A DNA stretch of 44,755 bases, from contig JAQSWP010000004.1 of the NCBI GenBank assembly GCA_029266575.1, positions 1-44,755 on the forward strand, in the 5' to 3' direction. Made by a program: the position numbers and the translations under genes. Origin of the DNA: Alphaproteobacteria bacterium. Lineage in GTDB: Bacteria > Pseudomonadota > Alphaproteobacteria > Reyranellales > JAQSWP01. Positions 1-44,755 of this stretch are shown here, piece by piece. Numbering within the stretch: position 1 is the stretch's first letter; each line of letters opens with the position of its first letter. The notes beneath the pieces are model-generated. The model did not search any database. It was not told the DNA's origin and saw only the letters and a list, made by a program, of their open reading frames with translations.

Positions 1-1
1 C

Positions 2-1402
2 ACCGCGGCCGAGTTGAAACAGCCCGTCTTTCTCGAAGGCTATCTGCCGCCCGCCGATCCACGCCTGCTGTCCTTCAGCGTCACGCCCGATCCCGGCGTG
101 ATCGAGGTCAATATCCACCCCGCGGCCAAATGGGACGAGCTGCTCGACCGCACCACGGCGGTCTACGAGGAAGCGCGTCAGTGCCGGCTGGGCACCGAGA
201 AGTTCATGCTCGACGGCCGCCATGTCGGTACCGGCGGCGGCAACCATATGGTGATGGGCGGCACCACGCCGGCCGATTCGCCGTTCCTGCGTCGGCCCGA
301 TCTGCTCAAGAGCCTGCTGGGCTTCTGGCACAATCATCCCTCGCTGTCGTATCTGTTCTCGGGCCTGTTCATCGGCCCGACCAGCCAGCATCCCAGGGTC
401 GACGAAGCGCGCAACGATGCGGTGTACGAGCTGGAGATCGCCTTCCAGCAAGTGCAAAGCGGCAAGCGCACCGAGCCGTGGCTGGTCGACCGCATCTTCC
501 GCAACACGCTGACCGACGTGACGGGCAACACCCATCGCGCCGAATTCTGCATCGACAAGATGTTCTCGCCCGACAACGCCAGCGGCCGGCGCGGCCTGCT
601 CGAATTGCGCGCCTTCGAGATGCCGCCGCATGCGCGCATGAGCGCCACGCAGCAGCTTCTGTTGCGCGCGCTGGTGTCGCGGTTCTGGAACCAGCCCTAT
701 GAAGCGGAGATGGTGCGCTGGAACACCCGTCTGCATGACGATTTCATGCTGCCGCATTTCGTGCAGCAGGATTTCGCCGACGTGATCGAAGACCTCGACC
801 GCCAGGGCTACGAGTTCGATCCGTCCTGGTTCGCGCCGCATTTCGAATTCCGTTTCCCCGAGATCGGCAAAGTCGCCTACCGCAGCGTCGATATCGAGCT
901 GCGCCATGCGCTCGAGCCCTGGCATGTGCTGGGCGAGGAAGGTGGCGCCGGCGGCACGGTGCGCTTCGTCGATTCCTCGGTCGAGCGCATGCAGGTCAAG
1001 GTCTCGGGTATGACCGATCCGCGCCATGTGGTGATCTGCAATGGCCGCCGCCTGCCGCTACGGCCGACCGGCGTCGAAGGCGAGTACGTGGCCGGTATGC
1101 GCTATCGCGCCTGGCAGCCGCCCTCGGCGCTGCATCCCACGATCCCCTCGCATGCGCCTTTGGTGTTCGATCTGTTCGACGGTTGGAACGGGCGCTCGCT
1201 GGGCGGCTGCACCTATAACGTGGCGCATCCCGGCGGCCGCAACTACGAGCAGTTCCCGGTCAACGCCAATGCGGCCGAGGCGCGCCGCCGCGCCCGCTTC
1301 TTCCCCATCGGCCACAGCCAGGGCGCCATCCTGCCGGTCGAGGAAGCGAGCGCGCCGGAGCATCCGCTGACGCTCGATCTTCGCTGGCAGCGCAAAGGCT
1401 GA
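2..1402 (+). CDS. DUF2126 family protein, C-terminal part (5' end outside window)
   Basis: The reading frame is open from the first bases, so this is the C-terminal ~466 residues of a longer protein; family members are usually above 1000 aa with an N-terminal transglutaminase-like domain that would lie upstream. The visible part carries the DUF2126 (COG4196) hallmarks: FLEGYLPP near the start, a HPAAKWDEL segment, [12 protein letters not shown], and [17 protein letters not shown]. The final residues run into a stop 48 nt before the next gene. The family is found beside permuted ATP-grasp, Alpha-E and transglutaminase genes, as here, and is predicted to act in synthesis or processing of a peptide-like product; its biochemistry is unproven. 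The TTG at position 14 is only the first start-like codon inside the window, not the real start. Confidence 0.85.
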
Positions 1403-1450
1403 TACAGTCCGCCGCCCCACCACAACAGGCGCGTACCGCTTCGATTGTCG

Positions 1451-3985
1451 ATGTTCACTCCTTCCAAGCAGAAGCAGGCGCCGGCGCTGGCCAATCTGGA
1501 ATTGGCGCTTGACGAGATGGTCACCGGCCAGGGCGGCGTGCGGCCCCACTGGCAGACCCTGCTCAGCGCCATCAATTCGCTGCCCGGCAACGGGCTGGCC
1601 GACCGCACCGAGAATGCACGCAAATTGCTGGCCGAGGACGGCGCGCTGTTCAACGCCTATGCCGATCCGCGGGGGCATGGCCAGCATTGGCAGTTCGACC
1701 TGCTGCCGGTCATCGTCACCGCCGAGGAGTGGGATGTCGTCGAAGAGGGCTTGCAGCAGCGCGTCCGGCTGCTCAACGCCATCCTTGCCGACATCTATGG
1801 CCGCCAGCGCCTGTTGCACGAGGGCCTGCTGCCGGCGGCGCTCATTTTCGCCAATCCGCATTTCCTGCGGCCCGCTCGCGATCCCGACATGCCGCCCCCG
1901 TCGCTGCTGCAATGCTATGCCGCCGATCTGGTGCGGCTGCCCGATGGCGGCTGGCGCGTGCTGTCCGATCGCACCGAACTGGCGGCCGGCGTCGGCTATG
2001 CGCTGGAGAACCGGCGTGTGCTGGCGCGCACCATGCCGGAGATCTTCCGCAGCCAGCCGGTGACGCCGCTGCGCCCGTTCTTCGATCTGTGGCAGAACGC
2101 GCTGGCCAACCTCGCCTCGCCCACCCGCGCCAGCCCGCATATGGCGCTGCTGACGCCGGGGCCCGAGCACGACGCCTATTTCGAGCACGTCTATCTCGCC
2201 CGCGCGCTCGCGCTGACACCGGTCGAAGGCGCCGATCTCGCCGCGCGCGACGGGCGGGTGGCGCTGAAGACGCTGGACGGGCTCAAACCGATCGACGTGC
2301 TGCTGCGGCGGGTCGAAAGCGGGCTGTGCGATCCGCTGGAATTGAACTCGGCCTCGACCGACGGCGTCGTCGGCATGCTGCAGGTGGCGCGCAGCGGACA
2401 ATTGGTGCTGGCCAACGGCATCGGCAGCGGCGTGCTGGAAACGCCGGCGCTGGCGCCCTTCATGCCGGCGCTCTGCCGCCATTTCTTCGGCGAGGAGCTG
2501 AAACTGCCCTTCGTGCCGACCTTGTGGTGCGGCCAGGCGGCGGCGCTGGAAGAGGTGATCGGCGATTTCGACGAATTCGCCATCCGCCGCTGCTTTGTTC
2601 GCCGCGAGGAGCCGATCCTGCCGACGACACTCGACGAGACCGCGCGCCGGGCCCTGATCGAAAAGATCCGCCGCCATCCGGCTTCCTATATCGCCCAGCG
2701 CCTGGTGGCGCCATCGCTGGCGCCGACCTGGAGCAATTCCGGCCTGACGCCGCATCCCGTCATCGTGCGCGGCTTTCTGGTGCGCGATGGCGAGGATTAT
2801 CGCGCCATGCCGGGCGGCCATGCGCGCGTGCCGACGACGCACGCCGAATTCTTCCGCGCGCCGCTGCAGCATCATGGCATCGGCAAGGACGTCTGGGTGT
2901 TGAGCGCGGAAGATACGCGCATTGCCGGCGCCATCGTCGCCGCGCCGCAGCGGCTGGCGCCCGATCGCACCGGCGCCGTGCTGCCCAGCCGCGCCGCCGA
3001 CAACCTGTTCTGGCTCGGCCGCTATGTCGAGCGGCTGGACAACGGCGCCCGCCTGCTGCGGGCGGCGCTGTGGCGGCTGGCCACCGGCAGTCTTGGCCCG
3101 CGCGACATGGCGGAGCTGCGCGCGCTGGCGCATTCGCTGGAAAGCTTCAGCCTGATCGACGCCACGGCTGCCCAGGCGCCACCCGATTCGCGCGTGCTGG
3201 CGCAGGCGCTGACCCAGGCCGCCGCGCCCGATCAGCCGCTGCACGACACCTTCCATGCCATTCAAAAACTGGCAGCCTCGGTGCGTGATCGGCTTTCGGG
3301 CGACATGTGGCACGCGATCAACCAGATGCTGGGCGACGCCCGCCGCCGCCTGGCACATGGCTTCGGCGATATCGACCGGTTGATTGCCGCGCTCGACGAG
3401 TTGATCCGTTTTGCCGCCACCTTCGCAGGACTTTCTTCCGAGAACATGACACGCGGCGCCGGCTGGCGCTTTCTCGATATCGGCCGGCGCATCGAACGCG
3501 GCATCTATACCAGCCAGGGCGCGCTGGGCGCTTTCGCGCTGAAGCCGGTGGCTTGGGAGCCCGCGCTGCGGCTGGCGCTGGAACTGTGCGATTCCACCAT
3601 CACCTATCGCTCGCGCTATCTTGCGGCGCTGCAGCCGGCCCCGGTGCTCGATCTGGTGCTGGCCGACGAGAGCAATCCGCGCTCGCTGGCCTTCCAGCTG
3701 CGCCGCCTGGACGATCACCTGGCGGCGCTGCCCAAGCGCACTGGCGATCTGACCGTACTGCCGGTATCGCAGATCGCCAACGATCTGAACGCGGTGGTGC
3801 GCATGTTCGATCGCGGCGATGTCATCCGCCAGAGCGAGGGCCTGCCGCTGTCCATGCTGCGCGATTTGCTGGAGGAATCGGCGCATGGGCTGCGCGCGCT
3901 CTCCAACGCCATCACGCGTGCCTATTTCACCCATGTACCGGCGGCGCAGGCGCTGGGCTCGCAACGCGCGGCGCAGGGCTATTGA
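1451..3985 (+). CDS. Circularly permuted ATP-grasp / Alpha-E fusion protein
   Basis: An 844-residue protein that joins two genes usually encoded separately. Residues ~1-490 match the circularly permuted ATP-grasp family (COG2308, DUF404/DUF407), with segments such as FDLLPVIV, DIYGRQRLL, LSDRTELAAGVGYALENR and FVRREEPILP. From ~residue 510 it becomes an Alpha-E (COG2307) helical domain, opened by the typical LPSRAADNLFWLGRYVERLD. ATP-grasp enzymes form amide bonds through acyl-phosphates, so this is a predicted amidoligase; the substrate is unknown. The ATG at 1451 is preferred over an in-frame TTG at 1445; neither has a clear Shine-Dalgarno. The stop codon overlaps the next gene's start (TGATG), which implies co-translation. 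The fusion makes the two domains obligate partners. Confidence 0.88.
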   Translation: MFTPSKQKQAPALANLELALDEMVTGQGGVRPHWQTLLSAINSLPGNGLADRTENARKLLAEDGALFNAYADPRGHGQHWQFDLLPVIVTAEEWDVVEEGLQQRVRLLNAILADIYGRQRLLHEGLLPAALIFANPHFLRPARDPDMPPPSLLQCYAADLVRLPDGGWRVLSDRTELAAGVGYALENRRVLARTMPEIFRSQPVTPLRPFFDLWQNALANLASPTRASPHMALLTPGPEHDAYFEHVYLARALALTPVEGADLAARDGRVALKTLDGLKPIDVLLRRVESGLCDPLELNSASTDGVVGMLQVARSGQLVLANGIGSGVLETPALAPFMPALCRHFFGEELKLPFVPTLWCGQAAALEEVIGDFDEFAIRRCFVRREEPILPTTLDETARRALIEKIRRHPASYIAQRLVAPSLAPTWSNSGLTPHPVIVRGFLVRDGEDYRAMPGGHARVPTTHAEFFRAPLQHHGIGKDVWVLSAEDTRIAGAIVAAPQRLAPDRTGAVLPSRAADNLFWLGRYVERLDNGARLLRAALWRLATGSLGPRDMAELRALAHSLESFSLIDATAAQAPPDSRVLAQALTQAAAPDQPLHDTFHAIQKLAASVRDRLSGDMWHAINQMLGDARRRLAHGFGDIDRLIAALDELIRFAATFAGLSSENMTRGAGWRFLDIGRRIERGIYTSQGALGAFALKPVAWEPALRLALELCDSTITYRSRYLAALQPAPVLDLVLADESNPRSLAFQLRRLDDHLAALPKRTGDLTVLPVSQIANDLNAVVRMFDRGDVIRQSEGLPLSMLRDLLEESAHGLRALSNAITRAYFTHVPAAQALGSQRAAQGY

Positions 3986-4872
3986 TGCTGTACGAGCTAT
4001 CGCATCGCACCTCTTACGCCTATGCCAGCCCGGTCGATCTGGCCTGGCATTCGCTACATCTGAAGGCGCGCTCGCTGCCGTTCCAGAAGATTCATAGCGC
4101 CGAGATCGTCTCGGCGCCGCGCGCGGCGGAGCTTCGCGAAACCTTCGATCATTTCGGCAACGCCCTGACTTTCCTGTTGCTCAAGGAAACGCACGACCAT
4201 TTCATCGTCGAAGTGCGCAGCCGCATCGACGTCGCCTATCCTTCGATCGGCGATCCAGCGAGCAGCCTGCCATGGGAAGAAGTGCGCGATCTTTTATGGA
4301 ACGATGGCTTTCCCAGTTTCGTCGAGGCGCATGAGTTCGTGCACCGCTCGCCGTTGATCGCGGGCCATCCCGAGCTGCTGGAATACGCCCGCCCCTCGTT
4401 CGCCGCCGGCCGGCCGATCATGGAAGCGGCGATCGATCTCACCCATCGCATCAAGCGCGATTTCGCCTACGATCCCGATGCCACCGACATCTCGACGCCG
4501 CTGCTGCAGGTGCTTAAGCTGCGCCGCGGCGTGTGCCAGGATTTCGCCCATGTCCAGATCGGCTGCCTGCGCTCGCTGGGCCTGGCGGGACGCTATATCT
4601 CCGGCTACCTCCGCACCCGCCCACGGCCGGGACAGGAGGCGCTGCGCGGCGCCGATGCCAGCCATGCCTGGGTGTCGGTGTGGTGCGGCGCCCAAGCGGG
4701 CTGGATCGACGTCGATCCCACCAACGATCTGGTGGTGAGCGACCAGCACGTGCTGGTCGCCTGGGGCCGCGATTTCTCCGATGTCAGCCCCGTGCGCGGC
4801 GTCATCCTGGGGGGCGGCCACCATACCTTCGGCGTCGCCGTCGACCTCAAACCGGTCGACGCCAACAGTTAG
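3985..4872 (+). CDS. Transglutaminase-like cysteine protease family protein
   Basis: A 295-residue protein with an N-terminal beta domain (MLYELSHRTSYAYASPV) of the bacterial transglutaminase-like N-terminal type, followed by a transglutaminase core. The expected triad is present: Cys184 in RRGVCQDFAH, His227 in ASHAWVSVW and Asp242/Asp244 in DVDPTND. No signal peptide is visible, so it is probably cytoplasmic. It starts inside the stop codon of the ATP-grasp/Alpha-E gene. Its 3' end overlaps by 4 nt the end of the convergent MDR gene. Members of this cluster are thought to be peptidases acting on the product of the neighbouring amidoligase; that role is inferred from context. Confidence 0.9.
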   Translation: MLYELSHRTSYAYASPVDLAWHSLHLKARSLPFQKIHSAEIVSAPRAAELRETFDHFGNALTFLLLKETHDHFIVEVRSRIDVAYPSIGDPASSLPWEEVRDLLWNDGFPSFVEAHEFVHRSPLIAGHPELLEYARPSFAAGRPIMEAAIDLTHRIKRDFAYDPDATDISTPLLQVLKLRRGVCQDFAHVQIGCLRSLGLAGRYISGYLRTRPRPGQEALRGADASHAWVSVWCGAQAGWIDVDPTNDLVVSDQHVLVAWGRDFSDVSPVRGVILGGGHHTFGVAVDLKPVDANS

Positions 4873-5861
4873 AGCGGGCCGTTCGGCGCCACCAGGATCT
4901 TGCCGTCGCGGCCGTAGTCTTCGCTGTGCTTCAGCGCCTGGGCGATGTCCTCGATCGGATAGATCTTCTCCACTGGCACGTTGATGCGGCCATCTGCGAT
5001 GCGTTGCGCCAGCAGGTCGTAAATGGCGGTGATCTGCGCACGATTACGCTTCATCAGAAAACGGCCCAACATAAAACCGGTGACGGTGACGCCGCGGAAC
5101 ACCAGCGCATGGGTTGGCGCGGCACTGTCCTCGCCCGCCAGCCCGCCATAGACGCAGACCGTGCCGCCATCGCACACCGCATCGACCAGCTTGCGGGTGG
5201 CCTGCCCGCCGACGCAGTCGATCGCCAGTCTGACCGGCTCGCCGTTCGCCGCCGTACGCACTCTTCCCGCCAGATCGGTGCCGTCATCGACGACGACGGC
5301 ATCGCCGCCCAGGGCTTTTAGCGGCGCTACCAGTTCTCTGCGCCGCACCACGTTGACGGTGCGGATGCCGCGCTCGCGGGCCAGCCCGATCAGGATCTTG
5401 CCGACGGCCGAATTGGCGCCGTTCTGCACAATCCAGTCGCCCGGCTGCAGATCGACGATGTCCTCCAACAGCAGCAGCGCCGTTGGCGGATTGATGCGCA
5501 GCATGGCGGCCTGGGCCAAGGCAATGTCGGCCCGCACCTTGATCGCCTGGTCGGCGGGAATGCGCCGGCGCTGGGTCCAGTTCTCGCGCAGCAGGCTGAT
5601 GATGCGATCGCCCGGTTTCAGATCCGACACGCCGGACCCCACCTTCACCACCCGGCCGATACTTTCGGCGCCCGGCGTCGCGGGCAGCGGCGGCTGGCTG
5701 GCATAGCGGCCGGTCATGAAGGACAGATCGGCGGGGTTGATCGGAAAGGCGAGAATTTCGAACACGATTTCGTTTGCGGCCGTCTCGCCGACATCGACCA
5801 CCTCGACGCAGCGCCCCACCTGCGACGGCAGCCCGAACGCTGCGAATTGCACCTGTTTCAT
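4869..5861 (-). CDS. MDR-family reductase, trans-2-enoyl-CoA reductase (MECR/ETR)-like
   Basis: A 330-residue zinc-independent medium-chain dehydrogenase/reductase. It has the N-terminal GroES-like domain (FPINPADLSFMTGRYASQP, TPGAESIGRVVKVG) and a Rossmann domain. The segment INPPTALLLLEDIV, then DWIVQNGANSAVGKILIGLA and RTVNVVRR, closely resembles mitochondrial enoyl reductases, which use NADPH to reduce 2-enoyl thioesters. No structural-zinc cysteine cluster is seen. The start at MKQVQF is chosen because GGGGGAAAA lies just upstream; the longer open frame lacks family similarity. It is convergent with the transglutaminase gene and its stop overlaps that gene's end. A generic quinone oxidoreductase is the main alternative. 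Confidence 0.85.
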   Translation of the reverse strand: MKQVQFAAFGLPSQVGRCVEVVDVGETAANEIVFEILAFPINPADLSFMTGRYASQPPLPATPGAESIGRVVKVGSGVSDLKPGDRIISLLRENWTQRRRIPADQAIKVRADIALAQAAMLRINPPTALLLLEDIVDLQPGDWIVQNGANSAVGKILIGLARERGIRTVNVVRRRELVAPLKALGGDAVVVDDGTDLAGRVRTAANGEPVRLAIDCVGGQATRKLVDAVCDGGTVCVYGGLAGEDSAAPTHALVFRGVTVTGFMLGRFLMKRNRAQITAIYDLLAQRIADGRINVPVEKIYPIEDIAQALKHSEDYGRDGKILVAPNGPL

Positions 5862-5919
5862 TTTTCCCCCGTCGCCTGCCTGACGAATGCTGCGGCGGGC
5901 GGAGCGGCTTTGGCAATCC

Positions 5920-7429
<1,510 letters not shown>

Positions 7430-7452
7430 GGCGATCCGACGTCGAAACGCAA

Positions 7453-7480
7453 AAGGGCGGCCAGGAGCCGCCCTTCTTGT
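7453..7480. terminator. Bidirectional intrinsic terminator between aatA and the ABC operon
   Basis: A perfect stem (GGGCGGC at 7455-7461 with GCCGCCC at 7467-7473) is extended by two A-T pairs and flanked by A-rich sequence on the left and TTCTTGTTT on the right. It sits between two convergent transcription units and can serve both. Confidence 0.8.
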
Positions 7481-7496
7481 TTATGGTTCGCCGGCT

Positions 7497-8993
7497 TCAA
7501 TGAATGGCGGCGTACATGATCTTTTCTTCGGTCGCCTCAAGCGCCGAGAATTCCTCCACTACCTTGCCCTGGCGGCAGACCAGCAAACGGTCCGACAGCG
7601 CCATGACTTCCGGCAGATAGGACGAGATCACCACCACCGCCTTCCCTGAATCGGCCAGATCGTTGATCAGGCGGTGGATTTCGGTGATGGCGCCGACATC
7701 GACGCCACGCGTCGGCTCGTCGAAGATCAGCAGGTCCGGCTCCTGCACCAGCGACTTGGCGATCACCACCTTCTGCTGGTTGCCGCCGGAGAGCTCCACC
7801 GCCTTGGCGTCGCCCGAGATGGCGCGGATGTTCAGCGCCTTGATCCATTTCTCGCCGACGCTGCTGGCTTCGCGGTTCGAGACCAGCTTGCGCTTGCCGC
7901 GCAGCTTGGCCAGCAGGCCCATATAGATGTTGCGCGAGATCGACATGGTTTCGAAAAAGCCTTCGAGCTTCCGCTCTTCCGTAATATACGCGATGCCGTC
8001 GCGGATGGCGGGCGCGGGCACCAGGTAGCGCACCGGCTTGTCGTGCAGCAACACCTCGCCGCCGTGGAAGAAGTCGCGCTTGATGACGCCGGCCACCACC
8101 TTGAAGGTCTCGGTGCGGCCGGCGCCGACCAGGCCGAACACGCCGGTGATCTGGCCGGCGAACACCGACAGCGAATTGTTCTTCACCATCGACGCCATGC
8201 GCAGATTCTGCACCGACAGCACGCGCTTGCCCGCGGGACGCACCGTCGTCTTGCGCTGGCCGTACAGGGTTTGCGACAGATCGCGGCCAACCATGGCCTG
8301 CACCACCCTGGCGCGGTCGAATTTGGCCGCGTCGTCGGTGACGACGTGCTTGCCGTCGCGCAGCACGGTGATGCGGTCGGCGATGAACAGCGCCTCTTCC
8401 AGCGCGTGCGAGATGAAGATGATCGACACGCCGCGCTTCTTCAACTCGATCACCAGGTCGAAGAAATACTTCTTCTCTTCCGGCGTCAGGCTGGCGGTGG
8501 GCTCGTCGAAGATGATGACCTTGGCGTTGTGCAGCACCGCGCGGGCGATTTCGACCATCTGCTTCTTGGCCGCGCCCAGCAGGCTGACCGTGGCGGTGGG
8601 CGCCACGTCGAAGTTCAGCGACTGCAGGAACTGCTGGGCGGCGATGTAGATGCCGCGCAGGCGATTGAAGTATTTCTCCTGACCCAGAAACAGGTTCTGC
8701 GCCACCGTCATCGACGGCACCAGGCTGTTCTCCTGGAACACCATGGCGACGCCAAGCTCGCGCGCTTCGTTGGGCGTGCGCGGATTGACCGGCTTGCCCT
8801 CGATCAGCATTTCGCCCGACGTCAGTGCCACGACGCCGGCCATGATCTTGGTCAGGGTCGATTTGCCGGCGCCATTCTCGCCGACGATGGCGTGAATCTC
8901 GCCCTTGATCAGGGTAAAATCGACGTCCTCGATCGCCGGCACGCCGGCATATTTCTTGGTCGACTTGCGCAGTTCGAGAATGGCGGTACTCAT
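7497..8993 (-). CDS. Sugar-type ABC transporter ATP-binding protein (two NBDs, RbsA/MglA family)
   Basis: A 498-residue protein with two tandem nucleotide-binding domains, as in carbohydrate importers of the RbsA/XylG class. NBD1 has Walker A GENGAGKST, a Q-loop at VFQENSL and Walker B VIIFDEPTAS, but its signature is LLGAAKKQ instead of the usual LSxAxxQ. NBD2 has the family's degenerate P-loop, GLVGAGRTE, an intact LSGGNQQKV signature and Walker B LLIFDEPTRGVDVG. Both domains are therefore specialised, as is normal for this class. It energises uptake through the two permeases encoded upstream. It is the last gene of the operon; its ATG overlaps the stop of the propeller gene (ATGA). Confidence 0.93.
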   Translation of the reverse strand: MSTAILELRKSTKKYAGVPAIEDVDFTLIKGEIHAIVGENGAGKSTLTKIMAGVVALTSGEMLIEGKPVNPRTPNEARELGVAMVFQENSLVPSMTVAQNLFLGQEKYFNRLRGIYIAAQQFLQSLNFDVAPTATVSLLGAAKKQMVEIARAVLHNAKVIIFDEPTASLTPEEKKYFFDLVIELKKRGVSIIFISHALEEALFIADRITVLRDGKHVVTDDAAKFDRARVVQAMVGRDLSQTLYGQRKTTVRPAGKRVLSVQNLRMASMVKNNSLSVFAGQITGVFGLVGAGRTETFKVVAGVIKRDFFHGGEVLLHDKPVRYLVPAPAIRDGIAYITEERKLEGFFETMSISRNIYMGLLAKLRGKRKLVSNREASSVGEKWIKALNIRAISGDAKAVELSGGNQQKVVIAKSLVQEPDLLIFDEPTRGVDVGAITEIHRLINDLADSGKAVVVISSYLPEVMALSDRLLVCRQGKVVEEFSALEATEEKIMYAAIH

Positions 8994-10075
8994 GCCTGAA
9001 CGCTCCGCTCGACGTCTTGCACCGAAATACGCAACAGCCGCCTGGGCCCCTTGGCCAGCATGTACAGCGCGCCGTCGATCTCGATTGCGGCTACCACGCC
9101 GTGGTTCTTGCCGTCGACGCGGCTGTGCAGCGAGTAGCGCAGCAGACCGTCCGGCGCCAAACGGACCACCAGCCCATAGGAACGCGGCGGCGCCCAGGGC
9201 TTCAAGATGCCCATGGTCTTGATGTGCGCGCCTTGCATCGGCTCGAGGAAAGTGTTGCCCGAGGTCAGCGCCGGCGACACCCAGTAGCGCGGATCGATCT
9301 CCTTCATCATGCGCGTGCGATAATCGCGTTCGCGCAAGACGAACTCGACCAGCTGCGTGCGGGTGATGAAGACGGAGAGCCAGAAGCCGCCGCCCGCAGC
9401 CGGCGTCAGGCGCGAGGGGTAGCCCGGCAGGCGGTCGACGACCGGACGGCCCTTGCCGCCGTTGCTTGTCAGCGACAACACGCGATGACGCCAGCTTTCG
9501 CTGACCCATATTTCGTTGCCAGCGGCGGCAATACCGAAGGCATATTCCAGCCCGCTGGCAATTTCGCCCGGTTCGCCGGCGGCGGGAATGGCGATGGCGC
9601 GGCCGCTGCGACCCAGCCCCATCAGATCATGAACCCATTTCTCGGGCGGGTTCTCTTTCGAGCCATCGGTGGCGTAGATCGTGCCGTCGGCGCCGACCGA
9701 CAGAGCATTGATGGCAACGAACGGCTTGCCGTTTGCTGCATTCCAGCTCTGGCCATCGGCACGGCGAATCTGTTGGCCGTCCAGCGCGACGATCAGCGAG
9801 CCGTCGGCGGCGCAGGCCAGTGCCGTCACCGGACGGTCGAAGGTCGCAATCTCGACGCCCGCACCGTTCTGCCAGCGCAGCACGCGCCTGCCATCGGCGA
9901 TCAGCAGCGACTTGCCGTCAGTCGCCAGATCCTCCGGGGCGTCGAAGGTCGCCAGGATTTCGGCATCCTCGATCAGGCGGTTGGGTTTCAGCGCACCGTC
10001 CATCGGCGGCACGGTGATCGCCGCCTCGCCGCGGCCCAGGAAACGGTCGGAGAAGGATTTCAGCGCCTGTATCAC
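8990..10075 (-). CDS. Soluble strictosidine synthase/SMP-30-like beta-propeller protein
   Basis: A 361-residue protein with repeated beta-propeller blade motifs (for example APEDLATDGKSLLIADGRRV, ALSVGADGTIYATDGS, LEYAFGIAAAGNEIWVSESW). The segment LPGYPSRLTPAAGGGFWLS matches the strictosidine-synthase/SMP-30 lactonase group, whose members are metal-dependent hydrolases or related enzymes. No signal peptide is visible, so it is probably cytoplasmic. The start is a GTG that overlaps the preceding gene's stop as GTGA, and its own stop overlaps the ATPase start as ATGA. That packing argues for stoichiometric co-synthesis with the transporter. It may process the imported substrate or sense it; the substrate is unknown. 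The large upstream part of the open frame is out of frame with the fusion gene and is not coding. Confidence 0.85.
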   Translation of the reverse strand: MIQALKSFSDRFLGRGEAAITVPPMDGALKPNRLIEDAEILATFDAPEDLATDGKSLLIADGRRVLRWQNGAGVEIATFDRPVTALACAADGSLIVALDGQQIRRADGQSWNAANGKPFVAINALSVGADGTIYATDGSKENPPEKWVHDLMGLGRSGRAIAIPAAGEPGEIASGLEYAFGIAAAGNEIWVSESWRHRVLSLTSNGGKGRPVVDRLPGYPSRLTPAAGGGFWLSVFITRTQLVEFVLRERDYRTRMMKEIDPRYWVSPALTSGNTFLEPMQGAHIKTMGILKPWAPPRSYGLVVRLAPDGLLRYSLHSRVDGKNHGVVAAIEIDGALYMLAKGPRRLLRISVQDVERSVQA

Positions 10076-12189
10076 GACAACTTGCCCCAGCGCAGATCGT
10101 ACTGCACGAAGTTGGGATCGGCGCCTTCCAGCTTGTAGCGTCCGATGCGGTTGTTGAGGATGCCGCCGAGATAGAGATAACCCTTGTGCTCGCGCATCGA
10201 GGTGATCATCGGGTGATTGACACCGCCCAGATCCCACAGCGATTCCAGCACCTCGCCCTTCTCGTTGAACTTGATGACGCAGCCGGTGTTGATGTTGGGG
10301 AACAGCCATTCGTCGACCGGCACCCGCTTGGCCATGCGCTTGCGGAAGCCCGGCATGCGCCAGGCCAGATCGAGCGCCGGGCAGCGCATGCCGACCATGG
10401 CCAGCCAGTAATGCCCGTCCGAGGAGATGTTGATATTGTCCGGATAGCCCGGAAGATTCTCCATCACCATCTCGACCTTGCCCTTCTTGGGCCCGTCGAA
10501 CCAATAGCGCTTGACGCTGCAGCCGAAGGTCTCGGCGAAGAAGATCGATTGCCCGTCGCCCGCGATGCAGATGCCGTTGGGGAATTTCAGCCCGCGCACG
10601 GCGGTGTGCGTCGAGTTGGTCTTGGGGTCGTAGCAGATGATGCGCCCGTTGCCGCGCGCTTCCAGCCCGTCGACCGGCCATTCATGCATCTCGTAGCGCA
10701 CGGTGGCCTCGGAGAAGAAGATGCGCCCGTCATCGGCGATATCGAGATCGTCGGCAAGGCGCAGGCGGCTGTCGTCGGTCACCGAGTTCCAGCTGCGGTT
10801 GGTCTCGTCGGTTGCCTTCTCGACCTTGCGGTCGGGCGTGATGCGATAGAGCCCCATGCCGCCGATGCAGACATAGAGATTGTCCTCGCGGTCGAATGCC
10901 ATGCCCAAGGGCTGGCCGCCGATATGGGCATAGACTTCGTGCCGCTTATAGTCGGGCGGGAAGAAGCGGATGATGTCGCCATGCCGCGAGCCGGCATAGA
11001 GATTGTCGTGCCGGTCGAGGATGACGTCCTCGGGCGCCTCGATCTCGCCCAGGCCGATGGCCGAAACGTTGCGCAGCTTGTCGTTCTGCGCCCACGCCGT
11101 GCCGCTGTCGGGCGCCGTCGAAGGCAGCTCCGGCATGTCGTGATAGTTCGGCGCGACATAGACCTTGCTGATGATGCGATGCCGATTCTTCAGCCAGCGG
11201 ATGTCGATTACCGCCGCCAGCAACAGGATGCCCGCCAGCACCATGCGGTTGACGCCGCCCGGCACCGACAGCGACACCAGGCTGTTGGTGATCAGCAGCA
11301 CGATCAGGGTGCCGACCACCGCCTTGGTCACCGACCCGTTGCCGCCACCCAGGCTGATGCCGCCCAGAACCGCCGCCGTCAGCACCAGCACTTCCAGCCC
11401 GACGCCGATATCGCCGCCGACCGTGGCCAGGCGCGAAGCGAAGAAGACACCCCCCAGCGCCGACAGCATGCCGCTCGCCACGTAACACATCGTGATGGTG
11501 CGGCGCACGGCGATGCCCGAGTTGTAGGCCGAGCGGCGCGAGCCGCCGATAGCGGTGATGTGCCAGCCCGGCCGCAGGCGCGTCAGGAAGACATGGCCGA
11601 AGATCGCCAGCGCCACATAGACGAAGGCGACGGTTGGGATGCCGTAGAGCTCGCCGGTGCCGAGGAAATCCCATACTTTTGAATCGGGAAACCCGCCGGC
11701 AATCTGGGTCGAGTAATCGAAGATCAACAGATCGTAAACGGCGCGATAGATGATCAGCGTGATCAAGGTCGTGATAAAGGCGCGCAGACGGAAAAAGCCG
11801 ACCAGGATGCCATTCACCGCGCCCAACGCCGCGCCGAAAACAAGCGTCGCCGGAACTGCGGCCGCCACCGGCCAGGCCAGCACATGCATAAGATAGAGCG
11901 CGAAGAAATTGGTCAGCGCGAACATCGATCCCACGGAGAGATCGATACCGCCCACGATCATCACCAGCGCCATGCCGAAAACGATGAAGCCGATCTCGCT
12001 GGCCTGGCGGGCGGTGTCGGCCAGAATGGCGGGGGCGAAGAAGCCGTCCAGCAACCGGCTGAGCACGAAACCGACGATTAGCAACACGATCACCGGGACG
12101 CCGGTTTCGGTCCAGCGCTTGGACAGGATTTCGCCGAGCAGATGGTCGGGCCAGTACTTGTAACGCAGCCGCGTAAGAGTGTCGCTCAT
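10072..12189 (-). CDS. ABC permease fused to a strictosidine synthase-like beta-propeller
   Basis: A 705-residue fusion. Residues ~30-335 form a polytopic permease of the RbsC (BPD_transp_2) family, with GFIVFGMALVMIVGGIDLSV and TAAVLGGISLGGGNGSVTK as diagnostic segments. Residues ~360-705 form a beta-propeller of the strictosidine-synthase/APMAP type, with FFSEATVRY, GLKFPNGICIAGDG, VKRYWFDGPKKGK and NLPGYPDNINISSDGHYW. The linker follows the last helix at RWLKNRHRIISK, whose positive charge suggests the propeller lies on the cytoplasmic side. An ordinary permease is ~330 aa, so the length is doubled. The ATG at 12189 is preferred over GTG at 12201. The design suggests processing or sensing of the substrate as it exits the channel. 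Confidence 0.9.
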   Translation of the reverse strand: MSDTLTRLRYKYWPDHLLGEILSKRWTETGVPVIVLLIVGFVLSRLLDGFFAPAILADTARQASEIGFIVFGMALVMIVGGIDLSVGSMFALTNFFALYLMHVLAWPVAAAVPATLVFGAALGAVNGILVGFFRLRAFITTLITLIIYRAVYDLLIFDYSTQIAGGFPDSKVWDFLGTGELYGIPTVAFVYVALAIFGHVFLTRLRPGWHITAIGGSRRSAYNSGIAVRRTITMCYVASGMLSALGGVFFASRLATVGGDIGVGLEVLVLTAAVLGGISLGGGNGSVTKAVVGTLIVLLITNSLVSLSVPGGVNRMVLAGILLLAAVIDIRWLKNRHRIISKVYVAPNYHDMPELPSTAPDSGTAWAQNDKLRNVSAIGLGEIEAPEDVILDRHDNLYAGSRHGDIIRFFPPDYKRHEVYAHIGGQPLGMAFDREDNLYVCIGGMGLYRITPDRKVEKATDETNRSWNSVTDDSRLRLADDLDIADDGRIFFSEATVRYEMHEWPVDGLEARGNGRIICYDPKTNSTHTAVRGLKFPNGICIAGDGQSIFFAETFGCSVKRYWFDGPKKGKVEMVMENLPGYPDNINISSDGHYWLAMVGMRCPALDLAWRMPGFRKRMAKRVPVDEWLFPNINTGCVIKFNEKGEVLESLWDLGGVNHPMITSMREHKGYLYLGGILNNRIGRYKLEGADPNFVQYDLRWGKLS

Positions 12190-12228
12190 CTGCTGTCTCA
12201 CTCGTCGAACACTGTAGGGAAGATGGTT

Positions 12229-12252
12229 GGGCCGGCTCAGCGGAGCCGGCCC
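12229..12252. other. Strong GC hairpin in the binding-protein/permease gap
   Basis: A perfect 10-bp stem, GGGCCGGCTC (12229-12238) with GAGCCGGCCC (12243-12252), and a 4-nt loop. It lies 22 nt past the stop of the substrate-binding protein gene and 39 nt before the next start. No T-run follows on the minus strand, so it is more likely an mRNA-stabilising or partial-attenuation hairpin, which would raise binding-protein output relative to the membrane components, than a full terminator. Confidence 0.65.
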
Positions 12253-12273
12253 ATGATTTCCAGAACGTGACGC

Positions 12274-13302
12274 CTAGGTCTTGTTCAGCGTCCAGCAGGT
12301 GCCGGGCTTGCCGGCGTTTTCCTTGGTGATCGGAATCAGCGTCGTATAGATCGAAGTCTGCGCATCGCCCGGCTTGACCTTCGACTGCAGCAGGAACTTG
12401 ATCATCGCCGCCATGGTCGAAGCCTGGGTCGGCACGTCGTAACTGATGTCATAGTCGAACGAGCCGTTCAGCACCTGATCGCAGGCGCCCTTCTGCTCGC
12501 CGCCGCCCGACGTCGCCAGGAACACCTTGCCCTGCAGGCCGGCTTCCTTGATCGCCGCCGCCGTGCCGATATCCATGCCGTCCCAGAAGCCGACGATGCC
12601 GCACAGATCGGGGTGCTGCTTGAGCACTGTCTGCGCGATGCCCTTGGCCTTGGCGGCATCCCAGTCGGCCGCCTGGCTCGATACGACCTTCACATCCGGG
12701 TTCTTCGCCAGAACGTTCTCGACGCCCTTCAGCGTGTAAGCGGACGCCGCAGCCGAGAGCTGGCCCTGCATGATGGCGATCTTGTTCGACTTGCCCTTGC
12801 AGGCATTGACCACCGCCGTGCTGACCTTCTCGCCGATCTCGATCCAGTCGGCGCCGACATAGGCCGCCGTCGGAAAGCTCGAACGCATGTTGATCTGGAT
12901 GACGTGAATGCCATCCTTCTCGGCGCGCTGCAGCAGACGGGCATAGGTCTGCACGTCCGGGTTATGGATGATCATGACGTCGGGCTTTTCCGAGATCAGC
13001 GTCGTCACGGCCTGGGCGCCGGCATTGGTGCTCCAGTTCGGATCGCGCACCACGACCTTGACGCCCAGCGGATCCAGCTCCTTCTTCAAGCCCTGGAGCC
13101 AGCCCTGCGCCAGGTCGAAGCCCATCGCAACCGGCACATAGGCGACGGTCTTGCCCTCAAGGGTCTTCAGGTAACCGGCGCGGAATGGCTCGTCGAGGCC
13201 CTTGCCTTGCGCCAGGGCGGCTTGCGAGAAGCCCACGATGCCGGCGGCCATGGCCATGCCGGCCACTGTCCGCGTTACTACATTGCGTGTCTTGCTTGGC
13301 AT
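12274..13302 (-). CDS. Periplasmic sugar-type substrate-binding protein of ABC importer
   Basis: A 342-residue protein of the periplasmic-binding-protein type I (RbsB-like, Peripla_BP_4) fold. A signal peptide (basic MPSKTRNVVTR, hydrophobic core, cleavage likely after ALA-31) is followed by GKTVAYVPVAMGFDLAQGWLQGL, ISEKPDVMIIHNPDV, and a hinge/second-lobe region with GIVGFWDGMDIGTAAAIKEAG. It captures the substrate outside the inner membrane for the two permeases. GGAGGA is spaced well before the ATG. The ligand cannot be read from sequence; pentoses, polyols or other small sugars are possibilities for the family. It sits second in the operon, behind the first permease. Confidence 0.93.
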   Translation of the reverse strand: MPSKTRNVVTRTVAGMAMAAGIVGFSQAALAQGKGLDEPFRAGYLKTLEGKTVAYVPVAMGFDLAQGWLQGLKKELDPLGVKVVVRDPNWSTNAGAQAVTTLISEKPDVMIIHNPDVQTYARLLQRAEKDGIHVIQINMRSSFPTAAYVGADWIEIGEKVSTAVVNACKGKSNKIAIMQGQLSAAASAYTLKGVENVLAKNPDVKVVSSQAADWDAAKAKGIAQTVLKQHPDLCGIVGFWDGMDIGTAAAIKEAGLQGKVFLATSGGGEQKGACDQVLNGSFDYDISYDVPTQASTMAAMIKFLLQSKVKPGDAQTSIYTTLIPITKENAGKPGTCWTLNKT

Positions 13303-13348
13303 GTTCTGTTTCCTCCGATGATTTGACTGCTTCGTTACGCGACTGAAA

Positions 13349-14320
13349 TCAGATGTCTCCCTGCTGCGCCGTTTCCTCATTGCGGGGATTGAGGAAGGAA
13401 TCGGCCAGGATGGCGACCAGCAGCACCACGCCCTTGACCAGATTCTGCGCCGAGTACGAGAAGTCGAGGATCGTCATGCCGTTCAGCATGGTACCGATCA
13501 GCAAGGTGCCGATGATGACGTTGGGCACGCCGCCGCGGCCGCCCGACAGGCCGATGCCGCCCAGCACCACCACGAGGATGACGTCATAGATCATGGTTGA
13601 ATTGAAGACGCGAGTCGGCATCGAGTTGATCGAAGCCGCCATCACGAAGCCGGCGAAAGCCGCGATCAGCGCCGCGAGCACGTATTGCAGCAAAATGATC
13701 GGCCGGGTCGGGATGCCGGTGGTGCGCGCACCGAACGGATTGTCGCCCAAGGCGTAGATATAGGCGCCGATCCGCGTTTGCCGCAGAAACAGCGCGACGA
13801 TCGCCGCCGCAATGCCAAACATCACCACGGGCATCGGCACACCCAGTATGCCACCGCGACCGAACCAGCCCAGCCCGTCGAGCGCCGCCGGCCACTGCAC
13901 CACGTCGAGTTGGAAGAAGGCGACCTGTCCCAGACCGGCCAGAAACAGACCTGAGGCCAGCGTCGTAAAGAGCGATGGAACTTCGGCATAGGCGACCAGC
14001 CAGCCATTGACCAGGCCGAATACGATCACCAGGGCGAATGCAGCAACGACGGAAATCGTCGGGCCATAGCCGTTTTGCACCATTTGCAAAACAAGACCGG
14101 GCGGCACGGCGAGGGCGGCGATCATCGAAATATCGATGCCGCGGCTGATCACCACCAATGCCATGCCAAGCCCGAGAATGCCGAGGAAGGCCACGTTTTG
14201 CAGCAGCGCCAGCATGTTGGGCGCACTGAAAAAGCCCGGAAGGAACAGCGCGAAGATGGCGAACAGGACTACGAAAATGGCGAAGACAATCGCCTGCTGC
14301 GTCACGCGCTGTTTTCTCAC
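13349..14320 (-). CDS. ABC transporter permease (RbsC-like), first gene of operon
   Basis: A 323-residue polytopic membrane protein of the BPD_transp_2 family. The motif GILGLGMALVVISRGIDISM and the C-terminal VVVLGGIGLSGGRGGVPN are diagnostic. It has no fused domain, in contrast to its partner permease, so the transporter is probably a heterodimer. The start is GTG, supported by GAGGAG 9 nt upstream. It begins the operon; the gene order is permease, binding protein, permease-propeller, propeller, ATPase. Confidence 0.92.
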   Translation of the reverse strand: MRKQRVTQQAIVFAIFVVLFAIFALFLPGFFSAPNMLALLQNVAFLGILGLGMALVVISRGIDISMIAALAVPPGLVLQMVQNGYGPTISVVAAFALVIVFGLVNGWLVAYAEVPSLFTTLASGLFLAGLGQVAFFQLDVVQWPAALDGLGWFGRGGILGVPMPVVMFGIAAAIVALFLRQTRIGAYIYALGDNPFGARTTGIPTRPIILLQYVLAALIAAFAGFVMAASINSMPTRVFNSTMIYDVILVVVLGGIGLSGGRGGVPNVIIGTLLIGTMLNGMTILDFSYSAQNLVKGVVLLVAILADSFLNPRNEETAQQGDI

Positions 14321-14649
14321 GCGTTTTACTCCTCACCCGAAAGCCAGCTCCGCTTTTGCCAAGAAGTTTTTCAGCCGGGAGCTTTATGTGCATTGCGGTG
14401 GAAGCGATTGGGCGGCCGCAACGGTAATATTAGAGACCTGCGGCAAGAAGCGATCAAGGGAATTGAATCGATGTGATATTTCCGGCCCGCAGTGCAGAAC
14501 GTCGCCACCGCTGTTGACGCGCTCAACGGAGAGTGAAAGCATTTCCCCGTACGAAACACCCGGCGCCGGTTTCCGAGTCTGGTGTAAAGCGTCACGCCGG
14601 CTCCGGACTCATCTGCGGATGCACGCATCCGCCATAGGGAGGCGCGGCC
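14321..14649. promoter_or_regulatory. Divergent intergenic region: ABC operon and EF-G-like gene
   Basis: This 329-nt gap holds no credible gene. On the minus strand a possible promoter has TTGATC (14452-14457) and TAATAT (14427-14432) with a long 19-bp spacer; the -10 lies in the palindrome TAATATTA (14425-14432). On the plus strand a TTGACG occurs at 14514-14519, but its -10 is weak. A perfect inverted repeat, GCGGATGC/GCATCCGC (14615-14632), sits 3 nt before the AGGGAGG ribosome-binding site of the EF-G-like gene and could be an operator or a 5'-leader structure. Promoter calls here are tentative. Confidence 0.35.
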
Positions 14650-16710
14650 ATGACCAATCCAGCGAACGCAAGTGGAACCAAAACCGGCAGGGGACCCCGC
14701 GCGGTGGCGCTGTGCGGCCCCTATCTCAGCGGCAAGACCAGTTTGATGGAAAGCCTGCTGTTCGCCGCCTCCGCCCTGCCCCGCAAGGGCAGCGTCCGCG
14801 AGAAGAACCTGACCGGCGACGGCAGCCCCGAATCGCGCGCCCGCCAGATGACCATCGACGTCAACGTCGCCCAGGCGGAGTGGATGGGCGAGACCTTCCA
14901 TTTTCTCGATTGTCCCGGCTCGATCGAATTCCAGCATGAGACCGCCTGCACTCTGATGGCCGCCGACGCCGCAATCGTGGTGTGCGAACCCGATCCGGCG
15001 CGCGTCATCGGACTGGCGCCGCTGCTGCGGTTCCTGGAAGAGCGCCACATCCCGCATCTGATCTTCGTCAACAAGATGGAGAATTCCTCGGCCCGCGTGC
15101 GTGATCTGCTGGCGGCACTGCAGACCGTGTCCAACCGCAAGCTGATCCTGCGCCAGGTGCCGATGCGCAAGGCGGCCAAGGACGGTGTCGAGGAAATCAC
15201 CGGCTATGTCGATCTGGTGAGCGAGCGGGCCTATCGCTACATGCCGGGCCGCCCGTCGGATCTGATCGAGATGCCGCAGGAGATGCTGCCGCGCGAAAGC
15301 GAGGCGCGTCGTGAGATGCTGGAGGCGCTGGCCGATTACGACGACCGGCTGCTGGAGCAGCTGCTCGACGACGTGGCGCCGGAGAAGAGCACCATCTATC
15401 GCGACCTGCGCGAGGAATTCGGCAAGGAGCAGATCGTGCCGGTGCTGCTGGGCAGCGCCGAACGCGATCACGGCATCCAGCGCCTGTGGAAAGCCTTGCG
15501 CCATGACGTTCCAAGCGTCACGGAGACCGCAAAGCGACGCGGCCTGGCGGGCGGCGGCACGGTGATCGAAGTGTTCAAGACCCTGCACCAGCCGCATACC
15601 GGGAAAATGTCGCTGGCCCGCGTCTGGCAAGGGAACGTCACCGAAGGCAAATCGGTGGGCAGCCAGCGCATCGGCGCGCTCTATCGCCTGCAAGGCAGCA
15701 GCCAAAGCAAGCTGCCGCAGGCCGAAGCCGGCGCCATTGTCGGCCTGGCCAAGCTCGATACGCTGGCCAGCGGGCAGGTTCTCGGCGACGAGACCATAGG
15801 TGACGTACGGCAGGACTGGCCGACGCCGCCAACGCCGGTGTTTTCGCTCACCATCACGCCCAGGAACCGCACCGACGACGTGAAGCTTTCGGCGGCGCTG
15901 CACAAGCTGCGCGAGGAGGATGCCGGGCTGCTGGTCGAGCATCGCCCCGAGTCCTCGGAACTGGTGCTGTCCGGCCAGGGCGAAATCCATCTGCAAGTGG
16001 CGATCGAGCGACTGGGCAACCGCTACAATGTGCCGGTCTCCAATGTCCTGCCCAAGGTCGCCTATCGCGAAACCATCCGCCGCGGCGCCAGACAGCATGG
16101 CCGGCACAAGCGGCAGACCGGCGGCCACGGCCAGTTCGGCGACGTGCATATCGACATCCAGCCGCTGCAACGCGGGGCGGGCATCCAGTTCAACGAAACC
16201 ATCGTCGGCGGCTCGGTGCCACGCCAGTACATTCCTGGTGTCGAAGCCGGGGTGCGCGACTACATGAAACAGGGACCGCTGGGCTTCCCGGTGGTCGACG
16301 TGTCGGTGACCCTGACCGATGGCTCCTATCACAACGTCGATAGCTCGGAGCAGGCCTTCCGCCAGGCCGCGCGCATTGCCTTGAGCGAGGCCATGCCCAA
16401 ATGCGAGCCGGTGCTGCTGGAGCCGATCCTGAAGGTGACGTTCCAGATCCCCAACGAAGCCACCGCCAAGGTGCAACGCCTGATCTCGACGCGGCGCGGC
16501 CAGATCCTGGGCTTCGACGCCCGATCCGGCTGGCGCGGCTGGGACGAGGTTTCGGCCCTGATCCCGGAATCGGAAATGGCCGGGCTGATCGTGGAGATCC
16601 GCTCGCTCAGCTTCGGTGTCGGCACCTATCGCGCCGAGTTCGACCATCTGCAGGAATTGGGCGGCAAGCTGGCCGACCGGGCGCGGCAGCAGGCGACCGC
16701 GGCCGCCTGA
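14650..16710 (+). CDS. Elongation factor G-like GTPase (EF-G paralogue)
   Basis: A 686-residue protein with the EF-G layout: G domain, domain II, then domains III-V (SGQGEIHLQVAIERL, RQTGGHGQFGDVHIDI, VSVTLTDGSYHNVDSSEQAF). The P-loop is GPYLSGKT (23-30) and G4 is NKME (141-144), with Glu replacing the usual Asp. Switch II reads DCPGSIEF (87-94); the catalytic His of canonical EF-G (DTPGHVDF) is Ser91 here. The effector loop is short and poorly conserved. These changes match the EF-G-like (FusA2-type) paralogues instead of the main translocase, so it may act in a specialised ribosomal role or as a slow GTPase. AGGGAGG precedes the ATG. It stands alone, not in a str operon. Confidence 0.88.
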   Translation: MTNPANASGTKTGRGPRAVALCGPYLSGKTSLMESLLFAASALPRKGSVREKNLTGDGSPESRARQMTIDVNVAQAEWMGETFHFLDCPGSIEFQHETACTLMAADAAIVVCEPDPARVIGLAPLLRFLEERHIPHLIFVNKMENSSARVRDLLAALQTVSNRKLILRQVPMRKAAKDGVEEITGYVDLVSERAYRYMPGRPSDLIEMPQEMLPRESEARREMLEALADYDDRLLEQLLDDVAPEKSTIYRDLREEFGKEQIVPVLLGSAERDHGIQRLWKALRHDVPSVTETAKRRGLAGGGTVIEVFKTLHQPHTGKMSLARVWQGNVTEGKSVGSQRIGALYRLQGSSQSKLPQAEAGAIVGLAKLDTLASGQVLGDETIGDVRQDWPTPPTPVFSLTITPRNRTDDVKLSAALHKLREEDAGLLVEHRPESSELVLSGQGEIHLQVAIERLGNRYNVPVSNVLPKVAYRETIRRGARQHGRHKRQTGGHGQFGDVHIDIQPLQRGAGIQFNETIVGGSVPRQYIPGVEAGVRDYMKQGPLGFPVVDVSVTLTDGSYHNVDSSEQAFRQAARIALSEAMPKCEPVLLEPILKVTFQIPNEATAKVQRLISTRRGQILGFDARSGWRGWDEVSALIPESEMAGLIVEIRSLSFGVGTYRAEFDHLQELGGKLADRARQQATAAA

Positions 16711-16773
16711 TTGGGCGTGCATTTGGGTGCTTCCGGGGTTTGCGCTAAACTGGCGCAACCTCTGGAGGACGCT

Positions 16774-17271
16774 ATGGCTGCCAGTTTCTTCGAACGTCAG
16801 CTTGCAATGTATGCCAGCTACCACCGCGACGCGCGTAACCGCGCCACGCACTTCATCGGCATCCCGTTGATCATCTTCTCGCTGTTCATCCCACTGGGCT
16901 GGCTGCGCTTCGACGTGGCGGGCTATGGTGTCAGCGCCGGATTGCTGGTCGGACTTGCCGTTATAATTCTATGGATCTCGCTTGAATGGGTGTTGGGCCT
17001 GACGCTCATCATCGCCCTGGTGCCGATGTGGTATGTCGGCGAATGGGTCGCCACCCGCACCAGCGAGACCACCGGCTGGATCGTGTTTGCCGCGACCTTC
17101 GGCGGCGGCTGGGTGTTCCAGTTGATAGGCCACGTCTTCGAAGGCAAGCGCCCGGCTTTGGTCAGCAATCTCTTCCAGGCGCTGATTGCGCCAATGTTCC
17201 TGATGCTCGAATTGCTGGTCTGGCTTGGCATTCGCCGCGACGACCCGGTCGCGGGCGACGCCGCGCATTGA
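16774..17271 (+). CDS. Mpo1-like (DUF962/YGL010w) membrane protein
   Basis: A 165-residue protein of the Mpo1-like family. It begins with SFFERQLAMYASYHRDARNRATHFIGIPL, here described as a YHRDARN segment followed by THFIGIPL, and ends its core with QLIGHVFEGKRPAL; both His-containing motifs are conserved in the family. Four or more hydrophobic segments lie between them. Yeast Mpo1 is an iron-dependent dioxygenase in alpha-oxidation of 2-hydroxy fatty acids; the bacterial function is inferred only. GGAGG lies 6 nt upstream of the ATG, which excludes the longer open frame. Confidence 0.85.
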   Translation: MAASFFERQLAMYASYHRDARNRATHFIGIPLIIFSLFIPLGWLRFDVAGYGVSAGLLVGLAVIILWISLEWVLGLTLIIALVPMWYVGEWVATRTSETTGWIVFAATFGGGWVFQLIGHVFEGKRPALVSNLFQALIAPMFLMLELLVWLGIRRDDPVAGDAAH

Positions 17272-17344
17272 GGTCACGCCAAGTTGACTTGCCGCGAGCG
17301 CATTGGCGGCATAGATCGAGAATGGAAGGCTGGAGGGTGGCTGA

Positions 17345-18325
17345 ATGTTGATCAAGCGTAAGCGTAGCTGGGAATTGCCGGAATCCGCGGCGACGCCGGA
17401 ATCGGCCTATCTCAACCGGCGTCAGCTGATGAAGGGCGCGGCCGGCGGCACCATCCTGGCCGCCTCGAGCCTGGCCGCCTCGAGCCTGATCGCCAACCCC
17501 CTGCTGGCGCAGGAGGCCGATCCCTCGGCCAAGCTCTACCCGCTCAAGCGCAACGACGCCTACAAGCTCGACCGGCCGGTCACCCAGGAGCGGCTGGCCA
17601 CGACCTACAACAATTTCTACGAGTACGGCACCGACAAGTCGATCGTCAGCGACGCCAGGAAGCTGCAGATCCGTCCGTGGATGGTGAAGATCGACGGCAT
17701 GGTCGAAAAGGAAATGGAGATCGGCATCGACGATCTGCTGGTCAGGATGCCGCTGGAGGAACGCCTCTATCGCCATCGCTGCGTCGAGACCTGGTCGATG
17801 GCGGTGCCGTGGAGCGGCTTCGCGCTGAAGTCGCTGGTCGAGATGGCCAAGCCGCAAAGCGGCGCCAAATACCTGCAGATGCAGACCTTCAAGGACGCCC
17901 GCATGGCGCCCGGCCAGCGCGATTTTCTCTATCCCTGGCCCTATACCGAAGGCCTGACCATGGCAGAGGCCAACCACGACCTGGCCTTCATCGCCACCGG
18001 CATCTACGGCAAGCCGATGCCGAAGCAGAATGGCGCGCCGCTGCGCCTGGCCGTGCCGTGGAAATACGGCTTCAAATCGGTGAAGTCGATCGTGCGCTTC
18101 ACCTTCACCGACAAGCGGCCGAAATCGTTCTGGGAAGGGCTGCAGGCTTCGGAATACGGCTTCTGGGCCAATGTGAACCCGCAAGTGGCCCATCCGCGCT
18201 GGAGCCAGGCGACGGAGAAGCCCTTGGGCAGCGACGAGCGCGTGCCGACCCTGCTCTATAACGGTTATGCCGAGCAGGTGGCCGATCTCTACAAGGACCT
18301 CAAGGGCGAACGCCTCTTCATGTGA
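17345..18325 (+). CDS. msrP: Protein-methionine-sulfoxide reductase catalytic subunit MsrP
   Basis: A 326-residue molybdoenzyme of the sulfite-oxidase fold that repairs oxidised methionine in periplasmic proteins. A twin-arginine signal is present (NRRQLMKG at 24-31, then a hydrophobic region ending near LLAQ at 53-56), so it is exported folded with its molybdopterin cofactor. The Mo-ligand cysteine is Cys146 in YRHRCVETWSM. Other family marks are YNNFYEYGTDK and AVPWKYGFKSVKSIV. No gene for the haem-bearing membrane partner MsrQ is adjacent, which is unusual because msrP and msrQ are normally paired. The ATG at 17345 follows GGAGGGTGG. The signal's hydrophobic region contains a tandem 15-bp duplication. 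Confidence 0.93.
   Translation: MLIKRKRSWELPESAATPESAYLNRRQLMKGAAGGTILAASSLAASSLIANPLLAQEADPSAKLYPLKRNDAYKLDRPVTQERLATTYNNFYEYGTDKSIVSDARKLQIRPWMVKIDGMVEKEMEIGIDDLLVRMPLEERLYRHRCVETWSMAVPWSGFALKSLVEMAKPQSGAKYLQMQTFKDARMAPGQRDFLYPWPYTEGLTMAEANHDLAFIATGIYGKPMPKQNGAPLRLAVPWKYGFKSVKSIVRFTFTDKRPKSFWEGLQASEYGFWANVNPQVAHPRWSQATEKPLGSDERVPTLLYNGYAEQVADLYKDLKGERLFM
17455..17484 (+). repeat. Tandem 15-bp duplication in the MsrP signal peptide
   Basis: Two exact copies of CCTGGCCGCCTCGAG (17455-17469 and 17470-17484), in frame, give LAASS-LAASS in the hydrophobic part of the Tat signal. The exactness suggests a recent slippage or duplication event. Confidence 0.85.
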
Positions 18326-18335
18326 TCCTCTGATC

Positions 18336-18386
18336 AACCACAGAGGCACAGAGGGAATGTCTCTGTGCCTCCGTGTCTCTGTGGTT
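18336..18386. repeat. Imperfect inverted repeat of CACAGAG units
   Basis: Left arm AACCACAGAGGCACAGAG (18336-18353) and right arm 18361-18386, which reads back as AACCACAGAGACACGGAG followed by GCACAGAG. The arms are built from 7-9-nt ACAGAG units, a type of sequence seen as dispersed repeats in many bacterial genomes. It follows the msrP stop by 10 nt and can fold as a hairpin, so it may also limit read-through, but no T-run follows. Confidence 0.75.
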
Positions 18387-18427
18387 AGTCGGCCGGTCGA
18401 CCAAGGCGCCGGGCTTCGCTAGCATTC

Positions 18428-18445
18428 CTCCCAGTTTATTGGGAG
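18428..18445 (+). promoter_or_regulatory. Hairpin that sequesters the CoA-transferase ribosome-binding site
   Basis: CTCCCA (18428-18433) pairs perfectly with TGGGAG (18440-18445) across a 6-nt loop. The right arm contains the GGGAG Shine-Dalgarno, 7 nt before the ATG at 18453. In the folded state the ribosome site would be masked. Whether this is regulatory or incidental cannot be told from sequence. Confidence 0.5.
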
Positions 18446-18452
18446 CAGCATC

Positions 18453-19595
18453 ATGCAATTGCAGGGCATCAAAGTCGTCGAATTCGGCGCCAATCTGGCC
18501 GGCCCGTTCTGCGGCCAGATCCTGTCCGATCTCGGCGCCGAGGTGATCAAGATCGAGCGGCCGTCGGGCGACGATTGCCGATTGTGGGGGCCGCCCTTCA
18601 TCGACGACTCGTCGGTCAATTTCGTCGCCATCAATCGTGGCAAGAAATCGGTGGTGGTCGATCTCGACAACGAGGCCGAACGCCAGGGCCTGATCCGGCT
18701 GATCGGCGAAGCCGACATCTACCTGCACAACATGCGCGCCGGCGTGATGGAGAAATTCGGCATCGACGGCAAGGCGATGCTGGCGCGTTTTCCCAGGCTG
18801 ATCTACGCCGACGTCTCCGCCTTCGGCCATGTCGGACCGATGGCGCGCAAGCCGGGCTACGAGCCGCTGCTGCAGGCCTTCTCCGGACTGATCAGCGTCA
18901 ACGGCGATCCGTCGGGACCGGCCGCGCGCATTGGCGCTTCTGTGATCGACTACGGCACCGGCATGTGGACCACGATCGGCATTCTGGCGGCGCTGGTGAG
19001 CCGGGCGCAGACCGGCAAGGGTTGCGTGATCAACACTTCGCTGTTCGAGACGGCGCTGATGTGGATGAGCACCCATGTCGCCGCCTACACCGCGACCGGC
19101 AAGCTGCCGCAGCGCCAGGGTACCGGTCATCCGCAACTAACCCCCTATCAGGCCTTCGACACCGCCAACGGTCCGCTGATGGTCACGCCGGGCAACGACC
19201 GGCTGTGGACGCGCTTTTGCGAAGTGCTGGGCAAGCCCGAATGGCCAGCCGATCCGCGCTTCGTCGACAACAAGGCGCGCGCGGCGCACCGCCCGCTGCT
19301 GCTCGGCATGATCCAGGAGATCATGAAAGGCGATACCAAGGAGAATTGGGCCGCCAAGCTCGATGCCGCCGGCGTCCCGGGCGGGCCGATCAATCGGGTG
19401 GACGAGGTGCTGGCGGCAGAGCAAACGCAGGCGCTGGGCATTCTCGACCGCTCGGTCGACGGCAAAATCGCCTTCACCCACACGCCGGTGTCGTTCGACG
19501 GCAAGCGCGCCGCCAGCCACGGAAAGGCCCCGCGCGTTGGCCAGCAGACCAGGGATATTCTGTCTGTCGCCACGCCGGGCCGCGCGGCCGAATAA
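18453..19595 (+). CDS. Class III CoA-transferase (CaiB/BaiF family)
   Basis: A 380-residue cytoplasmic enzyme that moves CoA between acyl groups through an aspartyl-CoA thioester. The start region (GIKVVEFGANLAGPFCGQIL, LGAEVIKIERPSGDD) and the NRGKKSVVVDL segment are family hallmarks. Asp166 in ASVIDYGTGMW aligns with the catalytic aspartate (Asp169 of formyl-CoA transferase). The C-terminal LDAAGVPGGPINRVDEVL is also typical. The acyl substrate cannot be deduced; the neighbours, msrP and lysR, give no clue. The gene appears monocistronic. Its Shine-Dalgarno lies in a hairpin. Confidence 0.92.
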   Translation: MQLQGIKVVEFGANLAGPFCGQILSDLGAEVIKIERPSGDDCRLWGPPFIDDSSVNFVAINRGKKSVVVDLDNEAERQGLIRLIGEADIYLHNMRAGVMEKFGIDGKAMLARFPRLIYADVSAFGHVGPMARKPGYEPLLQAFSGLISVNGDPSGPAARIGASVIDYGTGMWTTIGILAALVSRAQTGKGCVINTSLFETALMWMSTHVAAYTATGKLPQRQGTGHPQLTPYQAFDTANGPLMVTPGNDRLWTRFCEVLGKPEWPADPRFVDNKARAAHRPLLLGMIQEIMKGDTKENWAAKLDAAGVPGGPINRVDEVLAAEQTQALGILDRSVDGKIAFTHTPVSFDGKRAASHGKAPRVGQQTRDILSVATPGRAAE

Positions 19596-19598
19596 GCC

Positions 19599-19630
19599 AA
19601 AAAAAACCCCTAAGCCGAAAGGCTTAGGGG
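19599..19630 (-). terminator. Canonical intrinsic terminator of the trxB-lysR transcript
   Basis: CCCCTAAGCC (19607-19616) and GGCTTAGGGG (19621-19630) form a perfect 10-bp stem with a 4-nt loop. On the minus strand it is followed by eight T residues (A at 19599-19606 on the plus strand). It lies 205 nt beyond the lysR stop, so the intervening sequence would be a long 3' UTR or a separate RNA. On the plus strand there is no T-run, so termination of the CoA-transferase transcript here would be weak. Confidence 0.85.
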
Positions 19631-19631
19631 C

Positions 19632-19775
19632 AAGTCAAACAGGGAGGCTTCACGTCTGGGAGACGTAGGATCGAGAGATCCTTGGCCCTGATAAATATCA
19701 AGGCCCCGAGTTCCGGCGTGGCGCAGTGCTGCGCCGCAACAGGAACCTGTTTGATAAATAGTCCTTTGGGCCTTG
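19632..19775. ncRNA. Candidate structured non-coding RNA downstream of lysR
   Basis: Between two convergent genes lies a dense set of complementary segments. An outer 9-bp pair, TCAAACAGG (19635-19643) with CCTGTTTGA (19746-19754), encloses four local hairpins: ACGTCT/AGACGT (19652-19666), AGGATC/GATCCT with a GAGA loop (19667-19682), GGCC..TGAT/ATCA..GGCC (19684-19705) and GGCGCAG/CTGCGCC (19720-19735). CAAGGCCC (19699-19706) also matches GGGCCTTG (19768-19775), which offers an alternative fold. The adjacent T8 terminator favours the minus strand, as a processed 3' UTR or independent small RNA. The GNRA-type loops would favour the plus strand. A TTGACA (19825-19830) and a TAAAAT (19787-19792) lie upstream on the minus strand but are 32 nt apart, so they do not form a standard promoter. 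Confidence 0.42.
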
Positions 19776-19834
19776 TTTACTATCAGATTTTAGGCATCAC
19801 AGGCATGCGCTCGACTCATGTCTATGTCAAAAAA

Positions 19835-20731
19835 TCAGAACGCCGTTTCCGCCACCTTTTTCAGCAGGAAATCCCGGAATACCGCGACGCGCTTGGAGTG
19901 CCGCAGCTCTTCGGGATAGGTGAAATAGACGTCGATGGTGCGCTCCGGCACTTGCGGCAGCACGCGCACCAGCCGGGTCGATTCGCGCGCCAGGTAATCG
20001 GGGATCGAGGCAATCCCCAGGCCGCTCTCGCAAGCACGGAACATGCCGTAGATGTTGTTCACCCGCAGAACGATGTGGCGGTCGATATCGACGCTGTCAT
20101 CCAGCCCTTCGCGCATCAGCCAGTTCATGTCGTCGACCGGCGCGCGGGCATCCTCGCCGAAGATGATCAGATGGTGCTTGTCGAGATCGGCCACGGTTTC
20201 CGGTTTGCCGGAACGGGCGATGTATTCCTGCGAGGCGTAGACGTGGCTGTGCACCTGCATCAGGTGGCGCTGCACCAGGCCGGGCTGGCGCGGCATGGCG
20301 AAGCGGATCGCCACATCGGCCTCGCGCATGCCGAGATCGAGCTCCTGATCCGACAGCAGCAGGCCGACTTCGATATCGGGATAGAGCTTGATGAATTCAT
20401 GGATCTGCGGCGTCAGCCACAGCGAACCCAAGCCGACCGTGGTGGTGACTTTCAGCCGGCCGCTGGGCTGGTCCTGGCTGGCCTTGAGCAGGGTCTCGGT
20501 CATCGAGACTTTGCCCGCCATCTCGCGCACGGTGCGATAGAGCAGTTCGCCCTGTTCGGTCAGGATCAATCCGCGCGCATGGCGATGGAACAGCATGACG
20601 CCCAGCTGCTCCTCCAGCGCGCCGATCTGGCGGCTGATGGCCGATTGCGACAGTTTCAGCGTCTGCCCGGCATGGGTGAAACTGCCGGCATCGGCGACGG
20701 CGTGGAATATGCGCAGCTTGTCCCAGTCCAT
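19835..20731 (-). CDS. LysR-family transcriptional regulator next to trxB
   Basis: A 298-residue LysR-type regulator. The N-terminal winged HTH is DWDKLRIFHAVADAGSFTHA followed by LKLSQSAISRQIGALEEQLG. The effector-binding domain begins near SGRLKVTTTVGLGSLWLTP and includes DLGMREADVAIRFAMP. Its start is 31 nt from the trxB stop, so the two are probably cotranscribed. trxB-lysR is a recurrent alphaproteobacterial pair, which suggests a link to redox status, but no target is evident here. The N-terminus is complete. The transcript extends to a terminator 205 nt past the stop. Confidence 0.92.
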   Translation of the reverse strand: MDWDKLRIFHAVADAGSFTHAGQTLKLSQSAISRQIGALEEQLGVMLFHRHARGLILTEQGELLYRTVREMAGKVSMTETLLKASQDQPSGRLKVTTTVGLGSLWLTPQIHEFIKLYPDIEVGLLLSDQELDLGMREADVAIRFAMPRQPGLVQRHLMQVHSHVYASQEYIARSGKPETVADLDKHHLIIFGEDARAPVDDMNWLMREGLDDSVDIDRHIVLRVNNIYGMFRACESGLGIASIPDYLARESTRLVRVLPQVPERTIDVYFTYPEELRHSKRVAVFRDFLLKKVAETAF

Positions 20732-20762
20732 GGCCTGCCCCGTTTCTCCCCGTTAGCCCGTC

Positions 20763-21731
20763 CTATTGCGCCGCCTGGCGGGCGGCGAATTCCTGCGCCG
20801 CCAGGAAACGCTCGGCATCGAGCGCGGCCATGCAGCCGGTGCCCGCCGCCGTCACGGCCTGGCGATAGATCTTGTCCTGCACGTCGCCGCAGGCGAAGAC
20901 GCCCGGAATATCGGTGTTCACCGTGCCCGGCTCGACGATGAGATAGCCGCCCGCATCCATGCGCAGCTTGCCGCGGAACAGTTCGGTGTTGGGCGTATGG
21001 CCGATGGCGACGAACACGCCGTCGGTTTTCACCGTCTTGATCTCGCCGCTGTTGACATCGCGCAAGCGCACGCCGGTGACCACCGGCGGCGGGCCTTCGC
21101 CCACGACCTCCTCGACGACGCTGTTCCAGATCACGCTGATCTTGGGATTGGCGAACAGGCGGCCCTGCAGGATCTTCTCCGCCCGCAGATGATCGCGGCG
21201 ATGGATCAACGTCACCTTGCTGGCATGGTTGGTGAGATAGAGCGCTTCCTCGACCGCGGTGTTGCCGCCACCCACCACCACGACTTCCTTGCCGCGATAG
21301 AAGAAGCCATCGCAGGTGGCGCAGGCCGACACGCCGCCGGCACGATAGGTCTCCTCCGACGGCAGCCCCAGCCAGCGGGCGGAAGCGCCGGTGCTGATGA
21401 TGACCGTTTCCGCCACATAGCGGTCGCCGCTGTCACCGGTCGCCACGAACGGCCGGCGGCTGAGATCGACATCGGTGATCACGTCCATGATCACCTGGGC
21501 GCCGACATGCTCGGCCTGCTTTTGCATCTGCTCCATCAGCCACGGGCCTTGGATCACCGATTCGAAGCCGGGATAGTTCTCGACATCAGTGGTGATGGTG
21601 AGCTGGCCGCCCGGCTGGATGCCCTGCACCACAATGGGCTTCAGGCTGGCGCGCGCGGCATAGATGGCAGCCGAATAGCCGGCCGGGCCGGAGCCAATGA
21701 TCAGAGCCTTGGTGTGATGCGTCTGGGACAT
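20763..21731 (-). CDS. trxB: Thioredoxin reductase (NADPH)
   Basis: A 322-residue FAD/NADPH enzyme that keeps thioredoxin reduced in the cytoplasm. The FAD-binding GSGPAGYSAAIYAARA (13-28), the ENYPGFE segment, the redox-active CATC at Cys137-Cys140 (SACATCDG), the NADPH-binding VVGGGNTAVEEALYL, and the final GVFACGDVQDKIYRQAVTAAG are all intact, and the length is standard. GGGAGGGG lies ahead of the ATG. It heads a two-gene unit with lysR. Confidence 0.97.
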   Translation of the reverse strand: MSQTHHTKALIIGSGPAGYSAAIYAARASLKPIVVQGIQPGGQLTITTDVENYPGFESVIQGPWLMEQMQKQAEHVGAQVIMDVITDVDLSRRPFVATGDSGDRYVAETVIISTGASARWLGLPSEETYRAGGVSACATCDGFFYRGKEVVVVGGGNTAVEEALYLTNHASKVTLIHRRDHLRAEKILQGRLFANPKISVIWNSVVEEVVGEGPPPVVTGVRLRDVNSGEIKTVKTDGVFVAIGHTPNTELFRGKLRMDAGGYLIVEPGTVNTDIPGVFACGDVQDKIYRQAVTAAGTGCMAALDAERFLAAQEFAARQAAQ

Positions 21732-21838
21732 AGCCGCCCCTCCCGAATGAGGGGAGTAACATAGGTTCCGTGCAAGATCGCTGCAAGCATGCGTAAAAAT
21801 CAGGGCTTGTGGACCATTTTAACCGCTAATTTCGCCTT

Positions 21839-21866
21839 TTGACGCAATTTTATTGCTCAATAAGTT
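21839..21866 (+). promoter_or_regulatory. Candidate lrp promoter with an internal palindrome
   Basis: TTGACG (21839-21844) and TAAGTT (21861-21866) are separated by 16 bp. The spacer holds a perfect AT-rich palindrome, GCAAT-TTT-ATTGC (21844-21856), 50 nt upstream of the Lrp/AsnC start codon. Many Lrp-family regulators repress themselves through AT-rich palindromes placed like this, so autoregulation is a reasonable inference. Confidence 0.45.
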
Positions 21867-21906
21867 CGGTTCTGGCATAGAACGGCCGACAAATGGAGTG
21901 CCGTGC

Positions 21907-22383
21907 ATGAGCCGTGTGAAGCTGGATCGCATCGACCGCCGCATCTTGAGCGACCTGCAGGAACACGGGCGCATGACCAATGTCGAGCTGGCCAAGCGCG
22001 CCGGCATCTCCGCTCCACCCTGCCTGCGTCGCGTGCGCGCGTTGGAGAAGTCGGGCTTCATCCGCGGCTACCATGCCGATCTCAACGCCGAGCAGCTTGG
22101 CTACACCGTCACCGTCTTCGCCCTGGTGGGGCTGACCAGCCAGGCCGAAGCCGATCTGAAGGGCTTCGAGGCGCTGGTCGGTTCCTGGCCGCAGGTGCGC
22201 GAGTGCCACATGCTGGCCGGCGAAAGCGATTTCATGCTGAAGATCGTCGCCGAGGATTGGGACTCCTACCAGAAATTCCTCACCACCAAACTCACCGCCG
22301 CGCCCAATGTCAGCCACGTGAAATCGTCGCTGGGCATTCGCACGTCGAAGTATCAGCCCGGCGTGCCAGTGCAGGTGGAGTAA
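21907..22383 (+). CDS. Lrp/AsnC-family transcriptional regulator
   Basis: A 158-residue regulator with an N-terminal HTH (LDRIDRRILSDLQEHGRMTN, then VELAKRAGISAPPCLRRVRALE) and a C-terminal RAM domain that binds amino acids and drives oligomerisation (HMLAGESDFMLKIVAEDWDSY). It resembles the global Lrp subgroup more than BkdR-type branches, but the exact regulon is unknown. It is divergent from trxB, convergent with greA, and ends before a shared terminator. The ATG at 21907 lies after TGGAGTG. Confidence 0.92.
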   Translation: MSRVKLDRIDRRILSDLQEHGRMTNVELAKRAGISAPPCLRRVRALEKSGFIRGYHADLNAEQLGYTVTVFALVGLTSQAEADLKGFEALVGSWPQVRECHMLAGESDFMLKIVAEDWDSYQKFLTTKLTAAPNVSHVKSSLGIRTSKYQPGVPVQVE

Positions 22384-22410
22384 CGCGCAGGCGATATTGT
22401 CCCATAAGCA

Positions 22411-22435
22411 AAAGGCCGGATCGCTCCGGCCTTTG
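22411..22435. terminator. Bidirectional terminator between lrp and greA
   Basis: A perfect 10-bp stem, AAAGGCCGGA (22411-22420) with TCCGGCCTTT (22425-22434), and a TCGC loop. A-rich and T-rich ends allow use by both convergent genes. Confidence 0.85.
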
Positions 22436-22459
22436 TCGATTCCGCGCTCTCATATTGAA

Positions 22460-22939
22460 CTATTTGAACTTCACGCCCACGACTTCGTAGGATTTCGGGC
22501 CGCTGGGGGTCTGCACTTCGAACATGTCGCCCGCCGTCTTGCCGATCATGGCGCGCCCGGTCGGCGAGGTGATCGAGATCAACCCCTTGCTGAGATCGGC
22601 CTCGTGGGCGCCGACGATCTTGTAGGTCACCTTCTCTTCGGTGTCCTCGTCAACCAGCTTGACCGTGGCGCCGAACTTCACCGTCTTGCCCGAGAGCTTG
22701 GAGACGTCGATCACGTCAGCGCGCGAGAGCACGTCCTCGAGCTCCATCAGGCGGCCCTCGATGAAGCTCTGGCGCTCGCGCGCGGCGTGGTATTCGGCGT
22801 TTTCCGACAGGTCGCCGTGCGAACGCGCCTCGGAAATGGCCTTGATGACCGCCGGACGCTCGACAGATTTCAGCCGCTTGTGCTCTTCCTCGAGCGTGCG
22901 GAAGCCATCCGGAGTCATGGGAATTTTGTCCAGCGCCAC
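22460..22939 (-). CDS. greA: Transcription elongation factor GreA
   Basis: A 159-residue factor that enters the RNA polymerase secondary channel and stimulates cleavage of backtracked transcripts. The N-terminal coiled coil carries the catalytic acidic tip, Asp43 and Glu46, in [18 protein letters not shown]. The C-terminal domain includes [37 protein letters not shown] and a final SYEVVGVKF. The start is a GTG giving MALDKIPMT, supported by GAGGAG 8 nt upstream; a longer frame has no support. It follows carB on the same strand with a 100-nt gap, the carAB-greA order common in alphaproteobacteria. Confidence 0.95.
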
Positions 22940-23039
22940 GCTGCCAACTCCTCGAAAAATCGGGAAACTACAAAAGCCTAGCATCTCCCGGCCGGCCCGC
23001 AAGCCGGCTGGTTGTCCCCAGCCAAAGGATCAGGGTTTT

Positions 23040-26000
23040 TTAGAACGATGCGTTAAAATAGGACTGCAAGGGCGCGGCATCAAGGGTGCCCTGCCGCATT
23101 GCCGCAATCCCCTCCACCGCCGCCCGGGCGCCAGCCACGGTGGTGTAATAGGGAATCTTGTTCATCAGCGCCGTGCGCCGCAGGGTAAAGCTGTCGGCGA
23201 TCGACTGCGCGCCCTCGGCGGTGTTGAACACCAGCTGGATGCCGCCATCCTTCATCAGATCGACGATATGCGGGCGGCCTTCCAGCACCTTGTTGACCAA
23301 GGTCACTTCAAGACCCGCCTGGCGCAGGAAGCCCGCCGTGCCGCGGGTAGCGACCAGGCTGAAGCCCATTTCCTGCAGCCGTTTGGCCGGTCCCACGATA
23401 TTGCGCTTGTCGCCATCGCGCACCGAGACGAACACGGCGCCCGAGATCGGCACCTTGGTGCCGCCGCCGATCTGCGACTTGGCGAAGGCGCGGCCGAAGG
23501 TGGTGTCGATGCCCATGACCTCGCCGGTCGAACGCATCTCGGGCCCCAGGATGATGTCGACGCCGGGGAAGCGGGCGAAGGGGAACACCGCTTCCTTGAC
23601 GGCAATATGCTTGCCGTTCTGGCGCACGATCTTGAGATCCTTCAGCTTCTCGCCCGCCATCAAACGCGAGGCCAGCTTGGCGATGGCGATGCCGGTCGCC
23701 TTGGCGACGAATGGCACGGTACGCGAGGCGCGCGGATTGACCTCGAGGATATAGACGTCCTTGTTGTCCTTGACCGCGAACTGCACGTTCATCAACCCGA
23801 CCACGTGCAGCGCCTGGGCCAGCAATACGGTCTGGCGCTCGATATCGGCGATCACTGCGGCCGACAGCGAATGCGGCGGCAGGCAGCAGGCCGAATCGCC
23901 CGAATGCACGCCCGCTTCCTCGATATGCTCCATGATGCCGGCGACGAAGACCTCGCCATCGGCATCGGCCAGCGCATCGACATCGACTTCGATGGCGTCG
24001 TTCAAATAGGAATCGATCAGCACCGGATTGCTGCCGGAGACTTTCACGGCATCGCGCGTGTAGCGCTCGAGCCCGGCGCGGTCATGGACGATCTGCATCG
24101 CACGTCCGCCCAGCACATAGGACGGACGGATCACCACCGGATAGCCGATGCGTTCGGCGACCGCGATGGCTTCGTCCTGTGACGTGGCCGTGCCGTTATT
24201 GGGCTGGCGCAGTTTCAGCTCATGCAGCAGCGCCTGGAAGCGCTTGCGGTCTTCGGCCAGATCGATGGCATCGGGCGAGGTGCCGAGAATGGGAATGCCG
24301 GCGCGCTCCAAAGCGTCCGCCAGCTTTAACGGCGTCTGGCCGCCGAACTGAACGATCAGCCCCAGCAGCTGGCCCTTTTTCTGCTCCTTGCGCACCAGTT
24401 CGACCACGTCCTCGGCCGTCAGCGGCTCGAAATAAAGACGATCCGAGGTGTCGTAATCGGTCGACACGGTTTCGGGATTGCAGTTGACCATGATGGTCTC
24501 GAAACCCGCCTCGCGGAGGGCGTAGACGGCATGGACGCAGCAATAGTCGAATTCGATGCCCTGGCCGATGCGATTGGGACCGCCGCCCAGGATGATGATC
24601 TTCTTGCGCTCGCTGACATCGGCCTCGCAATCGGGCTCGTTGACGCCGTCGCCCTCGTAAGCCGAATAGAGATAGGGCGTGCGCGAGGCGAATTCGGCGG
24701 CGCAGGTATCGATGCGCTTGTAGACCGGCCGCACGTTCAGCCGATGGCGGGTGGCGGTAACGTCGGCTTCCGACTTGTCGGTCAATTCGCCCAGCCGCGC
24801 ATCGGAGAAGCCGCGCTTCTTCAAGTTCAGCAGCTCCAGCCGCTCCTGCGGCAGACCGCTTTGGCGCAGCCTGTCCTCGATCTGCACCAGCTCGCGGATC
24901 TGGCGCAGGAACCACGGCTCGTAGCGGCAGGCCGCCTGCACCTCTTCCACCGTCAGCCCATGACGGAAGGCCTGGGCGATGACCAGCAACCGGTCCGGCG
25001 TCGGCCGCGCCAGGGCGCCGATCAGCGCATCCTTGTCGGGCGCATCCTTGATCTCGACTTCATTCAGGCCGGTCAGACCGGTCTCCATCGAGCGCAGCGC
25101 CTTCTGCAGCGATTCCTGGAACGAGCGGCCGATCGCCATCGCCTCGCCTACCGACTTCATCGAGGTGGTGAGCAGCGCCTCGGCGCCGGGGAATTTCTCG
25201 AAGGCGAAACGGGGGATCTTGGTGACGACGTAATCGATGGTCGGCTCGAACGAAGCCGGTGTGACGCCGGTGATATCGTTGTCCAGTTCGTCCAGCGTGT
25301 AGCCCACGGCCAGGCGTGCGGCGACCTTGGCGATCGGGAAGCCGGTGGCTTTCGAGGCCAGCGCCGAGGAGCGCGAGACGCGCGGGTTCATCTCGATCAC
25401 GACCATGCGGCCGTTATCCGGATTGACGGCGAACTGCACGTTCGAGCCGCCGGTATCGACCCCGATCTCGCGCAGCACCGCGATCGAGGCGTTGCGCATG
25501 ATCTGGTATTCTTTGTCCGTCAAGGTCAGCGCCGGCGCCACCGTCACCGAATCGCCGGTATGGATGCCCATCGGATCGACGTTCTCAATCGAGCAGATGA
25601 TGATGCAGTTGTCGGCGCGATCGCGCACGACCTCCATCTCGTATTCCTTCCACCCCAGCACCGATTCCTCGACCAGCACTTCGGTGGTCGGCGAGGCTTC
25701 GAGACCGCCCGCGACAATCTCGAGATATTCGTCGCGGTTGTAGGCGATGCCGCCGCCAGTGCCACCCAGCGTAAACGAGGGACGAATGATTGCCGGCAGT
25801 CCGACCTTGTCGAGCGCGGCACGCGCCTCTTCGATGCTGTGCACGACTTCCGATTTGGGGCTTTCCAGCCCGATCTTGGTCATGGCGTTGCGGAATTTCA
25901 GCCGGTCCTCGGCCTTGTCGATGGCTTCGGCATCGGCGCCGATCAGCTCGACGCCGAGCTTCGCCAGCCGCCCGTCGCGCACCAGCGCCATCGCCGTATT

Positions 26001-26288
26001 CAACGCCGTCTGCCCACCCATGGTCGGCAGCAACGCGTCGGGTTTTTCCTTCTCGATGATGCGCGCCACCATGTCGGGCGTGATCGGCTCGACATAGGTC
26101 GCATGCGCCAGCCCCGGATCGGTCATGATCGTGGCCGGGTTGGAGTTCACCAGAATGATCCGGTAGCCCTCTTCCTTCAGCGCCTGGCACGCCTGCACGC
26201 CCGAATAGTCGAATTCGCACGCCTGCCCGATAACGATCGGCCCGGCGCCGATGATCATGATGGATTTGATGTCGGTCCGCTTGGGCAT
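23040..26288 (-). CDS. carB: Carbamoyl-phosphate synthase large subunit
   Basis: A 1082-residue enzyme that makes carbamoyl phosphate from bicarbonate, ATP and ammonia delivered by CarA, for arginine and pyrimidine synthesis. Two homologous ATP-grasp halves are visible: [17 protein letters not shown] with [14 protein letters not shown] in the first, and [17 protein letters not shown] with [14 protein letters not shown] in the second. An MGS-like regulatory domain ends the protein, from about [19 protein letters not shown]. Length and order are standard. The ATG is 7 nt after the carA stop, so the genes are cotranscribed and probably coupled. Confidence 0.98.
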
Positions 26289-26295
26289 TGGCCGA

Positions 26296-27486
<1,191 letters not shown>

Positions 27487-27541
27487 GTGCATCCAGACGA
27501 TAAGGCTGATCCCGCGCGGCGACAGCGGGCAAACGCCCGGG

Positions 27542-27570
27542 TTTGTAAAGAAACCACCGTCTGCCGTCAA
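27542..27570 (-). promoter_or_regulatory. Sigma-70-type promoter of carAB
   Basis: On the minus strand TTGACG (27565-27570) and TACAAA (27542-27547) are separated by exactly 17 bp. Transcription would begin near 27535, about 45 nt before the carA start. Both hexamers match housekeeping consensus at four or five of six positions. Confidence 0.6.
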
Positions 27571-27586
27571 GGTTGGCGACTGTGCA

Positions 27587-27601
27587 TGAATATCCTATTC
27601 A
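27587..27601. promoter_or_regulatory. Inverted repeat upstream of the carAB promoter
   Basis: TGAAT-ATCCT-ATTCA is a perfect 5-bp inverted repeat located just upstream of the carA -35, in an AT-rich island. A wider repeat, AATATC/GATATT, is nested around it. It resembles an ArgR box (TGAAT-N4-ATTCA) but has one extra spacer base, so the assignment is weak; it could also serve the divergent yqeY promoter. Confidence 0.4.
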
Positions 27602-27764
27602 ATTCATTGATATTAAATACTAATTTTGTCTTGTTGCAGCGCAATAGTTCGGCTCTCTGACGGCATGGCTGGTCCACAGGCGGAAGGCTTGCGTTCGCGG
27701 CACGGAAGACTATTCTCCCGGCCTTCAAAACGACCCCCGGGATTGAGGGGTTATCAGAGGTGCC

Positions 27765-28220
27765 ATGCTGCGCGAGAAACTGACCGCCGCCATGAAGGAG
27801 GCGATGAAGTCGAAGGACCAGACCGCCCTGTCGACGGTGCGCCTGATCCTCGCGGCTTTGAAGGATCGCGACATCGCCGCCCGTTCCAAGGGTGTGCATG
27901 GCGGCATTCCCGACGAGGAAGTGCTGTCCTTGCTGGGCAACATGGTCAAGCAGCGCCGCGATTCCATCGCCTTGTACGAGCAGGGCAACCGGCCGGAACT
28001 GGCGCAGAAGGAAAAGGACGAAATCGCCGTCATCGAAACCTTCATGCCGCGCCAACTCGACGAGGCCGCCATGAAAGAGGCGATCCAGAAGGCCGCTGCC
28101 GCAACCAATGCCAAAACCATCAAGGAACTGGGCGCTGTGATGGCCTGGCTGAAGCAGAACTATGCCGGCCAGATGGATTTCGCCAAGGCCGCCAGCCTGG
28201 CCAAGCAGAGCCTGGGCTGA
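27765..28220 (+). CDS. GatB/YqeY domain-containing protein
   Basis: A 151-residue helical protein of the YqeY family, related to the tail domain of the GatB amidotransferase subunit. Typical segments are MKSKDQTALSTVRLILAALK, IALYEQGNRPELAQKEKDEI and FMPRQLDE, with a C-terminal LGAVMAWLKQNYAGQMDFAKA. A role in tRNA-dependent amidation or tRNA metabolism is suspected from homology. It lies between carA and dnaG, its usual place in alphaproteobacteria. GAGG sits close before the ATG, and a terminator separates it from dnaG. Confidence 0.93.
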   Translation: MLREKLTAAMKEAMKSKDQTALSTVRLILAALKDRDIAARSKGVHGGIPDEEVLSLLGNMVKQRRDSIALYEQGNRPELAQKEKDEIAVIETFMPRQLDEAAMKEAIQKAAAATNAKTIKELGAVMAWLKQNYAGQMDFAKAASLAKQSLG

Positions 28221-28273
28221 GGCCGAAGCTGGGCGGGCCAGGGTTATCCCCGCAATTGCTTGCGATTTGAAGG

Positions 28274-28303
28274 CCCGGCGCGGTTCCGTCCCGCCGGGTT
28301 TTT
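28274..28303 (+). terminator. Intrinsic terminator after yqeY
   Basis: CCCGGCG (28274-28280) pairs with CGCCGGG (28292-28298) across an 11-nt loop, followed by TTTTT. It would separate yqeY from the dnaG-rpoD unit. Confidence 0.75.
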
Positions 28304-28311
28304 CGTCACCA

Positions 28312-28317
28312 TATAAT
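28312..28317 (+). promoter_or_regulatory. Candidate -10 element of dnaG
   Basis: A perfect TATAAT lies 30 nt before the dnaG ATG, immediately after the yqeY terminator. No good -35 is seen 16-18 bp upstream, where the terminator stem lies, so any promoter would depend on the -10 or an activator. Confidence 0.4.
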
Positions 28318-28347
28318 GGGACCATTCCTTAAAGGCTGCTGCCGCGC

Positions 28348-30204
28348 ATGGCGTTCACGCCCGATTTTCTCGACGAGCTGCGCTCCCGGCTGACATTGTC
28401 AGAGATCGTGGGCCGGCGCGTGGCGCTCAAGCGCAAAGGCCGCGAGCATTCCGGCCTGTGCCCGTTTCATAACGAGAAAACCCCCTCCTTCACGCTCAAC
28501 GACCAGAAGGGCTTCTTCCACTGCTTCGGCTGCGGCGCCCATGGCGATGTTGTCGGCTTCGTTATGAAGAGCGAAGGGTTGAGCTTCCCCGAAGCGATCG
28601 AGCGGCTGGCGCGCGAGGCCGGCATGGCGCTGCCCGTTTCCAGCCCGGCCGAGCGCGAACGGGTACAAGAAGCGGCCAGCCTGCAGGACGTGGTGGAGAA
28701 AGCAGCGTTGTGGTTTCAACGCCAGCTCTGGTCGACTGCCGGCGCGGCGGCGCTCGAGTATCTGCGCCGGCGCGGGCTGAGCGACGCCACCATCCGCGAC
28801 TTCCGTCTGGGTTTCGCGCTGGAAGAGCGCGAGGGCCTGCGCAGGGCGTTGACGGCGGACAATTGTCCCGAAACGCTGCTGGCCACCGCCGGATTGACCA
28901 TCCAGCCCGACGACGGACGCGCGCCTTACGATCGTTTCCGCGGCCGGGTGATGTTTCCGATCGAGGACCGCAAGGGCCGTGTCATCGCCTTTGGCGGCCG
29001 CATCCTGGGAGAGGGCGAGCCGAAATATCTCAATTCCCCGGAAACGCCACTCTTTCACAAAGGCGCGCATCTCTTCGCCTTCGCGCGCGCCCGCCCCGCC
29101 GTGCATGACGGCGCCAGGCTGATCGTGGCCGAAGGCTACATGGATGTGATCGCCTTGCACCAAGCCGGCTTTAAGGGCGCGGTGGCGCCTTTGGGCACGG
29201 CCTTGACCGAAGATCAGATTCTGCTGCTGTGGCGGCTGGCCGACGAGCCCTATCTCTGCTTCGACGGCGACAATGCCGGCATGCGGGCCGCCACCCGCGG
29301 GGCCGAGCGCGCGTTGCCCATGTTGAAGCCCGGCAAGAGCCTGCGCTTTGTCAGCCTGCCGGCCGGCGAAGACCCCGACAGTCTTGTGAAGGCGCGCGGG
29401 CCGGACGCCTTCACGCAGGTGCTGGAAAGCGCACTCAATCTCTCGGAGATCATCTGGCGCCTGGAAACCGAGGGCAAAAACCTCGACACGCCCGAGCGCC
29501 GCGCCAGTTTGCAGGCCGCGCTGCTAAAGCGCGCCAGCCTGATTGCAGATCCGCTGGTGCAGAATCAATATCGCCAGGAATGGCGCGACCGGACGTGGAA
29601 GGCGTTCCGCCCCGCCTTGCAGGCCCGCCAGGCCCGCCCCGTCGGGCGCAGGTTCGGCGAGCGGGCCTTTCCGCCGCCGCCACGGCCGATCGACGACAAG
29701 CCCGGCGCGCCCAGCGGCTTGGGGGAACGCGGCCTGCTCGCCATCCTGCTGCGCCAGCCGCACCTCATCCCCATGGTGGCCGAGGAGCTGGCGCATCTGA
29801 ACGTGGCAGACCCCCGCCACCGCGATCTGATCGAGGCCTTGCTGGGCTGGGCCGCCCGGCCCGAGAGCCATGCGCCCGAAGCCACGCCGGATGGCGAACC
29901 CGAGGGGGCGGCAGACGTTGAAAATACTGGATTTGAAGCCCATCTGCGTGACTTCGGCCTCGAAGCCCTGAGCCGGCATTTGCTGGCCAAAGTCCCGGCC
30001 CGGCTGGCCGGCGAGATCGAGGCCCAGGCGGAGGCCTGGCGCGAGGCGGCGGCCATTCAAGGCGCACCGCTTGGGCAGGAGGCAGCCTTGCAGGAAGCCA
30101 TGCGCGCCTACGAGGAAAGCCCCACGGAAGAAAATTGGCAACGTTTGAAAGCACTTAAGCAGCAGGTTTTCGACGCCCAGACGCAAATTTCACGCTTTGC
30201 CTGA
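28348..30204 (+). CDS. dnaG: DNA primase
   Basis: A 618-residue primase that makes RNA primers for replication. The N-terminal CHC2 zinc finger is complete (Cys38, His41, Cys59, Cys62 in LCPFH and FHCFGCG). The catalytic core contains RFRGRVMFPIEDRKGRVIAF and the TOPRIM segments LIVAEGYMDVIALHQAG and CFDGDNAGMRAA. The C-terminal ~170 residues form the DnaB-helicase-binding region (LLAILLRQPHLIP). It precedes rpoD by 127 nt, the classical macromolecular-synthesis arrangement without rpsU. Confidence 0.97.
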   Translation: MAFTPDFLDELRSRLTLSEIVGRRVALKRKGREHSGLCPFHNEKTPSFTLNDQKGFFHCFGCGAHGDVVGFVMKSEGLSFPEAIERLAREAGMALPVSSPAERERVQEAASLQDVVEKAALWFQRQLWSTAGAAALEYLRRRGLSDATIRDFRLGFALEEREGLRRALTADNCPETLLATAGLTIQPDDGRAPYDRFRGRVMFPIEDRKGRVIAFGGRILGEGEPKYLNSPETPLFHKGAHLFAFARARPAVHDGARLIVAEGYMDVIALHQAGFKGAVAPLGTALTEDQILLLWRLADEPYLCFDGDNAGMRAATRGAERALPMLKPGKSLRFVSLPAGEDPDSLVKARGPDAFTQVLESALNLSEIIWRLETEGKNLDTPERRASLQAALLKRASLIADPLVQNQYRQEWRDRTWKAFRPALQARQARPVGRRFGERAFPPPPRPIDDKPGAPSGLGERGLLAILLRQPHLIPMVAEELAHLNVADPRHRDLIEALLGWAARPESHAPEATPDGEPEGAADVENTGFEAHLRDFGLEALSRHLLAKVPARLAGEIEAQAEAWREAAAIQGAPLGQEAALQEAMRAYEESPTEENWQRLKALKQQVFDAQTQISRFA

Positions 30205-30228
30205 GGGTGCCGCGGGCCGTTGATCGGG

Positions 30229-30311
30229 CTGGCCCTATAGGGGTCAGGCCAGTATAAAGGACGGCTTTTTCGCGCCGGGTCGGCCCTTGCGGGCCCGGCT
30301 AAAGCCATTTT
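30229..30311 (+). promoter_or_regulatory. Structured leader between dnaG and rpoD
   Basis: This gap contains CTGGCC/GGCCAG (30229-30252), then TATAAA (30253-30258), then a GC-rich hairpin, GGCCC-TTGC-GGGCC (30282-30295), a small GGCT/AGCC stem (30297-30306) and a T5 run (30308-30312). The hairpin plus T-run looks like a weak terminator or attenuator ahead of rpoD; the TATAAA may mark an rpoD promoter, but no matching -35 is seen. Confidence 0.35.
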
Positions 30312-30331
30312 TGAAGGGTTCAGGAACGAGA

Positions 30332-32263
30332 ATGGCAACCAAACCAGCGCCGCAGCAGACCGAAGCGACCGAGAAGAGCGAAGACAGCACCGACAGCCCG
30401 CTGCTCGACAGCCTGGGCGCCGGCGTCAAGAAGCTCGTCGCCAAGGGCAAGGAGCGCGGCTACATCACCTATGACGAGCTGAACGCGGCCATGCCGCCGG
30501 AGGAAGTGTCTTCGGAGCAGATCGAAGACACCATGGCGATGCTGTCGGAGATGGGCATCAATCTCGTCGATAGCGAAGAGACCGAGGAAGCCGCCGAGGA
30601 GACGGCGGAGAAGCCTGCCGCGGAAGAACAGCCGGCCGAGCAGGAAGAGCTGGGCCGCACCGACGATCCCGTCCGCATGTATTTGCGCGAGATGGGCAGC
30701 GTCGAGCTGCTGAGCCGTGAAGGCGAAATCGCCATCGCCAAGCGCATCGAGGAAGGCCAGTTCAAGGTCATCGGCGCCATCTGCGAGAGCCCGCTCACCA
30801 TCCGCGCCCTGATCGCCTGGCGCGATGCGCTGGTCGAGGGCAAGGTGCTGCTGCGCGACATCATCGATCTGGAAGCGACCTATGGCGGCGCGCCGGGGGC
30901 GGCCAACACCAACGTCGCGATCCCGTCCGCCACGCCGGCGCCGGCCGCCGAGCCCGAGCCCGCCGCCGAAGGCGAGGAAAACGAGGAAGCGGCCAACGTC
31001 TCGCTGTCGGCGATGGAAGAATCGCTGAAGCCGGAGACGCTAAAGACCTTCAGCAAGATCGCCAAGATCTATGGCGAGATGGCCAAGATCCAGAATCGCC
31101 GCCTGGCGACGCTGAACCGCGGCCAGAAGCCCTCTTCGCAGTTCGAGAAGAAATACGAAATCCTGCGCAAGAAAATGGTCGAGGCGATGGAGAACGTCCG
31201 CCTCAACCCCGGCCGGCACCAGCAGCTGATCGACCAGCTCTACGAGCTGAACCGCAAGCTGATGCAGATGGAAGGCAAGCTGCTGCGGCTGGCCGAATCC
31301 TGCAAGGTCTCGCGCGTGGAATTCCTCGAGAACTATTTCGGCCACGAACTGGACCCCAACTGGCTCGACAAGATGAGCAAGCGGACCACCAGGGGGTGGA
31401 AGGATTTCGTCAAGCGCAAGGGCGCCGACGCCGTGGTGATCCGCGCCGAGGTCGGCGAAATCTCGACCGCCACCGGTCTGGCGATCAGCGAGTTCCGCCG
31501 CATCGTCAAGACGGTGCAGGACGGCGAGCGCGAGGCCGCCCGCGCCAAGAAGGAAATGGTCGAGGCCAATCTGCGCCTGGTCATTTCGATCGCCAAGAAA
31601 TACACCAATCGCGGCCTGCAGTTCCTCGACCTGATTCAGGAAGGCAATATCGGCCTGATGAAGGCAGTCGATAAGTTCGAGTACCGCCGCGGCTACAAGT
31701 TCTCGACCTACGCCACGTGGTGGATCCGCCAGGCCATCACCCGCTCGATCGCCGACCAGGCGCGCACCATCCGCATTCCGGTGCACATGATCGAGACCAT
31801 CAACAAGCTGGTGCGCACCAGCCGCCAGATGCTGCACGAGATCGGCCGCGAGCCGACGCCGGACGAGCTGGCCGAGAAGCTCGGCATGCCGCTCGAGAAG
31901 GTGCGCAAGGTGCTGAAGATCGCCAAGGAACCGATCAGCCTCGAGACGCCGATCGGCGACGAGGAAGATTCGCATCTGGGCGATTTCATCGAGGACAAGA
32001 ACGCCGTCATCCCGATCGAGGCTGCGATCCAGTCCAATCTGCGCGAGACCACGACGCGGGTGCTGGCGACCCTGACGCCGCGCGAGGAGCGCGTACTGCG
32101 CATGCGTTTCGGCATCGGCATGAACACCGACCACACGCTGGAAGAGGTCGGCCAGCAGTTCAACGTCACCCGCGAGCGTATCCGCCAGATCGAGGCCAAA
32201 GCGCTGCGCAAGCTAAAGCACCCGTCACGCTCGCGCCTGCTGCGCTCCTTCCTCGACACATAG
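30332..32263 (+). CDS. rpoD: RNA polymerase primary sigma factor RpoD (sigma-70)
   Basis: A 643-residue housekeeping sigma factor. Region 1.1 ([20 protein letters not shown]...) and the 1.2 segment [22 protein letters not shown] are present. An alanine- and glutamate-rich stretch near residues 200-220 lies in the non-conserved region. Region 2 includes [20 protein letters not shown] and [20 protein letters not shown]. Region 4.2 ends with [20 protein letters not shown] and [10 protein letters not shown]. It binds core polymerase and recognises -35/-10 promoters. ATG at 30332 follows AGGAACGAG. It is the last gene before a strong terminator. Confidence 0.98.
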
Positions 32264-32285
32264 TCGATACGCTTTACTGATTTTC

Positions 32286-32316
32286 AGGCCCGGCTCATGC
32301 CGGGCCTTTTCTTTTC
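32286..32316 (+). terminator. rpoD intrinsic terminator (copy 1)
   Basis: A perfect 9-bp stem, AGGCCCGGC (32286-32294) with GCCGGGCCT (32299-32307), a TCAT loop and a TTTTCTTTT tail. A close copy recurs at 32926. Confidence 0.92.
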
Positions 32317-32358
32317 ACCGACAACGAAGAATTTTAGATTGCGCCGAACGACAATGAA

Positions 32359-32802
32359 CTAAGGACGCTTCATCGGCTTTTCGAACTGGCGGGCGATGTC
32401 GGGTTGCGCTTTGGTTGCCGCTGCGATATCGGCATTGCCCCTGGCAACGTCGCCCTGTCGCAGCCGGACCATGCCGCGGCCATAGAGAGGGTAAGCAAGC
32501 TTGGGGTCGATCTTCAGCGCGGCTTCGAAGTCGGCCAAGGCAGGACCGTAATCGTTCGTGCCTTTCGCTGGAACCATCATGAAGCGCGCCCAGCCGCGAT
32601 TGGCGTGGCCCCACGCCAGTTTACGCCCGGTCGCTTTGCGCTCCGCCAGAAAAGAGCCGCAGGCATAGTTGACCGTGATCTCGTGGGTCTCTCCGGCGCA
32701 GGCGTCTTCGAAACTGTTGTATTGCGCCCAGCTTGGCGCCGGCGCGACCGCGACCAGCATCGCTGCCACCACCACACCGCTCGCGGATAACCTGCCGATC
32801 AT
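32359..32802 (-). CDS. Secreted tetratricopeptide-like hypothetical protein
   Basis: A 147-residue protein with a signal peptide (MIGRLSASGVVVAAMLVAVA, cleavage likely after SWA-26). The mature part contains a single TPR-like helical pair, YGPALADFEAALKIDPKLAY followed by PLYGRGMVRLRQGD, and two cysteines (in DACAGE and NYACGS) that could form a disulfide in the periplasm. It points against rpoD and tRNA and sits between two nearly identical plus-strand terminators. GGAGAATTC precedes the ATG. No specific function recognised; one or two TPRs usually imply protein binding. Confidence 0.8.
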   Translation of the reverse strand: MIGRLSASGVVVAAMLVAVAPAPSWAQYNSFEDACAGETHEITVNYACGSFLAERKATGRKLAWGHANRGWARFMMVPAKGTNDYGPALADFEAALKIDPKLAYPLYGRGMVRLRQGDVARGNADIAAATKAQPDIARQFEKPMKRP

Positions 32803-32925
32803 GAATTCTCCGTGTTGCGATACTTGTTTCGACCGCGTGGAATGTCTTTCGCACTACGGCTTACTTGTGGCGCAGTGTAGCCGGTGCACCGACCGTGGAA
32901 CGAACATTTCTCCGGCATGACGAAA

Positions 32926-32955
32926 AGACCCGGCTCTTGCCGGGCCTTTTGTTTT
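32926..32955 (+). terminator. Near-copy of the rpoD terminator (copy 2)
   Basis: CCCGGC (32929-32934) pairs with GCCGGG (32939-32944), followed by CCTTTTGTTTTG. It matches copy 1 at about 36 of 44 positions, including the tail, but no plus-strand gene ends ahead of it; only the minus-strand TPR gene lies between the copies. Confidence 0.7.
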
Positions 32956-32979
32956 GCCCGATAAGAAAGCGCCGCCGGC

Positions 32980-33055
32980 GGGCCCGTAGTTCAGTGGTTA
33001 GAACGAGCCGCTCATAACGGTTATGTCGCAGGTTCGAATCCTGCCGGGCCTACCA
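32980..33055 (+). tRNA. tRNA with anticodon CAU, probably tRNA-Ile2 (lysidine-modified)
   Basis: A complete 76-nt cloverleaf with encoded CCA. The acceptor stem is GGGCCCG paired with CGGGCCT, the D-loop contains AGTGGTTAGA, the anticodon CAT is at 33013-33015 (positions 34-36) in CTCATAA, and the T-arm is GCAGGTTCGAATCCTGC. CAU may mean Met or Ile2. The pairs C4-G69 and C5-G68, which the lysidine synthetase TilS favours, and the likeness of the body to Ile2 genes point to Ile2 reading AUA; elongator Met tRNAs differ there. Initiator tRNA is excluded because the three G-C pairs of the anticodon stem are missing. Confidence 0.9.
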
Positions 33056-33064
33056 GCGTTTTTT

Positions 33065-33430
33065 TCAGCCGATGATCATCAGCACGACCACCACCAGCCC
33101 CATCGCCAGGGCGATGGCGCCGGCGAGCTCGGCATGGCGCAGATAGACGTCACGCAGTATCTGGCAGATGATTTCCGGCGGATAGCCCGGCGGCAGATCG
33201 CGGCCCTTGTCGAGCATGATCCACACTTCGGTCTGGCGGTAGTCGCTGCGCGTCGCGTGCCAGGCCTTGAACGCCAGCACCAGGCCCGCCAGCGCGAACA
33301 TTCCAGCCCCCATGCGAATGGCCAGCGCCGGTTCGCCCGCCATGCCGAACATGGTGGTGAAAATCGCCAAGGCCGCAAAGCCGCAGCCGCGACGGACGGA
33401 AAGATTGGCCAGATACTGGATGCGATCCAT
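33065..33430 (-). CDS. Small hypothetical membrane protein
   Basis: A 121-residue protein with three to four hydrophobic segments: GFAALAIFTTMFGMAG, MGAGMFALAGLVLAF and a C-terminal AGAIALAMGLVVVVLMIIG, separated by a polar stretch (KAWHATRSDYRQTEVWIMLD). No family recognised. The ATG (MDRIQYLANL) is at 33430. It lies on the strand opposite the tRNA, whose 3' end is 9 nt from its stop, and is the last of three small membrane-protein genes read on the minus strand. Confidence 0.8.
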   Translation of the reverse strand: MDRIQYLANLSVRRGCGFAALAIFTTMFGMAGEPALAIRMGAGMFALAGLVLAFKAWHATRSDYRQTEVWIMLDKGRDLPPGYPPEIICQILRDVYLRHAELAGAIALAMGLVVVVLMIIG

Positions 33431-33496
33431 CAGGGTGGCGGATTCGACCGGCAGGTTGGGCCGATGATCGGGCCTGGCCCGAGGCGTGTCGAGTCT

Positions 33497-33829
33497 TTAG
33501 CCGACGATCGCCATCACTGCGGGCGTGCTGAGGAAAGCCGCCGCCGCCAGCCAGACATACATCGGCAAGGTCGCTTCCCGGCTGTCGATGCCGAAGACGC
33601 GTTCGGTCAGGGCCGCCGGAACGCCCGAGATCAGCAATGTGCTGGTCGCGATGGCCAGCGAGGCGATGTAGAAGACGAATTCCGCGACGATCACCAGATT
33701 CGAGATGCCGGGGAAAAGGTAGGGCAGCCATAGCGGCACGGCGCGATAGGCGATCACCAGGAACGGCGAAAACAGCCCGTTGAACAGCGACAGGGCGACC
33801 ACGGCGAGGAGCAGGCTTTGTGGGCTCAT
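33497..33829 (-). CDS. Small hypothetical membrane protein
   Basis: A 110-residue protein predicted to span the membrane three to four times (LLLAVVALSLFNGLFSPFLV, ISNLVIVAEFVFYIASLAIA, AAAAFLSTPAVMAIVG). The ATG is preceded by GGGAGA. It begins 11 nt after the stop of the YggT-like gene and precedes the next small membrane gene by 66 nt, so the three are probably one transcript. No family recognised; function unknown. Confidence 0.75.
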   Translation of the reverse strand: MSPQSLLLAVVALSLFNGLFSPFLVIAYRAVPLWLPYLFPGISNLVIVAEFVFYIASLAIATSTLLISGVPAALTERVFGIDSREATLPMYVWLAAAAFLSTPAVMAIVG

Positions 33830-33840
33830 GGCATGTCTCC

Positions 33841-34164
33841 CTACGGCGCCGCCAGGCCGGCGACACTGGGCGCCAGCCCCATGCTCGCCAGCATCAGGAA
33901 CCACGCCAGCCGCAGCATGCCGATCCAGAACGCGCCCACCAGCGGCAGGTAGCGGACATTGACGGCGCGCGGCGTAATCCAGCCCACCGCGACCAGCGCC
34001 GGATCGGTCAGCCGGCGGAACCAGCGATAGATGTAGTTGGGCGAATCGGGCGGCAGGATGAAGCTCAGAATGAAGCGCCCGAACATGGTGTAGAAGACCG
34101 CCGCCAACACGTAATTGGGCAGGTGGAAATACCAGTAGTCCCACCAGATATTCTGCTCGGGCAT
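33841..34164 (-). CDS. YggT-like small membrane protein
   Basis: A 107-residue protein resembling the YggT/CCB3 family: a first hydrophobic region with FYTMFGRFILSFILPP, the connecting YIYRWFRRLTDPALVAVGWI (ending in a conserved-looking TDP and TP), and a second hydrophobic region, FWIGMLRLAWFLMLASMG. The start at MPEQNIWW is preferred to an upstream TTG at 34185. It opens the three-gene membrane-protein cluster on the minus strand. The function of the family is not settled. Confidence 0.65.
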   Translation of the reverse strand: MPEQNIWWDYWYFHLPNYVLAAVFYTMFGRFILSFILPPDSPNYIYRWFRRLTDPALVAVGWITPRAVNVRYLPLVGAFWIGMLRLAWFLMLASMGLAPSVAGLAAP

Positions 34165-34214
34165 CTCAACGATCCAGCTGTGCAACCGGCCGCCGCTTGC
34201 GGCTTAAATAAGAA

Positions 34215-34248
34215 GGGCGCAGGGTCCGAAAACCCTGCGCCCGTTTTT
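34215..34248. terminator. Terminator of the symporter operon
   Basis: An 11-bp perfect stem, GGGCGCAGGGT (34215-34225) with ACCCTGCGCCC (34232-34242), loop CCGAAA. The plus side has GTTTTT and the minus side TTCTTATTT, so it can act in both directions; the symporter transcript on the minus strand is the obvious client. Confidence 0.85.
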
Positions 34249-34284
34249 ATCCCCGTCCTGCGCGGACGGACAGCCCTGCGAGCG

Positions 34285-36087
34285 CTACTCGCTCGTCGCG
34301 CCGACCACGGCGCCGCCGGGTCTGCGGATCGAGTCGACGAACTCCTGCATTTCCCGCGACGGCGGCGCTGTCATCAAGCTCACCGCATAGATGACGATGA
34401 AGGCCAGCGGGATGCCGAAGAGACCGGCCGAGATGTTGTTGACGCCCCACCACAGCTTGGTTCCGAACATGGCTTCGAAATCGGCCGGGAAGTACCTCGT
34501 CATCACCAGGTAGAACAAGGTGACGCCGAAGCCGACGATCATGCCGGCGCAGGCGCCTGCCGCATTGGTGCGCTTCCACCAGATGCCCATCACCAGCGGT
34601 GCGAACAAGCCGGCTGCCGCCAGCGAGAAGGCCCAGGCCACCATCTGGATGATGCCCGAGGGCCGCGTCGAGGCGGTGTAGGCCGCGATCAGCGCCACCA
34701 CGACCAGGAGCACGCGGGCGACGACCAGGCGCCGCGTCGCGTTGGCCTTCGGATCGACCATCTTGTAGTAGACGTCGTGGCTGAGCGCGTTGGCGATGGC
34801 CAGCAGCAGACCGTCGGCGGTCGAGAGCGCCGCAGCCAGGCCGCCTGCCGCCACCAGACCGGAAATCACGTATGGCAATCCGGCGATTTCCGGTGTTGCC
34901 AGCACGATGATGTCCTGGTTCAGCGTCAGCTCGGCCAATTGCAGAATGCCGTCTCCGTTGGCGTCCTTGATGGTGACCATGCCCGCCACCTGCTGCCAGT
35001 TCTGCACCCAGGCAGGCAGCGAGGCGATCGGCTGGCCGATCACGTTGGAGTACACTTCCAGCTTGGCGAAAGCCGCGTAGGCCGGCGCCGTGAAGTAGAG
35101 CAGGAAGATGAAGAAGATGCTCCAGCCCACGGACTTGCGCGCATCACGCACCGACGGCGTGGTGAAGTAGCGCATCAGGATGTGCGGCAACGACGCCGTG
35201 CCGACCATCAGACAGAAGATCAGCGCGAAGTAGTTCAGGAAGTGCGTCCAGGTGAAGTTGCCTGTGGCGTCCCGGAAAGCCGCGAAATGGCTCTTGGCCA
35301 CGCCGAGCTTCTGCTCCAGTTCGGAGATCTGCTGCAGCGCCTGGCCGTAGGTCAGTTCGGGAATGGGGATGCCGTACTTCTTGGTCGACAGCCAGATCAC
35401 CGGGATCAGGTAGGCGATGATCAGGATGATGTACTGCGCCACCTGGGTCCAGGTGACCGCCCGCATGCCGCCCAGCATCGAACACACCAGGATGCCGATC
35501 AGACCGACGAACACCGCGACTTCGAAGGGGATGCCGAGGAAGCGGGAGGCGATGATGCCGACGCCGAAAATCTGCGACACCACGTAGGTGAAGGAGGCGC
35601 AGAACAGCACCACCACGCCGAGGAAGCGCGGGAAGTTGCCGTTGTACCGCACGCCCAGGAAGTCGGGCACGGTGAACTGGCCGAACTTGCGCAGATAGGG
35701 CGCCAGCAAGATGCCCACCAGCACATAGCCGCCGGTCCAGCCCAGCACGAAGGCCAGCCCGTCATAGCCCTGGATGTAGAGACCGCCGCCCATCGAGATG
35801 AAGGAGGCGGCGCTCATCCAGTCGGCGCCCGTGGCCATGCCGTTGTAGAAGGCAGGCACGCGCCGTCCGGCGACGTAGTATTCGGAAATCTGCGCCGTTC
35901 GCGAGAGATAGCCGATCAGCGCGTAGACGCCGATCGTCAAGAACACGAACAGATAGCCGATGATTTGGTTCGGCACGCCCAGCTGCTCGAGGATCGCGAG
36001 CAGGATGGTGAAGCCGATGAACCCTCCGGTGTAGATCCCGTAGACCCGACCGAGGTTGTTGATGAAATCGCCCTTAGTGACCGACAT
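34285..36087 (-). CDS. Sodium:solute symporter, VC_2705-type (acetate/monocarboxylate-like)
   Basis: A 600-residue inner-membrane transporter of the solute:sodium symporter family, ~13 helices. Landmarks are SEYYVAGRRVPAFYNGMATG, ADWMSAASFISMGGGLYIQG, SQIFGVGIIASRFLG and ALSTADGLLLAIANALSHD. The small DUF4212 protein encoded just upstream is the constant partner of this subgroup. An insert near residues 375-386 reads DANGDGILQLAE, a textbook EF-hand loop. The substrate is likely a small organic acid but cannot be assigned. A GGGGGGAACC stretch lies upstream of the ATG. It ends ahead of a strong terminator. Confidence 0.92.
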   Translation of the reverse strand: MSVTKGDFINNLGRVYGIYTGGFIGFTILLAILEQLGVPNQIIGYLFVFLTIGVYALIGYLSRTAQISEYYVAGRRVPAFYNGMATGADWMSAASFISMGGGLYIQGYDGLAFVLGWTGGYVLVGILLAPYLRKFGQFTVPDFLGVRYNGNFPRFLGVVVLFCASFTYVVSQIFGVGIIASRFLGIPFEVAVFVGLIGILVCSMLGGMRAVTWTQVAQYIILIIAYLIPVIWLSTKKYGIPIPELTYGQALQQISELEQKLGVAKSHFAAFRDATGNFTWTHFLNYFALIFCLMVGTASLPHILMRYFTTPSVRDARKSVGWSIFFIFLLYFTAPAYAAFAKLEVYSNVIGQPIASLPAWVQNWQQVAGMVTIKDANGDGILQLAELTLNQDIIVLATPEIAGLPYVISGLVAAGGLAAALSTADGLLLAIANALSHDVYYKMVDPKANATRRLVVARVLLVVVALIAAYTASTRPSGIIQMVAWAFSLAAAGLFAPLVMGIWWKRTNAAGACAGMIVGFGVTLFYLVMTRYFPADFEAMFGTKLWWGVNNISAGLFGIPLAFIVIYAVSLMTAPPSREMQEFVDSIRRPGGAVVGATSE

Positions 36088-36110
36088 GACCTGGTTCCCC
36101 CCAGTATCGA

Positions 36111-36389
36111 TTAATCTTCTTGGACGCCGAACTCTTCGTCGATCTTGTTCTGGGCGCTTGCGTTCCAGAAGCAAAGCACGACGAAAACGATCAGCGAGCC
36201 CTGCGCGGCCATATAGAAGCCAAGCGGGAAGCCCAGAATCACGATCGAGTTCAACTGAATGGCGAAGAAATGGATGAAGAAGCCGAAGAAGACCCACAGC
36301 GCGAGAATGGTGAACATCAGGCGCCTGGTCTTCGACCAGTAGGCATCCATCCGGTCCTGAGTAACGTTCTGACTGCTCATGTTGGCCAT
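36111..36389 (-). CDS. DUF4212 symporter-associated small membrane protein
   Basis: A 92-residue protein with two hydrophobic segments, FTILALWVFFGFFIHFFAI and GFPLGFYMAAQGSLIVFVVL, the arrangement of the DUF4212 small subunit of sodium/solute symporters. It is 23 nt upstream of the symporter start and leads the operon. GGGGGA precedes the ATG. It is probably required for assembly or activity of the transporter; that is inferred from invariable pairing. Confidence 0.93.
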   Translation of the reverse strand: MANMSSQNVTQDRMDAYWSKTRRLMFTILALWVFFGFFIHFFAIQLNSIVILGFPLGFYMAAQGSLIVFVVLCFWNASAQNKIDEEFGVQED

Positions 36390-36466
36390 TATTCCCCCTT
36401 GAAAGCCGTTCTATCGAACAATGCGAGATTGGCTGTCGACATGAATCCGGGATGGATCCTGTTTCG

Positions 36467-36489
36467 CGCGAGGCTGTGAAAGCCTCGCG
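36467..36489. promoter_or_regulatory. Inverted repeat in the symporter/exonuclease divergent region
   Basis: CGCGAGGCT (36467-36475) and AGCCTCGCG (36481-36489) form a perfect 9-bp repeat with a 5-nt spacer, midway between the divergent starts at 36389 and 36587. It could be an operator that coordinates the two transcripts, or a leader hairpin of the symporter mRNA. Confidence 0.45.
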
Positions 36490-36586
36490 AATCTAGAGAT
36501 TGTCGGACAATGCTGGTGACCGCTTCTCTCCCCTTGCCCGCCTCTGCGGCTGAGTCTTTTTTGTTTCGTAGTGCGAACATGTTAAC

Positions 36587-37318
36587 ATGATGAACCACTT
36601 ACTGACAACCGACTGCAACCTCATTGCGTGTTCAATGCACCCCGATCCATCCACAGAAATCGATGATACTGCACCTGCGAAAGACGGTGGTGCATTGCAG
36701 CATGCATTCGCCAAGGTGCGTGACTGGTTTCGCAGTGAACAGATCGAGGACCGGGCAGCGCTGCTCGCCTTCGCCGATCGGAATGCTGCCCTGGTGGCGC
36801 AGAAATGTGCAATCGACTATTGCCGCGGCAAGGCCGGCACCTTCAGCCAGTCGCTGTTTCGCGAAAAACCCTTCATTGACGCGCTGACGCGGTGTCGCTG
36901 GGAGAGCTATGCCGCGGTGCTGTCCGACATCGTGCTGATTGTTGAAATGCGATTGACCGCGGCGGCGCACGCGATCGGCCGGCAGGAGGCGTTGAAGCCC
37001 GCCCTGCTCGCGCTCTATCGCGAAGCGCTGCACGCCTATCCCATGCCGGCGCATCGGCCGCACGGCTGGGACGATGCCATCGCCGAATTCGAGCGCCGTC
37101 AGGCCGCTTTCGACGCCGCCACCGCCAGGGTCGATGCCCTGGCGCAGCGTTCGGCGCGGGCGATGTTCGATACGCTGCCGATCCATACCAACATGCGCAA
37201 ATTCGACGAGGAGATCGTGTTTGGCGCCGTGCGATTCCATTTCGTGGCCGTCACGCAACGGCTGGATGAGCAGCTGCGCGCGGCGGCGGTAGCGCGAAGC
37301 CTGCTGATCGGCGACTGA
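36587..37318 (+). CDS. Hypothetical alpha-helical protein of the symporter cluster
   Basis: A 243-residue soluble, mainly helical protein with no recognised family. Visible segments include VRDWFRSEQIEDRAALLAFA, CRGKAGTFSQSLFREKPF and RRQAAFDAATARVDALAQRS. Its ATG ATG start has no clear ribosome-binding site; MHPDPS at 36635 is an alternative. It leads a three-gene unit with the DnaQ-like exonuclease (7 nt downstream) and the CBS/DUF294 protein, and is divergent from the symporter pair, so a role in regulating or supporting that transport system is likely by context only. Confidence 0.75.
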   Translation: MMNHLLTTDCNLIACSMHPDPSTEIDDTAPAKDGGALQHAFAKVRDWFRSEQIEDRAALLAFADRNAALVAQKCAIDYCRGKAGTFSQSLFREKPFIDALTRCRWESYAAVLSDIVLIVEMRLTAAAHAIGRQEALKPALLALYREALHAYPMPAHRPHGWDDAIAEFERRQAAFDAATARVDALAQRSARAMFDTLPIHTNMRKFDEEIVFGAVRFHFVAVTQRLDEQLRAAAVARSLLIGD

Positions 37319-37325
37319 CTTTTCA

Positions 37326-38669
37326 ATGCCGCGCCACACCACCGGCAGAGCGGCACGATACGATGCGGGCCTTCTGGCCCTCGCCGGTTTGCTGATTGTT
37401 GCTGGCCTTGTCGGACTTGCCGCCGACGCCGGCCAATGGAGCCTCTACTGCGCCGGCGCCGGTCTGCTCGCTGCCGCGACCTTGCTGTGGGTGCGCCAGG
37501 CCACGCTTGCGGCGCACGACAGAAATCTCGAGCGTCTCGTTGGCTTTATCGAGGCGGCAGCCGGCAGCGCCAGCCCGCGGCCGCCTGCCATCGACCGCCA
37601 TGACCTCGACCCCAGGCTCGACCGGCTGGCGCGCGCCGCTACGGTGCTGATCGACCGCCTGGGCAAACCTTCCGGCGCCGGCGGTAGCTTGGCCGCGATC
37701 TTGGCCGCCATGCCGCAGCCGGTGATCGTGCTGACCTCAAGCGCACTGGTCAGCCTGGCCAACAAGGCCGCCACCGATTTTCTGGGAGCCGGACGGCTTA
37801 AAATCGGCACCAGCGTTTTCGATGCGGTGGATTCCGCATCGCTGGATGCGCTGCTGGCGTCGGCCGCGGCGGGGATCGCCGCCAGCGGCAGGCTGGTTCT
37901 GTTCAACGGGGATGAAATTCCGGCGCGGGCGCAGGCGCTGGCCGGGCATGGCGGCTGGGTGCTGGTGCTGGAAGCCGGCGGTGCCGGCGGCGCCGGCCTC
38001 AGCCAGGCCTTGGAATTGCATCAACCGCTGCCCGAGCGCACTGCACCGACGCCGCAGACGCCGCTCGACCAGCTGACCGTCATGGTGCTCGACTGCGAAA
38101 GCACCGGATTGAATGTCGGCTTCGACCGGCTGCTTAGCCTGGCTGCGGTGCGCGTGCAGGGCAACAGGCTGGTGCGCGGCGAGACGCTCGACGCGCTGTT
38201 CGATCCCGGCGAGGCCGTTCCCGCCGCGTCGACCGCCGTTCACGGCATCACCGATGCCATGGTCATGGCGGAACAGCCTTTGGCCGAGCGCTGGCCGGAC
38301 ATCGAGCCGCTGCTGCGCGACTGCGTGGTGGTGGGGCACAATATCGGTTTCGATCTGACTTTGCTGGAAACAGAATTGCGCCGCGCCGGCATTCGCTGGC
38401 AAAGGCCGGCTTCGCTCTGCACCGTGCAATTGATCGCCGCTCTCGACCCATCGGCGCCCAATCTCAATCTCGAAGCTGTGGCGCAGGCCTATGGCATCCC
38501 CGTTACCGGCCGCCATACGGCGCTGGGCGATGCGCTGGTGACGGCGGAGCTTTATTTGCATTTGCTGGGGCTGATGGCCGCGCGCGGCGATCGTACGCTT
38601 GCCGATGCACAGGCCCGCGCCGCCACCGCCCGCCGGATCATTCGCCAGCAGGAGGCCGCCGGATGGTGA
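37326..38669 (+). CDS. Membrane-anchored DnaQ-like 3'-5' exonuclease
   Basis: A 447-residue protein. Two N-terminal hydrophobic segments (GLLALAGLLIVAGLVGLAA, SLYCAGAGLLAAATLLWV) anchor it. A middle region (~115-230) looks PAS-like, with PQPVIVLTSSALVSLANKAA. The C-terminal exonuclease has all three motifs: LDCESTGL with Asp256 and Glu258, VVGHNIGFDLTLLE, and HTALGDAL with His397 and Asp402. This is the DEDDh arrangement of DnaQ relatives, but the membrane and sensory parts argue against a replication role. The stop overlaps the next gene by 7 nt. Such a nuclease regularly sits near this symporter type. Confidence 0.87.
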   Translation: MPRHTTGRAARYDAGLLALAGLLIVAGLVGLAADAGQWSLYCAGAGLLAAATLLWVRQATLAAHDRNLERLVGFIEAAAGSASPRPPAIDRHDLDPRLDRLARAATVLIDRLGKPSGAGGSLAAILAAMPQPVIVLTSSALVSLANKAATDFLGAGRLKIGTSVFDAVDSASLDALLASAAAGIAASGRLVLFNGDEIPARAQALAGHGGWVLVLEAGGAGGAGLSQALELHQPLPERTAPTPQTPLDQLTVMVLDCESTGLNVGFDRLLSLAAVRVQGNRLVRGETLDALFDPGEAVPAASTAVHGITDAMVMAEQPLAERWPDIEPLLRDCVVVGHNIGFDLTLLETELRRAGIRWQRPASLCTVQLIAALDPSAPNLNLEAVAQAYGIPVTGRHTALGDALVTAELYLHLLGLMAARGDRTLADAQARAATARRIIRQQEAAGW

Positions 38670-40123
38670 AGCTGCAGGCCGATCCCGCGCTGCAACGCCT
38701 CGACGGCTTTCCTTATGTCCATCGCGTGCGAGACATCATGGTGGCGCCGGTGGTGACCGCCGTTGCCGATGCCACGCTGCAGGAAACGGCGAGCCGTCTG
38801 CGGGACCAGCGCATCGGAAGCTGCGTGGTTGTGGACGGCAACGGGCGGGCGATCGGCATCGTCACCGAGCGCGACGTGCTGAACGCCGTGGGCCGTCATG
38901 GCGCGGCGGCTCTGACCAAACCGCTCAACGAATTCATGAGCGCGCCGGTGGAAACGATCGCGGCCGACGCCCTGCTCTACCGCGCCATCGCCCGCATGGA
39001 CCGCCGGCGCATCCGCCATCTCGCCGTGCTCGACGGGCCGGGACGGCCCATCGGCATGGTGACGGCGCGTGCCCTGCTGCGTCTGCGTGCCGGCCAGTCT
39101 CTGGCCATCGGCGATGCGGTCGAAACGGCGCCCGACAGCGCCGCTCTGCGCGCCGCACACGATCAACTGCCGAATTTGGCCGACGCCCTGCTGGCCGAAG
39201 GCATTGGCGCCAGCGAAACCTCCGCCGTGCTCAGCGCCATCACCCGCGATATCACCACACGGGCAACCGAACTTGCGGAGCAGGCGATGCTGGCAAGCGA
39301 GGGCGGCTGCCCGGCGCCGTGGTGCCTGCTGGTACTGGGATCGGCCGGGCGCGGCGAAAGCCTGCTGGCGCCGGATCAGGACAATGCCTTGATCGTGGCC
39401 GATGAAGGGGCGGCACAGATCGACGGCTGGTTCCTGCGTTTTGCCGAGAAAGTCAACATCATGCTCGACGAAGCCGGCATCCCCTTGTGCAAGGGCGACG
39501 TCATGGCGCGCAACCGCGCCTGGCGGCGCAGCGTCGGCGAATGGCACGCCGCCATCGCCGGCTGGACGGCGAAGCCGGAGGGCGAGGCGCTGCTCAACGT
39601 CGACATATTCTTCGATGCATTACCCGTTGCCGGCGAGCGCATTTTGGGACAGCGCGTCATGGACCATGCGCGCGATACTGCAAGCCACGCGCTGCCGTTC
39701 CTGCGCCTGCTGGCCGAAGCCGGCACTGCGCACCGCCCGCCGCTGGGCCTGTTCGGCCAGTTGAAGCTCGATGGCGAACAGCGCGTCGATCTGAAACGTG
39801 GCGGGCTGCTGCCGATCGTTTCGGCCGCCCGCGTCATGACGCTGAAAGTTGGCGCCGACGCGGCGAGCACCGGCGGCAGGCTGCGCGCCGCCGTCGCCGC
39901 CGGGCGGCTGGGCAGCGACAATGGCGAAGGGCTGGAGCAGGCGCGCCAAACCATCGCCGATGCCATCCTGCGCCAGCAGATCGCCGATCTCGGCGCCGGC
40001 GGCAAGCCCGGCAATCGCGTCGATCCGCGCCGGCTGACGCGCGCGCGACGGCGCGACTTGAAAGCCGCTCTCAACGCCGCCGGCGAAAGCGCGACCCTGG
40101 TGCAGGACGTGCTGACGAGTTAG
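38663..40123 (+). CDS. CBS-domain and DUF294 nucleotidyltransferase-like protein
   Basis: A 486-residue protein. An N-terminal pair of CBS domains (VRDIMVAPVVTAVADATLQE, LNEFMSAPVETIAADALLYR) probably senses adenine nucleotides. A DUF294-type nucleotidyltransferase core follows, with GSAGRGE (226-232) and the acidic pair Asp238/Asp240 in APDQDNAL, the GlnD-like GSxGRxE...DxD pattern. A C-terminal DUF294_C helical domain ends the protein. The related proteins usually add a cNMP-binding domain, which is absent here. It overlaps the exonuclease gene and converges with the barrel protein gene, whose end is 7 nt away. Confidence 0.88.
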   Translation: MVKLQADPALQRLDGFPYVHRVRDIMVAPVVTAVADATLQETASRLRDQRIGSCVVVDGNGRAIGIVTERDVLNAVGRHGAAALTKPLNEFMSAPVETIAADALLYRAIARMDRRRIRHLAVLDGPGRPIGMVTARALLRLRAGQSLAIGDAVETAPDSAALRAAHDQLPNLADALLAEGIGASETSAVLSAITRDITTRATELAEQAMLASEGGCPAPWCLLVLGSAGRGESLLAPDQDNALIVADEGAAQIDGWFLRFAEKVNIMLDEAGIPLCKGDVMARNRAWRRSVGEWHAAIAGWTAKPEGEALLNVDIFFDALPVAGERILGQRVMDHARDTASHALPFLRLLAEAGTAHRPPLGLFGQLKLDGEQRVDLKRGGLLPIVSAARVMTLKVGADAASTGGRLRAAVAAGRLGSDNGEGLEQARQTIADAILRQQIADLGAGGKPGNRVDPRRLTRARRRDLKAALNAAGESATLVQDVLTS

Positions 40124-40130
40124 GCGTGGC

Positions 40131-41684
40131 TCAGAATTTCACCGTGCCGCGCACTTCGAGGAAATACTCGCGCTGGCTGCCATAGCCGACATCGGCGCCG
40201 CCGGTGCCGGTCGTGGTGCTGTCGTCTTCCTTGAATTCGATATACGGGCTGGCATTGGTGTAGTTCACGCCGGCGCCCAACTGCATGCCGAAACCGCCAG
40301 CTTCGAAACCCAGACCCGCCTTAAGGCCGGCGCTGATGCCCCATTTCGAACTCGACAGCTTGTCCTTGCGTGGCTCCGCTTCGACGAACGGAACCAGAGT
40401 GCTCCAGTCGCCTTTGCCCTTGTGATATACCAGTCCCAGCGAGCCTTCGGCAAAACCGTACAAGCCGCCGGCGAAATCGACACGGGCCTTCACGCCGATG
40501 GTGGGACCGATATAGGTGTCCTTGATGTCATGGTGCTGCTCGAACGTCGTGAAGACTGGCATGCCAATGTCGAATTGCATGTCCTCGTTGACCGTCGTAC
40601 GGCCGACCCGCAGCCCGACCCAGGGCATGGCGCGGAAATCGCCGGATCTGTACCAGGTTTGCACCTGAACCTCGCCGCCGAACTGCGCGACGTCGGACTC
40701 GTACGAGCCGTTGGTCAGCGGTCCCCCGGTGAAATAACCGCCAAACGGATTGCCCGACGTCGACGGGCTGAACAAGCCGATCGTGCCGCCCGGCTCGACC
40801 GTCACCTCGCCGGAGTCCTTCATGTTGTAGTCGACGTACCAGATCTTGGCCTCGATCCCGAGCTGCTTGGTGCCGAGCAGGCCGGAATCCCAGCGCATGC
40901 CCGCACTCATGCCGAACCTGACGCCGGTGGCGGTATCATCGGGCTTGAAGGCGCCCAGCTTGGTGATGGCGTTGGCAACCTCCAGCCGGAACAGCGAGGT
41001 TTGCGGCCGGTTGGCGAAAATCAGCGCCAGCTCGGGACTGAGCAGGAACTGCACAGCGGCCACCTGGTCCGGCGACATTCCCTTGGCTGCCGTGCCGCCG
41101 CAAGGCTGCGGGAACGGCGGCAGCGACTGGCGCGCGGCGCGCACGCTGTTGAGACGGTTTTCGACCCGGCGCTGCTCGGCCTGGGTCGAATTGCCGATGG
41201 CGCGCAGATCGCGCAGGTTGACTTCAAGCATCGACTGGTCGCGCGTCAACTCCTCGACGATGCGGTCGTAAGCCACGCGATTGCAGGCATCGATTGCCCC
41301 TTGCGCTCCTGCCGCTATGTTCTCCGCCCTGGTGTTGAAGGTCTGCGTGGTCGGCAGCCCGCCGGCGCTGATCTCGGCCGTCACGGACTGCCCGTTGACG
41401 ACCCGGACATAGGTCGTGCCGGTGCGGTCGCCGCTGGTGATCATCACCAGGTAAGTGCCGTCGGGCAGGCCGCTGATATCGGCGCGCCCGTTGGGGCTCA
41501 ATTGGCCGGTCGTGTCGTTGCGCGTGTCGACATTGGTGACCACCACCTGGCCCGGAGCCTGCCCCTGGCCATGGACATCGCGGTGGCCGTTGACCTGGAC
41601 GCGAATGGAGCCGGTCTGCGCCTGCGCCAATCCCGAAAAAAGCAGGGTACTCAAAACAAGCCCTAGCACTGCGCACCGAAGCAT
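40131..41684 (-). CDS. Putative outer-membrane beta-barrel protein with N-terminal regulatory-type domain
   Basis: A 517-residue exported protein. The signal peptide MLRCAVLGLVLSTLLFSGLA is cleaved probably after Ala22. The next ~85 residues resemble a carboxypeptidase-regulatory (CnaB-like) beta domain (PNGRADISGLPDGTYLVMIT). A helical stretch (RIVEELTRDQSMLEVNLRDL) follows. The last ~290 residues have alternating polar/aromatic strands (FGMSAGMRWDSGLLG, YGFAEGSLGLVYHKG) and the sequence ends with VRGTVKF, the C-terminal Phe expected of outer-membrane barrels. No named family recognised. GGGGGAG precedes the ATG. It is divergent from a LuxR-type regulator. Confidence 0.8.
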   Translation of the reverse strand: MLRCAVLGLVLSTLLFSGLAQAQTGSIRVQVNGHRDVHGQGQAPGQVVVTNVDTRNDTTGQLSPNGRADISGLPDGTYLVMITSGDRTGTTYVRVVNGQSVTAEISAGGLPTTQTFNTRAENIAAGAQGAIDACNRVAYDRIVEELTRDQSMLEVNLRDLRAIGNSTQAEQRRVENRLNSVRAARQSLPPFPQPCGGTAAKGMSPDQVAAVQFLLSPELALIFANRPQTSLFRLEVANAITKLGAFKPDDTATGVRFGMSAGMRWDSGLLGTKQLGIEAKIWYVDYNMKDSGEVTVEPGGTIGLFSPSTSGNPFGGYFTGGPLTNGSYESDVAQFGGEVQVQTWYRSGDFRAMPWVGLRVGRTTVNEDMQFDIGMPVFTTFEQHHDIKDTYIGPTIGVKARVDFAGGLYGFAEGSLGLVYHKGKGDWSTLVPFVEAEPRKDKLSSSKWGISAGLKAGLGFEAGGFGMQLGAGVNYTNASPYIEFKEDDSTTTGTGGADVGYGSQREYFLEVRGTVKF

Positions 41685-41852
41685 TGGCTCCCCCAATCAT
41701 CTGCGAGCGATTCGCGATGCCCCAAGCACAGCGATTGCACTAACCATGCGGGATTTGTGCCAATTCGAGCTATAGTCTGAACGAACTAAACGGCAGGGGG
41801 ATCGCCGTCAGTTCGCGTATCGGTGCGGCAACCAGAGCTCTTGGGGGGCGCT

Positions 41853-42944
41853 GTGGCCATAGATGCGACGACGCTGTCCAATCTCATCGCCCAGATATAC
41901 GAGGCGGGACTGGGCGTACGCTCCTGGTACACCGTCGTAACCGATGTCGCCAAGGCTTTCGGCGAACAAGGCGGCATACTCTACGAGTTCGATGCGCGCT
42001 TGCGCCAGTCGCAGGTGCTGGGCTCGACGCCTGTCGACCCGGCCATGATCGCCCAGTACGAGCAATATTACGGCAGCGTCGACGCCTTTCACCATCGCGT
42101 CGTGCACGAGCCGACACTCGAAATCAACGCCACGCACAATCTCATTCGCGATTCCGAGCTCGAGCGCAGCGAGTTCTACAACGACTATTTCCGCCATCTC
42201 GATTTCTTCTACGCCATGGGCACCATTGTCCGCCGCAATGCCGGAAAAACGGCGGTGTTTGGCGTCCAGCGCAGCAAGCGTCGCGGCCATTTCGACGCCC
42301 GCGAATTCAAGAGCATGGAAATTCTGGCGCACCATGTCGATCGCAGCCTCGAGATCGCCGAGCGCATGCAATACGCCAGCCGGCCGTCGCTCGACAGCGC
42401 CAACGCCGGATTCGTCCTGCTCGATGCGTCCGGCAAAGCCGTGTTCGCCACCACGACGGCGCAACGACTGCTGGAGATGGCGGGCATCGGGTTCGAGGCC
42501 GGCCTCCTGACGGGCACCGGAGCCATCGGTCGCCGCCTCAGCCTGCTACTGCATCGCCTGGTGCAAGGTGGGGAAACGGCGAAAGCCGCAGGCGATCACC
42601 TCGATATCGATCTGCCTTCGGGAGCGCGCCTGTCGGTCCTGGCGATAAGCGCCGATGCCGCCCTACCAATGCCTGGCATCGGCCGACTGGCCTGCCTCAT
42701 GGTCGAATTGCACGCCGGACCCCGCGACCGGGCCGCCGTGCTGCGCCTGCGCTATCGCCTGACCACGGCCGAGGCAGCGCTGGCTGTGGCCCTGGCGGAG
42801 GGCCAAACCCTGCGCGATATCGCGTCAGCCAAAGACATCAGCATCAACACGCTGCGGGTCCAGCTGCAGGCGATTTTCGCCAAGACCGCCTGTCACCGGC
42901 AGAGCGATCTGGTGCGGCTGGTTCTTCGCCTGCCGGCAGGCTGA
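41853..42944 (+). CDS. LuxR-family transcriptional regulator with N-terminal sensor-like region
   Basis: A 363-residue regulator. The C-terminus is a LuxR HTH (YRLTTAEAALAVALAEGQTL, SAKDISINTLRVQLQAIFAK, TACHRQSDLVRLVL). The N-terminal ~200 residues are not a response-regulator or acyl-homoserine-lactone domain; the middle section (NAGFVLLDASGKAVFATTTA) looks PAS-like. The GTG start with GGGGGG close upstream is chosen over GTG at 41823. It is divergent from the barrel protein gene across 168 nt, a common layout for a regulator and its target. Confidence 0.88.
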   Translation: MAIDATTLSNLIAQIYEAGLGVRSWYTVVTDVAKAFGEQGGILYEFDARLRQSQVLGSTPVDPAMIAQYEQYYGSVDAFHHRVVHEPTLEINATHNLIRDSELERSEFYNDYFRHLDFFYAMGTIVRRNAGKTAVFGVQRSKRRGHFDAREFKSMEILAHHVDRSLEIAERMQYASRPSLDSANAGFVLLDASGKAVFATTTAQRLLEMAGIGFEAGLLTGTGAIGRRLSLLLHRLVQGGETAKAAGDHLDIDLPSGARLSVLAISADAALPMPGIGRLACLMVELHAGPRDRAAVLRLRYRLTTAEAALAVALAEGQTLRDIASAKDISINTLRVQLQAIFAKTACHRQSDLVRLVLRLPAG

Positions 42945-43019
42945 AAGCAGCGCGTTGCGCCTGCCGTCTTAGGCCGCTAAAACACCCGCCTTTAGCGATC
43001 CCGTTCCAGGAGTTCCGCC

Positions 43020-44702
<1,683 letters not shown>

Positions 44703-44723
44703 CCCAGGTGGCAGGCCTCATCT

Positions 44724-44755
44724 CGTCATGCTGAGCGCAAGCGAAGCATCTTGCC
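44724..44755. repeat. Dispersed-type palindromic repeat at window end
   Basis: CGTCATGCTGAGCGCAAGCG followed by AAGCATCTTG matches a short palindromic repeat class (CATGCTGAGCG-like) scattered through many bacterial genomes. ATGCT (44728-44732) pairs with AGCAT (44745-44749). It follows ettA by 21 nt and may be cut by the window edge. Confidence 0.6.

Follow-up and report, generated by a model that had tools for sequence, protein, structure and literature searches.

A conserved CUT2-type ABC import cassette with two strictosidine-synthase-like propellers, one fused to a permease

The window, the whole stretch of DNA that was analysed, comprises 44,755 nucleotides of an Alphaproteobacteria bacterium (contig JAQSWP010000004.1). 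It carries a five-gene operon on the minus strand, running from 14320 to 7497. The first gene encodes permease 1, an RbsC-type protein of 323 aa without a propeller (BPD_transp_2; 13349..14320), identified using Pfam and NCBIfam. The second encodes a periplasmic substrate-binding protein of 342 aa with a signal-like N-terminus (Peripla_BP_4 by Pfam; 12274..13302, ATG at 13302). The third encodes permease 2 fused to a strictosidine-synthase-like (SSL) β-propeller, 705 aa in all, as judged from Pfam and orthologues (10072..12189, ATG at 12189). An in-frame GTG upstream at 12201 is a possible alternative start. The fourth encodes a stand-alone propeller of 361 aa, here called propeller 2, identified from its ORF, AlphaFold model and alignment (8990..10075, GTG start). 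The last encodes a double-NBD ATPase of the RbsA/XylG type, 498 aa, recognized by Pfam, NCBIfam and its motifs (7497..8993). The first-pass annotation of this DNA had listed two RbsC-type permeases, a binding protein, a double-NBD ATPase and two propellers, and all five genes were found on the minus strand. Its two 4-bp overlaps also lie exactly where it placed them, GTGA between the fusion stop and the propeller 2 start (10072..10075) and ATGA between the propeller 2 stop and the ATPase start (8990..8993). The former junction is a −4 overlap in 70/97 loci, and −4 is the commonest spacing at the latter (69 loci).

The importer core is an ordinary CUT2 (RbsA/RbsC type) system, and the unusual part is the two propellers. 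Pfam and NCBIfam showed that the operon combines an RbsC-type permease, a double-NBD ATPase and a Peripla_BP_4 binding protein, the set also found in the CUT2 importers RbsABC, XylFGH and LsrABCD, which have RbsC-type permeases and one double-NBD ATPase. The first-pass annotation held that classical sugar importers have no such parts. Because these three components typify CUT2 sugar importers, that claim was narrowed; it stands for the two propellers and fails for the ATPase, permease and binding protein. As in other CUT2 ATPases, NBD1 has a canonical Walker A motif and only NBD2 has a canonical LSGGN signature, while the pair of non-identical permeases resembles LsrC/LsrD. The cassette differs from CUT2 importers in the six-bladed propeller at the C-terminus of one permease, in the second propeller co-translated with the ATPase, and in that every subunit falls below all curated sugar equivalog cut-offs. 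In the NCBIfam profile search no importer subunit even approached the cut-off of any sugar equivalog. The ATPase scored 460.8 against 699 for the xylose equivalog, the permease 158 against 398 for ribose, and the binding protein 68.5 against 335 for allose. Since the top-scoring models were nonetheless those for xylose, arabinose, ribose and allose, the scores bear both ways on a reading of the cassette as an ordinary importer of sugars or sugar lactones that carries an attached gluconolactonase-like domain, its substrate an aldonolactone or sugar derivative.

An annotation or assembly artefact, in which a frameshift joined two genes, could account for a lone odd ORF. The fusion is one uninterrupted ORF in 97/97 complete orthologues recovered, and in a survey of 399 genomes 16/16 full-length places were fused. 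The orthologues span the alpha-, beta- and gammaproteobacteria, include complete genomes and plasmids, and share a conserved linker; they refute the artefact, whose chance we consider negligible. Gene order is identical across all intact loci, and the fused propellers are monophyletic in the tree (support 100/98). Such constancy of ORF and gene order far exceeds what chance would give. The joining of a propeller to the permease C-terminus, claimed in the first-pass annotation, is thus genuine and ancient. The import cassette is widely conserved in bacteria, and is common in Bradyrhizobium, relatives of Reyranella/Enhydrobacter, Comamonadaceae, Rhodobacterales and Rhizobiaceae.

A Pfam search with the fusion matched BPD_transp_2 at residues 56-326 (2e-32), SSL_N at 365-409, Str_synth at 480-566 (3e-18) and SGL at 412-601. 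The propeller domain, delimited by Pfam and fold, comprises residues 365-705 (SSL_N plus Str_synth/SGL; 10075..11097). Judged by its SSL_N and Str_synth domains and its position nested among SSL proteins in the tree, it is a member of the strictosidine-synthase-like branch, yet not a strictosidine synthase. Pfam, alignments and the tree all grouped it more closely with strictosidine-synthase-like proteins than with gluconolactonases, which argues against a sugar importer, whereas the RefSeq name of the fused protein, SMP-30/gluconolactonase/LRE, argues for one.

The fused propeller has the residues of a paraoxonase/DFPase-type metal site, namely E387, D/N480, N538 and D584-N585. The first putative ligand pair, E387-D388 (codons at 11026..11031), is invariant in fused propellers. 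In the second, D480-D481 (10747..10752), the alignment has D or N followed by D. The third putative ligand, N538 (10576..10578), is shared by all three sets of rows (fused, stand-alone SSL and SGL), and in the fourth, D584-N585 (10435..10440), D584 is common to fused, SSL and SGL rows and N585 to fused and SSL rows. E387, N538, D584 and N585 are each at least 97% conserved over 97 fused sequences, and the tetrad E / N or D / N / D was kept in 16/16 fused propellers of the test set. The metal-type ligands are common to stand-alone SSL proteins, and N538, D584 and an N for D480 to SGL proteins of the gluconolactonase family; the E387 column has E in every SSL row but is misaligned for the SGL proteins.

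By sequence and fold, the closest solved relatives were TGW6, then strictosidine synthase, RPA3624 lactonase, DFPase and paraoxonase. Rice TGW6 (PDB 8KG3), an IAA-glucose hydrolase, is the closest solved sequence both to the fused propeller (1e-23) and to the propeller 2 profile, and its site has N and DN motifs in common with that of the fused propeller. It differs in being a stand-alone plant protein with one acidic site residue and no Ca2+, and genuine Ca sites of this fold have at least two acidic residues (PMC10958001). Because the putative site of the fused propeller has three, against one in TGW6, which binds no Ca, a Ca-type hydrolase is favoured. SMP-30/gluconolactonase, RPA3624 lactonase, DFPase and paraoxonase 1 share the six-bladed propeller and the E / N(D) / N / D(N) metal site but are only ∼15% identical to the fused propeller, and we know of no transporter fusion among them. 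Stand-alone bacterial SSL proteins (L012-L019, L133-L140) are ∼30–39% identical and have the same metal ligands; they differ in lying outside this ABC cassette and in having a single N-terminal TM anchor and a predicted periplasmic propeller. The fold family also includes non-hydrolases, such as strictosidine synthase, and binding proteins, which, like TGW6 without Ca, speaks against a hydrolase.

Strictosidine synthase (PDB 2FP8 and others) shares the fold and sequence branch (Str_synth, SSL_N) and lacks the metal-type ligands. Its catalytic Glu309 (Rauvolfia), which we take to be located by the H-x-E motif, aligns with T663 of the fusion, and N538 and D584 stand where it has Gly, so that a genuine strictosidine synthase was rejected. 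Calling the propellers strictosidine-synthase-like therefore holds at the level of the SSL/SMP-30 superfamily and does not extend to the catalytic glutamate, which is absent from the fused propeller. The same residues weigh against other chemistry of the fold family acting on a natural product or xenobiotic brought in by the importer, whether strictosidine-synthase-like condensation or DFPase-like phosphotriester hydrolysis. The resemblance in fold to strictosidine synthase and DFPase and the variable neighbourhoods agree with such chemistry, but no consistent xenobiotic genes occur near the cassette and we regard it as very unlikely.

Propeller 2 gave only a weak NHL match with Pfam. AlphaFold modelled it with confidence (pLDDT 86.8, pTM 0.86), and the best PDB matches were strictosidine synthases and TGW6, then paraoxonase and RPA3624 lactonase. 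Fold and tree place it in the SSL group, as sister to the fused propellers with weak support (84/66), which bears out the earlier assignment of the 361-aa protein to the strictosidine-synthase-like/SMP-30 superfamily. N538 or D584 was kept in 0/16 propeller 2 sequences of the test set; the equivalents are mostly F/A/S for N538, S/A/G for D584 and R for N585. Conserved pocket residues, invariant and of the metal-dependent-hydrolase type, are thus present in the fused propeller, while the metal ligands are lost from propeller 2. At most one of the two propellers can therefore be a metal-dependent hydrolase, and from its sequence propeller 2 looks like a degenerate pseudo-enzyme. The ligands are missing in all homologues examined, yet the gene is always retained, so at least propeller 2 works without metal catalysis. 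Accessory domains on some other ABC importers tune transport by trans-inhibition, and both propellers may likewise lack catalytic activity and serve in the cytoplasm for sensing or gating, with either the imported compound or a downstream product as ligand. The retention of propeller 2, the covalent tether and the translational coupling to the ATPase fit a stoichiometric regulatory part of this kind. However, the fused propeller keeps a full ligand set, needless for a mere binding domain, and we consider this explanation rather unlikely.

The permease domain of the fusion (residues 1-338; 11176..12189) has ten predicted TM helices with an N-in/C-in charge bias. K/R charges alternate over the ten helices, with 4.4 K/R after TM10, and this bias predicts that the fused propeller faces the cytoplasm, as the first-pass annotation had assumed. 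No N-terminal TM anchor was seen in propeller 2 of the window, and both propellers are probably cytoplasmic. Topology was derived from charge bias and predicted helices because no useful sequence match of the permease to a solved structure was found. The AlphaFold model of the fusion (pTM 0.49) does not fix the propeller's position relative to the permease.

Of the nearest co-directional genes (<100 bp), 14/34 beside the cassette encode an acyl-CoA ligase, compared with 6/394 elsewhere (Fisher p≈6e-13). About two thirds of the non-redundant loci have no acyl-CoA ligase in the stretch examined, and in the window none adjoins the cassette, the neighbours being an aspartate transaminase and an EF-G paralogue. 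Neighbours vary in type between loci; enoyl-CoA hydratases and CoA-transferases also recur. These genes point to a CoA-activated carboxylic acid or ester rather than a sugar. Two of the immediate neighbours among the non-redundant loci are FGGY sugar kinases and sugar genes lie near the cassette in some plasmid loci, in keeping with a sugar importer, but the significant neighbour is the acyl-CoA ligase rather than a sugar enzyme, and we hold the sugar reading to be improbable. A ferulate-type pathway (ligase plus hydratase/lyase), suggested by adjoining ligase and crotonase genes, was rejected; the crotonases resemble general enoyl-CoA hydratases, and among the matches listed for them there is none to the p-hydroxycinnamoyl-CoA hydratase/lyase model. 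Mevalonate was likewise dropped as a candidate, HMG-CoA reductase adjoining the cassette in a single locus, that of Shinella HZN7.

Our preferred reading, close to an even call, is that the cassette imports a carboxylic-acid ester or lactone, which is hydrolysed at the channel's inner opening, with CoA activation as the next step. The first-pass annotation's suggestion of hydrolysis or sensing of a lactone- or ester-like substrate is partly supported. A CUT2-type importer would have gained two six-bladed propellers of the SSL branch, both cytoplasmic. The binding protein would hand the substrate to a presumed heterodimeric channel of permease 1 and the permease 2 fusion, powered by the one double-NBD ATPase. 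The fused propeller, which follows the last TM helix of permease 2 and would lie where the channel opens into the cytoplasm, may be a metal-dependent, probably Ca2+-dependent, esterase or lactonase that hydrolyses the substrate on arrival and so traps it inside the cell. Propeller 2, the putative pseudo-enzyme paralogue, might be the fused propeller's structural or regulatory counterpart next to permease 1. Hydrolysis would yield a carboxylic acid, the natural substrate of the often-adjoining acyl-CoA ligase, leading to breakdown of the β-oxidation type. The gene structure, its conservation, the fusion, the fold family, the conservation and loss of ligands and the genomic link to acyl-CoA ligase were observed directly, whereas the cytoplasmic location, the heterodimer, the pairing of propellers with permeases, metal binding, hydrolysis and the kind of substrate are inferred. 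The fuller picture, a built-in hydrolase with vectorial trapping, a pseudo-enzyme twin on the other transporter half, and transport and the first catabolic step as one machine feeding an acyl-CoA pathway, is possible and is held with more reserve. If true, an enzyme would be covalently tied to the channel exit of a transporter and uptake would be coupled to the first catabolic step. The acyl-CoA ligase link makes the question of the substrate directly testable.

To our knowledge, no ABC importer built in this way has been described. Literature searched for the fusion, ABC transporters with strictosidine synthase, gluconolactonase with permease, and RPA3624 yielded no publication on the cassette, and a Bradyrhizobium paper with a putative gluconolactonase gene had no link to it. 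The cassette is currently annotated only as 'sugar ABC transporter', 'SMP-30/gluconolactonase/LRE family protein' and 'hypothetical protein', names that are probably misleading as to the substrate.

The five genes of the importer cassette lie on the minus strand, exactly as in the first-pass annotation: permease 1 (13349-14320), a binding protein (12274-13302), a 705-aa permease::propeller fusion (10072-12189), a separate 361-aa propeller, termed propeller 2 (8990-10075), and a double-NBD ATPase (7497-8993). By Pfam the fusion contains BPD_transp_2 followed by SSL_N and a Str_synth/SGL propeller. In propeller 2, Pfam recognizes hardly anything, giving a weak NHL match only. The fusion stop overlaps the GTG start of propeller 2 (GTGA) and the propeller 2 stop overlaps the ATPase ATG start (ATGA), also as described. 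The remark that all of these parts are absent from classical sugar importers needs amending: CUT2 (RbsA/RbsC-type) importers typically have such permeases, such an ATPase and such a binding protein. None of these importer parts reached the curated cut-off of any sugar equivalog. The NBD1 signature (window 8534-8581) is LGAAKKQ, not LSGGQ, and is largely kept across 81 cassette ATPases; the NBD2 Walker A is devoid of the lysine. This leaves a single consensus ATP site, the arrangement seen in RbsA-type proteins. The window cassette is flanked by an aspartate transaminase and an EF-G paralogue (PRK12740-type, 14650-16710, plus strand), which is divergent from the cassette and for which no functional link was found.

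The fusion is genuine and old. Scanning a genome collection gave 80 loci, and a plasmid search gave 15 records with at least 80% query coverage, the remaining matches being partial. Every intact locus has the order permease 1, binding protein, fusion, propeller 2, ATPase. The fusion reported in the window was borne out by 97/97 complete fusion genes, the window included, that are single ORFs. A -4 overlap joins fusion and propeller 2 in 70/97 loci, and propeller 2 and ATPase in 69. Among 399 genomes surveyed throughout the phylum, full-length matches were found at 16 places; 16/16 were fused and none had a split permease and propeller. Both the core of the importer and the family of its propellers are known. 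Their combination has received no more than piecemeal annotation in public records. No description of the cassette was found in the literature searched, where coverage of subscription journals was mostly missing. Two records named as actinobacteria, Frankia sp. RB7 (L036) and a Mycobacteriaceae MAG (L109), carry cassettes ∼78-79% identical to that of the window and are probably misnamed or contaminated assemblies. A related importer (L134:1-2445) has no propeller attached; its permease, 41% identical to that of the fusion, and a double-NBD ATPase apparently form one ORF of >815 aa.

AlphaFold produced a confident model of propeller 2 (pLDDT 86.8, pTM 0.86). The fusion model (pLDDT 75.5, pTM 0.49) is good inside the domains and leaves their mutual placement unfixed. 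The best Foldseek matches in the PDB include strictosidine synthases, rice TGW6 (8kg3), the RPA3624 lactonase, DFPase and paraoxonase; TGW6 was also the first match in sequence searches. In the tree, fused propellers form one clade (support 100/98) and propellers 2 another (100/100). The two are weakly supported sisters (84/66) nested among stand-alone strictosidine-synthase-like (SSL) proteins, and the exact place of propeller 2 is unsure because of its long branch. In an ungapped alignment T663 of the fusion falls at the catalytic Glu309 of strictosidine synthase, a position identified by its H-x-E motif, and N538 and D584 stand where that enzyme has Gly. The name "strictosidine-synthase-like" thus describes the branch correctly and the chemistry wrongly. 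The same replacements rule out the fused propeller as a true strictosidine synthase.

Conserved pocket residues were found in one propeller and not in the other. The aligned fused propellers show no variation at E387, D388, D481, N538, D584 and N585, and have either D or N at position 480. In stand-alone SSL relatives, positions 387, 480, 538, 584 and 585 hold E, D/N, N, D and N, respectively. SMP-30/gluconolactonase-family proteins of related genomes carry N, D, N and D at 480, 481, 538 and 584, in agreement with the fused propeller; in their rows the E387 column is out of register. The residues of the fused propeller match both the catalytic and the structural calcium ligands of PON1 (E53, D54, N168, D169, N224, D269, N270). 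In DFPase, E21, N120, N175 and D229 are the four residues mutated in the PDB entries matched. Genuine calcium sites of the propeller fold have at least two acidic residues, and TGW6, with one, binds no calcium (PMC10958001); the fused-propeller site has three, and may bind a metal. In propeller 2, N538 is mostly replaced by F, A or S, D584 by S, A or G, and N585 by R, so its putative metal site is lost. The main rival to a catalytic role is non-catalytic sensing or gating. Propeller 2, degenerate yet retained, shows that proteins of this family can persist in a role other than metal catalysis. Each propeller may be paired with one permease.

Mean K+R per loop of the fusion permease among orthologues was 3.2 (N-terminus), 0.0, 0.0, 0.3, 2.0, 0.1, 3.1 (coupling-helix loop), 0.0, 1.0, 0.4 and 4.4 (after TM10). 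This pattern fits loops that alternate between inside and outside, both termini being on the inside. The window's propeller 2 shows no N-terminal anchor. Stand-alone SSL relatives have one N-terminal TM segment, which would make their propellers periplasmic. With cassette propellers predicted inside, the cassette appears to have relocated the domain to the cytoplasmic side. The stand-alone proteins L012-L019 and L133-L140 combine this anchor with intact metal-type ligands, and apparently face the periplasm.

Likely genes near the cassette were listed for 60 loci with fusions <90% identical. AMP-binding acyl-CoA ligases comprised 14/34 co-directional ORFs within 100 bp versus 6/394 other nearby ORFs (Fisher p 6e-13). 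Common ancestry of the loci makes the effective count smaller, but the ligases belong to at least two subfamilies and differ in position: they are upstream of the cassette in Bradyrhizobium and Burkholderiales, and downstream of it in Rhizobiaceae-like loci. No ligase adjoins the cassette of the window itself. Other recurrent neighbours are AraC and TetR regulators, enoyl-CoA hydratases and CoA-transferases. The ligase association suggests that the most likely product of the substrate is a carboxylic acid destined for activation by CoA. Lactonases and esterases liberate carboxylic acids, and acyl-CoA ligases use them up. Joined, these activities give the model we prefer over sensing or gating: the substrate would be imported through the cassette and hydrolyzed by the channel-tethered fused propeller, and the acid would be activated with CoA and enter a beta-oxidation-type breakdown.

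In Comamonadaceae the ligase is fused to a TetR regulator. The regulator (TetR_N plus TetR_C_24) and ligase form one continuous ORF of ∼770 aa located 5-36 bp upstream of the cassette (L075:3477-5825, with equivalents in L068, L071-L073, L080-L084, L087, L088, L091 and L094). A Met near the junction is kept in most of these ORFs, making a separate internal ligase start possible. Directly downstream of two other cassettes, an acyl-CoA ligase and an enoyl-CoA hydratase form one ORF of 883-887 aa, identified by profile match at L112:12705-15353 and by length and position at L105:12693-15353.
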